This document shows, piece after piece, positions 1 through 59,789 of a stretch of DNA of 59,789 nt; the stretch's first letter is position 1, and each line of letters begins with the position of its first letter. Origin of the DNA: Brasilonema sp. CT11 (GTDB lineage: Bacteria > Cyanobacteriota > Cyanobacteriia > Cyanobacteriales > Nostocaceae); contig NZ_JABXYX010000040.1 in the NCBI RefSeq assembly GCF_017982655.1, positions 1 through 59,789 of the forward strand. The letters are read 5' to 3'. The notes beneath the pieces are model-generated. The model saw nothing but the letters and a program-made list of their open reading frames with translations. It made no database searches and had not been told where the DNA came from. Both the position numbers and the translations under genes were made by a program.

Positions 1-312
1 ATTCCCATTGTTCCGAAGTCAGGTCACTTGGGTATGATTTAGACATGGCTCTAGTAACGCTGTCGCATTTTTATCTACTGACAGAATACCGTTACTGGAG
101 CTTTTTTTGACTTTCCAAACATCCTCTTAGACTGATGTATTAATGCTGGTACTTTTTCTTTCTTCAAATAACGAGTAATGCGTCACCTATACATTTACAA
201 AATTTGCTTTAACCCTTGCAACGCAACTTTGACCCATGCCGAAGGTAGGAAATTCATGTTCATCTAGAAGGAGCAATATTAGATGCACAAACCATTTGTA
301 ATTTAAAGCAAA

Positions 313-339
313 AGGCGCATGAGTAATCCCCACACGCCT
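313..339 (-). terminator. possible weak terminator after the GG-leader peptide gene
   Basis: On the minus strand a short stem (AGGCG paired with CGCCT) is followed by TTTT about 65 bases past the stop of the peptide gene. The stem is only 5 bp with a long loop, so this is a weak call. Confidence 0.25.
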
Positions 340-403
340 ATGAAAAATCAAATCAATTCAAAGTTGACAATATCTCAAGTTTTTTCAGTTAATTGGTGGT
401 TGT

Positions 404-682
404 TTAGCATCCTCCGCCTCCGCCTAGTGCAGAGCCTACTCCGCCTACTGCAGAGCCTACTCGGCTTACTACAGAGCCTACTCCGCTTACTACAGAGCCT
501 ACTCCGCTTACTACAGAGCCTAATCCGCCTACTACAGAGCCTAATCCGGTAGCGCAAGTTGGTGGTTTTACAGTTGGTACTCCGCAAGTTGGAGCGCATC
601 CACCCACTACAGTTGTTAAATCTTCATCACTGATTTCTTCGATTTGGTTAAATTGCAATTCAGAAATTTTGATGGTATCCAT
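404..682 (-). CDS. double-glycine leader peptide with a glycine/valine heptapeptide-repeat core (bacteriocin/RiPP-precursor-like)
   Basis: This 92-residue peptide has two parts. Residues 1-28 form an acidic, hydrophobic-patterned leader ending in SDEDLTTVVGG, the type of GG leader cut by C39 peptidase ABC exporters. Residues 29-92 are a possible core with three early cysteines (C29, C33, C43), then heptads close to GSVVSGV, then GGGGGC. Glycines spaced every seven residues make a small-residue zipper that could pack in a membrane. No modification enzyme or exporter adjoins it; the nearest ABC exporter with a C39-like domain is about 21 kb away. The start is ATG with only a weak AGGTTT upstream. 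What is seen: leader, GG and repeats. What is inferred: export and any antimicrobial or signalling role. A cell-surface repeat protein is the main alternative. Confidence 0.7.
   Translation of the reverse strand: MDTIKISELQFNQIEEISDEDLTTVVGGCAPTCGVPTVKPPTCATGLGSVVGGLGSVVSGVGSVVSGVGSVVSRVGSAVGGVGSALGGGGGC
431..551. repeat. 21-bp tandem repeat inside the GG-leader peptide gene
   Basis: Five full 21-bp units and a partial sixth start at 431, 452, 473, 494, 515 and 536. They differ at a few positions only. Read on the minus strand each unit encodes one seven-residue repeat (GSVVSGV-like), so unit gain or loss keeps the frame. Confidence 0.9.
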
Positions 683-1011
683 AACTTTTGAAACCTGTAG
701 TAACTACTACCAATATCTTCACTAAGAAAAGCTCATTAACAGCCAAGCTAAGAGATTTTGATGAAAACAAAATGTGATTATTATATTCTAAGTAAATCTA
801 AGGATTGGGTCGGGAATCCGATAAGCTCTTGGCTTTACGCTCCGTGTATCGCAGTAACAGCAATAAATCTCAAATTTGCTGAGTGCAATCATTAGGTATG
901 TATCAGTAAGTAATCATTTGACAATTCAGAAGGACACATACTTACTAACAGTAGATACTTGCGATATAACTCAAAAACTTATATGCAAAAGCTTTTAAGT
1001 ATTTCTGCGGG

Positions 1012-1206
1012 TGTTTGACGATATCGCTTTCCTCCCTCAACAACGAGTATCTGACCCTGGCTGACCAGAGATTTTCTTTGGAAGAATTATGGCAATTGAA
1101 TCTGAATACTCTGAAAGCCACTTTCTTGGGAGAAGCAGAAAAAATGTCTACCGCGCTGAGTGGCAAGCGTTTTGACAGAATCTTTGAAGTTTGGGCTAAA
1201 GTGTAA
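1012..1206 (+). pseudogene. adenosine-deaminase-like C-terminal remnant
   Basis: The reading frame ending at 1206 encodes about 64 residues, including LNNEYLTLADQRFSLEELW and LNTLKATFLGEAEK. This resembles the C-terminal helices of adenosine/AMP deaminases, where a late EY..LA...FSLEEL segment is followed by a helix with SFLPEAEK-like sequence. The metal-binding and catalytic parts are absent, there is no good ATG, and the frame starts in AT-rich sequence. It is most simply a decayed fragment. The match is from memory of the family and is moderate; a small unrelated gene remains possible. Confidence 0.4.
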
Positions 1207-1269
1207 CGTCACGAAAAAAGTTAGGAGAAGCGATTACAATGCAACAGTTGCCTGACTCCGGTTAGCAGC

Positions 1270-1276
1270 GTTAGGC
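1270..1276 (+). other. GTTAGGC, integron core-site-like sequence before the GNAT gene
   Basis: This heptamer fits the GTTRRRY core-site consensus of integron cassettes and lies 17 bases before the GNAT start codon, the usual place for a cassette edge. A seven-base match alone is weak; its value comes from the matching site at the other end of the gene. Confidence 0.35.
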
Positions 1277-1293
1277 GTTTCTACCAGTCTGCT

Positions 1294-1857
1294 ATGAATA
1301 AAAATCAAACTAGCGAGCCTCAACACAGCATTGTTTCCATCAGCGTACAAGTGCTTTCTCCCGCTGATGCTGAATCATATCGTTTTGTGCGTCTGCTTGC
1401 GCTTCATGAACAGCCCCCAGCTTTCGGCTCGTTGCCAGAGGATGAACCAAATCTTTCTGAGATAGCTGCAAGACTCGCACAAAGCGACGAGCGTTGCTTT
1501 TTCGGAGCGTTTCAAGACAATCAACTCATTGGCACCGTCCGGATTTCTCGCTATTGCGCACCCAACGAGAAGCACCGCGCTTATCTTGGGGGGCTATATG
1601 TTTTGCCCGCATTCCGTCGCAACGGTTGTGGTAGATCGCTTGTCAGGCAAGCTTTGAGTTGGGCAGCGAACGCGCGAAGCATCCGGAGAGTCAACCTAAC
1701 TGTCGTCACTCAACAAAAAGCAGCGATCTGTCTTTACCAATCGCTTGGCTTCCGTATCTATGGTACTGAGCAAGAGACATTCTCGAAAGCTGGACGTTTC
1801 TACGACGAACACCTGATGACGTTGGAACTCACTTCGGATAATGACCGCAACGTCTAA
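1294..1857 (+). CDS. GNAT-family N-acetyltransferase
   Basis: This 187-residue protein has the acetyl-CoA fold. Strand beta4 and motif A are visible as GGLYVLPAFRRNGCGRSLV, a variant of the V.P..RG.G.G loop that binds pyrophosphate of CoA, followed by motif B with AICLYQSLGFRIYG. The substrate cannot be told from sequence; the family acetylates amines of proteins, antibiotics or metabolites. Codon use looks richer in G+C than the flanking AT-rich DNA. The gene is bounded by GTTAGGC upstream and GTCTAAC across its stop codon, an arrangement like an integron cassette, where GNAT genes are common cargo. No operon partner. ATG 1294 is the natural start. Confidence 0.85.
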   Translation: MNKNQTSEPQHSIVSISVQVLSPADAESYRFVRLLALHEQPPAFGSLPEDEPNLSEIAARLAQSDERCFFGAFQDNQLIGTVRISRYCAPNEKHRAYLGGLYVLPAFRRNGCGRSLVRQALSWAANARSIRRVNLTVVTQQKAAICLYQSLGFRIYGTEQETFSKAGRFYDEHLMTLELTSDNDRNV

Positions 1858-1858
1858 C
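1852..1858 (+). other. GTCTAAC, attC-start-like sequence overlapping the GNAT stop codon
   Basis: GTCTAAC fits the RYYYAAC inverse core site that opens an attC, and is followed by AAC as in many cassettes. The matching GTTRRRY right end was not found in the next few hundred bases, so the attC, if real, is incomplete or degraded. Confidence 0.35.
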
Positions 1859-1864
1859 AACAGT

Positions 1865-1984
1865 ATGAATCGCTTTAAAGGTAGATGGGGACACAAAGAC
1901 AAACTTAAAGCCGTCCTCAATTGGCAAGAACGGCTAAGAGAATTCGTTGTGAAACTCATCTTAGAATTACCCAATCACGAGTAG
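1865..1984 (+). CDS. small open frame of 39 codons, unknown
   Basis: An ATG seven bases past the GNAT stop opens a 39-residue frame rich in lysine and arginine (begins MNRFKGRWGHKDKLK, ends LILELPNHE). It has no recognisable domain and no clear ribosome site. It overlaps the place where an attC would lie, so it may be chance coding. Listed because it is compact and directly follows the GNAT gene. Confidence 0.2.
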   Translation: MNRFKGRWGHKDKLKAVLNWQERLREFVVKLILELPNHE

Positions 1985-2027
1985 TAATGGGTAGGAATTA
2001 AGTTACAGTTTCTAGTCTCTAACTTTT

Positions 2028-3020
2028 TTAAAACTGCCGCAAAAAGCGAAGGTCGCTTGCATAAAGGCGGCGAATATCATCAATTTGGTGTAAAACCATC
2101 GCAAAACGTTCTACACCAAAACCAGCGGCAAACCCAGTATAAACTTCTGGATCATACCCCACCGCTTTCAGTACATTTGGATCGACCATACCGCAACCCA
2201 TAACTTCCAACCAGCGACCATTCCACTGCAAGTCAACTTCAGCAGAAGGTTCTGTAAACGGGAAATAACTGGCGCGGAAGCGAATAGGTAACTCACCAAA
2301 CATGGCTTCCAAAAATATCTTAATGGTGCCTTTAAGATCAGTAAACGTCAGTCCTTCGTCAATTGCTAAAAGTTCTATTTGGTGGAAAACTGCTGAGTGA
2401 GTCGCATCTACGTTATCTCTCCGGTAGACTCGCCCTGGTGCAACAACTCGGATGGGGGGTTCCTCAGTTTCCATGTAACGAATTTGTACTGACGAGGTAT
2501 GAGTCCGCAGCAGATTCCCGTCTGGCAGGTAAAAAGTATCCTGCATATCACGGGCGGGGTGGTCGGGTGGGGTGTTCAGAGCTTCAAAATTGTAGTAATC
2601 TGTTTCCATCTCTGGTCCAGTAGCTACGGTATAGCCCAACCCGACAAAGATATCCAAAGCTTTGTCGATGATGTTATTGAGGGGATGAACACGACCTTGA
2701 GGACGGTAAATTCCTGGCATTGTTACATCCAATGTTTCAGCATCTAGCTGTGCCTGAATTTTCGCCCCTTCTAAGGTTGCACGTTGCTGATCTAGGCTGT
2801 TTTGCAAAGCTTCTTTGACTGTGTTGGCGATCGCCCCAATTTTTGGTCGTTCCTGGGCACTCAGTTGTCCCATACTCCGCAACAGCGCCCCAAGTTGACC
2901 TTTTTTCCCGAGGTAGCTGACTCTAAGTTCCTCCAGACGTTCTAGCGTATCAGCAGCGGCGATCGCTTTTTCTCCTTCCTCTCGCAGTTCTAAAAGTTGA
3001 GCCTCTAAACTGTTAGTCAT
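2028..3020 (-). CDS. pheS: phenylalanine--tRNA ligase alpha subunit
   Basis: This class II aminoacyl-tRNA synthetase subunit charges tRNA-Phe with phenylalanine as an alpha2beta2 enzyme with PheT. The 330 residues show an N-terminal coiled-coil tRNA-binding arm (about 1-85) and the catalytic core from about 95. Key motifs are [12 protein letters not shown], motif 2 around [28 protein letters not shown] and the motif 3 stretch [18 protein letters not shown]. Length matches the family. pheT is not in the window, which is usual for cyanobacteria where the two subunits are often unlinked. ATG 3020 gives the conserved N-terminus. Confidence 0.97.
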
Positions 3021-3324
3021 TAGTTTTTAGTCATTACACTATTCATTAGTCATAGATCCAAGGCTTTGGACTACTGGAGATATAACATATCGTTGACACC
3101 GTTATTCTGCCGTATGAAGAACTTGAATCGTCACAAGACAATTGATTTGTCAAAGACAATATTATAACCCAAACTTGTTTTTACCTGTTTGGCTGCTCTG
3201 TAAGCAAGCCAGAATCAGATTTACATAAGCTGTTATGCTGCTAAGCTTAAGTGGCGGGCAGTGGTTTAGAGTTAGGTTAAAGATAATCACTTTGACTAGT
3301 GTACGCAGAGGAGGTTTTGGCAGG

Positions 3325-3619
3325 ATGAAGACGCTGGAAGAAATTAGGCGATGGTTGATTCAGCACAAACCAGTGTTGCAGGAACGGTACAAAGTTAGCG
3401 AATTGGGTCTTTTCGGTTCCTATGCAAGAGAACAGCAGACTGAAACGAGTGATGTCGATGTGTTGGTAGAGTTCTCACCAAACACCTAGTTTGTTGAAGT
3501 TTGTCAATTTAGAAAACTATCTCTCAGACAACCTTGGAGTGAAGGTTGATTTGGTGCATAAAGCGGGACTAAAGCCGCGTATCGGAGAACGGATTTTGAC
3601 AGAAGTGGTCTATCTATGA
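3325..3619 (+). pseudogene. MNT-type minimal nucleotidyltransferase (antitoxin), frameshifted
   Basis: The protein starts at ATG 3325 behind a good AGAGGAGG site and shows the MntA motif GSYAREQQTETSDVDVLVEF, with the two metal-binding aspartates (the family is GSxAR...SDxD). It then hits TAG at 3487-3489. The rest of the family sequence continues one frame over from 3488 ([32 protein letters not shown]) to TGA 3617-3619. The break lies in CCAAACACCTAG, where loss of two bases from an AC run would explain it. MntA proteins AMPylate and silence their HEPN partner, so this antitoxin is probably inactive unless frameshifting rescues it. The last four bases overlap the HEPN start. Confidence 0.8.
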
Positions 3620-3915
3620 CCAAACGGCAATTGGAGGATTATTTACAAGATATATTAGATGCGATTAGCGCTATTGAGCAATTTACATCAAATATTGAGT
3701 TTACAACATTCTCACAAAACTTAGAAAAAGTCTTCGCGGTTTCAAGAGCCATTGAAATTATTGGTGAGGCGGTAAAACGGATACCTGATTCTGTGAGAAG
3801 CAAATATCCTGATATTCCTTGGAGAGATATTGCAGGAATGCGGGATAAGTTGATTCATGATTATTTCAATACAGATGTGGAAATTCTTTGGAAAGCTGTT
3901 CAGAATGTGTTTTAG
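3616..3915 (+). CDS. HEPN-domain toxin (HepT-like RNase)
   Basis: This 99-residue protein carries the HEPN active-site motif R-x4-H-x-Y in RDKLIHDYF, the hallmark of HepT-type RNases that pair with MNT nucleotidyltransferases. Its ATG overlaps the stop of the frameshifted MNT frame (ATGA), the usual coupled layout. The protein ends at KAVQNVF, about 10-15 residues before family members usually end, so the C-terminus is probably trimmed. With the MNT gene broken, either this toxin is also weak or the MNT half-domains still function. A 58-bp piece of this gene recurs at 4594-4651. Confidence 0.8.
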
Positions 3916-3966
3916 CTTAGTTTTGATTAATACGAATGTTTTCGAGAGCTTCAACTTCCAGCTATT

Positions 3967-4221
3967 ATGGACATAAGTAAATATCCCTGCCGACTTATGA
4001 ACTACCACGACATTATCACGATAGAACCTGGCAAACGCAGTGGTAAACCTTGCATTCGAGGAATGCGAATCACGGTGTATGACATATTGGAATATCTTGC
4101 AGGTGGTATGAGCCAAGAGGAGATTCTGGAAGACTTTTCTGAACTCACCTGTGAAGACATTAAAGCTTGTCTTGCTTTTGCCGCAGATCGTGAGAAAAGG
4201 TTATTCGTGGTATCTGTGTGA
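3967..4221 (+). CDS. DUF433 antitoxin-like protein
   Basis: The 84 residues match the DUF433 pattern: ITIEPGKRSGKPCIRGMRIT, then VYDILEYLAGGMSQEEILEDF and a final helix starting LTCEDIKACLAFAADRE. DUF433 proteins have a small winged-helix-like fold and are commonly encoded just before DUF5615 PIN-like toxins, as here, where the two genes overlap by four bases (GTGTGA). The role as antitoxin is inferred from this pairing. An internal ATG at 4000 (MNYHDIITIE) would give the usual family N-terminus and may be the true start. Confidence 0.8.
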   Translation: MDISKYPCRLMNYHDIITIEPGKRSGKPCIRGMRITVYDILEYLAGGMSQEEILEDFSELTCEDIKACLAFAADREKRLFVVSV

Positions 4222-4550
4222 AACTGCTTTTGGACGAAAACCTCTCTGACCGGATCATTCCTAGAATTACGGATCTGTATACTGACTCAGTGCACGTTAA
4301 AACATTAGCACTCATCGAAAGTGAAGATGTGTTGATTTGGGAATATGCCAAAGCAAATGATTTCGTGATTGTTTCCAAAGACTCTGATTTCCATCAACGT
4401 AGTCTTCTCTACGGTCATCCTCCAAAATTTATCTACCTTCGTGTCGGTAATTGTCCAACATCTAGAATCGTACAAATCTTGCGGGACAATTATGTCACGA
4501 TTAGTCAGTTTGGAAACGCACAGCAAGAAAGTATTCTGGTGTTAACTTGA
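4218..4550 (+). CDS. DUF5615 PIN-like toxin
   Basis: This 110-residue protein begins KLLLDENLS and contains VIVSKDSDFHQRSLLYG and PPKFIYLRVGN, the acidic motifs of the DUF5615/Mut7-C-like PIN family, believed to be nucleases. The start is GTG 4218, overlapping the DUF433 stop, so the two are translationally coupled. The pair is one of several toxin-antitoxin-type modules in the window and appears intact. Confidence 0.8.
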   Translation: MKLLLDENLSDRIIPRITDLYTDSVHVKTLALIESEDVLIWEYAKANDFVIVSKDSDFHQRSLLYGHPPKFIYLRVGNCPTSRIVQILRDNYVTISQFGNAQQESILVLT

Positions 4551-4551
4551 A

Positions 4552-4585
4552 GAGCGATCGCGCTAGACGAGGAACGCGATCGCTC
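4552..4585. terminator. hairpin built on HIP1 sequence after the DUF433/DUF5615 pair
   Basis: Perfect 11-bp arms GAGCGATCGCG (4552-4562) and CGCGATCGCTC (4575-4585) flank a 12-base loop directly after the DUF5615 stop. No T-run follows, so it may be a 3' stability element or simply two opposed HIP1 octamers. Confidence 0.5.
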
Positions 4586-4593
4586 ATAATAGA

Positions 4594-4651
4594 GTCTCAC
4601 AAAACTTAGAAAAAGTCTTCGCGGTTTTAAGAGCTGTTGAAATTATTGGTT
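4594..4651 (+). pseudogene. duplicated fragment of the HEPN gene
   Basis: These bases repeat the middle of the HEPN gene (about 3709-3766) with few changes: TCTCACAAAACTTAGAAAAA, the phrase TCTTCGCGGTTT, then GAAATTATTGGT. The copy has no start and soon meets a stop. It is a relic of a second HEPN copy or a short local duplication. Confidence 0.75.
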
Positions 4652-4708
4652 AAGCTGAGAGTTTCTGGTTAACTTGATAAGCAGCAGTTAGTAAATTCCC
4701 CTTCACGT

Positions 4709-5182
4709 ATGTCGTTGTCTGTAGAACAAGTCGAGAAGAGAATAAAAGAAATTGAGTGTCTCGTTGACTGCTCAAGTGAGCGATACGGGCGTTTACTCAA
4801 CTGGCAAAATCCATCTGACCCATTTTGGCATTATGGAATTGGTCTATCAGATACACATATTTTTGATACAGGTCGTGGGTTATGTCCTTTTGAGAGAAAA
4901 GAGGCAAAATTTGTTGCCGGTATTGACCACATTGCTTTTGAGCCAGAGCGAACAATTGAGCGGCTCAAACAAGCCCTTCATGTTTTTGCTGATTGGAAGT
5001 ACACTTTTCCTGGTTGGAATTGTGAACACCTTGGTCGGTTAATTGCGACAGATAAACCGAGATGTTATCAAAGTAAAGCTTTATGGTTCTTGTGTGACCT
5101 TACCCCAAAAGGCGACCACAAAACCGCACATCAAATGTTTCGAGCTTACCTAGAGAAGGTTGATCCTATTCTCAATCGGTAG
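4709..5182 (+). CDS. LRAT/NlpC-like domain protein of unknown role
   Basis: The 157-residue protein has FWHYGIGLSDTHIFDTGRG near residue 30-50 and GWNCEHLGRLIATDK near residue 108. A His in an HYGIGL-type strand and a later NCEH motif are the signature of the lecithin:retinol acyltransferase-like branch of the NlpC/P60 cysteine enzymes, where His and the NCEH cysteine form the catalytic centre. Bacterial members act as thiol acyltransferases or phospholipases, mostly uncharacterised. No signal peptide is visible, so it is likely cytoplasmic. It stands alone between toxin genes and pilB. The domain call rests on these two motifs. Confidence 0.6.
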   Translation: MSLSVEQVEKRIKEIECLVDCSSERYGRLLNWQNPSDPFWHYGIGLSDTHIFDTGRGLCPFERKEAKFVAGIDHIAFEPERTIERLKQALHVFADWKYTFPGWNCEHLGRLIATDKPRCYQSKALWFLCDLTPKGDHKTAHQMFRAYLEKVDPILNR

Positions 5183-5285
5183 TAATTTTATAAAAAATGT
5201 CTCAATTATTATCAGTGTAGATGTCAATTCTATCTCACAGATCGGGAATACTCTAATTAGAGTTTCCGTGACTAATTTCTCATAT

Positions 5286-7292
5286 ATGGCTCAGTCGTTA
5301 CCACAAAGGCGTAATACTGCTGTTACTGTAAGATCTCAGTTCTCGCCCTTTGGCAACAAATTAGTGCAATCTGGCTTTATCAATAGCGAACAGATGAGAC
5401 AAGCACTGATTGAAAGTCGTAAGTCTGGCAGATCTCTGACACAAGTGCTGGAATCTATTTCCGGACGACAGTTGTCACCAGAACTGTATAGGTTACATAA
5501 AAAGCAGCAGCTATTTGAACTCAAAATATTATACGGTGTTGAATCTCTTGATTTAGAGGTGAGTCAGGTTGGCACAACAAGAATGAGTCAACTGATTGAT
5601 ACCCTTATCCCAGTAGATATCTGTCGTCGCCATCACTTGGTACCACTAGCAAAGAATGCAGAGCAAAATCCGCCCTCAGTTTTGGTAGCGATGGTAGATC
5701 CGGATAATTTAGAGGCTTCGGATGACTTGAACCGCATCTTGCGTTTACAGGGATGGACATTGCAGCGGATGGTGATTACTCAAGAGGATTACCAGCAACT
5801 TATTAACCAATATTTGGATGAGGTGACTGTTCGGCAAAAGCACCTAGAACAAGAAAAGTTTACAGATATTAATCAGGATTTAGAAAATCTAGACAATCTC
5901 AATTTAGAGGATGTACCTGAAGATAAGGAAGCTGACTTAGGCGCAGCAATGAAGGGTGCTGAGGATGCCCCGATTATCAATTTAGTTAACAGAATCCTCG
6001 CAAAAGCACTACATGAGATGGTTTCTGATATTCATGTAGAACCACAGGAAGAAAACTTACTCATTCGTTTTCGTAAAGATGGTGTGCTGCGTCAGGCTTT
6101 CGATCCTCTGCCCAAAAAAATCATTCCTGCTGTGACAACTCGTTTCAAAATTATTGCCAATCTAGATATTGCTGAACGGCGTTTACCTCAAGATGGACGC
6201 ATCAGACGAGTGTTTGAGGGACGAAAGCTGGACTTCCGCGTTAGTACCTTGCCCAGTCGCTATGGGGAAAAAATCGTACTGCGGATTTTGGATAACTCTG
6301 CAACCCAATTGGGATTGGATCAGCTCATTACTGATGCAGAAACTTTGCAAATTGTCAAGGATATGGTCAGTCGTCCCTTTGGTTTGATTTTGGTGACTGG
6401 ACCGACTGGTTCTGGTAAAACAACAACCTTGTACTCGGCACTTTCGGAACTGAACTGTTCAGGTATCAATATTTGTACGGTGGAAGATCCAATTGAGTAC
6501 AGTTTACCTGGAATTACTCAAGTGCAGGTGATTCGGGAAAAAGGTCTGGATTTTGCGACAACTTTACGGGCTTTTTTGCGCCAAGATCCCGATGTGCTTT
6601 TGGTGGGTGAGACACGAGACAAGGAAACGGCGAAAACGGCAATTGAGGCAGCATTAACTGGTCACTTGGTTTTGACAACTTTGCATACGAATGATGCGCC
6701 GGGGGCGATCGCCCGTTTGGCAGAAATGGGCATTGAGTCTTTCACGATTTCTGGTTCTCTGATTGGTGTATTGGCACAGCGCTTAGTACGGCGTGTCTGT
6801 CCCAGTTGTTGCATTCCCTACACTCCCACCACAACAGAACTTGCTCGCTACGGTTTATCAGCAAGTCAACAAGTGGGTGTTACTTTTTATAAGGCAAATA
6901 CCTTAACTTTAGAGCAAATTAACCAAGCCAAGGCAAATAATCAGCTTTGCCCAGAGTGTCATGGTGTTGGCTACAAGGGACGTTGTGGTGTTTATGAAGT
7001 TATGCGAATCACAGAACGCCTGCAAGCCTTGATTACTGAAGACGCACCAACGGAACGCATCAAAGAAGTGGCGGTGGAAGAAGGAATGAAAACTCTACTG
7101 GCTTACAGTTTGGACTTAGTGCGTCAAGGTTACACCACTTTAGAAGAAGTCGAACGAGTCACGTTCACCGATACAGGTTTGGAAGCAGAGTTGAAAGCTA
7201 AACGTAAGATCAGTCTGACTTGTCGGACTTGTCATGCTGGACTGGAAGCCGAATGGCTACATTGTCCATACTGTATGACACCACGGTTTTAA
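5286..7292 (+). CDS. pilB: type IV pilus extension ATPase PilB (GspE family)
   Basis: PilB is the hexameric cytoplasmic ATPase that drives pilus polymerisation. From ATG 5286 the protein has 668 residues: an N-terminal MshEN-like domain, then the ATPase core with Walker A GPTGSGKTTT (about 370), Asp box, Walker B DVLLVGETRD (about 436) and His box ending TLHTNDAPGAIARLAEMGI. A CPSCC...CPECHG zinc site follows (about 504-560). A further CRTCH...CPYC ribbon at the C-terminus (644-662) appears to be an extra feature of this lineage. The frame is open upstream to 5160, but that part overlaps the LRAT-like gene; ATG 5286 begins the family-like sequence. pilT and pilC follow in the same direction. 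Confidence 0.93.
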   Translation: MAQSLPQRRNTAVTVRSQFSPFGNKLVQSGFINSEQMRQALIESRKSGRSLTQVLESISGRQLSPELYRLHKKQQLFELKILYGVESLDLEVSQVGTTRMSQLIDTLIPVDICRRHHLVPLAKNAEQNPPSVLVAMVDPDNLEASDDLNRILRLQGWTLQRMVITQEDYQQLINQYLDEVTVRQKHLEQEKFTDINQDLENLDNLNLEDVPEDKEADLGAAMKGAEDAPIINLVNRILAKALHEMVSDIHVEPQEENLLIRFRKDGVLRQAFDPLPKKIIPAVTTRFKIIANLDIAERRLPQDGRIRRVFEGRKLDFRVSTLPSRYGEKIVLRILDNSATQLGLDQLITDAETLQIVKDMVSRPFGLILVTGPTGSGKTTTLYSALSELNCSGINICTVEDPIEYSLPGITQVQVIREKGLDFATTLRAFLRQDPDVLLVGETRDKETAKTAIEAALTGHLVLTTLHTNDAPGAIARLAEMGIESFTISGSLIGVLAQRLVRRVCPSCCIPYTPTTTELARYGLSASQQVGVTFYKANTLTLEQINQAKANNQLCPECHGVGYKGRCGVYEVMRITERLQALITEDAPTERIKEVAVEEGMKTLLAYSLDLVRQGYTTLEEVERVTFTDTGLEAELKAKRKISLTCRTCHAGLEAEWLHCPYCMTPRF

Positions 7293-7462
7293 GGGTAGTT
7301 ATTTCTTTCCCCCCCAAAAAAAATATTTAAACGAACCGCCAAGACGCCAAGAAAAGAGAGAAGAGAGAACTAGAATTTTACAAACGATTTCGGATTGCTA
7401 TAGTCAATAGTCATTAGTTATTAGTCATTAATCATTATTTTGGAATAAAGGAAGTCATCAAA

Positions 7463-8584
7463 ATGGAAATGATGATTGAAGATTTGATGGAGAAGTTGAT
7501 AGAAATGGGTGGCTCGGATATGCATTTATCCGCAGGTTTGCCTCCTTATTTTCGCCTCAGTGGCAAACTGATACCTATTGGCAACCTGCCATTGTCGGCA
7601 GAGCAGTGTCAATGGTTGATTTTCAGTATGCTCAATAACTCCCAGCGTCGAATCTTAGAGGAAAATTGGGAGTTAGATTGTTCTTATGGTATTAGGGGAT
7701 TGGCTCGTTTTCGGGTTAATGTTTACAAAGAACGTGGTGCTTATGCCGCTTGTTTGCGGGCGTTAAGTTCCAAAACTCCAAACTTTGAAAAATTAGGTTT
7801 GCCAGATGTTGTACGAGAAATGTCAGAAAAACCAAGGGGATTAATTTTGGTAACTGGTCCCACAGGTTCTGGTAAAACAACGACTCTAGCTGCTGTTATT
7901 GACTTGATTAATCGCACTCGCTCAGAGCATATTTTGACAGTTGAAGATCCAATTGAATTTGTGTATGAACCGATTAAAAGTGTGATTCATCAAAGGCAAC
8001 TTGGCGAGGATACGAAAAGCTTTGCCAATGCTTTAAGAGCAGCGTTGCGGGAAGACCCAGATATCATTTTGGTGGGTGAAATGCGCGATTTGGAAACTAT
8101 TTCCTTGGCGATTTCCGCTGCGGAAACAGGACACTTGGTTTTTGGAACTTTGCACACGAGTTCAGCCGCACAAACTGTAGATAGAATTATTGACGTTTTT
8201 CCATCAGAAAAACAAACTCAAGTACGAGTGCAGTTGTCGAATTCCCTGGTGGCGGTATTTAGTCAAACTTTGGTTCCTCAAAAAAATCCTAAACCAGGCG
8301 AGTTTGGTCAAGTGATGGCTCAAGAAATTATGGTTGTGACTCCTGCTATTTCTAACTTAATTCGTGAAGGAAAAACATCTCAAATTTACTCTGCTATTCA
8401 AATTGGTGGAAAAATGGGGATGCAGACTTTAGAAAAGGTTTTAGCAGATTTATATAAGGCAGGAGTTATCTCTTTGGAAGATGCAATCTCTAAAACTTCT
8501 AAGCCGGATGAGATTAAGCGTCTTATCGGTAGTGCAGCACTACTAGCTGGAACAAGAGCAGGAGTAGCAGTCAAAGCACATTAA
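7463..8584 (+). CDS. pilT: type IV pilus retraction ATPase PilT
   Basis: PilT powers pilus retraction, needed for twitching, phototaxis and DNA uptake. The 373 residues contain Walker A GPTGSGKTTT (about 132), VEDPIEF, Walker B DIILVGEMRD (about 200), the His box TLHTSSAAQTVDRIID, and near 294 AISNLIREGK, the PilT-specific AIRNLIRE motif that separates it from PilB. An AAGGAAG ribosome site lies 11 bases before ATG 7463. A 170-bp spacer with short A-rich and repeat-like sequence separates it from pilB. Confidence 0.95.
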   Translation: MEMMIEDLMEKLIEMGGSDMHLSAGLPPYFRLSGKLIPIGNLPLSAEQCQWLIFSMLNNSQRRILEENWELDCSYGIRGLARFRVNVYKERGAYAACLRALSSKTPNFEKLGLPDVVREMSEKPRGLILVTGPTGSGKTTTLAAVIDLINRTRSEHILTVEDPIEFVYEPIKSVIHQRQLGEDTKSFANALRAALREDPDIILVGEMRDLETISLAISAAETGHLVFGTLHTSSAAQTVDRIIDVFPSEKQTQVRVQLSNSLVAVFSQTLVPQKNPKPGEFGQVMAQEIMVVTPAISNLIREGKTSQIYSAIQIGGKMGMQTLEKVLADLYKAGVISLEDAISKTSKPDEIKRLIGSAALLAGTRAGVAVKAH

Positions 8585-8586
8585 AA

Positions 8587-8629
8587 CACAGGGAACACAA
8601 CGACCGTGCTCAGTGCATCGCTCTTAATA
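8587..8629. repeat. 43-bp dispersed repeat, inverted copy at 12011-12053
   Basis: The sequence from CAGGGAACACAACGACCGTG to GCATCGCTCTTAA just after pilT recurs as its reverse complement at 12011-12053, nearly identical. It is non-coding at both places. Confidence 0.8.
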
Positions 8630-8694
8630 GGGTAGAAGGGGCACTTTCAATCAACAAGCAGTCCTGCTTGGGGGCTGTGAGTTTGTTATTTTTC

Positions 8695-8726
8695 AATTTT
8701 GAATTTTGAATTTTGAATTTTGAATT
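8695..8726. repeat. short tandem repeat (AATTTTG)n
   Basis: Four units of the heptamer AATTTTG and a partial fifth end just before the pilC start codon at 8734. This is the STRR type common in heterocystous cyanobacteria. It occupies the place of a ribosome binding site for pilC. Confidence 0.9.
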
Positions 8727-8733
8727 GCTTTAT

Positions 8734-9945
8734 ATGCCAACATTTGTTGCTCGTGTTAAGGACTCGCGAGGAAAATCGAAAAGAGAAAAAGTTGTGGCTA
8801 ATTCCTTAGCTCAAGCTCATATTTATCTTAGGCAACAGGGTTATATTGTACAAGAAATCAAAAAAGAATCTCAAGGCTTTGACTTTCAACAACTTAAAAC
8901 AAAATTTATGTATGTTTCCGTGAAGGATAAAGCCGTATTTTCTCGTCAATTTGCTGCTTTGGTGAATGCAGGAGTGGCAATTGTGAGAAGTCTGAGTGTG
9001 TTAGGCCAGCAGTGTAGCAATCCTAAACTGAAACAAGCGATTTTGGGTATTAATATTGATGTACAAAGTGGTATGAATCTTTCTGAGGCGATGCGGAAAT
9101 ATCCTGATTGCTTTGATGGTTTATATGTCAGTATGGTTGAGGCTGGGGAAGTCGGTGGTGTTTTGGATGAAGTGCTAAATCGTTTAGCCAAGTTGTTGGA
9201 GGATATTGCTCGATTACAAAACCAAATTAAGTCAGCATTGGCTTATCCTGTTGTTGTGGGATTTTTGGCGATCGCCATCTTTCTTGCTATGACGATTTTT
9301 ATCATCCCTATTTTTGCCAATATTTATAAAGAATTGGGTACTGAGCTACCTGCTTTGACGCAATTTATGCTACAGCTAAGTGAAGTGTTAAGAAGTTCTT
9401 GGCTTTTGGTGATTATCGGCGTTATCACAGCAGGTATCGCCTATCGACTATACTACAAAAGTCAGGCTGGACGTGAAACCATAGACCGTCTTTTACTGAA
9501 GATACCGTTGTTTGGCGAGTTAGTTCAAAAATCATCAGTTGCCCGTTTTAGCCGTACCTTTGGTTCTTTGACTCGTTCAGGAGTACCAATTCTGACTTCG
9601 TTGGAAATTGTGCGGGATACGTCAGGAAACCACGTGGTTGCTAAGGCTATCGATACTGCGCGTGTAGAAATTCAACAAGGAGGTATGATTAGCATTGCCT
9701 TGCAAAAAGAGAAAGTTTTTCCTCCAATGGCAATTCAGATGATTAGTATCGCAGAAGAAACTGGTGAATTAGATACTATGTTGATGAAAATTGCCGATTT
9801 CTACGAAGATGAAGTCGAACAAACAGTCAAAGCACTAACCAGCATTTTGGAACCGATTATGATTGTCGTTTTGGGGGGGATGATTGGTACGATTTTGCTG
9901 TCTATGTATCTGCCTATGTTTAACGTGTTTGATAAGCTTGGTTAA
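8734..9945 (+). CDS. pilC: type IV pilus inner-membrane platform protein PilC
   Basis: PilC is the polytopic membrane protein that couples PilB and PilT to pilin assembly. The 403 residues contain two T2SSF domains (about 65-190 and 265-390), each with a cytoplasmic helical bundle, and membrane segments around VVVGFLAIAIFLAMTIFII, WLLVIIGVITAGIAY and the C-terminal PIMIVVLGGMIGTILLSMYL. The open frame begins at a TTG inside the preceding tandem repeat, but ATG 8734 (MPTFVARVKD) matches the usual N-terminus. It completes the pilB-pilT-pilC group. Confidence 0.93.
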   Translation: MPTFVARVKDSRGKSKREKVVANSLAQAHIYLRQQGYIVQEIKKESQGFDFQQLKTKFMYVSVKDKAVFSRQFAALVNAGVAIVRSLSVLGQQCSNPKLKQAILGINIDVQSGMNLSEAMRKYPDCFDGLYVSMVEAGEVGGVLDEVLNRLAKLLEDIARLQNQIKSALAYPVVVGFLAIAIFLAMTIFIIPIFANIYKELGTELPALTQFMLQLSEVLRSSWLLVIIGVITAGIAYRLYYKSQAGRETIDRLLLKIPLFGELVQKSSVARFSRTFGSLTRSGVPILTSLEIVRDTSGNHVVAKAIDTARVEIQQGGMISIALQKEKVFPPMAIQMISIAEETGELDTMLMKIADFYEDEVEQTVKALTSILEPIMIVVLGGMIGTILLSMYLPMFNVFDKLG

Positions 9946-10036
9946 TTATCAGTTATCAGTTATCAGTTACCAGTTATCAGGTAGGAAACGGAGTTTACTG
10001 TTCACTATTCACTGTTCACTGTTCACTGCTCACTGT
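9946..10036. repeat. two adjacent heptamer tandem repeats between pilC and rsmE
   Basis: TTATCAG-type units run from 9946 to about 9981 and ACTGTTC-type units from about 9993 to 10036. They fill the spacer up to the rsmE start and are STRR elements. Confidence 0.85.
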
Positions 10037-10043
10037 TGATATC

Positions 10044-10856
10044 ATGTCACAACTGCAACGAATCGCAATAGCACCATCCCAATTTCAACAAGAACAAATA
10101 TTGCTGACGAAAGAGCAACAACATTATCTGGAACGTGTTTTGCGGTTGCGCGAGGGCGATCGCTTTATTGCAATAAATGGCAAGGGTAAATGGTGGTTGG
10201 CGCAGTTGGAAGGAGAAAAAGCACAAATTTTAGAGTCGCTAACGGTGGAAACGGAGTTACCCGTATCCATAACGTTGATGGTAGCCTTGCCCAAAGGAAA
10301 TGGATTTGATGATGTGGTGCGGTGTTGTACTGAGTTAGGAGTCGCAGTTATTGCCCCGGTTGTGAGCGATCGCACTTTACTTCATCCCAGTTCTCAAAAA
10401 CTCGAACGCTGGCTGCGCATTGCACAAGAAGCTGCTGAGCAATCAGAGCGTTCTTTTGTGCCTACAATATTAGAACCTGTTTCTTTTAGTACTAGTCTTG
10501 CCACAGGGACAGCAAATTACCCTTCGGGGAGAACCTCCGGTTCCGCTGCGCTAACGCAGTCGCCTCTGTCGGGAAACCCTCCTACAGCGCTGTCTCACCG
10601 TTACATTTGTGAGGCTCGTGGCAGTTATCCTCATTTAACAGAGGCAATCAATCAAGTTTCTACAGGATCTGATATTATCATTGCCACTGGACCAGAGGGA
10701 GGATGGACAGATAAAGAATTGAAGCACGCTATTGACGCTGGATTTCAACCTGTTTCCCTCGGGCGTCGCATCTTGCGAGCAGTCACAGCCCCAATTGTTG
10801 CCTTATCTGTTGTCGCTGCACAGTTAGAATCGGTGGCTTTCAATTCTACAAGCTGA
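10044..10856 (+). CDS. rsmE: 16S rRNA (uracil-1498-N3)-methyltransferase
   Basis: RsmE methylates U1498 in the decoding region of 16S rRNA using S-adenosylmethionine. The 270 residues contain an N-terminal PUA-like domain (LTKEQQHYLERVLRLREGD) and a SPOUT knot domain with ALPKGNGFDDVVRCCTELGV, IIIATGPEGGWTDKEL and SLGRRILRAVTAPIVAL. Between about residues 155 and 185 is a low-complexity stretch (PSGRTSGSAALTQSPLSGNP) not expected in the family. It is encoded by a GC-rich palindromic repeat that kept the frame. The flanking family sequence is complete, so the enzyme may still work. Confidence 0.93.
   Translation: MSQLQRIAIAPSQFQQEQILLTKEQQHYLERVLRLREGDRFIAINGKGKWWLAQLEGEKAQILESLTVETELPVSITLMVALPKGNGFDDVVRCCTELGVAVIAPVVSDRTLLHPSSQKLERWLRIAQEAAEQSERSFVPTILEPVSFSTSLATGTANYPSGRTSGSAALTQSPLSGNPPTALSHRYICEARGSYPHLTEAINQVSTGSDIIIATGPEGGWTDKELKHAIDAGFQPVSLGRRILRAVTAPIVALSVVAAQLESVAFNSTS
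10505..10600. repeat. palindromic repeat inserted in frame within rsmE
   Basis: This GC-rich stretch (CCTTCGGGGAGAACCTCCGG, then CTGCGCTAACGCAG) resembles the small repeats scattered through this window, and interrupts the conserved rsmE reading frame without shifting it. Confidence 0.7.
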
Positions 10857-10989
10857 AAATAATATACCTTTTGCGTGAATAACTTAAAATATAATACCGA
10901 ATCTTTTTTATAAAACTTGTTACTTTATTATCAAGCTCATCTAATTAACAGTAGGGTGAGCAACGCCCACCCTAAACAAAATCCAAAGG

Positions 10990-11673
10990 CTACTTAGAGG
11001 TTTTCACTTGATTTGCCATGTCTAAGAAAGAACTCATGTTCGCACCGGGACGACGACGACCATTGCTAGTATTAGGTACAGCAAGATATTTTGGTGCAAA
11101 AGTCGTTTCAGCTGGCTCCTTTTGAATTATTGCTTTGGCTTTTTGTGAGTTCACAGGCTCAGGCTTAGCACCAACTGAACCCTGTGTTAACTGAACATTA
11201 GGTCTTCCCTGAGCAGCAGCATCTTTTGTTCCATTGTTTGTGTCTGCTTGTTTTGGGGCAGGCTTAGGTGTTTTCTTAGCCTTGGGTGCGCCTGGTTTAA
11301 CGGCTTCTTGAGCCTTGGGTGCGGGTGGTTTAACGGCTTCTTGAGCCTTGGGTCCGCCTGGTTTAACAGCTTCTTGAGCCTTGGGTCCGCCTAGTTTAAC
11401 GGTTTGTTGAGGCTTGGATGTGAGTGGTTCAACGGCTTCTTGAGCTTTCGCGACTACTGATCCAACCGCTTCCTGAGCTTTCGATGTGACTGGTTCAACT
11501 GCTTCTTGAGCTTTCGATACTACCGATCCAACCGCTTCCTGAGCTTTCGATACTGCTTCTTTGGTTGCTTCGGCGGCTTCATCGAGTTCGAGGAAGTAGC
11601 CATTCTTGTTTCCAGCGAAAAGCCCCTTAAAGAAATTCACAATCCCATTGATTAAATTTTTGATAAAACCCAT
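10990..11673 (-). CDS. hypothetical protein with hendecad KAQEAV repeats
   Basis: This 227-residue protein begins with an amphipathic or hydrophobic helix (MGFIKNLINGIVNFFKGLF), then a GYFLELDEA motif. Nine units of an 11-residue repeat follow (about 40-140): early units read KAQEAVGSVVS, later ones KAQEAVKPGGP. Eleven-residue repeats of this kind form amphipathic helices in LEA-like and apolipoprotein-like proteins. The later proline/glycine-rich units would instead be flexible. The tail is basic and ends NMSSFLDMANQVKTSK. The N-terminal helix could anchor it to a membrane. I cannot name the function. It stands alone, divergent from the lipase gene downstream. Confidence 0.75.
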   Translation of the reverse strand: MGFIKNLINGIVNFFKGLFAGNKNGYFLELDEAAEATKEAVSKAQEAVGSVVSKAQEAVEPVTSKAQEAVGSVVAKAQEAVEPLTSKPQQTVKLGGPKAQEAVKPGGPKAQEAVKPPAPKAQEAVKPGAPKAKKTPKPAPKQADTNNGTKDAAAQGRPNVQLTQGSVGAKPEPVNSQKAKAIIQKEPAETTFAPKYLAVPNTSNGRRRPGANMSSFLDMANQVKTSK

Positions 11674-12154
11674 AATTACAAATTCTCCTGCCTCTTATAC
11701 TTGGAATGTGACCGTAATTCGATTGAAAATCACGGAATATTTTTAATTTTTATCAAGATATTCTTGACTTACCCACTCGTCTGTACAACCAGTTACGGTG
11801 ACAGCCTTCATAGGTTTTTTCATAACGAAAGTGGCTGTAGCTGAACAGGGCTAGTGCTTTTCACTCTGTACTTTCAGGCACTCGCCACCAAATAAACAGT
11901 CAGACTTAATTATTAAATTTTACTGTAACTTGAGGCAATTTTTTGAGACTCTGCTTCAAAAAACTTAACTTGAACTTTCAGAGATACGTATCAACTCTTG
12001 AAAGCACCTGTTAAGAGCGATGCACTGAGCACGGTCGTTGTGTTCCCTGTTCCCTTCAAACCAATACGGAGATTGTCATAGCTTTTTTGCAAACGGCGAT
12101 TATACTCGACTAAATTAGAAAAAGATAGGACTTAACATTATTTAGTATTAGTAA
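11674..12154. other. intergenic region between the repeat protein and the lipase
   Basis: These 480 bases contain upstream regions of two divergent genes and the 43-bp dispersed repeat at 12011-12053 (inverse of 8587-8629). No further gene or clear promoter was recognised. Confidence 0.6.
12011..12053. repeat. 43-bp dispersed repeat, inverted copy of 8587-8629
   Basis: TTAAGAGCGATGCACTGAGC and onward is the reverse complement of the segment just after pilT. The pair encloses pilC, rsmE and the hendecad protein. Confidence 0.8.
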
Positions 12155-12832
12155 ATGAATAACGTCAAAAAACAGCGAAATCCAGTGCTATTGGTACACG
12201 GTCTTTTTGATACAGGTCGAGTTTTCGATAATATGATTCCGTACTTGAACCACAGAGGTTGGACGGTGTATGACCTAGATTTAGTACCAAACAATGGCAA
12301 TATCGGTCTTGACACCTTAGCTCAGCAAGTGGCTGATTATATTGATGCTACTTTTGAACCAGAACAACCCTTGGATTTAGTCGGCTTCAGCATGGGAGGT
12401 ATCGTTAGCCGTTATTACGTCCAACGACTGGGAGGAATCAACCGTGTGGAGCGGTTTGTTACCATTTCAGCACCCCATAATGGCACTTGGATTGCCTACT
12501 GTAGCCAAGGTGTTGGTTGCATTCAAATGCGTCCTGATAGTGTTCTGTTGCAAGATTTGAATCAGGATGTTGAGATGTTAAGACAGATTGATTTTACCTC
12601 TATCTGGACACCTTATGATTTGATGATTGTCCCTGCGAGTAGTTCGCAAATGTCTGTGGGACGCGAAGTGATAGTACCAGTTTTAAATCACTCCTGGATG
12701 CTAAGCGATTCCAGAAGTTTGGCTGCGGTGGCAGAGGCGTTGACAATTCAAAATTCAACATCGACTGCGTCCCGGTGCGCTAACAACATTCAGAAGACAC
12801 AACCCAGTACTGAGAAGTCTTCTATTTATTGA
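12155..12832 (+). CDS. esterase/lipase of the alpha/beta-hydrolase fold
   Basis: The 225-residue protein begins with NPVLLVHGLFDTGRVFDNM (the HG oxyanion motif). It has the nucleophile elbow GFSMGG at about residue 80, an acid in PYDLMIVP and a late histidine in LNHSWML. This is the lipase class 2/EstA-like family that hydrolyses carboxyl esters or triacylglycerols. No signal peptide is seen, so it is probably cytoplasmic. The C-terminal 25 residues after AVAEALT are unlike the family and may derive from a repeat. Confidence 0.85.
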   Translation: MNNVKKQRNPVLLVHGLFDTGRVFDNMIPYLNHRGWTVYDLDLVPNNGNIGLDTLAQQVADYIDATFEPEQPLDLVGFSMGGIVSRYYVQRLGGINRVERFVTISAPHNGTWIAYCSQGVGCIQMRPDSVLLQDLNQDVEMLRQIDFTSIWTPYDLMIVPASSSQMSVGREVIVPVLNHSWMLSDSRSLAAVAEALTIQNSTSTASRCANNIQKTQPSTEKSSIY

Positions 12833-12859
12833 CAAAATGCCATAAAAATGCGTGGTAAG

Positions 12860-13321
12860 TTAAAGGCGATGCTCCACCAGAAGGCTCCCTGCTGGAGCAT
12901 CGCCAATTTGGGTATACTCAGCACTCCCAAAAATTGCTTCAGGATAACGGTAATACTTTAACTCCATTAAGTTATAAAAAGGGTCTTCTAAAAAGAAAGT
13001 GCGATGTTCTAGGGCAGAACCAACAAAGCGGTGTTTCGGTTCTTCCCTAAAAAGGAGTTGTCGCTGTTGCGCCCTTGCGAGTAAGTTCTCCCAATCATGT
13101 TCTAAAGTAAAAATTAGCCCAAAGTGTCTTGGGTATATCCCGCGTTGGGGTGTAAGTGGTTCTTTTGTGACGTGAGCTACCAGTTGATGACCGTAGAGAT
13201 TGAGAATTAGGGCGTTGCGGTTTTCCCGTCCAGGAGTGCAGCCTAAACCATCGACATAATATGCTTTTGTCTGGGCAATGTCTGTGACAGGAAAAGCAAG
13301 ATGGAATAACGTTTGGTTCAT
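12860..13321 (-). CDS. VOC-family (glyoxalase-like) protein, copy 1
   Basis: The 153 residues form a glyoxalase/bleomycin-resistance fold: FHLAFPVTDIAQTKAYYVDG at the start, then paired beta-alpha-beta modules with HFGLIFTLEHDWENL, HRTFFLEDPFYNLMELKYY. VOC proteins are metal enzymes or binding proteins; the substrate is unknown. A nearly identical second copy lies at 17872-18423; the difference lies mainly in the last residues. The C-terminus runs over a hairpin repeat (12866-12903), so the tail GDAPAGSLLVEHRL is encoded by that repeat. Confidence 0.85.
   Translation of the reverse strand: MNQTLFHLAFPVTDIAQTKAYYVDGLGCTPGRENRNALILNLYGHQLVAHVTKEPLTPQRGIYPRHFGLIFTLEHDWENLLARAQQRQLLFREEPKHRFVGSALEHRTFFLEDPFYNLMELKYYRYPEAIFGSAEYTQIGDAPAGSLLVEHRL
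12866..12903. repeat. hairpin repeat at the end of VOC copy 1
   Basis: Arms GCGATGCTCCA (12866-12876) and TGGAGCATCGC (12893-12903) are perfectly complementary around a 16-base loop. The hairpin overlaps the last codons of the VOC gene and could also aid termination. Confidence 0.7.
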
Positions 13322-13382
13322 TGCTTGTGTGGGTTAAGACTCCCTCAAGTTTTACCAGATGGAAGTTGTGCTAAAGTCCCTT
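12874..13382. repeat. direct repeat A (VOC gene), about 509 bp, partner at 17976-18484
   Basis: The whole VOC gene plus about 60 bp upstream is duplicated with only scattered mismatches at 17976-18484 in the same orientation, an offset of 5102 bases. The segment between them holds a hydrolase, HigBA and the AraC/SnoaL/NmrA genes. Confidence 0.9.
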
Positions 13383-13409
13383 ACACCAGCCATTTTAGAG
13401 CATCAACCC

Positions 13410-14336
13410 ATGAGAAAGTTCATTATTCAACTATTTCTCGTCATTCTGGTAGTAAGTGGATCGATAGGGTATATGTTTGTGAATCGCGCAACGCCTGCCT
13501 CAAGCTGCACAATCGCAAGCCTTACTGCACAGATCGGCAACGGTACATTGTCCTACAGTCAAGTGGGGAAAGGGCAGGTGGGGAACGGGCGCTCGATTCT
13601 ACTGTTGCATGGTTTATTTGCTGACAAGGAGCAGTGGAACACCATGATGTGTCGGCTGTCTGAGGTGGGCTATCGGGCGATCGCCCCAGATTTACCGGGC
13701 TATGGCAACAGTAACGGTTTTACTTTGAGGGACTATGCTCTGGAGAACCAAACAACACTCCTACATGAGTTGATGGAGAAATTGGGGATTAAGTCTTTTG
13801 ATCTAGCGGGTAGCTCGATGGGGGGAGCGATCGCTCACCTGTATGCTCAACGTTACCCAAACCAAGTACGTAGCCTCGCCTTTATCGGTTCACCATTAGG
13901 CATTGTTGATTGGGCAAACAGTTTCAAAGAAGCAATATTCCAAGGCATCAACCCCTTTATTCCAATTACCAAAGAACAGTTTGCTCTGGAGATCAGCCTG
14001 CTTTTCTTCACCCCTCCTACGATTGCTGATTCTGTCATAGCAGAGAAAGTCAACGATTACATTACTCGCAACCAACATTACCAGCAGGTTTGGGATATTG
14101 TAAATCTCTATGATGATATTCTCTGTCAGGGTGTACCAACTCAACTTCCCACATTCACTATTTGGGGCGAGGAGGACAAGATTTACGACATTCGTGGGGC
14201 TAATCGACTGCAAGAGTGTATTGCAGGTGCAAAAGTGATTCAGTTGCCCAAAGCAGGACATCTAGTCCTGATAGAAAATGCAGATGAGGCAGCTTCAAAA
14301 TATGTGGAGTTTTTGCAAACTGCCAGAGGCAGATAG
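13410..14336 (+). CDS. alpha/beta-hydrolase with N-terminal membrane or signal segment
   Basis: From ATG 13410 the 308-residue protein begins MRKFIIQLFLVILVVSGSIG, a signal peptide or membrane anchor, so it acts outside or at the membrane. The hydrolase core has LLLHGLFADKEQW, the nucleophile elbow GSSMGG, the acid near WGEEDKIYD and the histidine in KAGHLVLIE. It resembles MhpC-like or haloperoxidase-like hydrolases; substrate unknown. An upstream in-frame ATG at 13359 lies in the duplicated VOC upstream DNA and would bury the signal, so 13410 is preferred. Confidence 0.85.
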   Translation: MRKFIIQLFLVILVVSGSIGYMFVNRATPASSCTIASLTAQIGNGTLSYSQVGKGQVGNGRSILLLHGLFADKEQWNTMMCRLSEVGYRAIAPDLPGYGNSNGFTLRDYALENQTTLLHELMEKLGIKSFDLAGSSMGGAIAHLYAQRYPNQVRSLAFIGSPLGIVDWANSFKEAIFQGINPFIPITKEQFALEISLLFFTPPTIADSVIAEKVNDYITRNQHYQQVWDIVNLYDDILCQGVPTQLPTFTIWGEEDKIYDIRGANRLQECIAGAKVIQLPKAGHLVLIENADEAASKYVEFLQTARGR

Positions 14337-14350
14337 AATAATTGACACTT

Positions 14351-14421
14351 CCACGGCTACGGAAATATCGCTACGCTGCTTACAGCGCGGCTACGCCTAA
14401 CATTTCCGTTAAAAGCCGTGG
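14351..14421. repeat. long imperfect hairpin, possibly IS200/IS605-type end relic
   Basis: CCACGGCT at 14351 pairs with AGCCGTGG at 14414-14421, and ACGGAAAT pairs with ATTTCCGT inside. It is followed by GATTCTTGG. Such stem plus GATTCTTG ends are typical of IS605-like right ends and their miniature derivatives; no transposase is nearby. Confidence 0.5.
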
Positions 14422-14507
14422 GATTCTTGGTTCATCCAGTCCACTTATCATGATCAGTTTCCCAATCATGCCAGAGGTGGGGTGGAAAAGAAAGTCAATT
14501 GCCAAGT

Positions 14508-14837
14508 TTAATGGGAAATGACTGTTATTTTGGCATAATTACGGTTTTCCGGTTTAGGTTTTACTACTATTTCCACATCATTACCTAGAACATTTAAAAA
14601 ATGAAGTAACCTATCAGTCGAAAAACCTGCAAGTTTACCTCTGCTTAACGCAGAAACTTTTGGTTGGTCGATGCCTAATATTTCACCCGCTTGAATTTGT
14701 GTTAGTTGTCGAAAATTAATAGTCTCACTGATTTTACGTGCTAATTGAGCCTTTACTAACCTTTCTTCAGGATTGGGAAGATCTAAATCAGCAAATACAT
14801 TTCCACTGCCAACATAGACGTTATTTTCTTCAGTCAC
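14508..14837 (-). CDS. higA: XRE-family antitoxin (HigA-like)
   Basis: The 109 residues contain a helix-turn-helix (LTQIQAGEILGIDQPKVSALSRG) of the HTH_37/XRE type and the linker LAGFSTDRLLHFLNVLGNDVEI, typical of HigA partners of Gp49-like toxins. It lies downstream of the toxin gene on the same strand with a four-base overlap, the reversed toxin-first order characteristic of higBA. It likely neutralises the toxin and represses the operon. Confidence 0.85.
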   Translation of the reverse strand: MTEENNVYVGSGNVFADLDLPNPEERLVKAQLARKISETINFRQLTQIQAGEILGIDQPKVSALSRGKLAGFSTDRLLHFLNVLGNDVEIVVKPKPENRNYAKITVISH

Positions 14838-15220
14838 TCTACCACTCCTTTAAGTTTAGTAATTTCTTTTAAATAATCTTCTTGCGCTTTCTTTAGTCTC
14901 CGTTTTATTAATTCAACATCTTGTTGTGGTGTAGCAATACCATGTTTCGACTTTTTTTGAAAAGCATGTAAGAGGTATACAAAACCTGCAAACTTGACAG
15001 TGTATATTGCTCGGTATGTATCTCCATCAAAATCATCTACAATTTCTAAAACTCCGGTTCCTTTGAATCCGTGTAAAGGTTTTGCATCAGGATGCTTTTC
15101 ACCATGTTGAGCCAAATCAAGTGCATAACCCATTACATCTTGTACATCATCGGGAAACTCTTTTAAATCATCTAAAGCACTTCCAATCCATTTGAGAGGT
15201 TTTTCCTGTTTCTGGGTCAT
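14834..15220 (-). CDS. higB: HigB-like toxin (phage Gp49-like, RelE superfamily)
   Basis: This 128-residue protein shows the Gp49-like/HigB pattern: KPLKWIGSALDDLKEFPDDV, KPLHGFKGTGVLEIVDDFDG, DTYRAIYTVKFAGFVYLLHAF and a basic FQKKSKHG. Family members cleave ribosome-bound mRNA. It is the first gene of the higBA operon; the stop overlaps the antitoxin start. The module seems intact. Confidence 0.88.
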   Translation of the reverse strand: MTQKQEKPLKWIGSALDDLKEFPDDVQDVMGYALDLAQHGEKHPDAKPLHGFKGTGVLEIVDDFDGDTYRAIYTVKFAGFVYLLHAFQKKSKHGIATPQQDVELIKRRLKKAQEDYLKEITKLKGVVE

Positions 15221-15381
15221 ACATTCAGTATGCTAAATTAGGCATATTTTGTCAATAAGTAGATTTTAGGAAATTTTACTACCTATAGACTTTGTAAATC
15301 GGCAATAACTCAAGCAACACTCCTGTCAGCAAATTTCAGATCGCCATTTTGCTAATCTAGGAGTGGTGCTGGGTCAAATGG

Positions 15382-16296
15382 ATGAGTCAAATGCTGAAAA
15401 CAAAACCTGTGACAACCAACTTTGTCAGTCCGATTGAACTCAACCAACAGTTGAATAAATCCCTGATGTTATCCAGTCGGCAAATTGGCTGGAAAGGGAT
15501 CTTGGTTGAACAGTATCAGAATCCTGCGACTCCAAGTGAAACTGAACTTCCTGCTCTATCAGATCATTGGCTCAACTTACCCCTGGGACACCCCGTCCAT
15601 TTGACCCAGAAGCGTGACGAGCGCCTGCATGAATCAATCGTTCAAAAGGGTGACAGCATCTTTGTTCCTGCCGGACAACCGAGCTACTGGCGCTGCCAGG
15701 GAAGTGCTACCTACTGTCCAACAGTGCACATCCACTTGAAACCGGAGTTGATCACGCAAGTTGCTGAAGCATCTGAGTTTGATAGAAAGCAGATCAACCT
15801 CGTGAACTGTTTCTCTAAGCAGGATTTACACCTTCAGCATGTCGCTATGCTGCTCTTGGCTGAGTTAAAGTCAGGCGGGATGATGGGTCAATTATATGTC
15901 GAATCATTGACCCAGGTATTAGTCATTCATCTTCTGCGACACTATTCCAGCTTCACGCAGACAATTACGTCCCAGAACAGAAGCTTAACTCACGCTCAAT
16001 TGCAGCGAGCGATCGATTATATTCACACTCACCTGGATCGAGATTTGTCACTGGTTGAAATTGCACGAGTCATTAATATCAGCCCCACTTACTTTGCCAG
16101 TTTGTTCAAACGCGCCACAGGTATTTCTCCTCATCAGTATGTGATTAAACAGCGGGTGGACCAGGCAAAGCTGCTGCTGTTGACAACGGATTTGGCGATC
16201 GCCGACATTGCATTACAAGTGGGTTTTTCCAGTCAAAGCCATCTGACTCAACACTTTAAACGCCTCACTAGAATGACACCAAAACAGGTTCGCTAA
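15382..16296 (+). CDS. AraC-family transcriptional regulator
   Basis: The 304 residues have an N-terminal sensor domain and two C-terminal helix-turn-helix units (about 205-304): LSLVEIARVINISPTYFASLFKRATGIS and IADIALQVGFSSQSHLTQHFKRLTRMTPKQ. It is followed at 174 bases by a SnoaL-like gene and then an NmrA-like gene on the same strand, so it is probably their regulator. The inducer cannot be read. All three genes have higher G+C and good ribosome sites and may have arrived together. Confidence 0.9.
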   Translation: MSQMLKTKPVTTNFVSPIELNQQLNKSLMLSSRQIGWKGILVEQYQNPATPSETELPALSDHWLNLPLGHPVHLTQKRDERLHESIVQKGDSIFVPAGQPSYWRCQGSATYCPTVHIHLKPELITQVAEASEFDRKQINLVNCFSKQDLHLQHVAMLLLAELKSGGMMGQLYVESLTQVLVIHLLRHYSSFTQTITSQNRSLTHAQLQRAIDYIHTHLDRDLSLVEIARVINISPTYFASLFKRATGISPHQYVIKQRVDQAKLLLLTTDLAIADIALQVGFSSQSHLTQHFKRLTRMTPKQVR

Positions 16297-16469
16297 AACC
16301 ATAAGAATCTGATAAAGCGTTGTAAGAATCTGAAAGAAGTCGAGCATTGGAACTCACTACACTTCAGATAGGTAGGGCATTGTTAGACACTTCAGGAATA
16401 AACCATAGGAATAAACCACTGTAGCTTCCTTGCCCGTTCCTTCAACCCTTCATTAAGAGGTTTTTAGCA

Positions 16470-16928
16470 ATGCAATTTTTAGGTGAAACAAAAGAACAAT
16501 CTACGGCTGCTCAGGTTTTTGCTGACAGTCTCGCACTGATTACAAAGGATATTCAAGCCTGGCTAGACCTGTTTGCCGAAAATGCAGTCGTTGAATTTCC
16601 GTATGCTTCTGCTCTCGGTTCACCAGAACGTAAGATAGGCAAACTTGCCATCTACAACTACATGAAAGACGCGTTAGCACAGATGCAAAATTTGGTATTC
16701 ACGAACATTCGTGCCTACCCAACGTTAAACCCTAATGTTCTATTTGCTGAGGTGCATGGGGAAGCCGTAATTGTCGCTACAGGTCGTCACTATCAGCAAG
16801 ATTATGTGATGCGACTGGAAACCAAGGATGGCAAGATCATCCACTACCGTGAATACTGGAACCCTGTCCCCGTTCTCGATGCGTTCGGTAACACACAAAA
16901 TTTGCGTCAATCTTTTAATGCAGAGTAA
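16470..16928 (+). CDS. SnoaL/NTF2-like protein
   Basis: The 152-residue protein has the NTF2-like cone fold signature of ketosteroid-isomerase/SnoaL-type proteins: LALITKDIQAWLDLFAENAV, VEFPYASALGSPERKIGK, and a late KIIHYREYWNPVPVLDAFG. Such proteins are isomerases, cyclases or dehydratases acting on small hydrophobic molecules, but many are uncharacterised. The next gene starts 19 bases after its stop, so the two are one operon. Confidence 0.85.
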   Translation: MQFLGETKEQSTAAQVFADSLALITKDIQAWLDLFAENAVVEFPYASALGSPERKIGKLAIYNYMKDALAQMQNLVFTNIRAYPTLNPNVLFAEVHGEAVIVATGRHYQQDYVMRLETKDGKIIHYREYWNPVPVLDAFGNTQNLRQSFNAE

Positions 16929-16947
16929 TGCAGAGGAGAGGATAGAT

Positions 16948-17841
16948 ATGAAAATTGTGATTGCAGCCGCATCAGGCAATATTGGACGACGCACCGCAGA
17001 GAAAATCATCCAGGCTGGAGCCGAAACTATTCTTCTGGCACGACATCCAGAGAAGTTGGCTGATTTAGTGGCTCAAGGTGCCACGGTGAAGCCAGTCAGC
17101 AGCGATGATACTCAAGGGTTGATCGAGGCAACCCAAAATGCGGATGCTTTGTTTTGGCTGACTCCACCGAAACTCGATGCACCAAGCTTACGCGACTGGT
17201 TCATTCAGACAGCAATGGCTGGAGCTAAAGCAGTGCGTGAAAACGGTGTCAAGCGAGTCGTCAACATTTCTAGCATTGGTGCGGGTTCAGCTTCAAACTT
17301 GGGTACAGTCTCATTTAGTGGAAACGTCGAATCGATCTTCAACCAAACTACAGCAAATGTGCTGCATTTGCGTCCCGGCTATTTCATGGAGAATTTTCTA
17401 GATCAACTTGAATTCATTCGGCGAGACGATACCGTTTACTTCCCTTATGCCAGCGATCATGATATTCCTTGGATTAGTACTGACGATATCGGCGATGAGG
17501 CAGCAAAATATCTACTCAATGATAGTTGGGCAGGTCATTGGACTCGGAATTTAATGGGACCGGAAAATTTAACGCTGTCTGAAACAACTGCAGTCCTTTC
17601 ACAAGTGCTCAATCGCCCGATCAAATATGTTCAGGTGACTATTGAATCGATCCAGCAGCGCCTTGCATTGACGGGCGCAACACCTGATGTACAACGAGAG
17701 TTGGGCAATCTGTATCGTGCCCTTGGCAATCCTGACGGAGTTTATGCGACAGTACGAACACCTGAAGCAGTTACACCAACGACGTTTGAGCAGTTTGTAA
17801 AAAACAAACTATTTCCAAACAATCTAGCACTTACGCATTGA
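16948..17841 (+). CDS. NAD(P)-binding NmrA-like oxidoreductase
   Basis: From ATG 16948, behind GAGGAGAGG, the 297-residue protein opens MKIVIAAASGNIGRRTAEKI, a Rossmann nucleotide motif (GxxGxxG-like) of atypical short-chain dehydrogenases. RVVNISSIGAG, LRPGYFMENFLDQ and WISTDDIGDEAAKYLL match the NmrA/QOR2/HSCARG type, which act as NADPH-dependent quinone reductases or redox sensors. It is the second gene of the SnoaL operon. Frames open further upstream inside the SnoaL gene are not the start. Confidence 0.88.
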   Translation: MKIVIAAASGNIGRRTAEKIIQAGAETILLARHPEKLADLVAQGATVKPVSSDDTQGLIEATQNADALFWLTPPKLDAPSLRDWFIQTAMAGAKAVRENGVKRVVNISSIGAGSASNLGTVSFSGNVESIFNQTTANVLHLRPGYFMENFLDQLEFIRRDDTVYFPYASDHDIPWISTDDIGDEAAKYLLNDSWAGHWTRNLMGPENLTLSETTAVLSQVLNRPIKYVQVTIESIQQRLALTGATPDVQRELGNLYRALGNPDGVYATVRTPEAVTPTTFEQFVKNKLFPNNLALTH

Positions 17842-17871
17842 CATAAAGTTGACTATGTGCATTGCCATTAC

Positions 17872-18423
17872 CTAATACCCCGGTGACACGGGCTGCGATG
17901 GCGTAAGCGCAAGCGCACGCCAAGGGCTAACGCGTAGCCTGTCTGGAGGACTCAGCGGGCGCTCTGCGCCATCGCCCACCAGAAGGCTCCCTGCTGGAGC
18001 ATCGCCAATTTGCGTATACTCAGCACTCCCAAAAATTGCTTCAGGATAACGGTAATACTTCAACTCCATTAAGTTGTAAAAAGGGTCTTCTAAAAAGAAA
18101 GTGCGATGTTCTAGGGCACAACCAACAAAGCGATGTTTAGGTTCTTCTTTAAAAAGGAGTTGTCGCTGTTGCGCCCTCGTGAGTAAATCCTCCCAATCAT
18201 CTTCTAAAGTAAAAATTAGTCCAAAGTGTCTTGGGTATATCCCGCGTTGGGGTGTGAGTGGTTCTTTTGTGACGTGAGCTACCAGTTGATGACCGTAGAG
18301 ATTGAGAATTAGGGCGTTGCGGTTTTCCCGTCCAGGAGTGCAGCCTAAACCATCCACATAATATGCTTTTGTCTGGGCAATGTCTGTGACGGGAAAGGCA
18401 AGATGAAATAACGTTTGGTTCAT
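17872..18423 (-). CDS. VOC-family protein, copy 2, with repeat-derived C-terminal tail
   Basis: The first 149 residues are nearly the same as copy 1 (12860-13321); differences include HDWENLLARA versus DDWEDLLTRA. After GDAPAGSLLV the frame runs on for about 34 residues (GDGAERPLSPPDRLRVSPWR and beyond) encoded by the palindromic repeat at 17889-17976, where copy 1 stops after five residues. The longer tail has no family counterpart. Confidence 0.8.
   Translation of the reverse strand: MNQTLFHLAFPVTDIAQTKAYYVDGLGCTPGRENRNALILNLYGHQLVAHVTKEPLTPQRGIYPRHFGLIFTLEDDWEDLLTRAQQRQLLFKEEPKHRFVGCALEHRTFFLEDPFYNLMELKYYRYPEAIFGSAEYTQIGDAPAGSLLVGDGAERPLSPPDRLRVSPWRALALTPSQPVSPGY
17889..17976. repeat. small palindromic element with inverted ends
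   Basis: The ends GCGATGGCG and CGCCATCGC are inverted copies. The middle has GCGTAGCCTGTC and AGGACTCAGCGG, a core shared with 51214-51310 and 56684-56712. The element encodes the tail of VOC copy 2. Confidence 0.7.
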
Positions 18424-18484
18424 TGCTTGTGTGGGTTAAGACTCCCTCAAGTTTTACCAGATGGAAGTTGTGCTAAACTCCCTA
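17976..18484. repeat. direct repeat B (VOC gene), partner of 12874-13382
   Basis: Second copy of the 509-bp segment. Its upstream edge joins IS630 transposase sequence at about 18484, so the copy boundary coincides with a mobile-element scar. Confidence 0.9.
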
Positions 18485-18681
18485 TTTCATAAAGGTGGGC
18501 GCATTCAACAATTGATTCAAGATCCGGGGTGTGAACTGCTGTACCTACCTCCTTATTCTCCAGATCTCAACTTGATTGAGAAATGCTGCAAAAGAGGTTA
18601 AAAAGTCGAATCCGTAAAACATTGGAGCAGTTTAATTGTTTACGAGATGCTATTGAGGATGTCTTGCGTTATACGTCCTAA
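18484..18681 (+). pseudogene. IS630-family transposase, C-terminal fragment
   Basis: The reading shows FHKGGRIQQLIQDPGCELLY and LPPYSPDLNLIEK, the last part of the IS630/Tc1-mariner DDE domain including its final glutamate, then after a frameshift KSRIRKTLEQFNCLRDAIED and a stop near 18681. The N-terminus and first two catalytic aspartates are missing. It abuts direct repeat B on the left and a MITE on the right. Confidence 0.85.
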
Positions 18682-18698
18682 CCGCCTTGGGGGTTGCT

Positions 18699-18914
18699 AT
18701 AACCCTCTTCTGTCACTTTCCGGTTTTTTCTATTATTAATACTTTCTGAACATAAGGTATACCAGGCAATACAGCATTTACTCATCTAATGAATGGCAAG
18801 TTCCATGCTTTCAAATATTTCTATTCATAAAAAAATCTGCTATCGCCTACTGTATAAGAACTCTAGAATTCAGAAATGATAAAACTTTTCGGAGAGTGAC
18901 AAAAGAGGGATAAC
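18699..18914. mobile_element. about 216-bp MITE with 21-bp terminal inverted repeats
   Basis: The left end CCCTCTTCTGTCACTTTCCG (after TAA) and the reverse complement of the right end CCCTCTTTTGTCACTCTCCG match at 18 of 21 positions. The interior is AT-rich and non-coding. TA bases lie next to each end, as for IS630-type insertions. Confidence 0.7.
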
Positions 18915-18921
18915 AACTACT

Positions 18922-18980
18922 GTTCCAACGTACTAACAGTCATTGCAGCGTTCTTGGAACAATTGAAACGTTCCAGGAAC
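18922..18980. promoter_or_regulatory. cluster of GTTC..GAAC palindromes, possible operator
   Basis: GTTCTTGGAAC (18950-18960) and GTTCCAGGAAC (18970-18980) are palindromes spaced 20 bases centre to centre, with a half-like GTTCCAACG at 18922. This spacing is two helical turns. No gene start lies close by (the next gene ends here), so function is uncertain. Confidence 0.3.
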
Positions 18981-19169
18981 ATTATTTTGAAACAGTAGAT
19001 AAAGAGTGGTATTGGTTATTAAAACTTGACTTTATTTCACAAATTGAATGTTTCTGACACGTCCACCTTCTAGCAAACTGAATTCAGTAACTTGATGAAA
19101 GTCATCACGAACAAACTGCAAAGTGAGGTCTGTGCCTTTCAGCAAATCTTTGTTAATTGGCTTGAGGGT

Positions 19170-20633
19170 TTATCGAAGAGAATTTCTTCGATTTAGCAGC
19201 AACTCTCCGTCTTCGATACTGATTCTGTAGGTTGCATCTAATTCTTGGGAATAATACTCTCCTGTAAAATCCACCAACTGTTCAGAATTAGGAGGAGCAA
19301 ATTCTAGCCGTTGGAAAACGTCCCGTGTTTTGACCTTTACATAGTAAAAATAAGAGGGTTCATCTAAACCTGACTCTTCAAATTCAACAGATCTAAAAGG
19401 AATATCCATTATTAAAAAATGACTTGAACTTACAGGAGCAAGGATCAAGCCCATTCCAGCAGGTTCCAGGATTAATTTACCATCCTTTACCAATAACTCC
19501 CAAACGGTTCCTGTTTTTGGGTTTTGATAAAAGCCAGTCTTCCTCTCTAAATCAATCAATGGAATTTCTATTATTTGGGTTTGGCAGCTGACAGATTCTT
19601 CAGTAAAGTCATCAACTAAGTAGATATCTGCAACTTTTTTGGCAAGTTCTGCCGGTTCAGCGCTGCCCAAATTTGACAAGCAAATTACAGAGAATCTCTG
19701 TTTGGGGAATCGCAGCATTTCCGATCTGTAACCCATCCATGCGCCATCGTGACTGATGGTTTCTAATCCTCGGTAATGCCCTCTGTCTAAACCAAAGGCA
19801 TAATCTATCACTTCGCCGCTATTCAATATTCCAGGTGTAATGATTTCTTCGATCAAGTCTTGCCCATATCCTCCTAATTTGTTTTGGTAAAAATTCTCAT
19901 CCCAGATACATAGGTCTTCAACCGTAGTATAGATACCACCGTCACCCACGATATCAAAAATAGTCGTATCAATCTGAAAACTACCCTCCTCCCTCACAGA
20001 GTAGCCAATCGCTCTATTCTGGACAATCCTTGTGAAATCATCGTGAAAGTGAGTTGCTTTCATTCCCAGGGGACTGAAAATATGCTGTTCAGCAAAAACC
20101 GCCAGAGATTTTCCAGAGACACGTTTGACGATTTCTGCCAAAAGAAAATATCCTGAGTTGCTGTACAAATGCTCCTCTCCTGGCTTGAAGTTCAATTCTT
20201 GTTGACGAGCTATTAAAGCAATGATTTCGTTCTCAGGATAGTCATTCTCCCATCGCATTCCTGCCAATTCCATGAGGTTTAGGAAATCACGAATGCCGCT
20301 TGTGTGGTGAATAAGATGCCGCACAGTAATGGGATACTCATATCTGGGTATCTCTGAAATGTAGATTTGGATCTCGTCATCTAAAGAAAGTTCCCCCTTT
20401 CTTGCAAGTAAAGCAATGCACATCGCTGTAAACTGCTTGGAGGTTGAGGCAATATCAAAGACCGAATTTGGAGAAATCGTTACGTTGTGTTCTAAGTCAG
20501 CCATACCATAGCCGCGCTTATAAATAGTCTCACCATCTTTAATGATGGCTAAAGCAAAACCAGGAGAGTCTGGTTTATCCCATTCGGAAAATAATTCATC
20601 GACTTTATTTGGTGATGGGAGTGTCATTATCAA
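19170..20633 (-). CDS. serine hydrolase, class C beta-lactamase/DD-peptidase family, with premature stop
   Basis: The 487 residues contain the family catalytic motifs: SxxK in ASTSKQF (about 64-67), YSN in YSNSGYFLLAEI (about 160) and HDG in SHDGAWMGY as the KTG counterpart. Such proteins hydrolyse peptides, esters or beta-lactams. C-terminal beta domains follow. TAA at 19170-19172 ends the frame, but the same frame continues for 45 codons to TAA 19032-19034 with family-like sequence (TDLTLQFVRDDFHQ, GGRVRNIQFVK). The stop lies beside a palindrome, CGAAGAGAATTTCTTCG, which may have been inserted. No signal peptide is clear. Confidence 0.85.
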   Translation of the reverse strand: MIMTLPSPNKVDELFSEWDKPDSPGFALAIIKDGETIYKRGYGMADLEHNVTISPNSVFDIASTSKQFTAMCIALLARKGELSLDDEIQIYISEIPRYEYPITVRHLIHHTSGIRDFLNLMELAGMRWENDYPENEIIALIARQQELNFKPGEEHLYSNSGYFLLAEIVKRVSGKSLAVFAEQHIFSPLGMKATHFHDDFTRIVQNRAIGYSVREEGSFQIDTTIFDIVGDGGIYTTVEDLCIWDENFYQNKLGGYGQDLIEEIITPGILNSGEVIDYAFGLDRGHYRGLETISHDGAWMGYRSEMLRFPKQRFSVICLSNLGSAEPAELAKKVADIYLVDDFTEESVSCQTQIIEIPLIDLERKTGFYQNPKTGTVWELLVKDGKLILEPAGMGLILAPVSSSHFLIMDIPFRSVEFEESGLDEPSYFYYVKVKTRDVFQRLEFAPPNSEQLVDFTGEYYSQELDATYRISIEDGELLLNRRNSLR

Positions 20634-21430
20634 AAGCTAGAAAGATTACTTTTTTACTAACTGGAGTTTACACTAAAAAACCAGTAATCAGGAAATAGCA
20701 CTTAGAGAATTATTGATAAAAAAGTCACACGTCAGTCCAGGTGAAACGTTACTGAAAAGAAAAAAGCGGTCAGCTATATTAGACATCTCCGAAAACAGGC
20801 AAAGTCAGCCGAATAGTGTCTGCGAAATATTTGTGAAACGTGCCTGGTAGCTGTTACGCAAACGCTTAACGCGCATCACGTAAAAACTCATGTAGGCGAT
20901 CGCTCAAATAATTGGTAACTTTTGGCGTTGCCCGGAGGGGTTGCCGTAGGCATCACTTTCCCTAACGTCTGGCATGTTGGTCTTATTCAACGGTGAGCGG
21001 ACAAACCACACAGTCACACTTTTAGGCAATAAAATCTAACGGTTCTTCACTCAAATCTTCGAGAACAAGTACGAGTAAACTGAGAATTTGCGATACGCGG
21101 AGCCTCAAGCGTATGCGCAAAGCGCACGCTGCGCGAACGACTGAGCGCTCACGCCGAAGTCCTCTGGCTTATCGCCTTGCTCGTGCTCATCACTAACCCC
21201 CAACTGCCTCCAGCCAAACCTGTAAATCAGCCATACTAGTAAAACAGTGAAACGTTAACCCTATGAAATATCTAACCACGTTTCTCCTGATATTCCTCAG
21301 TAGGGATTTGTTTTAATTGTGTTGATTGTGGAAGAAGCTCCCATACTTGAGTTAGGCTACATAAGCGATCGCTCAAATAATTCGTAACTTTTGGCGATTG
21401 CTACCCTTACACTCGTTTCCAGGTTCTACA
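20634..21430. other. intergenic region with repeats and gene debris
   Basis: About 800 bases without an intact gene. GCGATCGCTCAAATAATT plus CGTAACTTTTGGCG-like sequence occurs twice in the same direction (20898-20930 and 21364-21396). A palindromic repeat of the GCGATACG...GGCTTATCGCC family spans about 21089-21176. On the minus strand a short frame ends SMADLQVWLEAVGG near 21200, like the C-terminus of DUF4351/Rpn-family proteins, so a remnant of one is possible. Confidence 0.5.
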
Positions 21431-24196
21431 TCAAATATTTGCCTGCTGCCGTTGATACAATGACCAGTACAAACCTTTTTGCCGCAACAAATCCAAATGG
21501 TTTCCACGTTCAGCGAGAACGCCCTTCTCCAGTACCAAAATTAAATCAGCACGCTTGAGGGGGGCGAAACGGTGGGCGATCAGAAACACGGTGCGGTTAG
21601 CGGAAACTTTTTGTAGGTTTTCCAAGACTTGCTGTTCTGTCTCACTATCTAAAGCACTGGTTGCTTCGTCCAAAATTAAAATCGGTGCTTGCGAGAGAAA
21701 TAATCGTGCCAAAGCTATGCGTTGACGTTGTCCCCCAGATAAAGCTGTGCCCCGTTCTCCGACATTGGTTTCGTAGCCGTGGGGTAATTCACTGATAAAG
21801 TCATGAGCAACAGCATATCTTGCAGCTTCTACGACTTGTTCTGAGGTGATGTCGGGATTACCGAGAGTTATATTGTCTAAGATAGAACCGTTGAATAAAA
21901 AGTCTTCTTGCAGAACTACACCAATTTGTTGGCGCAGCGAAGCTAAATCAGCGCTTTTAATATCGAAACCATCAATGAGGATGCGTCCTGATTCAATTTG
22001 ATAAAGACGTTGCAAAACTTTGGAAAGAGTACTTTTGCCAGAACCACTGCGTCCAACAACACCAACAAACTGTCCTGGTTCTACAGAAAAGGAGATTCCT
22101 CTTAAGACGGGTTCAGCGCTTTGTCGGTAGCGGAAGAAAACTTGCTCAAAGTTAACTTGACCTTTGAGGGATGGTAACACTAAACCAGTGCCTGGTTCCG
22201 CTTCTGGGGCTACGTTAAGAATATCACCAATCCGGTCAACAGAAAGCAGCACTTGTTGGAAGGTTTGCCAAAGCTGTACGAGGCGTAAAAGTGGTGCTGT
22301 GACTCTACCTGAAAGCATTTGAAATGCTACTAATTGACCGACTGTTAATTTATGATCAATAACAAGCTTGGCTCCAAACCAAAGAATAAGCAAGTTGGAA
22401 AAGTTGGTGAGGAAGTCACCAATATTGCTACTAATGTTAGAGGTGGTAGAAGCTTTGAAACCTGTGCGGACGAAGCGAGCAAATAAACCTTCCCAGCGAT
22501 CGCGTGCTGCTGGTTCTGCTGCGTGTGCTTTAACTGAGTGAATTCCGGTAATTGTCTCGACAAGAAATGATTGACTATCAGCACTGCGGTTAAAAGTTTC
22601 GTTTAGCCAGTTGCGGAGAATTGGCGTTGCTACCACTGTTAAAGTGGCAAACAAGGGCAGAACTGCTAACGCCACAAATGTCAGGGGGATATTGTAGTAA
22701 AACATTAACCCCAAATACACGACAGCAAAGATGCTATCCAAAACCACAGTTAACGCCGTACCTGTGAGAAACTGGCGGATTTGTTCCAGTTCTTGAACTC
22801 GTGCGACTGTATCTCCTACCCGCCGAGACTCAAAATAAGCCAAGGGTAACCGCATCAGGTGACGAAACAGCTGTGCTGATAAACTTAAATCTAGGCGACG
22901 GGCGGTATGGGTAAAAATGAACAGTCGCAGGATACCAAGAACTGCCTCAAATATTGAGGTTAGCAGGAGTGCGATCGCCATAACATCAAGAGTTGGCAAA
23001 CTCTCCTGCACCATCACCTTATCAATAACGACTTGAGTAATCAGTGGTGTTGTTAACCCCAAAAGCTGCAATGTAAAAGACGCCAGCAGTACTTCTGCGA
23101 GTAATCCTCGGTACTGCCAAACTGCTGGAGTGAACCAATTGAGGTTGAATTTTTCTTGCTTTTGGATGACTTCTACTTGCCATAACTGCCCATCCCAAGT
23201 TTCTTCAACCACTGATCGTGGTATGGTTTGACAAGTGTGATTGGGATTTAAGGGATTTGCGACAGTTAGGCGATCGCCCTTGAGGGCATACGCGACTATC
23301 CAACCTTCCTCTGTTTTTCCTGATGTTTTCCACCGTAACAAAGCTGGAAATGATAACTGTTGTAACTCACTCCAACTGACTTGCAGCCGTCGCAGCACAA
23401 AACCTAACTTTTCTGCTGCTTCTACAAGATGTTTTGGTTGTTGTCCTCGCAGTTGACGTTGTACCCATTCGAGTTGTACAGCATTGTCTAGCTGTTGCGC
23501 CACCATTGTTAAACACGCAGCACCCGTGTTCCAACTAGAGACGAAGGGGTATGTTGACGATTGTGTGGAGGAGGGGGAGACAAGGAGAGGAGAGTGAGGG
23601 GGTGAGTTAGATGAGGCAGAGTCTTCTAATTTGGAATTTGGAATTTGGAGAGAAGTTGGAACGGAGGAAACCTCCGTTAGCGCAGCGTCTTTGGAGGAGA
23701 CTCCAATCTTCGCTGATTTTGAATTGTCTTGTTCTGTTATCCCCGCGTCTTGTTGATTCCCTAACCAAAACCCTTCAATTTGTGGCGTTGAAAGTTCTGC
23801 CCATACTGCTGTCGTCCAGCGTAGTACGACGACTTCTTTACTAGCAGCAACAGCCTTGCACTCCACAGAAAAGTTGTTTAAGTCGCCGAACCAATCTCCT
23901 GGTTGTAGTACTGTCAAAGTCTTACCGACGCTTCCGTCCCGCAAGCGGATGTTTCCAGAAATAATCAAGAATTGGAAACCTCCTGCTTCTTGTGGCCAGA
24001 TTTTTTCTCCCAATTTGTAGCGAAGAGTTTCTGACACCTTTTGCAGTCGGTTTTGTTGTTCAGCTGTTAGCCAGCACAGTGGTGGTTGATTCCAAGATAA
24101 AGATGCTAGCACGCTATTTTCTGAAGATTCGTCACCTAAAAGTTTTAATTCACCTGCAATTTTACCGTTAGTTTTTGAATTTTCTCTGCTAGCCAT
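21431..24196 (-). CDS. peptide/protein ABC exporter with cNMP-like domain and degenerate C39 domain
   Basis: This 921-residue half-transporter has four parts: a cyclic-nucleotide-binding-like fold (about 55-135, LQPGDWFGDLNNFS); a variable linker (150-215); a C39 peptidase-like domain (215-345); and the ABC membrane and ATPase domains. The ATPase has Walker A GRSGSGKST, signature LSGGQRQR and Walker B ILILDEATSALD. In the C39 part, the catalytic Cys of the (D/E)CGxAC motif is T224 (NTGAACL), the His position is W299 (EGWIVAY) and the Asp position is N314 (VANP). It should bind but not cut leaders, as in type I RTX exporters. It overlaps the end of the PpiC-type gene by 52 bases on the same strand. 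No HlyD partner is nearby. Confidence 0.9.
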   Translation of the reverse strand: MASRENSKTNGKIAGELKLLGDESSENSVLASLSWNQPPLCWLTAEQQNRLQKVSETLRYKLGEKIWPQEAGGFQFLIISGNIRLRDGSVGKTLTVLQPGDWFGDLNNFSVECKAVAASKEVVVLRWTTAVWAELSTPQIEGFWLGNQQDAGITEQDNSKSAKIGVSSKDAALTEVSSVPTSLQIPNSKLEDSASSNSPPHSPLLVSPSSTQSSTYPFVSSWNTGAACLTMVAQQLDNAVQLEWVQRQLRGQQPKHLVEAAEKLGFVLRRLQVSWSELQQLSFPALLRWKTSGKTEEGWIVAYALKGDRLTVANPLNPNHTCQTIPRSVVEETWDGQLWQVEVIQKQEKFNLNWFTPAVWQYRGLLAEVLLASFTLQLLGLTTPLITQVVIDKVMVQESLPTLDVMAIALLLTSIFEAVLGILRLFIFTHTARRLDLSLSAQLFRHLMRLPLAYFESRRVGDTVARVQELEQIRQFLTGTALTVVLDSIFAVVYLGLMFYYNIPLTFVALAVLPLFATLTVVATPILRNWLNETFNRSADSQSFLVETITGIHSVKAHAAEPAARDRWEGLFARFVRTGFKASTTSNISSNIGDFLTNFSNLLILWFGAKLVIDHKLTVGQLVAFQMLSGRVTAPLLRLVQLWQTFQQVLLSVDRIGDILNVAPEAEPGTGLVLPSLKGQVNFEQVFFRYRQSAEPVLRGISFSVEPGQFVGVVGRSGSGKSTLSKVLQRLYQIESGRILIDGFDIKSADLASLRQQIGVVLQEDFLFNGSILDNITLGNPDITSEQVVEAARYAVAHDFISELPHGYETNVGERGTALSGGQRQRIALARLFLSQAPILILDEATSALDSETEQQVLENLQKVSANRTVFLIAHRFAPLKRADLILVLEKGVLAERGNHLDLLRQKGLYWSLYQRQQANI
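23606..23710. repeat. repeat-derived linker inside the exporter gene
   Basis: TTGGAATTTGGAATTTGGAG and GGAGGAAACCTCCGTTAGCG with its facing half TGGAGGAGACTCCA lie in the linker between the cNMP-like and C39-like domains, in frame. The type matches the repeats in rsmE and menD. Confidence 0.6.
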
Positions 24197-24903
24197 TTCT
24201 CAAACAACTCATTTTGTAGTGCTTGCCTTAGTTGAGTATCTTCTAACGACGCGCTCAGAAATTGTTCCACACGAAACAATCCATAGCGTCCTTCCAGTTC
24301 TATTGGTCCTATTAATTGTCCGGGGCTGGCAATATCAATACATGCCCTGAGTTTATCTGGCATGGTTCCCCGACTTACAGGTCCCATCATACCGTTCACA
24401 ATTTTTTCATCTGAGAGTGAATATTCTCTAGCAAGTTGCTCAAAGTTTGCTCCTTCTTCGATTTGGGTTTGTAGTTCTTCCGCCAACTCCTGAGTTTCAA
24501 CAACAATTCGCGAAACTACCACCCTATCTAAAAAAATTTTACGTTCAATGTAGTATTCTTGTAGCTTGGATTCTGTGACGCTCGCTTTCAGTTTTTCTAC
24601 CTTAAAACCATAAGCAACTGATGAGTGAAAGGTATCATAATTTGTCCCATTACTTTGTAGCCATTCTTGAAATTTCTGAGGTTCTGTCAATTTATTTTTT
24701 AGTCGGAAGTCAATTATAGTCTGTTCTGTCAAAGCAGAACTAATGAGTATATCTTCTCGTTTTTGTAGTTCTTGTTCGATTATGTACTGGCGAAGAATGT
24801 CTCCAATAAATTGCCCCAATTTTCCCGATGATTGCAAATATTTTACTGCTTGTACATAGGAAATCGGTTTTTCATCTACAGTTAAAAATGATAAAAATTC
24901 CAT
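24145..24903 (-). CDS. PpiC/parvulin-type peptidyl-prolyl isomerase-like protein
   Basis: The 252 residues have a SurA/PrsA-like N-terminal helical chaperone part (1-125) and a rotamase domain (about 130-235) with SRIVVETQELAEELQTQI, FEQLAREYSLSDEK and GMMGPVSRGTMPDKL. Two histidines that parvulins usually hold in the first and last strands are not seen (SRIVV, GLFRVEQF), so it may work as a chaperone more than an isomerase. It is first in a two-gene operon with the ABC exporter (52-base overlap). No signal peptide is seen, suggesting a cytoplasmic role in handling the exported substrate. Confidence 0.85.
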   Translation of the reverse strand: MEFLSFLTVDEKPISYVQAVKYLQSSGKLGQFIGDILRQYIIEQELQKREDILISSALTEQTIIDFRLKNKLTEPQKFQEWLQSNGTNYDTFHSSVAYGFKVEKLKASVTESKLQEYYIERKIFLDRVVVSRIVVETQELAEELQTQIEEGANFEQLAREYSLSDEKIVNGMMGPVSRGTMPDKLRACIDIASPGQLIGPIELEGRYGLFRVEQFLSASLEDTQLRQALQNELFEKWLAEKIQKLTVKLQVN

Positions 24904-24952
24904 GAAGTTAGATAAATAATGAATAGAAAAAACGACAAAAAAACAACATACA

Positions 24953-25006
24953 ACTATTTTTTCTATAAAATTGCATTTGAATTGACAATTTTATAGAAAA
25001 AATAGT
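24953..25006. terminator. perfect 21-bp inverted repeat between the DUF92 and PpiC-type genes
   Basis: Arms at 24953-24973 and 24986-25006 are exactly complementary over 21 bp, with a 12-base loop. The stem is AT-rich. It lies between two genes on the minus strand and is followed in that direction by a T-rich run (24938-24948), so it may terminate the DUF92 transcript. Confidence 0.6.
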
Positions 25007-25088
25007 GTTGCAATTATAACTAGTTTTCATCAAGAGTGATAATTCACCAGGAGATTACTAAAAAATACTCAAAATTTTTAGAAAAATG

Positions 25089-25883
25089 TTAGGCAATGAA
25101 ATGTGCCCATATCCAGGCAAGAAAAATTGCTGTACTTGCGCCTATCAATGTGTTGAAAATATTCACCACTTCATTGGTAAGCCAATTAAAGCGAGATTGC
25201 AGTGTTGCACCAATCACACTTTCTAAATTTGTAGCTACAAACGCTGCTACAACACACCAAAAAACACCGAAGAAATCTATCAAACCGACTCCCCAACCGA
25301 GTAGTGCTTGGGCGAGTGAGGCGATCGCACCAGCTAAAGTTCCCTCCAAACTAACCGCGCCTTCCGTTCCGCGTGCGACTGGTTGTAGCGTGGTAATCAG
25401 AAAAGTGCTTTTACCATAAGCCTTACCCACTTCACTTGCACAGGTGTCAGAAAGCTTTGTACAAAAACTCGCCACATAACCCAGCAACAATAGGTTAGCT
25501 AGGGTGGGATGTAAATTTTGAGGTGTAGGAAGAATTCCTGAACTTGTTGCCCATACTCCTAACGCACACAAAGCCGCAGTTAAAGCAGAACCCCAGACAT
25601 TTTCCGGACCTCTTGCACCAGAACGTTTTTCTGCAATACCTTGTGCTTCCTTCTGCGCCATACCTACGCGCGTAATCAAAGAACCAACAAGAAAGTAAAA
25701 CATCACGACTACATATCCTTGCCACCCTAGTGTTGCCCAAATCAGCACACCAAGTAGCCAAGCGTGAAACACTCCAGATGGAGTAAGCAACTTTTTGGGG
25801 GCAATCCAAACTACAAGTAATAGCACAGAGTTCAAACCGACTCCAACCAGCCAAGGATTTAGAGAGTTTATCGAATCAAACAT
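25089..25883 (-). CDS. DUF92/TIGR00297 membrane protein, VTE6-like (phytyl-phosphate kinase family)
   Basis: The 264-residue protein is strongly hydrophobic with about six membrane segments (NPWLVGVGLNSVLLLVVWI at the start, IFLAWIWAHFIA at the end). Conserved family pieces are RSGARGPENVWGSALTAAL, FCTKLSDTCASEVGKAYGK and PVARGTEGAVSLEGTLAGA. Plant VTE6 and its cyanobacterial homologues phosphorylate phytyl phosphate to phytyl diphosphate, feeding tocopherol and phylloquinone synthesis. That makes a functional link to menD in this window plausible, though the genes are not adjacent. Confidence 0.88.
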   Translation of the reverse strand: MFDSINSLNPWLVGVGLNSVLLLVVWIAPKKLLTPSGVFHAWLLGVLIWATLGWQGYVVVMFYFLVGSLITRVGMAQKEAQGIAEKRSGARGPENVWGSALTAALCALGVWATSSGILPTPQNLHPTLANLLLLGYVASFCTKLSDTCASEVGKAYGKSTFLITTLQPVARGTEGAVSLEGTLAGAIASLAQALLGWGVGLIDFFGVFWCVVAAFVATNLESVIGATLQSRFNWLTNEVVNIFNTLIGASTAIFLAWIWAHFIA

Positions 25884-26422
25884 TGTATCAACTCAGCTTT
25901 TTTAGAAGTATTTTGCCAAAGTACCAATAGAATAACTAATTTAGAACAAGTTTGATTACTACCTAAAATTCCTTAGTCACATAAAATACACTACTTGTTT
26001 TCCCTTTTAAATTACGTGTATCAGTTTTCTCCTAGTTTTCCAAAAGACCATAGCTTATCAGCAATACAGGGGAAGACTCAGGAATAAATTTTTTCTCAAG
26101 ATGCTGAATTTTGAGGAATGGAGACTGACAAAAATCTCTTTAGCCAAACCTTCTAATCTTTATTTTGTATAAAGGGAAGAACAGCCCTTTAGCTTTTCCT
26201 CGTTATCTCCCGTCAAAACTACGTGTATTATATTACAGCTGTTCAAAACACAGACTTTGTTAATTTTTCAGATCAAACACTCTTATAATTGATCAATTCT
26301 ATGAAGAATCAGTAAAAATTTTCTATTTTTTCAGTAAAGATCTACATAAGTATAATTTTGGCTCTGAAAAAATACGATATTAGAATTGACCTAATATATA
26401 CAAATGGTAAACTGATTAACCT
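25884..26422. other. intergenic region upstream of the subtilase
   Basis: About 540 AT-rich bases between divergent genes. It must contain both promoters; no convincing motif, repeat or small gene was recognised. Confidence 0.5.
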
Positions 26423-28510
26423 ATGTCAACGACTTTTTCTGAAAGCTCTCTAGAGACTGCTAAAAACTTAAATACAGGCGTCAATCCTCAAATATTTAGC
26501 GATACATTAAATTCCGCTCACAGCAATTTCTACAGCTTTAATCTGAAAGGTCGTAGTAGTTTTAACCTTGAATTAGAAGACTCAAGCGCAAATGCACACG
26601 TAGATTTGATTCAAGATTCAAATGGAAATGGTGTTTTAGATGACGGTGAAGTCATAAGTAGTTCTGTTTTCAGTGGCGCGAAGGCTGAATCGATTAACCA
26701 AACCTTAGATGCAGGTTTGTATTATGTCAAAGTCTCTATCAATGAAGGTTTAGAAACTGATTACAAATTGGCTGTTTCGACAACGCCCATTGATTATGCT
26801 GGAGATTCTTTACAAAATGCACGTCAAATTACTCTTCATTCCAAAGCAAAAAACTACAGTGATTGGGTAGGTATATCAGATACAAATGATTACTACAAAT
26901 TTGCACTCAATACCAAGAGTGATTTCAAATTAGGACTTAGTGACTTGAGTGATGATGCACAGGTGCAACTGCTAGATGGTAATGGCAATACACTTGCAAA
27001 CTCCCTTAATGTTGGCATCACAAATCAATCAATAAATCGTACTTTAAACCCAGGAACATATTATGTACGCGTAAACTCGTACGATAATGGTGAAAGTTTC
27101 TACAACCTAAGTTTGTCAGCAAGCCGTGTATCTGGTGATGAAACAATACCGACTCCCACTGATAGTGGCACATTATCTTCCATTTCCAACGGTGTACAAC
27201 AACTAGCTGCTTCTGTAATTACATCTGTATTCCCTGATAGCAACACGCAATATGTCAAGGGAACTCTTCGGGCAGATACCTTTACTTATCAGTCTACGTA
27301 CAATCGGACAATATACTCTGGAAATGGCAACGTTGACTATGGCAGTGGTGGGCGAGACTTATTGGATTTATCTGCATTTTCTTCTACAAGTGCCACAATC
27401 AAGTTAGTCGAGTCCACAGGGGGTGTGATGTATAACCCAGGCAATGGTACTCGCTTATTTGATGACATAACATTAAGCAACGGTAAAGAAATTTTGTTTG
27501 AGGGCATTGAAGCGATTAAATTTGCAGACAAAACAATCAACTTATCAGTAACACCTAACGACCCTTTGTTTGGGCAACAATGGAACCTACATATGATGGG
27601 TGTTCAAGATGCGTGGCGTTTCACCAAAGGTTCGGACAAAGTACTTATTGGAATTGAAGATACGGGCTTGGCTGCCAATAATGGTGTTCTTCACCCTGAT
27701 TTACGTTCCCCCAATGTAATAAGTAATAACTACTTGGACGAAATGACTAACTCCATTGCCCACGGTACAAAAGTTGAAGGAGTGATTGGGGCGACGAGCA
27801 ATAATGGCATCGGAATGAGTGGTATCAACTGGAATTCTGATATTTTCCATATCGATGTTATGGGTGGTGATCCTGGAGATTACGATTTGGTGAGTGCGAC
27901 ACAAACACTGATTAATCAAGCAAATAGTAAAGGTCAGCGTCTGGTAGTCAACCTCAGCTTGACTGGTGGTAGTTCATCACAATTTGAGCAACTGATTGCT
28001 AATAACCAAAATACAGCCTTGTTTGTGGTAGCAGCTGGAAATACTAACGCCAATAGTCTTGAAAGTCCTGCCGACTTAGCGAATAACTATGCCAATGTTG
28101 TAGCAGTTGGTGCTTCTTGGGGAGTTAAAGACTGGAATGGCAATGCCACAACACCAGGAACACGGATTTCCTATCAAGGAGGGTGGGGTTCCAATAAAGG
28201 AAATGGTCTGACTCTCATGGCACCATCTGAGTACCTCACAACCAATGCTACCAAATCTTCTAATGGTTTTACGTTCGACTATGATCAACGTTTCAATGGC
28301 ACTTCAGCATCAGTGCCAAATGTGGTAGGAGTTGCTTCATTGGTATGGAGTGTCAATTCAAATCTCACTGCTACTCAAATCAAGACGATTCTGTCACAAA
28401 CAGCTTACGACTTGGGTGCATCTGGCTATGATACAGAGTACGGTTACGGGTTTGTGAATGCTGATGCTGCTGTTAGGAGAGCAATGGCTCTTGCACAGGG
28501 TGCGGCGTAA
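26423..28510 (+). CDS. subtilisin-like serine protease with pre-peptidase and calcium-binding-like domains
   Basis: The 695 residues start with two PPC-like beta domains (about 10-120 and 135-235). The first contains an EF-hand-like DSNGNGVLDDGE loop. A hemolysin-type, acidic GNG/DG-rich stretch (about 270-380) precedes the S8 catalytic domain (about 385-690). The triad is D in GIEDTGLA, H in AHGTKVEGVIG (family HGTHVAG) and S in GTSASVPNVVG. No Sec signal is visible; N-terminal beta domains and Ca-type repeats suit export by a type I or other leaderless route. Likely an extracellular protease in nutrient capture or matrix turnover. Confidence 0.9.
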   Translation: MSTTFSESSLETAKNLNTGVNPQIFSDTLNSAHSNFYSFNLKGRSSFNLELEDSSANAHVDLIQDSNGNGVLDDGEVISSSVFSGAKAESINQTLDAGLYYVKVSINEGLETDYKLAVSTTPIDYAGDSLQNARQITLHSKAKNYSDWVGISDTNDYYKFALNTKSDFKLGLSDLSDDAQVQLLDGNGNTLANSLNVGITNQSINRTLNPGTYYVRVNSYDNGESFYNLSLSASRVSGDETIPTPTDSGTLSSISNGVQQLAASVITSVFPDSNTQYVKGTLRADTFTYQSTYNRTIYSGNGNVDYGSGGRDLLDLSAFSSTSATIKLVESTGGVMYNPGNGTRLFDDITLSNGKEILFEGIEAIKFADKTINLSVTPNDPLFGQQWNLHMMGVQDAWRFTKGSDKVLIGIEDTGLAANNGVLHPDLRSPNVISNNYLDEMTNSIAHGTKVEGVIGATSNNGIGMSGINWNSDIFHIDVMGGDPGDYDLVSATQTLINQANSKGQRLVVNLSLTGGSSSQFEQLIANNQNTALFVVAAGNTNANSLESPADLANNYANVVAVGASWGVKDWNGNATTPGTRISYQGGWGSNKGNGLTLMAPSEYLTTNATKSSNGFTFDYDQRFNGTSASVPNVVGVASLVWSVNSNLTATQIKTILSQTAYDLGASGYDTEYGYGFVNADAAVRRAMALAQGAA

Positions 28511-28530
28511 TGACTGGAACTCGGGGATAG

Positions 28531-28560
28531 GGGTGTAAGGGTGTAAGGGTGTAGGGGGAA
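28531..28560. repeat. GGGTGTAA-type short tandem repeat
   Basis: Three near-identical GGGTGTAAG units follow the subtilase. Related runs occur at 47874-47911 and, inverted, at 56460-56530. Confidence 0.75.
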
Positions 28561-28583
28561 AAGAATTAGAGATCAATCATTTG

Positions 28584-28700
28584 TACAGCAATCCTAGATA
28601 AGTCGTGAACAAAAAAAACGAACCGCAAAGGGCGCAAAGAGCGCAAAGAAAAGAAAGAGAAGGCGAGGAGGGTGTTCACATCCTATTTAGGAAAGCTGTA
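28584..28700. mobile_element. 117-bp MITE-like repeat, copy 1
   Basis: The element begins TACAGCAATCCTAGATAAG and ends CTATTTAGGAAAGCTGTA. The ends are imperfect inverted repeats (TACAGC..TCCTA.ATA). The middle has GTCGTGAACAAAAAAAACG and GCGCAAAGA runs. A second copy is at 38826-38964. Confidence 0.75.
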
Positions 28701-28746
28701 TCAGGGATTTGGTGAAATGGCAGTCAGAAGAAAACATGGTCTAAAT

Positions 28747-30606
28747 CTAAGCCAAATCTGCTGCAAATTGCCCTAAATTCTCCTTGCGCCACTTAGCATC
28801 TGCTTTGCGATTTGTCCGCAACTCTAAAACCCGAATTCCCTTGCTGGGCAGTGGGTTTAATCTTGAGAGTAACTGTTTCCAAGAAGTTATCAATTCGTGC
28901 TCAACACCATAAGTAGCACAGAGTTGAGCAAAATCAATATCTTGCGGAGTTGCAAAAAATTCTTCAAATGGTGGCTCAAATTTGGAAATGGATAACATTT
29001 CAAAAATTCCACCACCATTATTGTTAATTAACACAATGGTGAGATGTCCAACAAATTTATTTCTGATTAAAAAACCATTTGTATCGTGCAATAAGGCTAA
29101 ATCACCTGTCAACATGACACTACTTTGTTGGCGATGGGCAATTCCCAAAGCTGTGGACAATGTGCCATCAATACCATTCGCACCTCGGTTGAAAAAGGGT
29201 TGCACTTGTGAGTGAGTCGGTTTCCAAAAGAATTCGACATCCCGCACTGGCATACTGTTGGCAATAAAAATAGGTGTTTTCGGTGGTAAAGTCTGAGAAA
29301 GTAACCAAGCTGCTTTGCCTTCAAATAACTCCTCTATTGTTGTCAAAGTTTGGTCAACACTCGCTCTGACTTTTGCTTCTGCTGTACACCATAGTTGGAG
29401 ATACTCACAAGAAGATGTTAGCGTTTGCGCAGCGCCCCCTCCGGGGCTAGCGAGCCGTAGGCTGGGGGTTCTTTCTCCTCCAGCTTCCCCAGCTTCCCCA
29501 GCTTCCCCAGCTTCCCCAGCTCCCCATCTCCCCAATTCTTCTATACTTATGCGTAGATGAGTTGTCTTACCATGAAGAGGGTCGAGGTTTTGGTCACTTG
29601 GGTCAATAATCCAGCGTTGTGCTTGGCTAGAAGTTAACCAGTTACGTAAATCTTTACTGGTGGGTATTTCACCAATTTGAATAACCACGTCTGGTGCTAG
29701 CTGTTTTGCAAATTCCTGATTCCGCAAAATCAGATCATAGGTGGAAATAATATAAGGATTTTCGTCAGCATAGTTTCTGACTGGGGAGAGTCCCTCTGCC
29801 AAAACTGGAAATTTTAAGGTTTTGGAGAGTTGGGCGATCGCACGACAATACTCCTGAGATTTTTGCGGTTGGGCAACACCAGCGATGATAATTCCTCGTT
29901 GAGTTTTTAACCACTGTTGGAAAGGAAGATTTAAAGAATTGGGAAGATAAAAAGATGGAGAGATGGCTGTGACTTGAGAGAAAAAGTCTTCTGTGTCAAA
30001 TTCGGACTGTAACAATTGTAAAGATGTTGCATGCAAAATCTCTACATCGGGCATAGGTGCAAGGGGGTCGCGAAAGGGAAAATTGAGGTGCACAGGTCCG
30101 GGTACAGGAGTTTGTGAACGTTCCCACGCATGAATCATCGTTTGTCGCAAATAAGCAAGCATTCCCATATCCACAGAGGGAATAGCTAACTCTGTCTGCC
30201 AGTTTGGGTAATTGCCGTATAATTTCAGCTGATTTATAGTTTGACCAGAATGGCAATCTCGTAACTCAGGTGGTCTATCTGTGGTAAATAGCAATAAAGG
30301 TACATGACTTTCTTTTGCTTCAATCACCGCCGGGTAAAAATTCGCTCCTGCTGTCCCAGAGGTACAAATAACGACTGTGGGGCGTCCGGTTGCTTTTGCT
30401 TGACCCAAGGCAAAAAAAGCTGCAGATCGTTCATCAAGAATAGAAATTGCCTCAATATCAGGTGATTGTTGGGCAAAGGCGACTGCTAGAGGTGTGGAAC
30501 GGGAACCCGGACAAATCACAACACAAGTTAATCCTAGGCGCTTTAATGTCTGGGCAGCAATCGACGCCCATACAGTATTAATGTTTCTAATATCAATTAC
30601 CATCAA
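28747..30606 (-). CDS. menD: 2-succinyl-5-enolpyruvyl-6-hydroxy-3-cyclohexene-1-carboxylate synthase
   Basis: MenD is the thiamine-diphosphate enzyme that joins isochorismate and 2-oxoglutarate, an early step to phylloquinone (the photosystem I quinone) in cyanobacteria. The 619 residues show VICPGSRSTPLAVAFAQ, LDERSAAFFALGQAKATGRP and VVICTSGTAGANFYPAVIEA at the N-terminus. The ThDP domain has SVMLTGDLALLHDTNGFL and VLINNNGGGIFEML. At about residues 360-395 a foreign low-complexity run (GAGEAGEAGEAGEAGG, then ERTPSLRLASPGGGAAQTLT) lies between the middle and C-terminal domains. It is encoded by tandem and palindromic repeats in frame. All conserved motifs remain. Confidence 0.95.
   Translation of the reverse strand: MMVIDIRNINTVWASIAAQTLKRLGLTCVVICPGSRSTPLAVAFAQQSPDIEAISILDERSAAFFALGQAKATGRPTVVICTSGTAGANFYPAVIEAKESHVPLLLFTTDRPPELRDCHSGQTINQLKLYGNYPNWQTELAIPSVDMGMLAYLRQTMIHAWERSQTPVPGPVHLNFPFRDPLAPMPDVEILHATSLQLLQSEFDTEDFFSQVTAISPSFYLPNSLNLPFQQWLKTQRGIIIAGVAQPQKSQEYCRAIAQLSKTLKFPVLAEGLSPVRNYADENPYIISTYDLILRNQEFAKQLAPDVVIQIGEIPTSKDLRNWLTSSQAQRWIIDPSDQNLDPLHGKTTHLRISIEELGRWGAGEAGEAGEAGEAGGERTPSLRLASPGGGAAQTLTSSCEYLQLWCTAEAKVRASVDQTLTTIEELFEGKAAWLLSQTLPPKTPIFIANSMPVRDVEFFWKPTHSQVQPFFNRGANGIDGTLSTALGIAHRQQSSVMLTGDLALLHDTNGFLIRNKFVGHLTIVLINNNGGGIFEMLSISKFEPPFEEFFATPQDIDFAQLCATYGVEHELITSWKQLLSRLNPLPSKGIRVLELRTNRKADAKWRKENLGQFAADLA
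29420..29525. repeat. tandem plus palindromic repeat inserted within menD
   Basis: The nine-base unit AGCTTCCCC recurs four to five times at about 29481-29520 (encoding GEA repeats), next to GCAGCGCCCCCTCCGGGGCT and GAGCCGTAGGCTG. The block keeps the menD frame. Confidence 0.8.
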
Positions 30607-30805
30607 CCTTGAAAGTCCAAAAGTCCTGAGTTTTTAGTTCAAACAGATATGTCAACAAGAGCGTGTCATTTTTAACTGATTGTCTGGTAAGTTATCTGAT
30701 CATCCTAATTTTCTGGTATATTTCAACCAACCTTCCTATCGTAGATGAATCAGGAAGGCCAATAAGCTGTTGAATACTCAAAGTACTAACTTAGGACTCT
30801 TTTTT

Positions 30806-31165
30806 ATGGACTGCATTCATTTGACGGGAATTCGCTCCTATGGCTACACTGGGTACCTGCAAGAGGAACAGGTGTTAGGACAATGGTTTGAGGTAGATGT
30901 CAGATTATGGGTAGATCTTTCACAAGCTGCTGAAACTGACGGGATAGAAAATACTATCGATTACCGTAGTACTATCAGTTTGGTGCAAAATCTGGTCAAG
31001 ACATCAAAGTTTCTTCTGATAGAACGTCTTGCAGGCGCTATTGCAGATTCTATTTTGGCATCAAGCGATCGCCTGGTGCAAGTTCAAGTTATTTTGAAAA
31101 AACCTGCTGCACCCATTCCAGACTTTGGCGGCACAATCAGCATTGAATTAACTAGAACTAAATAA
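30806..31165 (+). CDS. folB: dihydroneopterin aldolase
   Basis: FolB converts 7,8-dihydroneopterin to 6-hydroxymethyl-dihydropterin in folate synthesis. From ATG 30806 the 119 residues match the family: DCIHLTGIRSYGYTGYLQEE, DVRLWVDLSQAAETDGIENT, IDYRSTISLVQ and the final helices with FLLIERLAGAIADSIL. The open frame could start at TTG 30770, but MDCIHL is the usual start. It is divergent from menD. Confidence 0.93.
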   Translation: MDCIHLTGIRSYGYTGYLQEEQVLGQWFEVDVRLWVDLSQAAETDGIENTIDYRSTISLVQNLVKTSKFLLIERLAGAIADSILASSDRLVQVQVILKKPAAPIPDFGGTISIELTRTK

Positions 31166-32105
31166 AAATATAGTTGAGACTTAATCTCAATAATTCCTAA
31201 AACTTTATTTTTACTTTCCATATTTGCCAGCACAAAAGTAAATCTTGTTAATTTCCTTGACACCCTCTCTCATCAACTTAGCGGTCTGTTGAGGGATTTT
31301 CAAAGTTGCTTTTGAGAACTCCTGCTTCTATAACTCTTAACTTGAGTAGGAACAAAACGCAGTATTTGTAGTCCTCAGTTAAGGAGTGGTGGAATTGTTC
31401 TTATTTTGGCATTTTGGCAGTTCCCTTTAGATATAGCTGCTATACATAGTATAACATTTGACTGATTGACTTGCTGAAATTTATACAAGAATATGTGTTA
31501 CTTAACTCGCTATGTGCGTTTTTATATACTTTGAAAATATGAGAAGTTTCAATAAACTACTCTATCTTTACAAAACATTGCTTTGACAACCGCTATCTTT
31601 GCAGCTATCCAAATACAAATCTATTAATTTGATGTTGAATGCGTCAACAATAACTTGATATTAAATGCACAAAATTATGCAATTAGCTTTATTCTCAAGG
31701 AAAAACTTATTTTAACAATATTTGAGTTTCCAAATAAGCAGTTACTAAGCATATCAGGAAAAATTTACGTGTTTTGAAGATTCTCTACAAAACTTGAGTA
31801 TTCTACTGTGTTGCTCAACAGTTTGTCTTATTGAAATGTATAAAATTGCCGAGTATTTTGCTAGTTTTCTATCACGTAGATAGTTTTAGTAATGTTTATA
31901 CTCGTTATTTGCTCGGAGTCTTAAGACTCAGTACAAAGATGGTTTGGATACTTTTTTTACTTTTTTCTCAGCATAATCATGATTGACAAAAGCAATGTTA
32001 TTTGAAAAAATAACATTTTTTGAAAAAGTTATTATGATAAAATAAATTTCTTTAAATTGAGTTACTACAGCGTAAAATATAACTTTAGCTAGAGGTCTTT
32101 TTTAT
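31166..32105. other. 940-bp AT-rich region without recognised genes
   Basis: No open frame, repeat or RNA could be supported on either strand. Near 32010 there is a small stem (AATAAC with GTTATT). A long 5' leader or an unrecognised small RNA for the diguanylate cyclase gene cannot be excluded. Confidence 0.5.
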
Positions 32106-33428
32106 ATGTGTCGTTTGAAAATCTTAGTGGTTGAGGATGAAAAAAAAAAGGCATTAGATATTAAAAAAATATTGCAAAATTTAGGTCACTTTGTTTCCGA
32201 AATCACTGAATATGGAGAGGATGCAGTAAAAAAAATGGAAGAAATTAATCCAAATTTAGTATTATTTAATATTTCTTTATCCGGACAAAAAGACGACGTT
32301 CAATTGGCTGATGTTATTATGAAGGATTTTCAAGTACCAGTTTTATATTTAACAGAAAAATATTCACTAATAAAAAAAATAGAAAGAAAACTAACAGAAT
32401 CTTTTAACTATATTACTGAACCAGTAGCTGAAGAAGATCTGCAGATTGCTATAGAAATGGCAGTTGACAAGCATCAAACGAAAAAACAATTGCGGGAACA
32501 AGAGCAAAACTTTATGGCAATTCTTAAAAGTATGGGTTGTGGAGTGATGCTCACAGATACCTGTGGTTGTATTCATCTAATGAACCCAATAGCAGAAGAA
32601 CTCACAGGATGGAAACAAGAAGAAGCGGTTACTAAAAATTTAACACAAATATTAAGTTTAGTTGATAAAGATACAGGTGTTTTGCTCAATGATTTAGCTA
32701 CACAAGTCATACAGACGGGTGTCGTTTTGAATTTACCAGAAACTTTAACATTGATTGCTAAAGATCATACCGAAATCCAAATTGGGGGAAATATTGCACC
32801 CATCCGCGATGATGATGGTAGTCTTATTGGTGCAGTTGTCGTTTTTCAAGACATAACTCAACGCAAACAAACAGAAGCACAACTTGTACGGAATGCTTTT
32901 TATGATCCGTTAACAGGACTACCTAATAGAGTTTTATTTTTGGAAAGACTAAGTCAAGTGTTTGAGCGTCGAAAAAGACGGAACAATGAGAACTATGCTG
33001 TCTTGTTTTTAGATGTGGATGGCTTTAAGGGAATTAACGATACTTTTGGGCATAGTGCGGGTGATAATTTCTTGATAGAGATTGCTCGACGTTTAGAATC
33101 ATGCTTACGTAGTGCCGATACTGTAGCGCGATTTGGTGGTGATGAGTTTGCTATTCTCATCGAAGATATTAAAGATATTTCTGATACAATAAATGTCGCT
33201 CAACGTATTCAGGAAGCTTTACAATTACCAATTTACATAGAAGAACATAAAATATCAATTTCAGCTAGCATTGGTATTGCTCTAAGCAGTTCTAATTATG
33301 AACAGCCAGAAAGCTTACTGCGGGATGCTGATATGGCAATGTACGATGCAAAGCAACACGGAAAAGCTCGTTATGTTGTATTTAATTCTCAGAACTTATA
33401 CCAGATGAATAGACGTGTAAAAAAATAA
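32106..33428 (+). CDS. diguanylate cyclase with degenerate receiver and PAS domain
   Basis: The 440 residues contain REC (about 1-125), PAS (about 135-255) and GGDEF (about 265-432) domains. GGDEF proteins make cyclic di-GMP from two GTP. The active site RFGGDEFAIL is intact, and RSAD just before it matches the RxxD product-inhibition site. The receiver is unusual: the phospho-acceptor aspartate is N55 (LVLFNISLSG) and the conserved lysine of the KP motif is glutamate (YITEPV), so it cannot be phosphorylated normally. The PAS domain is therefore the likely sensor. Translation starts MCRLKILVVEDE. Confidence 0.9.
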   Translation: MCRLKILVVEDEKKKALDIKKILQNLGHFVSEITEYGEDAVKKMEEINPNLVLFNISLSGQKDDVQLADVIMKDFQVPVLYLTEKYSLIKKIERKLTESFNYITEPVAEEDLQIAIEMAVDKHQTKKQLREQEQNFMAILKSMGCGVMLTDTCGCIHLMNPIAEELTGWKQEEAVTKNLTQILSLVDKDTGVLLNDLATQVIQTGVVLNLPETLTLIAKDHTEIQIGGNIAPIRDDDGSLIGAVVVFQDITQRKQTEAQLVRNAFYDPLTGLPNRVLFLERLSQVFERRKRRNNENYAVLFLDVDGFKGINDTFGHSAGDNFLIEIARRLESCLRSADTVARFGGDEFAILIEDIKDISDTINVAQRIQEALQLPIYIEEHKISISASIGIALSSSNYEQPESLLRDADMAMYDAKQHGKARYVVFNSQNLYQMNRRVKK

Positions 33429-33588
33429 TTAGCACGAATATGTAACTGCTCGTGATTCTGCAGTAATTGAAGAAATCAATCTTAGTATTTGTAAAAATAG
33501 AAATATGATCTATTTTTAGTTAAGATTGACAATTTGATAGATTGGGGCGATGTTTGTCGTATCATAATCAAAAATAAGAAATTCTGTT

Positions 33589-34146
33589 ATGGAAAAAACA
33601 GAAAAACAGAAAATGCTGGCAGGCGAATTGTATTTTGCTTCCGATTTAGAATTGATTGCTGGAAGAAACTTTGCACTTCGTCTATTGAGAAAGTATAACT
33701 CTACAACTGAAGAACAATTGGAGGAGCGATCGCAAATATTACAGGAATTATTCGGTCAAGTAGGACAAAATATTAATATAATGCCACCATTTCAGTGTGA
33801 CTATGGTACAAATATTCATGTAGGCGATCAATTCTATATGAATTTTGGCTGTGTGATTCTAGACTGTAACACAGTTCATATTGGGGACAACGTGTTGTGT
33901 GCTCCTTATGTTCAAATTTACACAGCATATCATCCAACAGATCCAGAAATTCGCCTTTCTGGTAAAGAACTCGCTGCGCCAATAAGAATCGGTGATAATG
34001 TCTGGATTGGTGGCGGTGCTATTATTTGTCCTGGTGTGACAATTGGCGATAATAGTACGATTGGTGCTGGTAGTGTTGTTGTCAAAGATATACCTGCAAA
34101 TGTTGTTGCTGCTGGCAATCCCTGTAGAGTCATTCGACATTTGTAA
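33589..34146 (+). CDS. sugar O-acetyltransferase (maltose/galactoside acetyltransferase family)
   Basis: The 185-residue protein is a left-handed beta-helix acetyltransferase. MLAGELYFASDLELIAGR is the typical N-terminal Mac domain, followed by hexapeptide repeats with PFQCDYGTNIHVGDQFYMNF, the catalytic-histidine segment YTAYHPTD and GDNVWIGGGAIICPGVTIGD. It transfers acetyl from acetyl-CoA to a sugar or glycan such as a Nod-factor-like or polysaccharide residue. No partner genes are in line. Confidence 0.92.
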   Translation: MEKTEKQKMLAGELYFASDLELIAGRNFALRLLRKYNSTTEEQLEERSQILQELFGQVGQNINIMPPFQCDYGTNIHVGDQFYMNFGCVILDCNTVHIGDNVLCAPYVQIYTAYHPTDPEIRLSGKELAAPIRIGDNVWIGGGAIICPGVTIGDNSTIGAGSVVVKDIPANVVAAGNPCRVIRHL

Positions 34147-34234
34147 TTTCTTAAATAACAGTTGTTTCTAACTGCGCTATCAGATATTATCACAACTAAT
34201 ATGTATAAGTGTATTTAGAGAAGGAGTAGTTTCT

Positions 34235-35311
34235 TTGGTTACCATCAAAGCTTTGTCAGTGACTGCTGGTGCAGCATTGATATTCTGCGGTACAGCGAAA
34301 GTAGCAGCGGCTGCAACCTTCAATGATGCATCTCTATTTAATGATGTGGCTAACTACAGCGCCACAATCTCCGCTAATAATGACATAGCTGATATATACT
34401 ATCCCAACCCATCGAAACTGAAAACTGGCAACTACTCCTTTCCTGTTGCACTGTTATTGCAAGGTGCAAATGTCGATAAATCAGATTACTCAGAATATGC
34501 CAGTATAGTAGCTCGCTACGGATTTGTAGTGGTTGTACCCAATCACCCAAGATCTCTTCCCCAGTACGGATTCACGGGACTGCTACCAGAAACTTCACAA
34601 ATCAATGATGTTTTGGCACAAATGGAAGCAGAAAATTCCAATTCTCTTTCACCTGTTGCTGGTGTTGTTAATACACAAAAACTAGGCTTACTCGGTCACT
34701 CCGCAGGAGGTGTAGTCGGGTTATCTGCCGTTGCAAACCTCTGCCTTTCCCCTGTTCAATGTGAAGGTTCCTTCAACCGACCAAATGAACTTCTAGCAGG
34801 AGCGTTTTTTGGTGCAAATCTCCGTGATCAAAATGGAGTGTTCTTTCCTATTAATAATTCAGGAATTCCTGTTGCTTTATTGGAGGGAACTCGTGATAGC
34901 AGAGCTCTTCCAATTAACGCTCAAAAAACTTACGAGCAGATCCAGAACCCCCCTAAAGCGTTCATTAGTATTTTGGGTGCTAACCACTATGGCATCACGA
35001 ATACTAATAACCCTACTGGTCCAATACCAGATCCTAACACACCAACCATCCCTCAAGATCTAGCAGTGGAAACTGTTGCCCGTTGGAGTGGACTCTTTTT
35101 GCGTGCCAGTATTCTTGATGACAAAACTGCTTTTGATTATGTGTATTCCACAGGTGATGCTCTAGATCCAAACGTGAGCGTGATTAGTCAAGCTAAACCT
35201 GTTCCTGAACCATCTTATACATGGGGTTTGGTGACACTAGGTGCTAGTAGTGCTGTGTTGGGACTAAAGAAACTCAAACCACATAGGCACGCAAAACTTA
35301 ACAGCTGGTAA
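34235..35311 (+). CDS. exported alpha/beta-hydrolase (chlorophyllase/dienelactone-hydrolase-like) with PEP-CTERM sorting signal
   Basis: The 358 residues start at TTG 34235 behind AAGGAG with a Sec signal (KALSVTAGAALIFCGTAKVA, cut near AAA). The core has FPVALLLQGANVDKS, VVVPNHPR and the nucleophile elbow GLLGHSAGGVVG, as in chlorophyllase-like hydrolases; a late histidine lies in LGANHYG. The C-terminus is VPEPS, a hydrophobic helix (TWGLVTLGASSAVLGL) and a basic tail KKLKPHRH, the PEP-CTERM tripartite signal recognised by exosortase. It should be exported and processed at the membrane. Two terminators follow. Confidence 0.85.
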   Translation: MVTIKALSVTAGAALIFCGTAKVAAAATFNDASLFNDVANYSATISANNDIADIYYPNPSKLKTGNYSFPVALLLQGANVDKSDYSEYASIVARYGFVVVVPNHPRSLPQYGFTGLLPETSQINDVLAQMEAENSNSLSPVAGVVNTQKLGLLGHSAGGVVGLSAVANLCLSPVQCEGSFNRPNELLAGAFFGANLRDQNGVFFPINNSGIPVALLEGTRDSRALPINAQKTYEQIQNPPKAFISILGANHYGITNTNNPTGPIPDPNTPTIPQDLAVETVARWSGLFLRASILDDKTAFDYVYSTGDALDPNVSVISQAKPVPEPSYTWGLVTLGASSAVLGLKKLKPHRHAKLNSW

Positions 35312-35384
35312 TCACTGACTTCCAAATACTTTTGCACCCATTCTATGGGTATTCTAATTCTGGATTGATAGTAAGTCGTGCTCA

Positions 35385-35418
35385 AGCACTGGGGTTTATC
35401 CGTACCCAGTGCTTTTTT
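35385..35418 (+). terminator. rho-independent terminator 1 after the PEP-CTERM hydrolase
   Basis: AGCACTGGG (35385-35393) pairs with CCCAGTGCT (35405-35413), followed by a TTTTTT run. It lies 74 bases after the stop. Confidence 0.85.
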
Positions 35419-35487
35419 GTTCTTTGTTTAATTTCATTTATACTGTGCTGGGCATTCTAATTCTGAGTAAGAGTTGTTGCCTTCAAG

Positions 35488-35522
35488 CACTGGAGAATCC
35501 TGATTCTCCAGTGTTTTTTTTA
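35488..35522 (+). terminator. rho-independent terminator 2
   Basis: CACTGGAGAATC (35488-35499) pairs with GATTCTCCAGTG (35502-35513), followed by nine or more T. The two terminators share AAGCACTGG and ATTCTAATTCTG contexts, so one probably arose by local duplication. Confidence 0.88.
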
Positions 35523-35596
35523 TTTCTGTGGGTTTTCATAAATTGAGTTGACCCCTGAACGCGAGATAATATAGTGCAGCACCACTTTGTCAGATT

Positions 35597-36523
35597 ATGA
35601 GCATTATCGTCTTTGGCAGTATCAACATAGATCTGGTAGCAACAATACCCCGCTTACTAGTTGCAGGTGAAACGCTGCTGGGACACGATTTTTTCAAAGT
35701 ACCAGGCGGTAAAGGTGCCAATCAAGCAGTCGCATCAGCGCGACTAGGAATTCTTACTCACATAGTAGGACGCATAGGTGCAGACAGTTTTGGTACAGAA
35801 CTTGTCAACAGTCTCCAAGCATCGGGTGTCCAAACAGATAATGTGTTTGTAGATGAAACTGTGAGTTCTGGTGTTGCCATGATCACTGTAGATGTCAAGG
35901 GTGAAAATCAAATTATTGTGATTCCTGGTGCGAATGGACGCGTTAATCAGGAAGATGTGGAAAGATTATCACATTTATTACCAACAGCTAGGGTACTGCT
36001 TTTACAATTTGAAATTCCTATACCTGCGGTTGTCGCAGCTGCCAAAGCTGGACGAAAAGCTGGAGTGACAGTTATTCTCGACCCAGCACCAGCGCAGAAG
36101 GATATACCAGATGAACTTTACTCCTTGGTAGATATTATCACACCAAATGAGGTGGAAGCAGGAGGACTGGTAGGTTTTCCTGTGGATGGAGAAGAGTCGG
36201 CAATTAAGGCAGGGGAAGTTTTACAGGAACGAGGTGTGAAAAATGCCATTGTGAAACTCGGTGCCAAAGGCGTTGTTTGTTCCACTCCAGAAGACACCTT
36301 TTTTATACCTGCGTTTCCAGTTCATACGGTTGATACAACTGCTGCGGGAGATGCCTTTAATGGCGGTTTGGCTGCGGCGCTTTGTGAGGGACTTTCTTTG
36401 CGTCAAGCAGTGGTTTGGGGTGCAGCCGCTGGTGCTTTGGCTGCAACCAAACTAGGGGCGCAACCTTCACTTGCAGATAGGATGACGTTTGATGCGTTTT
36501 TGCGTCAAAAAGGCGTTGCCTGA
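35597..36523 (+). CDS. rbsK: ribokinase
   Basis: The 308-residue PfkB-family sugar kinase shows both signatures: GGKGANQAVASARLG near residue 38 and DTTAAGDAFNGGLAAAL near 255 with the catalytic base Asp. It phosphorylates D-ribose to ribose 5-phosphate with ATP. The next genes are a cytosine deaminase and a nucleoside hydrolase, and the hydrolase releases ribose, so the setting supports ribose salvage. Confidence 0.93.
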   Translation: MSIIVFGSINIDLVATIPRLLVAGETLLGHDFFKVPGGKGANQAVASARLGILTHIVGRIGADSFGTELVNSLQASGVQTDNVFVDETVSSGVAMITVDVKGENQIIVIPGANGRVNQEDVERLSHLLPTARVLLLQFEIPIPAVVAAAKAGRKAGVTVILDPAPAQKDIPDELYSLVDIITPNEVEAGGLVGFPVDGEESAIKAGEVLQERGVKNAIVKLGAKGVVCSTPEDTFFIPAFPVHTVDTTAAGDAFNGGLAAALCEGLSLRQAVVWGAAAGALAATKLGAQPSLADRMTFDAFLRQKGVA

Positions 36524-36543
36524 AATAATTAAAAATCCGCTAT

Positions 36544-37002
36544 CTACTTGCCAATATCCTCGTTCCATAACTCAGGTTTCTCTTGAATAAATTCGCTCAT
36601 CATTTGTTCGCATTCATCAAGATTGAGGTCAATAACTTCCACACCGTGAGATACCATAAATTCTTTAGCGCCTGGAAAAGTTCTTGATTCTCCAGCAATA
36701 ACTTTTTTAATCCCAAATTGTACAACCGCCCCAGCGCACAGATAACATGGCATTAAGGTTGAATAGAGTGTTGTACCCCTATAACTGCCGATTCTACCGG
36801 CATTGCGAAGGCAATCGATTTCGGCGTGGGTGACTGGATCGCCGTCTTGCACACGCTTGTTGTGTCCTTTGCCGAGAATCTTGTCATCCTTGACGAGAAT
36901 GGAACCGATGGGAATTCCGCCTTCTTGTCTGCCTTGTTTTGCTTGTGCGATCGCAGCTTCCATAAACTCATCCATTTTTTCATTCATTTTTTTATTCTCC
37001 AT
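36544..37002 (-). CDS. cytosine deaminase (yeast Fcy1-like)
   Basis: This zinc deaminase matches yeast cytosine deaminase closely in pattern: GGIPIGSILVKDDKILGKGH, the zinc ligands HAE in VTHAEIDCLRNAGRI and PCYLC in TLMPCYLCAGAVVQFG, and the late QEKPELWNEDIGK, which is the Fcy1-type C-terminus. It converts cytosine to uracil. The longest frame starts at 37002, where its start codon overlaps that of the divergent nucleoside hydrolase. GGAG lies eight bases before the next ATG (36987, MNEKMDEFME), so that is the likelier start. Confidence 0.9.
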   Translation of the reverse strand: MENKKMNEKMDEFMEAAIAQAKQGRQEGGIPIGSILVKDDKILGKGHNKRVQDGDPVTHAEIDCLRNAGRIGSYRGTTLYSTLMPCYLCAGAVVQFGIKKVIAGESRTFPGAKEFMVSHGVEVIDLNLDECEQMMSEFIQEKPELWNEDIGK

Positions 37003-37924
37003 GTCTAAACAACTTGTCTTGATGGATCACGATGGTGGTGTAGATGATTATCTAGCAACTATGCTGCTGATGACTATGGATCACATACAGCCACTAGGTA
37101 TTGTCGTCACTCCAGCAGATTGTTATGCCGAACCAGCCGTAAGTGCTACACGTAAAATTCTAGACTTAATGGGGCGTTCTGATATCAGAGTTGCTCAAAG
37201 TACTGTACGGGGTATTAATCCTTTCCCTCGCCTCTATCGCCGTGATTCGTTTGTTGTTGACCATTTTCCTATTCTCAATCAAAGAGAAACAATTCGCACA
37301 CCACTGCTTGCAGAACCTGGTCAAGATTTTATGATAAAGGTGTTACAAGAGGCACCAGAACCTGTTACGTTAATGGTGACTGGTCCGTTAACAACAGTAG
37401 CAACTGCACTCGACAAAGCACCCGACATTGAAGCGAAAATTCAAAGAATTGTTTGGATGGGCGGTGCTTTAAATGTTGGTGGTAATGTGGAAAAAAATTG
37501 GGAACCAGGACAAGATGGTTCCGCAGAATGGAACGTGTATTGGGATCCAATTTCCGCAGCGCGGGTATGGCAAACCCAAATTGAAATTATCATGTGTCCT
37601 TTGGATTTGACTAACACTGTACCTGTGACATCAGAAATTGTTTACAAAATGGGGAAACAACGCCACCATCCCATATCTGATTTAGCGGGACAATGTTATG
37701 CACTGGTTATTCCCCAAGACTATTATTTCTGGGATGTGCTGGCGACGGCTTATCTTGCTCATCCAGAATTCTATCAACTGCGAGAGTGGGAAACAGAAAT
37801 TATCACGACTGGTTTGAGTCAAGGACGTACCAAAATAGTGCCAGGAGGGCGTAAGATTTTTGCTATGGTTCAAGTAGATAAAGAAGCTTTTTACACTTAT
37901 ATTTTGCAGCAGTGGGCACGTTGA
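37001..37924 (+). CDS. inosine-uridine type nucleoside hydrolase
   Basis: From ATG 37001 the 307-residue protein opens with MSKQLVLMDHDGGVDDYLA. This carries the calcium-binding DxDxxxDD motif of IU-nucleoside ribohydrolases, which split nucleosides to base and ribose. VTGPLTTVATAL, WMGGALNVGGNV and EWNVYWDPISAARVW are further family motifs. It is divergent from and abuts the cytosine deaminase; ribokinase lies just beyond. Frames open upstream run antisense through the deaminase and are not used. Confidence 0.92.
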   Translation: MSKQLVLMDHDGGVDDYLATMLLMTMDHIQPLGIVVTPADCYAEPAVSATRKILDLMGRSDIRVAQSTVRGINPFPRLYRRDSFVVDHFPILNQRETIRTPLLAEPGQDFMIKVLQEAPEPVTLMVTGPLTTVATALDKAPDIEAKIQRIVWMGGALNVGGNVEKNWEPGQDGSAEWNVYWDPISAARVWQTQIEIIMCPLDLTNTVPVTSEIVYKMGKQRHHPISDLAGQCYALVIPQDYYFWDVLATAYLAHPEFYQLREWETEIITTGLSQGRTKIVPGGRKIFAMVQVDKEAFYTYILQQWAR

Positions 37925-37973
37925 ATTTTTAACCACTTACCCAGTCAAAAAGATAGGAAATAGGAGATACGAA

Positions 37974-38150
37974 ATGAGTCATCTAATTGGCGTAACACTC
38001 CGTAATCGATACAAAATATTCCAATGTCTGGGGGGTGGGGGTTTTGGTGATACTTACTTGGCTGGTGATTTAGATTTACCAGGACAACCTCAGTGTGTCG
38101 TCAAACATCTTAAACCAAAAGACTCAAGCATCAATCCGCGACATGATTGA
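37974..38150 (+). pseudogene. serine/threonine protein kinase, N-terminal fragment
   Basis: ATG 37974 opens MSHLIGVTLRNRYKIFQCLG followed by GGGFGDTYLAGDLDLPGQPQ and VVKHLKPK, the glycine-rich loop and ATP-binding lysine of cyanobacterial Hanks-type kinases. The match stops after about 50 residues and the frame ends at TGA 38148. The rest of the kinase is absent; the sequence runs into a different gene remnant. Confidence 0.85.
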
Positions 38151-38236
38151 AGAAGGGCGAAGATTTTCATGCAGTTTGTTTTAGATTGTTCGGTGGCGAT
38201 TAGCTGGTGTTTAGTGGATGAAAATAACCCTCAAAA
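38127..38236 (+). pseudogene. VapB antitoxin tail and VapC (PIN) toxin head, both truncated
   Basis: In the frame at about 38127 the sequence reads QASIRDMIEEGRRFS, like the end of VapB-type antitoxins. ATG 38169 then starts MQFVLDCSVAISWCLVDE, the N-terminus of a VapC PIN-domain RNase including its first catalytic aspartate. After about 20 residues the match ends at the NUDIX gene. So both partners of a VapBC module are cut, one at each end. Confidence 0.7.
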
Positions 38237-38785
38237 TCAGTCTAGAAAATTTAGCCCCAAGGAAATCGCTGCAACAGTTCCAGAAACAGAAATTTCACCT
38301 TGAAGGATTTTCTCTCTAACTGATTCTACTGGAATCAGAACAACTTCTATTTCTTCTGTAATATCTAACTTTTGTTCTCCGGACTTTATCACATTTTCTG
38401 CTAAGAATAAATGTATTTTATTTGTATCTTTGCTTGGGTTATCATATAGTGTTGCTATTTTTGTGACTTTTTGTGCAATATAGCCAGTTTCCTCTTGCAT
38501 TTCTCTGATGGCTGCGGCTTCAGCACTTTCTTGTGTTGGGTTGAATAAACCAGCGGGAAGTTCTAACAAAAATTCACCCACTGCGTGCCTATATTGCCGC
38601 ACAAAAACAATTTCTTTGGTACTAGTGATAGGTAAAATTAGAGTTATTTCTGGTCTGACATTGACGAAATAATCATCTATAATTTGACCATTAGGCAATT
38701 CTATTTCATCTTGCCTGACTTTGCACCAGTAATTATCCAAAACCATTTTGGAGTGTAAAAGCTTCCATTTTTTTAAGTTTGTCAT
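38237..38785 (-). CDS. NUDIX hydrolase, ADP-ribose pyrophosphatase type
   Basis: From ATG 38785 (MTNLKKWKLLHSKM) the protein has 182 residues. The NUDIX box spans about 85-108: ELPAGLFNPTQESAEAAA and REMQEETGY. The box fits Gx5Ex7REUxEExGU with one extra residue before the first glutamate. VRPEITLILPIT and VFVRQYRHAVGEFLLELPAG are typical of ADP-ribose/ADP-sugar pyrophosphatases. The frame is open upstream into the MITE at 38826, but that part is repeat DNA. The end abuts the truncated VapC. Confidence 0.9.
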   Translation of the reverse strand: MTNLKKWKLLHSKMVLDNYWCKVRQDEIELPNGQIIDDYFVNVRPEITLILPITSTKEIVFVRQYRHAVGEFLLELPAGLFNPTQESAEAAAIREMQEETGYIAQKVTKIATLYDNPSKDTNKIHLFLAENVIKSGEQKLDITEEIEVVLIPVESVREKILQGEISVSGTVAAISLGLNFLD

Positions 38786-38825
38786 ATAAATAGAGTGGAT
38801 ACCATAATTAATAAAAAGATCATAA

Positions 38826-38964
38826 TACAGCAATCCTAGATAAGTCGTGAACAAAAAAAACGTAGACGCGGAGCGGCTTCCCGCAGGGTACCGCAAAGGC
38901 GCAAAGGACGCAAAGAAAAGAAAGAGATGAAAAGGATGTTTATATCCTATTTAGGAAGGCTGTA
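38826..38964. mobile_element. 139-bp MITE-like repeat, copy 2, carrying a nested repeat
   Basis: The ends match copy 1 at 28584-28700 (TACAGCAATCCTAGATAAG; TATTTAGGAAGGCTGTA). Copy 2 contains an extra block, GTAGACGCGGAGCGGCTTCC plus GCAGGGTA, after the AAAAAAAACG run that copy 1 lacks. One small repeat has thus inserted into another. Confidence 0.8.
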
Positions 38965-39002
38965 TAAGACTTTTATTTGATTTTTGCTCGGTTAGGTACA
39001 CC

Positions 39003-40751
39003 TCAAAGAACTTTCTTCCCTGTTCCCTGTTCCCTGTTCCCTCCCTTTGTACAGTTCTTCGGTAAACTGACAGTTACCTTTGTTCCTTGCCCTTGTTGGC
39101 TTTCTACTGTAATCTCGCCGCCATGCAACTCGACGCAAGCTTTGACAATGGCTAATCCTAAGCCGGTTCCGGGAATTGCGCCAACGTTACTTCCTCGACT
39201 GAATGATTCAAACAAGTGTTGTTGATCCTCAATAGGTATGCCAATTCCTTGATCTTTGATATCAAAAATGGCGTGTGAATCATTCCCCATGAGGTGAACT
39301 TCAATATTGCCACCATCTGGCGAGTACTTGATCGCATTCGACACTAAGTTAACCAGAATTGCCCGCAAAAGTTTTTGATCGCCCCAGAAACCCCTAGTGT
39401 TACCTGTGATTTTGAACGTTAATTGATGGCGATCATCGCTAATGATCTGTCGCTGTTCCTCAATGATGTCTGAGCAAAATTGCAGCAGTTCAAATGGATA
39501 TGGCGTAAACGTTGCTTTGCCGAATTCAAATGTGGAAATCATCAGCAAGTCGTCTACCAGCTTAGTCATTTGTCTTGCCTTATCTTCAATCAATTGCAAG
39601 AACTGCTGGTGTTTAGTCTGATGCAGCTGATTGCTATGTTGCAAGAGTGTTGACGCAGCCGCAAGGATGGAGGCTAAGGGATTTCGATATTCGTGAGAAA
39701 CTGTAGCGACAAATTGGGATTTAAAGGCGTTGAGTTGCTTTTCGTTCTCTAGAGCTACCAAAGCCTGGGTTAGCTGTTGGGCTTGTTGAATGGCGATCGC
39801 CAAATCTCCAGCCAATTGATTAAAAATCTCTACTTCATCCGTCTGCCACTGTCGTACTTTAGAATCTTGACAAGCAACCAATAACCCCCAAACTCTGGTA
39901 GATAATTCGTTTTGCCCTTTCACTAAAATGGGAACGAGCAAATATGCCTCAGTCGCCTTTTTCCGGTTGTGCGAAACGATGATTGACGCTTCACCTTGCG
40001 CTCTTGTGGTTGCTTTTCCAATTTTCCAAAGATTGGATTGGTTATTTTTGAGAAGCAAAGCGGTAAATTGCTGAATGGGTTCGGAGGATAAGCTACTTAC
40101 CCCAGCCTCACAAAGCTTCGTCAGATAGGGCTTTGCGGATTCCGTTATTTCGTGAGTGTCTGAATTTGGGCTAACCTGGTATATTGTCACACTGTCACAT
40201 AACAGCAGTTGTTGCACTTGTGTGACAGTCGTCTGCAAGATTTGCTCCAGGTTTAGTGACTGACGAATCCGCAGGGCGATACGTGTAGCGTCTAGCCTTG
40301 GGCTTATCGCCGCTGCTGTCAATTGCTGGGGTTGGTGTCTTTTACTGAGCTGGTTTTGCTGCTGTGAGTGTTGAATCACATTGCGAACAGTCATTTGCAG
40401 GACATCTGGTTCTATATCTCGCTTCACCAGGTAATCCTGAGCACCCCGCTTCATCGCTTGTACAGCAACGCGTTCATCACCTTGTCCAGTTAACATAATC
40501 ACAGGGAGCGGGGAATCTAATCGTTGCAGCTTGAGTTCATCCAAAAACTCTAGCCCGCTCATATCAGGAAGGCAAAAGTCGAGCAGAATCGCATCGCAAT
40601 GTTTTTTCTGGCAAAGCGCAAGCCCTAACTCTGCCGAGGATGCTTCTAAAATCTGGTAGGAATGGTGAGGATCGCTTAAAAGATATTCACGATAAACTTC
40701 TCGATCCTCCATACAGTCATCGGTGATTAGGAGTGTCCAGACGTCTGACAT
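39003..40751 (-). CDS. sensor histidine kinase with N-terminal receiver and GAF domain
   Basis: From ATG 40751 (MSDVWTLLITDD) the 582-residue protein has REC (about 5-125, phospho-acceptor D in AILLDFCLPD), GAF (about 165-345), and a kinase core: H box FVATVSHEYRNPLASILAA, N box NLVSNAIKYSPDGG, G boxes DQGIGIP and GTGLGLAIV. It has no membrane segment. It follows the phytochrome and rcp1 on the same strand, 300 bases beyond rcp1, so it may join the same light pathway. A repeat-encoded stretch (RLDATRIALRIRQSL region) lies before the GAF domain, and the last 15 residues (GGNREQGTGKKVL) come from a tandem repeat. Confidence 0.9.
   Translation of the reverse strand: MSDVWTLLITDDCMEDREVYREYLLSDPHHSYQILEASSAELGLALCQKKHCDAILLDFCLPDMSGLEFLDELKLQRLDSPLPVIMLTGQGDERVAVQAMKRGAQDYLVKRDIEPDVLQMTVRNVIQHSQQQNQLSKRHQPQQLTAAAISPRLDATRIALRIRQSLNLEQILQTTVTQVQQLLLCDSVTIYQVSPNSDTHEITESAKPYLTKLCEAGVSSLSSEPIQQFTALLLKNNQSNLWKIGKATTRAQGEASIIVSHNRKKATEAYLLVPILVKGQNELSTRVWGLLVACQDSKVRQWQTDEVEIFNQLAGDLAIAIQQAQQLTQALVALENEKQLNAFKSQFVATVSHEYRNPLASILAAASTLLQHSNQLHQTKHQQFLQLIEDKARQMTKLVDDLLMISTFEFGKATFTPYPFELLQFCSDIIEEQRQIISDDRHQLTFKITGNTRGFWGDQKLLRAILVNLVSNAIKYSPDGGNIEVHLMGNDSHAIFDIKDQGIGIPIEDQQHLFESFSRGSNVGAIPGTGLGLAIVKACVELHGGEITVESQQGQGTKVTVSLPKNCTKGGNREQGTGKKVL
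40275..40312. repeat. palindromic repeat inside the REC-GAF kinase gene
   Basis: GGCGATACGTGTAGCGTCTA followed by GGCTTATCGCC matches the left part of the element at 51217-51250 closely. It is translated in frame between the receiver and GAF domains. Confidence 0.75.
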
Positions 40752-40979
40752 AAGAGGAAAACAAAGCAATCTCTTTGCCTGGTATGAAAGCCACAAGTTT
40801 TAAATTATAAAGAAAATCTAAAGGAAAGAGTGGAAAATTTTCTTTTAATACTCCTAATCATATCAAATTTTTTCAACGCAAAACGTGAAATTTATTGTCT
40901 ATAGGGGCTTTGGGGTTTTGCTTACTAGCGCTCTTAACCTCTAGCAACATATGAAGAAACACCATTCCCCTTCTTAAAA

Positions 40980-41072
40980 CAGTTATCAGTTATCAGTTAT
41001 CAGTTATCAAGTTAAGGGGAGTCAAGAAATCGCTGACTCTGTTCACTGTTCACTGTTCACTGTTCCCTGTTA
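40980..41072. repeat. heptamer tandem repeats between rcp1 and the REC-GAF kinase
   Basis: TTATCAG units (about 40981-41008) and GTTCACT units (about 41040-41072) recur. Both unit types also occur between pilC and rsmE (9946-10036) in the same order. Confidence 0.85.
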
Positions 41073-41552
41073 AGCGTGTTTGTTCGCAGGTGCCGATTTT
41101 GAAGTCGGTGGTGTGTTGACTTGCAACCAGTAGTTCACAAATGCCTGAACTGTTTTCTCCAGTTCATTAGAGTCTATTGGCTTGATCAGATAGCCATTTG
41201 CCCCTTTTTCATAACAGAATTCAACATCTCTCGGGTTTGAGGATGTCGTAAACACAATAATTGGGATTTCCTTAAAATTCTGGTCTTGCTTAAGTTGCTC
41301 TAACACATCGCGACCATCGGTGCCTGGTAAATTCAAGTCGAGCAGGATGATGGAGGGACGTGGTGCAACATCTAGATTATCATAGTCGCCTTCTTTATAA
41401 AGGAAATCTAAAACTTTATCTCCGTTTGTACACCGGTAGATCGGATTTTGAACATCCATTTGCTCCATGAGCACTTGCAGCACCTCAAAATCCTCATCAC
41501 TATCTTCAGCGATTAGTAAAGGGCTGCACTGCTTTGTCATCATTCGTGTCAT
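41070..41552 (-). CDS. rcp1: phytochrome response regulator Rcp1-like
   Basis: This 160-residue single-domain receiver has acidic residues in IAEDSDEDFEVL, phospho-acceptor D in SIILLDLNLPGTDG, T in IIVFTTSSNPRDV and K in GYLIKPIDSNELEKT. The GTDGRDVL and the long C-terminal helix VQAFVNYWLQV are Rcp1-type. Rcp1 receives phosphate from Cph1. The gene starts 58 bases after the phytochrome gene on the same strand, the usual cph1-rcp1 operon. Its last residues lie on a tandem repeat. Confidence 0.93.
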   Translation of the reverse strand: MTRMMTKQCSPLLIAEDSDEDFEVLQVLMEQMDVQNPIYRCTNGDKVLDFLYKEGDYDNLDVAPRPSIILLDLNLPGTDGRDVLEQLKQDQNFKEIPIIVFTTSSNPRDVEFCYEKGANGYLIKPIDSNELEKTVQAFVNYWLQVNTPPTSKSAPANKHA

Positions 41553-41610
41553 TGAAACTTGATGTTATTTTTCTTTACATCACTTAACAAAAATTATAAA
41601 AGAGAAATGA

Positions 41611-43953
41611 TCACAAAGTAAAATAAAATGTAGATCCTATACCTACGGTAGACTCCACCCAAATTTGTCCACCGTGACGCTCGATAATCTTTTTGGTAAT
41701 TGTCAATCCTGCCCCTGTACCGCCACCATACAGATTTTGCTCGTGTAGTCGTTTAAACAATCGGAAGATGGTTTCGAGATGTCGTGCTCGAATACCGATG
41801 CCGTTATCCTGTACGTAGAAAGTGATTGGGGAGTTAGAGAGTGAGGGGGTGGGAGAGTGAGGGAGTGAGGGAGTAGGAGAGTGAGGGAGTGAGGGAGTAG
41901 GAGAGTCAAAGGAAATATCCCTCGCTCCTTCCCTCCCTTTCTCCTCTTGTTCCAAATAACCAATCGAAATCCATTGTTCTGGTTTATCGTTATACTTAAA
42001 GGCGTTACTGAGAAGGTTCATGAACACTTCGTTGATCAGGACAGGATCACACACAACCGTAGGCAACAGTCGGGGAATGCGAATATCAGGTTGAATGTCT
42101 TGATGGCTGACGCGCAAATCCTCAAGTACTTGGTTGACTAATTGGTTAAGATCTGTAGGTACAAGATGGAGTTCCGCTTGTCCGAGTCGCGAGAACTTGA
42201 GCAGAACATCGATCAGCGACTCCATGCGACGAGTCAGACGGATTAAGGTTTGTAAGCGGTTTTTACCCACCTCATCCAGCACCGACTCATAACCTTTCAA
42301 CAACAGCATCGAGTAATTATGAATACCTCGCAAGGGTTCCTTGAGATCATGAGAGGCGGCATAGCTAAAAGAATCTAGCTCCTGGTTGGTGCGCTCTAAT
42401 TCCTGGTTAATTCGGGCTAACTCATCTGCTTTATTGAGAACAATACCAACGATCGCACTCCTAAGATCCAGCGCCTGATCCAATTCACACGCTTTCCAGG
42501 GTAAGGAAGTTAATCGAACGGTTTCTTGCCATTTTTCAAACGATTGGCGGGGAGACAGAGTGACACTACCATCTGTTGAAATCGTTATAGATGCATTCGG
42601 ATCACCTGCCCAGTTTACTGTTTGCAGAACTTCCGGGCGAAACCAAAGTATGTAATACCGTCGGACTTTAGAAATTTGCAGCAGCACTAAGCCACTGGCA
42701 ACATCTTTGAATACAACAGCTTCTGGATAAAGCTTTGGGAGCGAATCGGTATGAAACAGGGCATCCCTGACTTGAGTATCTGCCCATTGAATCAGAAGGC
42801 GAACCTGCTCAACTGTTGGCGTTAACCCAAGCAGCGTCATTTCATCTTCCAGACAAACAGCAGCTCCAGTGGCGTTTACCAGATCTAGCAGTCGAGGGGC
42901 GGGATTGACAAGAGCTTCTTTGAGATTATCGACTTGGGAAATAGATTCAACAAACTCCGATTGCAAGGATCTAAGTTTGATAATATAATCGAGTTCTTCA
43001 GAATTGACTTTCTTGGCTAATTCCAACGACACAAATTCCCCCAACAACTCGCAGGCTTCGCGGGTTTCGTAAGAAAGATACTTGGGTGTTTGATGATGAC
43101 AAGAAATTAATCCCCAAAGCTTTTGATCGTGAATCAACGCGATAACTAAAATAGCTGCTACGCCCATGTTTTGATGATATTCAACGCAGCACGGATCGAC
43201 GCCCCGAAGAACTGCAAGGCTAAGATCAACGGGTTCACCCTGAGCGGCTTGCCCTGAGCGTAGCCGAAGGGAGCCGAAGGGTTGTTGCATCAACGGATGA
43301 GAAGCCGCTACTAACGAAATCGACTGTGCTGTTAAATCAGGAATAAATCGCAGCAAACCGCGTGCATATAACGCCCGAACTTGCTCTGGAATATCCGTCG
43401 CAGGATAGTGCAACCCCAGATAGGAGGGTAAATCATCCCGCTTTGCCTCCGCCATCACAGTACCTGCTTCGTGTTGGTCAAATTGATAGACCATGACTCG
43501 GTCAAATTCAGTGATTCTACGAAGTTCTTGAGTTAACAAGTGAAGAAATTCGTGACTACTGGATACTTGTCGTAGTTTGGCGATCGCTCTTCGCACGAAA
43601 GCAGGCACACTAAATAAACCTAACGGTAATGTTGGTTCTAACTCAAGAATGATGAAATTTTCTGTTCGATGAACTAAACCGTTAAAAGAACGCTCACTTA
43701 CCAAGATCGATTCTTGAAGTTTTATGGGACTCGCACTGTCAATTAAGTGCAAACTCTGTCTAATTGCATCAACAACTTGGACATCAAGCAGCGTACTTAA
43801 GGATTGATTAAGCAAATCTTCAGAAATGCCAAACTGCTCCTGGATATTAGCGCTCACGCAAACAACTGTAAGCTCAGGCTCACTCAGCACCAGAAGCATA
43901 CCATGAGGCTGAATTGAACCAGAAAAATGAATGGGTTCAAGATAATGATTCAT
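41611..43953 (-). CDS. cph1: phytochrome histidine kinase, Cph1/CphA type
   Basis: The 780 residues have PAS (about 1-110), GAF (about 130-310), PHY (about 315-505) and kinase (about 530-780) domains. The GAF knot has EPIHFSGSIQPHGML and the DIP motif (YPATDIPEQVRALY). The chromophore cysteine is C255 in GVDPCCVEYHQNMGV, aligned with Cph1 C259, and the N-terminal bacteriophytochrome cysteine position (residue 3) is His; so it should bind phycocyanobilin. Kinase: H box ASHDLKEPLRGIHNYSM, N box FMNLLSNAFKYND, G boxes DNGIGI and GTGAGLTI. Two in-frame repeat insertions occur: residues 225-240 (PFGSLRLRSGQAAQGE) in GAF, and a PTPSLPHS tandem in the ATP domain. rcp1 follows. Confidence 0.95.
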   Translation of the reverse strand: MNHYLEPIHFSGSIQPHGMLLVLSEPELTVVCVSANIQEQFGISEDLLNQSLSTLLDVQVVDAIRQSLHLIDSASPIKLQESILVSERSFNGLVHRTENFIILELEPTLPLGLFSVPAFVRRAIAKLRQVSSSHEFLHLLTQELRRITEFDRVMVYQFDQHEAGTVMAEAKRDDLPSYLGLHYPATDIPEQVRALYARGLLRFIPDLTAQSISLVAASHPLMQQPFGSLRLRSGQAAQGEPVDLSLAVLRGVDPCCVEYHQNMGVAAILVIALIHDQKLWGLISCHHQTPKYLSYETREACELLGEFVSLELAKKVNSEELDYIIKLRSLQSEFVESISQVDNLKEALVNPAPRLLDLVNATGAAVCLEDEMTLLGLTPTVEQVRLLIQWADTQVRDALFHTDSLPKLYPEAVVFKDVASGLVLLQISKVRRYYILWFRPEVLQTVNWAGDPNASITISTDGSVTLSPRQSFEKWQETVRLTSLPWKACELDQALDLRSAIVGIVLNKADELARINQELERTNQELDSFSYAASHDLKEPLRGIHNYSMLLLKGYESVLDEVGKNRLQTLIRLTRRMESLIDVLLKFSRLGQAELHLVPTDLNQLVNQVLEDLRVSHQDIQPDIRIPRLLPTVVCDPVLINEVFMNLLSNAFKYNDKPEQWISIGYLEQEEKGREGARDISFDSPTPSLPHSPTPSLPHSPTPSLSNSPITFYVQDNGIGIRARHLETIFRLFKRLHEQNLYGGGTGAGLTITKKIIERHGGQIWVESTVGIGSTFYFTL
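41826..41905. repeat. GTGAGGGA-type tandem repeat inside the phytochrome kinase domain
   Basis: GTGAGGGAGTGAGGGAGTAG and variants repeat across about 80 bases with a 24-bp higher period. On the minus strand this encodes three rounds of PTPSLPHS between the N box and first G box of the ATP-binding domain. Confidence 0.88.
43234..43281. repeat. 48-bp palindromic repeat inserted in the phytochrome GAF domain
   Basis: CACCCTGAGCGGCTTGCCCT, GAGCGTAGCCGAAGGG and GAGCCGAAGGG form a repeat block whose length is 16 codons. It sits about 15 residues before the chromophore cysteine. Confidence 0.8.
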
Positions 43954-44134
43954 AAAACCTCGCGGTAATGGGTAGTAGTGATTTTAGACGCCCTCTTAGC
44001 TTGACTGATTAATCAAAAAATTAAGCAAATCTAAAAAAAGTATTAAATTATTTTACAAAAAGATCGAGACAGAGCAATCCGGATGAAACAATATAAACAA
44101 AATATTAAATTTTTTCACACAGGGGTACAGGGCA

Positions 44135-44374
44135 ATGTTTGTCAACTCTTCAATGCTGCATTTGACTTGGTCTGTAATTGAGAATACCTCAAGCACCGAG
44201 CTGCTTAACCTTACAGATACAGGGTTAATCAGGCTGCTCCTAAAACAAATTGCCGCAAAAATGCTGCTGAGTGGCGAGGAAGTCTGTGCATTATATGATT
44301 ATATTGGCTCTAGAACTCCACTAATCCGTGATATTGCTGACTCCCGTCTTGTCTCAAACGCGTATCCAATATAG
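44135..44374 (+). CDS. small hypothetical protein (79 residues)
   Basis: The protein reads LHLTWSVIENTSSTELLNL, LIRLLLKQIAAKMLLSGEEV and ALYDYIGSRTPLIRDIADSR. It is soluble, helical and regularly patterned, with real-gene codon use and a plausible ATG. It resembles small cyanobacterial conserved proteins I cannot name. It is divergent from the phytochrome, 181 bases away, so the two may share a control region. Function unknown. Confidence 0.65.
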   Translation: MFVNSSMLHLTWSVIENTSSTELLNLTDTGLIRLLLKQIAAKMLLSGEEVCALYDYIGSRTPLIRDIADSRLVSNAYPI

Positions 44375-44767
44375 GGGAACGCTTAACGCTTAACAGGCAA
44401 GAAGGGGGATTTAGTTTCGCGAATTATGTTGCTAGCGCTCTTAACCGCTAGTTAAAAGCTCAAATCTTGCACATGTTTGTAGAAAACCGTACAACCTAAA
44501 AAGATGCAAGAGTAAGTTAGATAATTTTTCTTAGGTTTTGTCCCTAAATAAAGAACTTTTGATTTAATACTGAGTGACTAAATACCATCAATTTTTCTGA
44601 GTGCAAGATTTGAGACTTGCCACTTCTAACTTCCAACTTTTGATTTGTGTTTAAATAAGAATTCGTTGGATTCCATAAATACGAAACCCAACGTACAATT
44701 GTTCTTAATTGAACAGTGTTAGGATCAAGCTATATTTAAGCAACAATCCTAAAACTCTTGCTATATC
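44375..44767. other. intergenic region between the small protein and tldE
   Basis: About 390 bases without a gene. CTAGCG and CGCTAG form a small hairpin around CTCTTAAC (44433-44452); a similar CTAGCGCTCTTAAC occurs at 40926-40939. Otherwise AT-rich. Confidence 0.5.
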
Positions 44768-46108
44768 TTAGTCTCCAGTAATTGACAGTTCATCAACCCA
44801 GATTTTGGGACATACACCTCCAGGAGTCAACTCTGGTTCTTTTTCGAGAAAAATAATTGATTTGAGGACTTCGAGAAAATCTCCAGCAACTGTTGCAGAC
44901 TCAATGCTTGTCTTAACACCTTTGTTGACAAGCCAGCCATCAAATGGTAGAGAAAAGGAACCTTGTAAAGCTTTCACACCTGCGTGCAGAGCTTGTAGCT
45001 CATCAATAAAAACGACATTTTCTGCTGTTTCCAAACTCAATTCCACCTCACCAGGTGCGGCTGCAAAAACGTGATAGAAATTCGGGCTGACAGAGACTTT
45101 TGCACCAATATTAGCGTTACCTGTCGGCTGAGCGTTCATCCTTTTTGCAGTACCTGCACTGTGGAGAAAGCCTGTTAAAACGCCATTTTCAATTAACGAA
45201 ACTTTGCGGGTGGGAGTTCCTTCACCATCAAAAGTTTCTGCAGCGATGTTTGCTGGATGTAGTGCGTCATCGCACACTGAAAGCAGGGGAACAGCAATTT
45301 CCTTTCCTAAATCATCAGGGGTAGATAAACTTTGCTTGTCCAAAATACTTTGAGCATTGAACAAGTTAGAAAAAGCACCCAATAAACTTAAGAAAGCATC
45401 TGGAGAGAAAACAACTCGATATTTCCCTGTCTTGATTTTTTCATAATTCAAGTGACTGATTGTTTTCTCTGCAGTTTCTTTGATGCAACCATTGATATCT
45501 AGATGATCTAAACCTTTGCTAATTCTAAAAGCGCCACCACTGCGAGGTTTCTTTCCATCTTCCTCAGTTTTGCTATAAAGAAAAATCGACGATGTTGAGC
45601 CAGATTCAGTTCTCATCGCACCATCGCTGTTGAGATAAAATCTGTCAAAATCTCTTTGCGACAAACTGTTATAAGGGACTCCAATGATCGCAGAATGAGC
45701 GGCGAGGACTTCTTTTTCAGCAGCTAACAAACTTTCTATTAGATCAGAAACAGGTACTTGGGGTGCTTTGTCGTGTGATGAATTATCCAGGGGAACCGTA
45801 GACTCTGGGCTAAAATCAGGGACGTTTTCTTTTACACCAAAAAAACTTGCTTCGTAAGCTGTTTTTAAAGCTAATTCAAGTCCTTTGGAATCTACATCGC
45901 TTGTGCTTGTGACACCCATTGTGTTGTCTTCATTCCAAACACGAACGGTGACACCAGAAAGATTAGAAGCTTTTACTTGCTTCGGCTCACCTTGATCCAC
46001 TTGCACACTCGTTCCATCTGCTGTTGAGCCATAGATATCGAATTTTTTGATGCCAAGTTTACCAGCACTTTCCTTGGCGTTAGTTGCAATTTCGTTGATA
46101 TTTGGCAT
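44768..46108 (-). CDS. tldE: TldE/PmbA metalloprotease subunit
   Basis: TldE forms a heterodimeric zinc peptidase with TldD. The pair degrades unfolded or modified peptides and, in microcin B17, trims the leader of a ribosomal peptide. The 446 residues fit PmbA: FDIYGSTADGTSVQVDQGEP, VRVWNEDNTMGVTSTSD, the central LDKQSLSTPDDLG and GVLTGFLHSAGTAKRMN. As expected for TldE it lacks the HExxxH zinc motif. It follows tldD, with 154 bases holding three hairpins between. Confidence 0.92.
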   Translation of the reverse strand: MPNINEIATNAKESAGKLGIKKFDIYGSTADGTSVQVDQGEPKQVKASNLSGVTVRVWNEDNTMGVTSTSDVDSKGLELALKTAYEASFFGVKENVPDFSPESTVPLDNSSHDKAPQVPVSDLIESLLAAEKEVLAAHSAIIGVPYNSLSQRDFDRFYLNSDGAMRTESGSTSSIFLYSKTEEDGKKPRSGGAFRISKGLDHLDINGCIKETAEKTISHLNYEKIKTGKYRVVFSPDAFLSLLGAFSNLFNAQSILDKQSLSTPDDLGKEIAVPLLSVCDDALHPANIAAETFDGEGTPTRKVSLIENGVLTGFLHSAGTAKRMNAQPTGNANIGAKVSVSPNFYHVFAAAPGEVELSLETAENVVFIDELQALHAGVKALQGSFSLPFDGWLVNKGVKTSIESATVAGDFLEVLKSIIFLEKEPELTPGGVCPKIWVDELSITGD

Positions 46109-46141
46109 AGTTCGTCAATTTTATATTCGCGTGTTTTCTCG

Positions 46142-46210
46142 CTCCCAGGTTCTACCTGGGAGTGTATTACAGGAGGCTCTGCCTCCTATTATCATGTGGC
46201 AGAGCCACAT
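46142..46210. repeat. three consecutive small hairpins between tldD and tldE
   Basis: CTCCCAGGT/ACCTGGGAG (46142-46162), AGGAGGC/GCCTCCT (46171-46187) and ATGTGGC/GCCACAT (46194-46210) are perfect stems with three-base loops. A weaker fourth follows. In the transcript these may reduce tldE expression or protect the tldD 3' end; as DNA they form a cyanobacterial repeat. Confidence 0.8.
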
Positions 46211-46262
46211 AAAAGGCATTCCCAGCCAGAGGCTAGGAACGAGTTAAGAGGCTGCGAACGAG

Positions 46263-47735
46263 TTAGCGTCCACCTACGGTAATCGAATCAACCTTAATAT
46301 GTGGTTGTCCTACTGTTGTGTAGATACTGCCACTGACAGAACCACAGAAGCCCGGAGCAAGGGATAAATCTTGAGAACACATGGAAATTTTATTCATAAT
46401 TTCCTTCGCTTCACCAATCAGGATAGCTCCTTTGAGTGGCTTGGTGATTTTGCCATTTTCAATCAAATAAGCTTCATCTACACCAAAGTTAAATTGCCCT
46501 GTAGCACCAACGCTACCACCGCCCATCTTCTTACAGTAAATACCTTTATCTATAGAAGCAAATAAATCATCAGTGCTATATTCGCCAGGAGCAATGTAGG
46601 TGTTACGCATCCGGCTAGCAGCAGCATAACCAAAACTCTGGCGGCGTCCACTACCTGTTCTAGGGTGTCCAGTGCGTACTGAACCTGTTCTATCTGCTAA
46701 AAAGTTCTTTAAAACGCCTTTTTCTATTAATAGCGTTCTTTGAACTGGCATACCTTCGTCGTCCATATCAATTGTGCCGAAGGCGTTTTCGGTTCGTCCT
46801 TCGTCCCAAGCTGTCAAAGCTTCGTGGGCAATTTTTTCACCTTTTTTGTCAGCAAACGGAGTGGTTTTGCGTTCAATTTGAGTGGTTTCCAACAGGTGTC
46901 CGCAGGCTTCGTGGAAGATAACCCCACCGAAGTGATTTGCCATGATGATGGGGTAAGTGCCTGATTCTACATAATCAGCGTAGAGCATTTTGCCTGCTGA
47001 TTCTGCGATTTGCTCTGCCGCTTGTTTATGATCCCAAGCTTTCAGGAAATTGGGATCACTAGTGTTACCACCACGTTCGGCGAGGGAAGCGCGATTAGCA
47101 CCGTCAGCACATAACAGCATAAGTGCGACCGACTGAGTCAGGCGAATATCGCGAGCAAAGGTACCATCACTAGCGGCGACTAGCACTTCTTGCCAATCAC
47201 GGAAATAGGTGGCGCGGCGCGATTGTACATGACTTGCTTTTTGCTGTAGTTGAGTAGTACTTTCAAGGAGAACATCTCCCATTTCCCTCATGGAGCTACA
47301 TAGAGGTAGCCAGCCATCTTTACCTCTTTTGCTGGCATAATCTCGCAATAGTTCCAGGTTAATTTCTGGAATGAAAGCATTGGGCGCAGGAAGTTGCAAT
47401 CCTAGGATAGAAAGACCTTTTTCCAAAGCTGCTTTCAAACCAGAAAAGGAAAGGTCGTTCGTGCTAACGTAGCAGTCAGCTTTGCCACGAAATACTCTGA
47501 CTCCTGCACCCGTAGAAAGACGCGGTGTAATGCTGGTGATGGCGTCTTCCTCTGCTAAGCAGCTAATATAGTTAACACGTTCTAAAAAGAATTCAATAAA
47601 ATCAGCACCAGCAGCACGTCCCAGTCCCAAAAGCGTAGACAGGGGTGCTTCCCAAGATTCATCAAATCGCTCTGGTGTGAAGGAGTATTGTAAGGTTGGG
47701 AGTTGTTTGGACAGAAGTAGAGTACTTGTAAGCAT
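46263..47735 (-). CDS. tldD: TldD metalloprotease subunit
   Basis: TldD is the zinc-bearing partner of TldE. The 490 residues hold the HExxxH motif in [15 protein letters not shown], then [37 protein letters not shown] and a final [24 protein letters not shown] lies seven bases before ATG 47735 (MLTSTLLL), so this is preferred to a TTG four codons upstream. tldD and tldE likely form one transcript. Confidence 0.93.
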
Positions 47736-48014
47736 CAGTAGCCTCAAAAAGCTGGCGTTACCAGAGAATTAACTGAACAGTCCTTTGTGTGTTCAGTCTA
47801 ACAAATCAATGGAAGTCGCAGTCGGGATCAAGGTGGTAGAGGTTTCCCCACCTTGGGAACGAGTCACAAACTAGGGGTGTAAGGGGATAGGGGTGTAGGG
47901 GTGTTGGGGAAAGACAGTAATTCACGGTTACTTTTCTCCTCATCTACACTGCTATACTGTTTGGACGTTCGGCGAAGTCTCAGTCAAGCTGTCGAAGCCT
48001 CACAAGAAAATCAC
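47736..48014. repeat. spacer with GGGGTGTA-type tandem repeat
   Basis: Between tldD and the aldo/keto reductase, GGGGTGTAAGGGGATAGGGG and onward (about 47874-47911) is a run of G-rich tandem units. No gene seen. Confidence 0.7.
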
Positions 48015-49037
48015 TCAGCGCCGATATTCGTCGCCGCAGTCACCAATTAACTTATACAAATCCCGTGACTTGCTAGATACAGCATTTATTTGATTGAAAT
48101 CCTCAGCATCCAGTGTGAAGTTAAAAACTCTGGTATTGTCTTCTATATGTTCAGATGTACCAAGCCTTGCACCCACAATCACACCTGCAACAGTTGGCTG
48201 ATCCAAAATATAACGCACTGCCACATTGGAGATACTGACATTGTATTTGTCAGCTATTTCTTTCAGGGTAGAAAGTAATTCTTGAAAAAGTCTCCAACCA
48301 CCCCAACTATCTATCATATTTTTGTATTTTCTCAAGCTGGCAGTGGTTAAGTTAAACCCTCGTGGTTCCGGTTTACCCAAGTACTTTTCAGATAACAAAC
48401 CACCGCAAACTGTGCCATATGTGAAAAGTTTTATGTCGTGCTGTTGACAAAACGGAATCATATTCACTTCTGGACGGCGGTCAACCAGAGAAAATTGCAC
48501 TTGATTAGAAACTATTTTGATGCCAGCATCTGTAATAATTTGCAAATGTTCCGTATCAAAATTAGTCAAAGCTAAATGTTTAATTTTTCCCTCTGTTTGC
48601 AGTTCTGCCATATATTTGAGGGCATCTATATAATTTTTATCGCGGTATTCCCACCAGTGAAATTGCATCAAATCTAAAGATTCAACGCCCATCCTTCTCA
48701 AAGAGATATTGATATTTTCTTCAACCAATTCTCTTGTCATCTTGGTAGGACGAGGTACCCATTTCGTAAAGGCTTGAATATTGGATAAAGCTTCTTTACC
48801 ACGAGTTGCAATCAGTTGACGGCGAAACTCACCAATAAAATCTTCTGCTGGTCCATAATGGTCTGCTAAATCCCATGTTGTAAAGCCTGCATCCACATAT
48901 TTGAACATACTTTGAATAGCGGCTTTTGGATCAATGCGTCCATGCGCACCAGAGACTTGCCACATTCCATTTAAAACCCGACAAATATTTAAATCAGGTG
49001 TAAATTGTAAACGACTTGAGGTGGGTAGATTCATCAC
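48015..49037 (-). CDS. aldo/keto reductase
   Basis: The 340 residues form an AKR TIM barrel with the catalytic tetrad visible: D and Y in WDLADHYGPAEDF, K in AFTKWVPRP and H in LMQFHWWEY. NADPH-binding residues lie in the last third (VAGVIVGARLGTSEHIEDN). Related bacterial enzymes reduce aldehydes, ketones or sugar derivatives. The protein starts MMNLPTSSRL; the second ATG is equally possible. It lies downstream of the P450 on the same strand but 250 bases away, with repeats between. Confidence 0.9.
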   Translation of the reverse strand: MMNLPTSSRLQFTPDLNICRVLNGMWQVSGAHGRIDPKAAIQSMFKYVDAGFTTWDLADHYGPAEDFIGEFRRQLIATRGKEALSNIQAFTKWVPRPTKMTRELVEENINISLRRMGVESLDLMQFHWWEYRDKNYIDALKYMAELQTEGKIKHLALTNFDTEHLQIITDAGIKIVSNQVQFSLVDRRPEVNMIPFCQQHDIKLFTYGTVCGGLLSEKYLGKPEPRGFNLTTASLRKYKNMIDSWGGWRLFQELLSTLKEIADKYNVSISNVAVRYILDQPTVAGVIVGARLGTSEHIEDNTRVFNFTLDAEDFNQINAVSSKSRDLYKLIGDCGDEYRR

Positions 49038-49195
49038 AAATTACGGCAGAATTCCTTTCATACATTAAGCATGGCAGGCAAAGGTGCCGTCCTCCAACTA
49101 TTGAACGACAATTGAACAACAAAAATTTTGGTCTTGCTTGAGAGCGCCCAAGGGGCGCTCTTACACGCCCCCAACGAATGAAAGAAACACCATTT

Positions 49196-49243
49196 CCCTG
49201 TTCTCTGTTCTCTGTTCCCTGTTCCCTGTTCCCTGTTACCTGT
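49196..49243. repeat. CTGTTCC-type heptamer tandem repeat
   Basis: Seven imperfect CTGTTCC/CTGTTCT units lie between the P450 and aldo/keto reductase genes. Similar units end the REC-GAF kinase gene (39019-39046). Confidence 0.85.
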
Positions 49244-49285
49244 GTTTCTTGAAAGTATAATTGATAGCTGAGTGCCCTGGCTGTT

Positions 49286-50767
49286 TCATGCTGGCAAATG
49301 CACCATCTCGCGTACATTTCCCCGCACACCGCCCACGCCCTCAGCAAATTGGCGATCTTGCTTGTGAAGTATCATCGGCATCCCGTGCTTGGGAGTCATG
49401 ACAATAAAACCACTGCGTTCAACAGGTTGTTGGCAAAGGTATTGCAGGCGGTATTTTTGTAGGAGCATTGCCAGTACAATCTTGATTTCCAACATCGCAA
49501 AGCCAGCTCCGATACAGGTGCGTGATCCAGCACTAAAAGGGTTGTATTCAAACATTGTGTGTTCAAATCCTTCCCAGCGCTTAGGGTGAAATCTCTCTGG
49601 TTCTGGATAAACTTCGGGCATATGATGAGTTTGATAAATGTTGACTAAAACCTCGGTTCCGGTTGGCAAGGTGTAACTTCCAAGTTCAGTCGGTTGCGAG
49701 GTAACGCGCCCGTTCCAAGGTACAGGAGTCAACACCCGCATACTTTCTTTAATGACTCGTTCCAGCAACGGTAACTGCTGCAACTGCTCGACGGTTGGTG
49801 CTTCCCCATGTAAGACACTTTGCAGTTCATCAAGCAAGTCGGCAGCTACCTCTGGATGCTGTGAAAGCAGAAATAATATCCACGTGAGGGCATTGGCACT
49901 GGTTTCATGCCCTGCTGCAAATATTGCACCCACGTGTCCCAGCAGTTCGTCTTCAGTCAGCGATACGCCACTCTCGGCATCCCGTGCTTGGATTAACATT
50001 GAGAGTACGTCCCCATCATTAGTGCCACTTGCTCGTTTACGCTGAATGAGAACGCGCATTTCGTTATCCAGTTGCGCCATTAAATTGAGTAAGTGATGGT
50101 AGGGTAGCCCTGGTAAGTCAAAGGGCAATAGGGAGACACCAACACTACCTTCTAGAGTGAAAGCTTCTTGTAAGGTTCTCCCGGTTTTACCCCCCTCCTC
50201 ACCAACATCACAGCCGAACAGGGTTTTCGTGCCTATGCGCAGGGTGAGGAGTCGCATCACCTCAGCGATGTCGGTTGGTTTGCCAATTGGCAATTGCTCC
50301 AGTAGCGATCGCGTCATAACAACAATATCATCGCGGTATGAATTGATTCGCTGTTTATGAAAGGCAGGCATCAAAAGCTGGCGGTGCTGGCGGTGAGTGA
50401 GACTGTTCACCCCAAATAGCCCCGCAACAAAGTGCTTTAGCGGTTCTGTGCGCGTTGAATCATTCCGCTTGCTGTACAACCTCCCGGACAAGGGATACTT
50501 GTAGTAAATCTCGTGCTGGCTGGTTACTTGACGCACATATTCCGGACCGTATGTCAACACTGTGCCAGGACAGTTGGGGAGCGGCGAGAAGAAATTAGTG
50601 CCCCCGCCTGCTGTCAGGGAAACCACCGGACCATAAGTTTGAAACAGAGAACGCGATACTCCTATCGAGTCTCTGGCAAAGCGCAAGACCATAGCAGGAC
50701 GTCCTAGAATTGGTAAAGGGCTAGGTCCAGGTACGCTCCATCTTGGTTGAGCGGTGATTGTTGTCAT
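49286..50767 (-). CDS. cytochrome P450
   Basis: From ATG 50767 (MTTITAQPRW) the 493-residue protein has the I-helix oxygen motif AGHETSANALTW, the ExxR motif in KESMRVL, and the haem loop FNPFSAGSRTCIGAGFAM with cysteine as the iron ligand. P450s hydroxylate small molecules with electrons from a redox partner. No N-terminal membrane anchor is seen. A TTG start 11 codons upstream is less likely. It sits 42 bases after the c6-like cytochrome on the same strand, so the two are probably co-transcribed. Substrate unknown. Confidence 0.93.
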   Translation of the reverse strand: MTTITAQPRWSVPGPSPLPILGRPAMVLRFARDSIGVSRSLFQTYGPVVSLTAGGGTNFFSPLPNCPGTVLTYGPEYVRQVTSQHEIYYKYPLSGRLYSKRNDSTRTEPLKHFVAGLFGVNSLTHRQHRQLLMPAFHKQRINSYRDDIVVMTRSLLEQLPIGKPTDIAEVMRLLTLRIGTKTLFGCDVGEEGGKTGRTLQEAFTLEGSVGVSLLPFDLPGLPYHHLLNLMAQLDNEMRVLIQRKRASGTNDGDVLSMLIQARDAESGVSLTEDELLGHVGAIFAAGHETSANALTWILFLLSQHPEVAADLLDELQSVLHGEAPTVEQLQQLPLLERVIKESMRVLTPVPWNGRVTSQPTELGSYTLPTGTEVLVNIYQTHHMPEVYPEPERFHPKRWEGFEHTMFEYNPFSAGSRTCIGAGFAMLEIKIVLAMLLQKYRLQYLCQQPVERSGFIVMTPKHGMPMILHKQDRQFAEGVGGVRGNVREMVHLPA

Positions 50768-50809
50768 CGTTCGTAGAACAGTTCCTAGTTTGATGGACAA
50801 ATATTCTAA

Positions 50810-51157
50810 CTAACGCCAGCCTTTTTCAGCTTGCTCTAACACATAAGCGGATAAATCTTGTATTTCTTGTTTGCTAAGGCGATCTTCGTAGGCTGGCATA
50901 TTATTTTTGCCATTAGTTACAATCGAGGAAATTGCTTCAATGGAATCCATATGATATTTTTTTAGTGCTTTTAATTTTAAATTCTTGCCTCGTCTAATAA
51001 TGTTGCTACCGTTAATATGACAACCAGCACATTGAACACTAAATATTTTTTCGGCGTTCACTGTATCTGTCGCTAATGCTGTAGGAATGAAGTTCAGATT
51101 TAAGACAATGAATGTCAGTAAGAGAATGATGATTAGCTTTTTCAATTTGATACTCAT
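50810..51157 (-). CDS. cytochrome c6-like protein
   Basis: The 115 residues carry a Sec signal (KLIIILLLTFIVLNLNFIPT, cut after ALA), so the mature protein is in the thylakoid lumen or periplasm. The haem motif CAGCH and the Met ligand in NGKNNMPAYEDRL match cytochrome c6, as does the C-terminus DLSAYVLEQAEKGW. Cytochrome c6 carries electrons to photosystem I or oxidase. The gene lies just before a P450, but the P450 should be cytoplasmic, so direct electron transfer is doubtful. Confidence 0.88.
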   Translation of the reverse strand: MSIKLKKLIIILLLTFIVLNLNFIPTALATDTVNAEKIFSVQCAGCHINGSNIIRRGKNLKLKALKKYHMDSIEAISSIVTNGKNNMPAYEDRLSKQEIQDLSAYVLEQAEKGWR

Positions 51158-51213
51158 TTCTATATCACAGAAAGTTGGATTCTTGGGTTAACAATTTCTA
51201 TTTTCAAACAAGC

Positions 51214-51310
51214 TTTGGCGATACGCGCAGCGTCAAGCCTCCGGCTTATCGCCCGTTAGCGCAGCGTGTCCGTAAGGACTCAGGGCAGACGCAATCATGC
51301 GTATCGCCAA
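51214..51310. mobile_element. 97-bp palindromic element with perfect 13-bp inverted ends
   Basis: TTTGGCGATACGC (51214-51226) and GCGTATCGCCAAA (51298-51310) are exact inverted ends. Inside are GTCAAGCCTCCGGCTTATCG and GCGCAGCGTGTC, AGGACTCAGGG. Pieces of the same family occur at 17889-17976, 21089-21176, 40275-40312 and 56684-56712. Confidence 0.75.
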
Positions 51311-51419
51311 ACAATTGATTTCTACAAGCTACATAGCTAAATCTCCTTTGCTGGGTAGAATTCTGATGCTCTATCTGTTGATTATCATCCTATAGAGTGT
51401 CAGGAAAATCACGACTTAG

Positions 51420-52889
51420 ATGAATCGCAACCGTTCATTATTGGCTGTCGCCGCACTATTGCTGATTGCCTTTTCTTGGTGGGGTGTCATTACAGCGCAA
51501 ACTGGGTTACTGGTGCGTCACCTTAACCGTGAAGGAGTGCCTATGCTATACGTTGCACCACGTAACGCCGAGAAGATACCAGGTGTCCTTATCGCCCACG
51601 GTTATGCAGGTTCTAAGCAGTTGATGTTGGGTTACGCCCACGTTTTAGCACACGCAGGTTACGCCGTGATGCTGTGGGATTTCAACAGTCATGGGGCTAA
51701 CGCCAAACCACTGGAACGTGGTTCACTTCAGCAAAATCTAGATGTTGCTTATGCAGCAATCTTGGAACAGCCGGAGGTTGATTCGTCGCGTTTAGCAATG
51801 CTCGGTCATTCTATGGGGAGTGGTGCAGTCATGTCAGCCGGTATTGAGAATGTAAACCGTTTTGCTGCTACTGTTGCCGTTTCGCCCACGGGTGCGGCGG
51901 TAACGCCCAAAGCGCCGCGTAATCTCCAGTTGCAAGCAGGTTCTTGGGAAGGAGCTTTTGTTGGGAATGCACAGCGGTTATTGAAGGCGGCGGGAGGAGA
52001 AAATGAAAATTTGGCTGCTGGCAGAGGACGCCAACTTGTCGTCATTCCCAACGCTGAACACATCACAATTTTGTTTCGCAATCCTAGCCACCAAGCTGCT
52101 AAAAACTGGCTTGATAGCACTTTTGGAGTGCAACGTACTAGTCACTACGTTGATCGTCGGATGATTTGGTATTTCTTGCACTTGTTCGCGTGGCTGGCTT
52201 TACTTGGTGCAGTTGCTTCTATGAAAGAGGACACGGGCAAATTCTCCACATCTTCTAAAACGTCACTACGTTTTTTCTCTGGTTTAAGAAGCTGGGGAGG
52301 TTTGCTGATAGCACCGTTTGTAGCAAGTGGTGTACTGGTGTTACTGAGTCCTAGTGGCGATATTAACAGTTTGGGTGGCTTGCTGGTAGGCGGTGCAGTA
52401 AGTATTTGGTTCGGCGTTGCGGGTTTGGTTTGGTTGGCTGTGATGTTTCGCTTACCACGTCCTACACTACGAACTGTTGGTTTAGGCATAGCACTATTTG
52501 TAGTATTGTGGATTGCCTTTGGTGCAATGGCACAGGTGGTGTGGCTACAGTGGTGGCTTATTCCGGCGCGTTTAAAGTTATTTCCCCTGATGTCAATCGT
52601 TTGTTTTCCTTGGTTTTTGGCATCTGGAGTCGCACAACAAGACGTTGGAGTTGGAAAACTAATTTTGTGGTGGCTAGGGCAAAGTGTGATTTTGATCGGG
52701 GGCTTTATTTTGGTGCTTTACTTATTGCCTGAACTTAGTTTTATTTTTCTTTTGCTACCATTGTTTCCTTTGATTATAGGGATTTTTTCCTATGCTTGCA
52801 GCTTGTATAAAGAAATTTGGAGTTATGCCCTTGGCAGTGCGTTATTGTTTGGCTGGATACTAGCTGCTGCCTTTCCTTTAGCTAGCTAG
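51420..52889 (+). CDS. alpha/beta-hydrolase fused to a C-terminal membrane domain
   Basis: The 489 residues start with a membrane anchor (LLAVAALLLIAFSWWGVIT). A hydrolase domain (about 30-240) has VLIAHGYAGSKQLM, the elbow GHSMGSGAVM and a histidine in NAEHITILF. From about residue 245 on there are seven or so hydrophobic segments (MIWYFLHLFAWLALLGAV through LFGWILAAAFPLA). The catalytic acid is not obvious. Dienelactone-hydrolase-like domains are known in many such fusions, but this function is unknown. Confidence 0.85.
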   Translation: MNRNRSLLAVAALLLIAFSWWGVITAQTGLLVRHLNREGVPMLYVAPRNAEKIPGVLIAHGYAGSKQLMLGYAHVLAHAGYAVMLWDFNSHGANAKPLERGSLQQNLDVAYAAILEQPEVDSSRLAMLGHSMGSGAVMSAGIENVNRFAATVAVSPTGAAVTPKAPRNLQLQAGSWEGAFVGNAQRLLKAAGGENENLAAGRGRQLVVIPNAEHITILFRNPSHQAAKNWLDSTFGVQRTSHYVDRRMIWYFLHLFAWLALLGAVASMKEDTGKFSTSSKTSLRFFSGLRSWGGLLIAPFVASGVLVLLSPSGDINSLGGLLVGGAVSIWFGVAGLVWLAVMFRLPRPTLRTVGLGIALFVVLWIAFGAMAQVVWLQWWLIPARLKLFPLMSIVCFPWFLASGVAQQDVGVGKLILWWLGQSVILIGGFILVLYLLPELSFIFLLLPLFPLIIGIFSYACSLYKEIWSYALGSALLFGWILAAAFPLAS

Positions 52890-52909
52890 ACCGATTCTTC
52901 ACGCTTTGC

Positions 52910-53308
52910 TCATTCGGTTGCTTCACACGTGACTAGGTTTACAAGCCTTGAAGCAATCTCGTTGACTGGGAGGACAAAATCTACAGCCCCGGTGGAAATG
53001 GCAGCGTCGGGCATATCGAAAAACTCGCTAGTACTATCATTAGAGGTAATAACCTTACCGCCCATCTGATGAATCGCCTGCACCCCCAAAGCGCCATCAT
53101 TACTTGTACCACTGAGGATTACGGCTATTGCCCGCTGTTTGAAACTAGCTGCCACTGACTCCAACAGCAAGTCGGCAGAAGGGCGGCCAAAATCCACGAA
53201 TACGGCTTGCGAAAGGCAAATAGTACCGTTTGCAGTGACTAGCAGGTGTTCGTTTGGGGGAGCAAAGTAGATAATGGACGGTCGTAATAACTCTCCTCCA
53301 GTAAAAAT
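52910..53308 (-). pseudogene. CheB-like protein-glutamate methylesterase, N-terminally truncated
   Basis: The open stretch encodes IYFAPPNEHLLVTANGTICL, then VDFGRPSADLLLESVAASF, AVILSGTSNDGALGVQAIH, MGGKVITSNDSTSEFFDMPD and AVDFVLPVNEIA. This is the second half of the CheB methylesterase domain including its catalytic Asp (GTSNDGA). The N-terminal half with the nucleophile serine (SxGG) and histidine is missing, an in-frame TGA lies at 53309-53311, and there is no ATG (GTG 53197 is the first formal start). It is a relic of a CheB or CheB-CheR sensory protein. Confidence 0.75.
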
Positions 53309-53558
53309 TCAGTCAAGTGTCTTTGTTGCTGGATTTGGTGCAATTTAAGCAGGCACTTTGGAGCAAGCACTGTTTTGCTCATTTGCCAAGAAACTGACTC
53401 TGTAGTACCACTAGCAGAATTTGTCTCGCTGCTTTCACGAAAATAACTACTACTGTTGCAGCTAACTTCTAGCTAAAGAATTAATCAATCTTAAGTTTTA
53501 AAGTATATTTAAATACAAATTTTCCGAGTTAATGGCTTGAATTTAGCGATCGCTGCAA

Positions 53559-53864
53559 TTGTTCTGTGCAATAAACATTGGTCATGTTTTAGCATACGCG
53601 CCAAAATCACCGGATGGAATATGGCTCGATGTCGCAGTCCGCGAGATTATTGAGGAAATTGCAAGCATTGAGCTTGAACGAGCTATACAAACTGGTGTTT
53701 ACAATAAGTGTCCGGTTGTAACAAAATTAATTGACGAAGGCGGAGTCCAAGAAAGACAATTAGCTCAAACATATCGGAGTTATGCAATTGCAGTAGGGAA
53801 TACTCATCCCAGAACAGCCGCAATATTACGTTGCATCGCTGATAGTTATAACTTTGATGCTTAA
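53559..53864 (+). CDS. conserved cyanobacterial hypothetical, possibly fragmentary
   Basis: The 101 residues include YAPKSPDGIWLDVAVREIIE, ASIELERAIQTGVYNKCPVV, KLIDEGGVQERQLAQTYRSY and ANPRTAAIL-like NTHPRTAAILRCIADSYNFD. This resembles a family of hypothetical proteins linked with cyanobacterial accessory genes, whose members usually run further at the C-terminus. The start is a non-ATG codon and there is no ribosome site, so the N-terminus may be lost. Function unknown. Confidence 0.5.
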   Translation: MFCAINIGHVLAYAPKSPDGIWLDVAVREIIEEIASIELERAIQTGVYNKCPVVTKLIDEGGVQERQLAQTYRSYAIAVGNTHPRTAAILRCIADSYNFDA

Positions 53865-54023
53865 AAAGAAGATAATTGGGCAGAGTTAGAGGACTATTGA
53901 GAGAAGCCTAGCTAATTATTTTCTACCTAACGGATGTACCACCAGAGAAAATATTGCGTCAACATAAAAGATAGACAGAATGTCGATAAATTTGTATAAG
54001 TTAAATCTCAACCTGAATTGAAG

Positions 54024-54803
54024 ATGCCTAATAACATAAAAGAGCAAATTACAAACGACCTGCAACAAGCTAAACAAACCGGACAACTCAGAACAGAACG
54101 GATTCGAGAAATTGTCAAAGCCGCAGTTTCTCAGGTTGTTTCTGAATTCAAAGAAGGTTCTACTGAACTTCGCACTATTGTGAAAGATGCTGTGAGTACA
54201 GTTGTTGAGAACTTGCAAGACAAAGGTGGAGAACTAAAAGAAGAAGTGACGGCATCTATTGAAGGAGCCTTGGAAGCCGTTAATAGTAAAAGACATGAAA
54301 ATATTGCAAAAACCCAAGCTGAAGTGAAACAGCTACAAATTAAGTTGGATGAAGAAGAAGAGAATATCCAGCGAGAAGTAGATGGAATTTTAACAGAAAT
54401 TCAAGACACGAGCCAAGAAAAATCAGCTAGTTCAAAAACCGCGATCGATTCTGCTGTCGATGCTATTAAAGATAGTGAGGAATTTTCACTACTGAAGAAA
54501 CGCTATGCTCAACTACGAGCACAGTTGGCTATAGTCCAAGCTAACTTAGCTGCACGTTATGGTGGACGTTCTGAGGAAGTGAAGGGACATTTAGACGACG
54601 CGAAAACCTGGTTTAACCAAGCTCGTCCACAAGCAGAAGCGGTGGTTACACAGGTACAAGAAAAAAGCTCGCAACTGGATGAGAAGATTGGGGAAGCTGG
54701 TACGGCGATCGCCAAAAAAGAACGTCAAATCCGACAAATCTTAAGAGAGTTGCTTTTAACAGCGGCTGACAAGATTAAAGACAAAGAACCGATTAATAAA
54801 TAG
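54024..54803 (+). CDS. helical coiled-coil protein, apolipoprotein-like
   Basis: From ATG 54024 (MPNNIKEQITNDL) the 259 residues are almost wholly charged amphipathic helix (REIVKAAVSQVVSEFKEGST, ELKEEVTASIEGALEAV, QLKIK-like coiled coil at 95-125). No signal or catalytic motif is seen. The pattern of KDAVSTVV and LEAV repeats is like apolipoprotein/LEA-type stress proteins. Homologues are often misnamed histidine kinase. Two terminators follow. Confidence 0.75.
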   Translation: MPNNIKEQITNDLQQAKQTGQLRTERIREIVKAAVSQVVSEFKEGSTELRTIVKDAVSTVVENLQDKGGELKEEVTASIEGALEAVNSKRHENIAKTQAEVKQLQIKLDEEEENIQREVDGILTEIQDTSQEKSASSKTAIDSAVDAIKDSEEFSLLKKRYAQLRAQLAIVQANLAARYGGRSEEVKGHLDDAKTWFNQARPQAEAVVTQVQEKSSQLDEKIGEAGTAIAKKERQIRQILRELLLTAADKIKDKEPINK

Positions 54804-54819
54804 ATATTGGCGCTCACAA

Positions 54820-54852
54820 AAAAGAGTCCGTATTTGCGGACTCTTTTTTGTA
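54820..54852 (+). terminator. rho-independent terminator, bidirectional
   Basis: AAAAGAGTCCG (54820-54830) pairs with CGGACTCTTTT (54837-54847), with A-run before and T-run after, just past the coiled-coil gene. Confidence 0.93.
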
Positions 54853-54857
54853 TTTGA

Positions 54858-54880
54858 AAACCTGCAGATGCAGGTTTTTT
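54858..54880 (+). terminator. second hairpin terminator
   Basis: AAACCTGCA (54858-54866) pairs with TGCAGGTTT (54869-54877), then TTT. Short loop. It can serve either strand; the Pmp3 gene on the minus strand ends at 54928. Confidence 0.75.
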
Positions 54881-54927
54881 CTTCTGTGTCAGCGCCACTT
54901 GTTGTCGCTGGGATAATTTACTGGACT

Positions 54928-55119
54928 TTAGTATACTTGCTCTCCATTCAATTTATCTTCGTACTTAGCAATAACCCAAACTGCGTGAATACTGCCAGGA
55001 AGCCAACCTAAAAGTGTTAGCAAAACGTTAATCACTAAAGTCGGACCAATTCCAGTTGTCAAGAAAACACCTAAAGGGGGAATAACCAAACCAAGAACCA
55101 AACGGAGTAGTTTCGTCAT
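54928..55119 (-). CDS. YqaE/Pmp3-family small membrane protein
   Basis: The 63 residues form two membrane helices: LVLGLVIPPLGVFLTTGIG and LVINVLLTLLGWLPGSIHAV, ending WVIAKYEDK. This is the UPF0057/Pmp3 family, linked in plants and yeast with salt and cold tolerance and membrane potential. Complete. Confidence 0.93.
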   Translation of the reverse strand: MTKLLRLVLGLVIPPLGVFLTTGIGPTLVINVLLTLLGWLPGSIHAVWVIAKYEDKLNGEQVY

Positions 55120-55262
55120 AATTTCACTGCTACTTTTTCAAAATTTGTTTTCACTTACATTTTCCGGAATTAACCGAAAGAATAACTCTTCCAGAGGAAT
55201 TATTTTAATTCAGCTTTAAGTAGAGATCAGAAGGCGTCGTCCCTACAATTTATTGCTGATAT

Positions 55263-55676
55263 TTAACTCGAAGGTAGTTGTGCTTTGTCCTTGACGGCAT
55301 TTTCACTACCAGTTAAAATTCTTCTTTCAGTAAAGTAGTTGTTAATTAAAGTACTAGCAAAAGAAAGAACAACTGGACCAAGAAGAAAAGCAATTAATCC
55401 GTGAACTTGGAACCCAGGAGCTAAAAAGGCGGCTATTGAGAAACAAATACCGTTAACAACGAGTGAAAATGCTCCCAAGCTTACTAAGTTAAGTGGCAAA
55501 GAAAGAGCTGATAGAACTGGCTTAACTGAACCATTCACAAAGCCTATAAGTAAACCAGCAACCAAAGCCGATACAAAGTTACTAATGTTGACACCAGGAA
55601 CAACTAAGTCAACAATTAGCAAGCTCAAAGCTGTTATTAGAGTCGTTAAAAATGTTGGCAGTAATGTTGGGGGCAT
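55263..55676 (-). CDS. phage-holin-family/DUF360 membrane protein
   Basis: The 137 residues have four membrane helices and family sequence: LLPTFLTTLITALSLLIVD, VSALVAGLLIGFVNGSVKPV and LPLNLVSLGAFSLVVNGICF. The family (PF04020) is widespread in non-phage bacteria and its role is unknown despite the name. It follows the Pmp3 gene in the same orientation upstream by 143 bases; both may respond to stress. Confidence 0.9.
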   Translation of the reverse strand: MPPTLLPTFLTTLITALSLLIVDLVVPGVNISNFVSALVAGLLIGFVNGSVKPVLSALSLPLNLVSLGAFSLVVNGICFSIAAFLAPGFQVHGLIAFLLGPVVLSFASTLINNYFTERRILTGSENAVKDKAQLPSS

Positions 55677-55940
55677 AAATTTTTTCCTAAAAACTAACTT
55701 GAGAAGATGTTTTTAGCATCGTTCCTCTATCTTGAAATGATCAGATGCGTGTCAACCTCTCTAGTAAGGTAGATTTCCTATTACGCCATTTGGCTAGTTT
55801 TGAAAATAATTGAGAGTTAAGTGTTATTAAGAAAATAAAGAGTTTGTTGTTAGCTAATTATAAAGAAAATATTAAATTGGTAAGGTGCATTACTGTTGGT
55901 TAACGCACCCTACACTGACTTTGATAAATGTCCTTTATAA

Positions 55941-56282
55941 CTATTCTGATGGTGCTGCATTTGACTTAAAATAAAGCGATGATTTATACAAAACTTGTTC
56001 TTGATGAGTTTCTAAAGTGCAATCCGATAAAGGATAAGCGACACAGGTGATTGTGTAGCCAGCTTCCACTTCATGCGGACGTAGAAATTTTTGCTCACTT
56101 TGATCAACTTCCCCACTGATGATTTTGGCAACACAGGCGGAACATTCCCCTTGATTGCATCCTGAAGGAAGACGGATACCAGCTTCTTGAGCGATATCAA
56201 GAATATATTGATCATCTGGGACTTCAATGGTGCGATCCAATCCGATTCCAGAATTGACGAGTCGAACTTGATAAACTGTCAT
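55941..56282 (-). CDS. [2Fe-2S] ferredoxin, plant type
   Basis: The 113 residues carry the cluster motif C-x4-C-x2-C in SGCNQGECSACVAKI with the fourth cysteine in YTITCVAYP. The loop CNQGEC differs from PetF (CRAGAC), so this is one of the minor ferredoxins. It has a C-terminal extension (EQVLYKSSLYFKSNAAPSE) beyond the usual end. Electron carrier with unknown partner. Confidence 0.93.
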   Translation of the reverse strand: MTVYQVRLVNSGIGLDRTIEVPDDQYILDIAQEAGIRLPSGCNQGECSACVAKIISGEVDQSEQKFLRPHEVEAGYTITCVAYPLSDCTLETHQEQVLYKSSLYFKSNAAPSE

Positions 56283-56609
56283 GTGTGATTTTTGTAATTT
56301 TATTTATACGTAATTTACCTGTTTACTGATTTTAAAACCGCACAAGGCGCAGAGAACCCAGAGAAAATACGCTTCGCTTAATAGGTAATTTTAGAGTGGG
56401 AAGGGAGTAAGACGAAAAACTCCTGCTTGATTTGGTGAGCCAGGGCAAATAATAGATTTCCCCCTACACCCTTACACCGTTCGGCTGAGCGCTCACCTTG
56501 GCGTTGCCCCTACACCCTTATACCCCTACTACACCACGGCATAAATAAACCACCCATTCGGGATCAATGAAACGCTTACGCTGTATTGATTTTGAATTTT
56601 GAATTTTGC

Positions 56610-56650
56610 GAAAAGTTTGCGCGTCCGGGTTTCCCGGCGCAAAACTTTTC
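56610..56650. repeat. long palindrome with flanking AATTTTG repeats
   Basis: GAAAAGTTTGCGC (56610-56622) pairs with GCGCAAAACTTTTC (56637-56650) with one bulged base. TTTTGAATTTTGAATTTT-type units lie on both sides in the same orientation. Confidence 0.75.
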
Positions 56651-56683
56651 AAGACGAATTTTGAATTTTGAATTCCGCGTTCG

Positions 56684-56712
56684 CGCAGCGTGTCCCCTTG
56701 GGACTCAGCGGT
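56684..56712. repeat. fragment of the palindromic element family
   Basis: GCGCAGCGTGTCCCCTTGGG then ACTCAGCGG matches the inner part of the elements at 17889-17976 and 51214-51310. Confidence 0.65.
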
Positions 56713-56906
56713 ACTACCCTCTTGGCAAAGGTTAGTGGTCGCAAACTGAAACAAAATGCAAAAATATATAAACGTACTTGATTTAGTGCTGAGTCGATAA
56801 AGACAAGTAGAGAAAATAATTCAAAACTTTCTCAGAACTTATAATTAATTTTTCAGGACTCGCAACTCAGAAACTTTATTCGTTGATACTATTTTTGTAA
56901 ATACCC

Positions 56907-59549
56907 ATGTCTGATTATCCCCAATACCTCAGCGGAAACGACATTCGCCAAAAATTCCTTGACTTCTATGCTCAACGGGGACACCAAATTCTCCCAAGTG
57001 CTTCCCTCGTACCAGAAGATCCAACCGTACTGCTGACGATCGCGGGGATGCTACCATTTAAGCCCATCTTCCTCGGACAGCGGACAAGCGAATTCAAACG
57101 TGCTACCACTTCCCAAAAATGCATCCGCACCAATGATATCGAAAATGTTGGACGGACGAAACGGCATCACACATTCTTTGAGATGTTGGGGAACTTCAGT
57201 TTTGGGGATTATTTCAAAGAACAAGCCATAGCTTGGGGTTGGGAAATTTCCACAAAAGTCTTTAATTTATCCCCAGAACAACTCGTTGTCAGTGTCTTTG
57301 AGGAAGACGACGAAGCTTTTGGAATTTGGCGCGATAAAATTGGTGTTCAGGAAGCGCGAATCAAGCGCATGGGGGCTGATGATAACTTTTGGGCTTCTGG
57401 TCCCACAGGTCCTTGTGGTCCGTGTTCAGAAATATACTACGATTTCCACCCAGAACGTGGTGACGACAACATAGATTTAGAAGACGATACTCGATTTATC
57501 GAGTTTTATAACCTGGTGTTCATGCAATACAACCGGGATGCTGAAGGAAACTTAACACCACTGGCGAGCAAGAACATCGACACTGGGATGGGTTTGGAAA
57601 GAATGGCGCAAATCCTCCAAAGAGTTCCCAACAACTACGAAACTGATTTAATCTTCCCGATTATCAAAACAGCAGCAGAAATTGCTGGGATAGATTACGC
57701 CAAAGCTGACGAGAAAACCAAAGTCTCGTTAAAAGTGATTGGAGATCATATTCGGGCAGTTGTCCACATGATCGCCGATGAAATCCGCGCTTCTAACGTG
57801 GGACGAGGTTATATTCTGCGTCGCCTGATTCGTCGGGTTGTTCGTCATGGAAGATTGATTGGAATTGGTGGAGAGTTTACCACCCAAGTTGCGGAAACGG
57901 CGATCGCCCTCTCGGAATCAGCTTACCCCAATGTGCGCCAAAGAGAAAACGCCATCAAAGCAGAACTGCAACGAGAAGAATCTCGCTTCCTGAAAACTTT
58001 GGAACGCGGCGAAGAATTGCTGGCGGAAATTATCCAACAGGTGCAAAGCAAAGGCGAAACCCAAATTACTGGTGAAAGTGCTTTCACCTTGTACGATACT
58101 TACGGTTTCCCTCTAGAACTGACTCAAGAAATTGCTGCAGAAAACAACCTCAGCGTAGATGAGGCGGGTTTTGATGTGGAAATGGAAAAGCAGGTAGAAC
58201 GCGCCAAGGAAGCACACAAAACAATCGACTTAACGGTGCAAGGTTCTCTCGACAAGCTGGCGGAAGATATCCAGGCGACAGAATTTATCGGATACACCCA
58301 ACCTGTAGCAACATCCAAAGTCGAAGTGTTGTTGATTGGTGGCGTCTCCCAAGAAGAAGCAGAAGCCGGAACAGACGTGCAAATTGTCCTCGACCAAACT
58401 CCATTTTATGCAGAGTCGGGAGGACAAATTGGCGATCGCGGTTATCTGTCTGGTGATGGTGTCCTCGTGACAATTCACGATGTGAAAAAAGAATCTGATT
58501 TCTTTGTGCACTTCGGACGCATCGAACGCGGTACAATCCGAGTAGGAGATGCTGTGAGCGCCCAAATTGACCAAGCTTGTCGTCGTCGCCTCCAAGCTAA
58601 CCACACCGCAACTCACCTCTTGCAAGCAGCGTTGAAGAAAATTGTTGATGACTCGATATCGCAAGCAGGTTCGCTCGTGTCATTTGACAGGTTGCGCTTT
58701 GACTTCAACTGTCCCCGTGCTTTAACACCAGATGAGATACACCAAGTTGAGGAACTGGTGAACTCTTGGATAGCTGAGGCACATTCTGCCAAAGTGGAAA
58801 TTTTGCCTTTAGCCGAAGCAAAAGCCAGAGGTGCTGTCGCTATGTTCGGGGAAAAATATGGCGAAGAAGTACGCGTCATTGATTTTCAAGGTGTATCAAT
58901 GGAATTGTGCGGGGGGACTCACGTCAGTAACACTGCGGAGATAGGTATTTTCAAAATTATCTCTGAAGCAGGCGTGGCGTCAGGAGTGCGGCGAATTGAA
59001 GCTGTTTCTGGTCCTGCAATCCTAGATTACCTGAATGTACGAGATAAGGTCGTCAAAGATTTGAGCGATCGCTTCAAGGTAAAACCCGAAGAACTCCCCG
59101 ACAGAATTACAACTCTGCAAAACGAACTCAGAACCAACCAGAAGGAATTAGAAACGCTTAAATCACAACTGGCGATCGCCAAATCAGATAGTTTGCTGCA
59201 AACAGTCGAGTCTATCGGCGATTATAAAATTCTCGTCGCCAAAATGGAAGGCGTTGATTCAGAGTCCTTAAAAACTGCAGCCGAACGCTTGCTGCAAAAA
59301 CTTGGTAATGGTGCGGTGGTGTTGGGTTCTGTTCCAGAAGAAGGGAAAGTGAGTTTAGTTGCAGCTTTCAGTTCAGAAGTGAATAAGAAAGGCTTGCAAG
59401 CAGGGAAATTTGTGGGTGCGATCGCCAAAATTTGTGGCGGTGGCGGCGGCGGACGTCCAAATCTTGCACAAGCAGGCGGACGGGATGCGAGTAAATTACC
59501 AGAAGCGTTGGAAAAAGCGCAAAGTGAGTTGCGATCAGCTTTGGGTTAA
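56907..59549 (+). CDS. alaS: alanine--tRNA ligase
   Basis: The 880-residue class II synthetase charges tRNA-Ala and edits mischarged serine or glycine. The N-terminal catalytic domain has [52 protein letters not shown] and [15 protein letters not shown]. The editing domain has zinc ligands in [13 protein letters not shown] and [16 protein letters not shown]. The C-terminal part ends [18 protein letters not shown]. Complete length for the family. The next element is an IS630 gene. Confidence 0.98.
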
Positions 59550-59565
59550 TTGTATTTTCTTGTGG

Positions 59566-59584
59566 GGCAGGCAAGATGCCTGCC
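59566..59584 (+). terminator. hairpin after alaS
   Basis: GGCAGGCA (59566-59573) pairs with TGCCTGCC (59577-59584) over a three-base loop, 17 bases past the alaS stop and followed by TAAAAAG. T-run is lacking, so it may act as a 3' end-stabilising hairpin. Confidence 0.55.
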
Positions 59585-59689
59585 TAAAAAGTTTGAAGAA
59601 ATTTGTAGGGTGGGTTACGGCTTTGCCTAATATCATGTCCGGTGGCATAGTAAGTGTATAATTTCTCTAAAAGAAAAAATTGCTGGTAT

Positions 59690-59789
59690 ATGCCAAAACG
59701 TTTAACGCTACAACCACATCTAAGTATCGCAGAACTGGAGCATCGTTACCGTCAGGCGATCGATCCAATCGAACGGACTCGCAACCAAA
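59690..59789 (+). CDS. IS630-family transposase, N-terminal part, runs off the window
   Basis: ATG 59690 opens MPKRLTLQPHLSIAELEHRY followed by RQAIDPIERTRNQ, the winged-helix N-terminus seen in cyanobacterial IS630-family transposases before the helix-turn-helix. Only 33 codons are in the window, so intactness cannot be judged. It is of the same family as the C-terminal fragment at 18484-18681, though the two cover different parts. Confidence 0.75.
   Translation, partial: MPKRLTLQPHLSIAELEHRYRQAIDPIERTRNQ

Follow-up and report, generated by a model that had tools for sequence, protein, structure and literature searches.

The contig analysed here carries, close to one of its ends, a small gene whose product joins a double-glycine (GG) leader to a core made of seven-residue repeats. 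This raises the question of whether the gene encodes a secreted peptide, and of what kind, or whether it is a relic or by-product of repetitive DNA. The window, by which we mean the whole stretch of DNA that was analysed, is the complete contig C298 (59,789 bp) of a genome of 8.79 Mb in 411 contigs. The gene and its parts are arranged as follows:

404-682, minus strand: precursor gene of 92 codons, with its ATG at 682 and a TAA stop at 404-406
599-682, minus strand: double-glycine leader MDTIKISELQFNQIEEISDEDLTTVVGG, 28 residues, matched by the leader HMM, with a putative C39 cut after residue 28
548-598, minus strand: N-terminal core segment CAPTCGVPTVKPPTCAT, 17 residues, Pro-rich with three Cys, as read from the sequence
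418-548, minus strand: 21-bp tandem array of 6.2 copies encoding six heptads (TRF, codon layout, shuffles)
past the array down to 407, minus strand: final Gly and Cys codons
366-400, minus strand: 3' flank in common with the G193a homologue (block 73-107 at 86%; alignment and folds)

The core of the product, CAPTCGVPTVKPPTCATGLGSVVGGLGSVVSGVGSVVSGVGSVVSRVGSAVGGVGSALGGGGGC, contains the heptads GLGSVVG, GLGSVVS, GVGSVVS, GVGSVVS, RVGSAVG and GVGSALG in this order, followed by a GGGGC tail, and its cysteines lie at core positions 1, 5, 15 and 64. TRF placed the array at 418-548 with a period of 21, 6.2 copies and 93% matches, and the self-similarity of the core was best at a lag of 7, with a score of 137 that was equalled in none of 1000 shuffles. 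A preliminary description of this DNA had reported seven-residue units encoded by 21-bp DNA repeats, as well as three N-terminal cysteines and one at the C-terminus, and both statements hold. The observation of an intact open reading frame (ORF) with a GG leader, a heptad core and four cysteines is confirmed and goes beyond chance. According to the codon layout, all codon differences between the heptad units are non-synonymous and none is synonymous, a pattern compatible with an array that expanded recently, without any indication that the repeat as such is under selection. Further frames are open across the array (plus strand, 319-552; minus strand, 375-599), as 21 is a multiple of 3; among the frames over the array, only that of 404-682 carries the leader. 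Slippage may change the length of the core in frame, as the preliminary description had suggested.

The leader was scored with a hidden Markov model based on an alignment of 12 leaders and rebuilt without the window row. In this leave-one-out setting it reached 51.4 bits (E 3.2e-15), the best of 1000 shuffled leaders obtaining 4.9 bits, and the 404-682 ORF ranked first among the 516 ORFs of the window, with a runner-up at 5.7 bits. The 12-row model, window row included, found the leader family in 161 of the 217 genomes of the taxonomic family at E <= 0.01. The assignment as a double-glycine leader, made initially by inspection, is thereby borne out, and the separate leader search that had been proposed returned homologous leaders in which the GG is kept. 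Judged by its sequence, the leader genuinely belongs to a large known cyanobacterial double-glycine family. Of the features by which such precursors are recognised, a conserved GG leader, a small ORF and a variable core are present at 404-682.

Besides that of the window, 102 distinct leader/core pairs were found, with leaders that are alike and cores that are diverse. Their cores contain no cysteine in 75 cases, one in 16, two in 10 and four in a single case. Six of the 102 are internally repetitive (p <= 0.01 by shuffling), with motifs that differ from those of the window. Repetitive cores were seen in the GG precursors L181 (9133-9381, minus strand; HSGGY.. units), L146 (8027-8260, minus strand; PPEAPE..) and L185 (9384-9644, plus strand; NS-N.. 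units). In G001, a genome of the same genus as the window, four GG precursors stand in tandem in L212 (1501-3067), their leaders almost the same (ELQDELNDADLM..GG), and the leader of one relative matches a Nostoc plasmid.

The closest relative at the DNA level is a gene of genome G193 (L145, 8434-8649), which has a leader 79% identical to that of the window and a 3' flank in common with it, and a different core. Together with L146 (8027-8260), L092 (8053-8307) and L147 (8061-8228), it makes up a set of G193 paralogues whose leaders are close to the window's and whose cores have neither window-type heptads nor cysteines. The window and G193a leaders differ at 8 of their 17 synonymous sites and at 8 of the 67 non-synonymous ones (dS 0.73, dN 0.13; Fisher p 0.003). 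These values fit a leader that has been constrained since the split from G193, on at least one of the two lineages. Among named families, the bacteriocin-type signal TIGR01847 (NCBIfam) scored 12.4 bits for the window, under its curated cut-off of 15.7, and 17.8 bits for G193a, over it. Bacteriocin_IIc (Pfam PF10439), with a gathering score of 27.1, scored 8.4 bits for the window and 26.5 for G193a, just short of the threshold. We counted the pass of the G193a relative for TIGR01847 and its near match to Bacteriocin_IIc in favour of a bacteriocin-like product. Nitrile-hydratase-like or Nif11-like leaders (NHLP, N11P) were absent among the NCBIfam and Pfam matches up to E 10. The shared flank forms, in G193a, part of one arm of a strong hairpin 3' of the gene (z -4.96); a hairpin of this type is not predicted in the window flank (fold z -0.09).

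The gene lies at a rearranged spot, the landmarks of which are:

1-127, no strand assigned: end of a multicopy insertion-sequence-like element, inside which the contig stops (copies in the own genome)
131-293, plus strand: 5' remnant of an adenosine deaminase gene, comprising an upstream stretch and about 115 first coding bases (83% to G006, 81% to G005)
313-339, minus strand: terminator-like stem-loop, 64 bases past the stop codon (1 against 0.7 +/- 0.8 in shuffles)
1035-1187, plus strand: 3' remnant of the adenosine deaminase gene, its last ~150 bases (comparison with relatives)

Between the two remnants, 741 bp (294-1034) that include the peptide gene replace the middle of the deaminase gene. 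The latter is open in G005 and G006, where it precedes a GNAT gene (Pfam A_deaminase for G006). In G002 and G003 it is nearly lost, and a RecQ-type helicase gene (family assigned in G003) abuts its last remnant. The element at 1-127 occurs at 12 other places in the own genome, two of them identical over the 127 bp, and in L223 a copy (77%) lies next to an ORF for a DDE transposase. The stem-loop is not beyond chance, and no promoter-like site for the gene was found on its strand. A link of the peptide to the neighbouring GNAT gene was considered and rejected, GNAT being conserved in G002, G003, G005 and G006 without a full-length match to the peptide. Elsewhere in the window, a 227-aa protein (10990-11673, minus strand) consists in part of 11-residue KAQEAV-type tandem repeats and has no Pfam match at E 0.001, and two minus-strand ORFs 5 kb apart (12860-13321 and 17872-18423) share nearly the same N-terminus (MNQTLFHLAFPVTDIAQTKAYY...), an apparent duplication.

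Double-glycine leaders are processed by peptidase-containing ABC exporters (PCATs) with a C39 peptidase domain. No intact C39 exporter is present in the window, whose contig ends 403 bp beyond the gene. A single C39 ABC protein was detected there (21431-24196, minus strand). It reads NTGAACL where DCGAACL is expected; with its catalytic Cys absent, it belongs to the C39-like kind, and a link of the peptide to this exporter was rejected for the same reason. This type I exporter also has a stretch resembling a cyclic-nucleotide-binding domain, at a score below the Pfam cut-off, and its best match, 64% identical, is on a plasmid of Calothrix brevissima. Together with the Nostoc plasmid matched by a relative's leader, this suggests a Nostoc-group cyanobacterium as the source. 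The whole genome gave 14 C39 matches, 9 of them with the catalytic Cys motif, and encodes catalytically plausible PCATs, with long-type C39 exporters in four ORFs outside the window, on contigs C119, C348, C333 and C211.

We then surveyed the surroundings of leader-family genes in 49 stretches, each 7-19 kb long, comprising nine early picks (four from G193) and 40 taken down the leader-match list, mostly one per genome. An intact-Cys C39 PCAT was found in 26 of the 49 neighbourhoods, against a chance expectation of about 2% if other genomes are as dense in such sites as the own one (9 sites in 8.79 Mb). For all 26, the best match in the own genome was one of the long-type exporters L053, L054 and L055, at 70-85%. 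An 81% PCAT fragment truncated by the end of the G085 stretch was left out of the count. When the stretches were split by a spacing rule, intact PCATs occurred in 20 of the 25 with only long, acidic-insert leaders and in 6 of the 24 with a window-type leader. Long-type PCATs thus accompany the leader family as a whole, whereas genes with a window-type leader mostly lie at a distance from such an exporter. The low share among window-type leaders suggests that the 404-682 gene is probably served by a distant exporter.

We next considered the core itself. The helical hydrophobic moment of the heptads peaks at 101.5 degrees, and only 32 of the 5040 orders of the seven heptad positions equal it, some of these being rotations of one order. 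AlphaFold, run without an alignment, placed a helix of 42 residues at 45-86 with low confidence (mean pLDDT 57), and the 19-residue maximum of hydropathy in the core was 1.67. By its hydrophobic moment, the heptad favours a helix with valines along one face. The preliminary description had further held that the glycine spacing suits membrane packing, a claim that fared less well. GxxxG occurs 4 times in the core, against 5.1 in shuffles, so that the strict zipper is not enriched, and on this count a strict glycine zipper was discarded. Small-xxx-small patterns are in excess (21 against 14.7 by shuffling; 3 of 2000 shuffles), an enrichment that is absent from the related-looking core in G180.

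That core belongs to a precursor of genome G180 (L025/L195; C1289:6136-6402) and has the same VVxGxGx heptad as the window. The two cores align without gaps in the same heptad register with a score of 95, the best of 2000 shuffles reaching 84; part of this score reflects the shared period, as shuffling destroys periodicity. The hydrophobic moment of L025 peaks at 102 degrees, with 64 of 5040 orders as good. Unlike the window gene, L025 has the leader ELTDADLMAINGG, a Cys-free core and diversified units. Third codon positions agree in 16 of 50 cases between the two cores, which points to convergence at the protein level, and the likeness of the heptads is likely to be convergent. L025 lies close to the same two conserved genes as L002, a short-core precursor of the own genome.

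Is the core related to anything else? NCBIfam and Pfam searches gave no named family for it above cut-off, in agreement with what the preliminary description had said of this exact core. A search of the 217 family genomes with the core gave matches in 70 at E <= 0.05. Full-protein searches at family and order level returned leader homologues and low-complexity DNA among the matches read. Thirteen match loci from these searches (12 places, L035 and L095 overlapping) were read as DNA; seven were 7-bp repeat DNA and six 21-bp minisatellites, and stops interrupted the matched frame in 7 of the 13. The 21-bp minisatellites in other family genomes include the match regions of L026, L028, L033, L095 and L050, and in the first four of these one frame gives a similar apolar-Gly/Asn heptad. 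Order-wide, 2 of 388 genomes matched at E <= 1e-4, the own genome and G368, and the G368 match was dismissed as 7-bp repeat DNA carrying stops. The protein had no match in phage, plasmid and viral collections, and none of full length among the 6 remaining genomes of the genus. A sub-cut-off match of residues 8-46 (EISDEDLTTV...) to methyl-coenzyme M reductase gamma, without any enzyme context, was put down to chance, and 11 archaeal loci of the wide search probably represent the same kind of chance match. Homologues were found for the leader only, and by these searches the core appears to be an orphan.

Outside the family, the core was matched best by L020 from a Clostridia MAG (68% over residues 42-81), which is the antisense of a PETTEPA-type Thr/Glu/Pro tail in a surface-type protein of 993 aa. 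The protein is encoded at 2639-5620 (minus strand) of that locus, and its antisense reading at 2763-3080 (plus strand), GVGSVVSGVGSVVS, nearly reproduces the window's core. Across the 14 loci read as DNA, we met no large protein carrying the core in sense. The opposite strand of the window's own array reads as LTTEPTP units, in a plus frame (408-725) that begins directly behind the stop at 405-407; no ATG, GTG or TTG occurs in it until its last 18 codons. In G030, a similar Gly/Val reading resembles, by eye, the complement of a Pro/Thr/Glu-rich one. As Thr/Glu/Pro repeat DNA yields the Gly/Val/Ser heptad when read antisense, heptad wording can arise without selection, and for this reason the helical pattern says less about selection than it seems to. 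The heptad may have its origin in repeat DNA of this type.

Taking these results together, we consider it probable that the gene encodes the precursor of an apolar peptide that is exported by a PCAT and is either bacteriocin-like or retained at the cell surface; that the product is a secreted double-glycine peptide, of whatever function, is very probable. Recognition of the leader by a PCAT, cleavage after the GG motif and export are established for PCATs in general (PMC10986499; PMC6363468), and we propose the same steps here on that basis. The leader would dock on the C39 peptidase domain of an exporter, most likely among the four long-type PCATs that the own genome encodes outside the window. 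This exporter would cleave after Gly28 and export a 64-residue peptide (5.5 kDa) with Cys29 as its first residue. Outside the cytoplasm, the four cysteines would be able to pair. The six heptads would fold into a single apolar helix, valines lining one side and Gly/Ser the other, that would self-associate and bind or enter membranes, and a product behaving in this way would most likely be bacteriocin-like or held at the cell surface. A membrane-active or self-assembling helix is a plausible role for the core, if somewhat short of probable, while antibacterial activity of the peptide is possible but doubtful.

We place this bacteriocin-like or surface-held peptide first, matrix building second and a relic third. 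For matrix building, the peptide would be exported in the same manner but, as EbfG1-3 do, would assemble into fibres or sheets within the sheath or biofilm instead of killing. The EbfG1-4 proteins are GG peptides with a described role, being needed for biofilm formation, and EbfG1-3 are amyloid (PMC4997328, PMC9981879); a repeat core with cysteines at its ends would suit polymerisation, and the six repetitive cores among the 102 others show that such architecture is not confined to this gene. Matrix building is nevertheless unlikely, given that the periodicity of the hydrophobic moment favours a helix over beta structure, that a single gene without a visible operon is present, and that mature EbfG1-4 were reported to have no homologues in other cyanobacteria. 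A relic, that is, a precursor gene brought in by rearrangement, whose core drifted to a slippage-prone minisatellite and whose expression or function was lost, is suggested by the rearranged spot, the decayed flank and the 6 further genomes of the genus, none of which has a full-length match. It would also agree with the position of the gene inside a broken adenosine deaminase gene and beside an IS end, with the missing prediction of the G193a 3' hairpin although one arm is common to both, with unit differences that are all non-synonymous, and with 21-bp minisatellites at five other family places read, four of them with related wording. We regard it as decidedly unlikely in view of the intact ORF, the in-frame array and the constraint on the leader since the G193 split, although that constraint could lie on the other lineage.

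A class II lanthipeptide-like RiPP, in which Cys and Ser/Thr of the core would be cross-linked before export by a synthetase encoded elsewhere, would account for four core cysteines where 75 of the 102 other cores have none. Weak sub-cut-off matches to lantibiotic families point in the same direction, as does a match to a G070 precursor (43% over residues 14-57, E 0.007) that is adjoined by a LanM (DUF4135 and LANC_like) and a C39 PCAT. However, the similarity of the Cys segment to this LanM-linked precursor was equalled in 495 of 5000 shuffles, and by eye no modification enzyme was recognised among the visible neighbours, leaving a lanthipeptide quite improbable. In the G070 locus (L225, 3625-9452), LanM is split into two adjacent ORFs, with the C39 PCAT and the GG precursor, core CTTCGNPLHTPIIKC, adjoining. 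Finally, the array could be, or descend from, plus-strand DNA for a Thr/Glu/Pro tail (LTTEPTP), with the minus-strand heptads as a by-product. The antisense match of L020 and the complementary look of the G030 readings argue for this, but the plus frame is not open before the stop at its beginning and offers a start codon only in its last 18 codons, whereas the leader in the minus frame matches its family model at 51 bits and shows signs of constraint. A mere by-product is highly improbable on this evidence; descent of the array from Thr/Glu/Pro DNA that was later read in the leader frame would also be compatible with the exported apolar peptide.

A more specific form of the exported-peptide reading, improbable when all its parts are required at once, is a 'stapled heptad rod'. 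The PCAT-exported peptide would have its length set by the number of 21-bp repeats and would link to itself or to partners through cysteines at both ends, building up an apolar helix that can be extended, either at the cell surface or within target membranes. The G180 heptad would be of independent origin, and that of the window gene may go back to the antisense of Thr/Glu/Pro DNA. If true, the heptad would be a module taken up repeatedly by the double-glycine route.

Double-glycine peptides abound in cyanobacteria; their leaders are shared, their cores vary, and a function is known for few of them. The core described here is simple enough to be synthesised in graded repeat numbers, a defined type of exporter offers itself for testing and an apparent parallel exists in a second precursor, so that the peptide could reveal if apolar cores made of repeats serve to act on membranes or to form matrix. 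Should it prove inert, it would be a good example of the birth and decay of such cores beside mobile elements.

Among known systems, the nearest in kind are the cyanobacterial double-glycine precursors of 28-164 aa with C39 PCAT clusters described by Wang, Fewer and Sivonen in 2011 (PMC3140520). As far as the accessible text of that paper goes, the window gene resembles them in its GG leader, small size, hypervariable core with abundant Gly, Cys, Ser and Thr, phylum, and a leader family linked to long-type PCATs, and differs from them in its tandem-heptad core and in having no visible cluster around it; the words 'repeat' and 'glycine zipper' are absent from that text. At the level of titles and the beginnings of abstracts, our literature search met no heptad-repeat GG peptide. 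The EbfG1-4 proteins of Synechococcus elongatus, required for biofilms and secreted via PteB (PMC4997328), are likewise small secreted GG-motif proteins (precursors of about 9-10 kDa) with a C39 transporter, a likeness drawn from their description. Unlike the window gene, they are encoded by four neighbouring genes in one operon, and EbfG1-3 form amyloid (PMC9981879). The CdzC/CdzD pair of Caulobacter crescentus (PMC5380434) offers a likeness in the way of working, as small, apolar, Gly-rich bacteriocins with a leader that are secreted by a type I system and held at the surface. The Cdz system differs in its extended GxxxG zippers, RTX-like N-terminal regions, CdzAB/CdzI neighbours and use of two peptides; by eye, no Cdz-like type I secretion or immunity genes were recognised on the visible side of the window gene, the contig ending on the other. 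The 404-682 product belongs to the known double-glycine class, and what is new in it is an orphan, repeat-built core with four cysteines.
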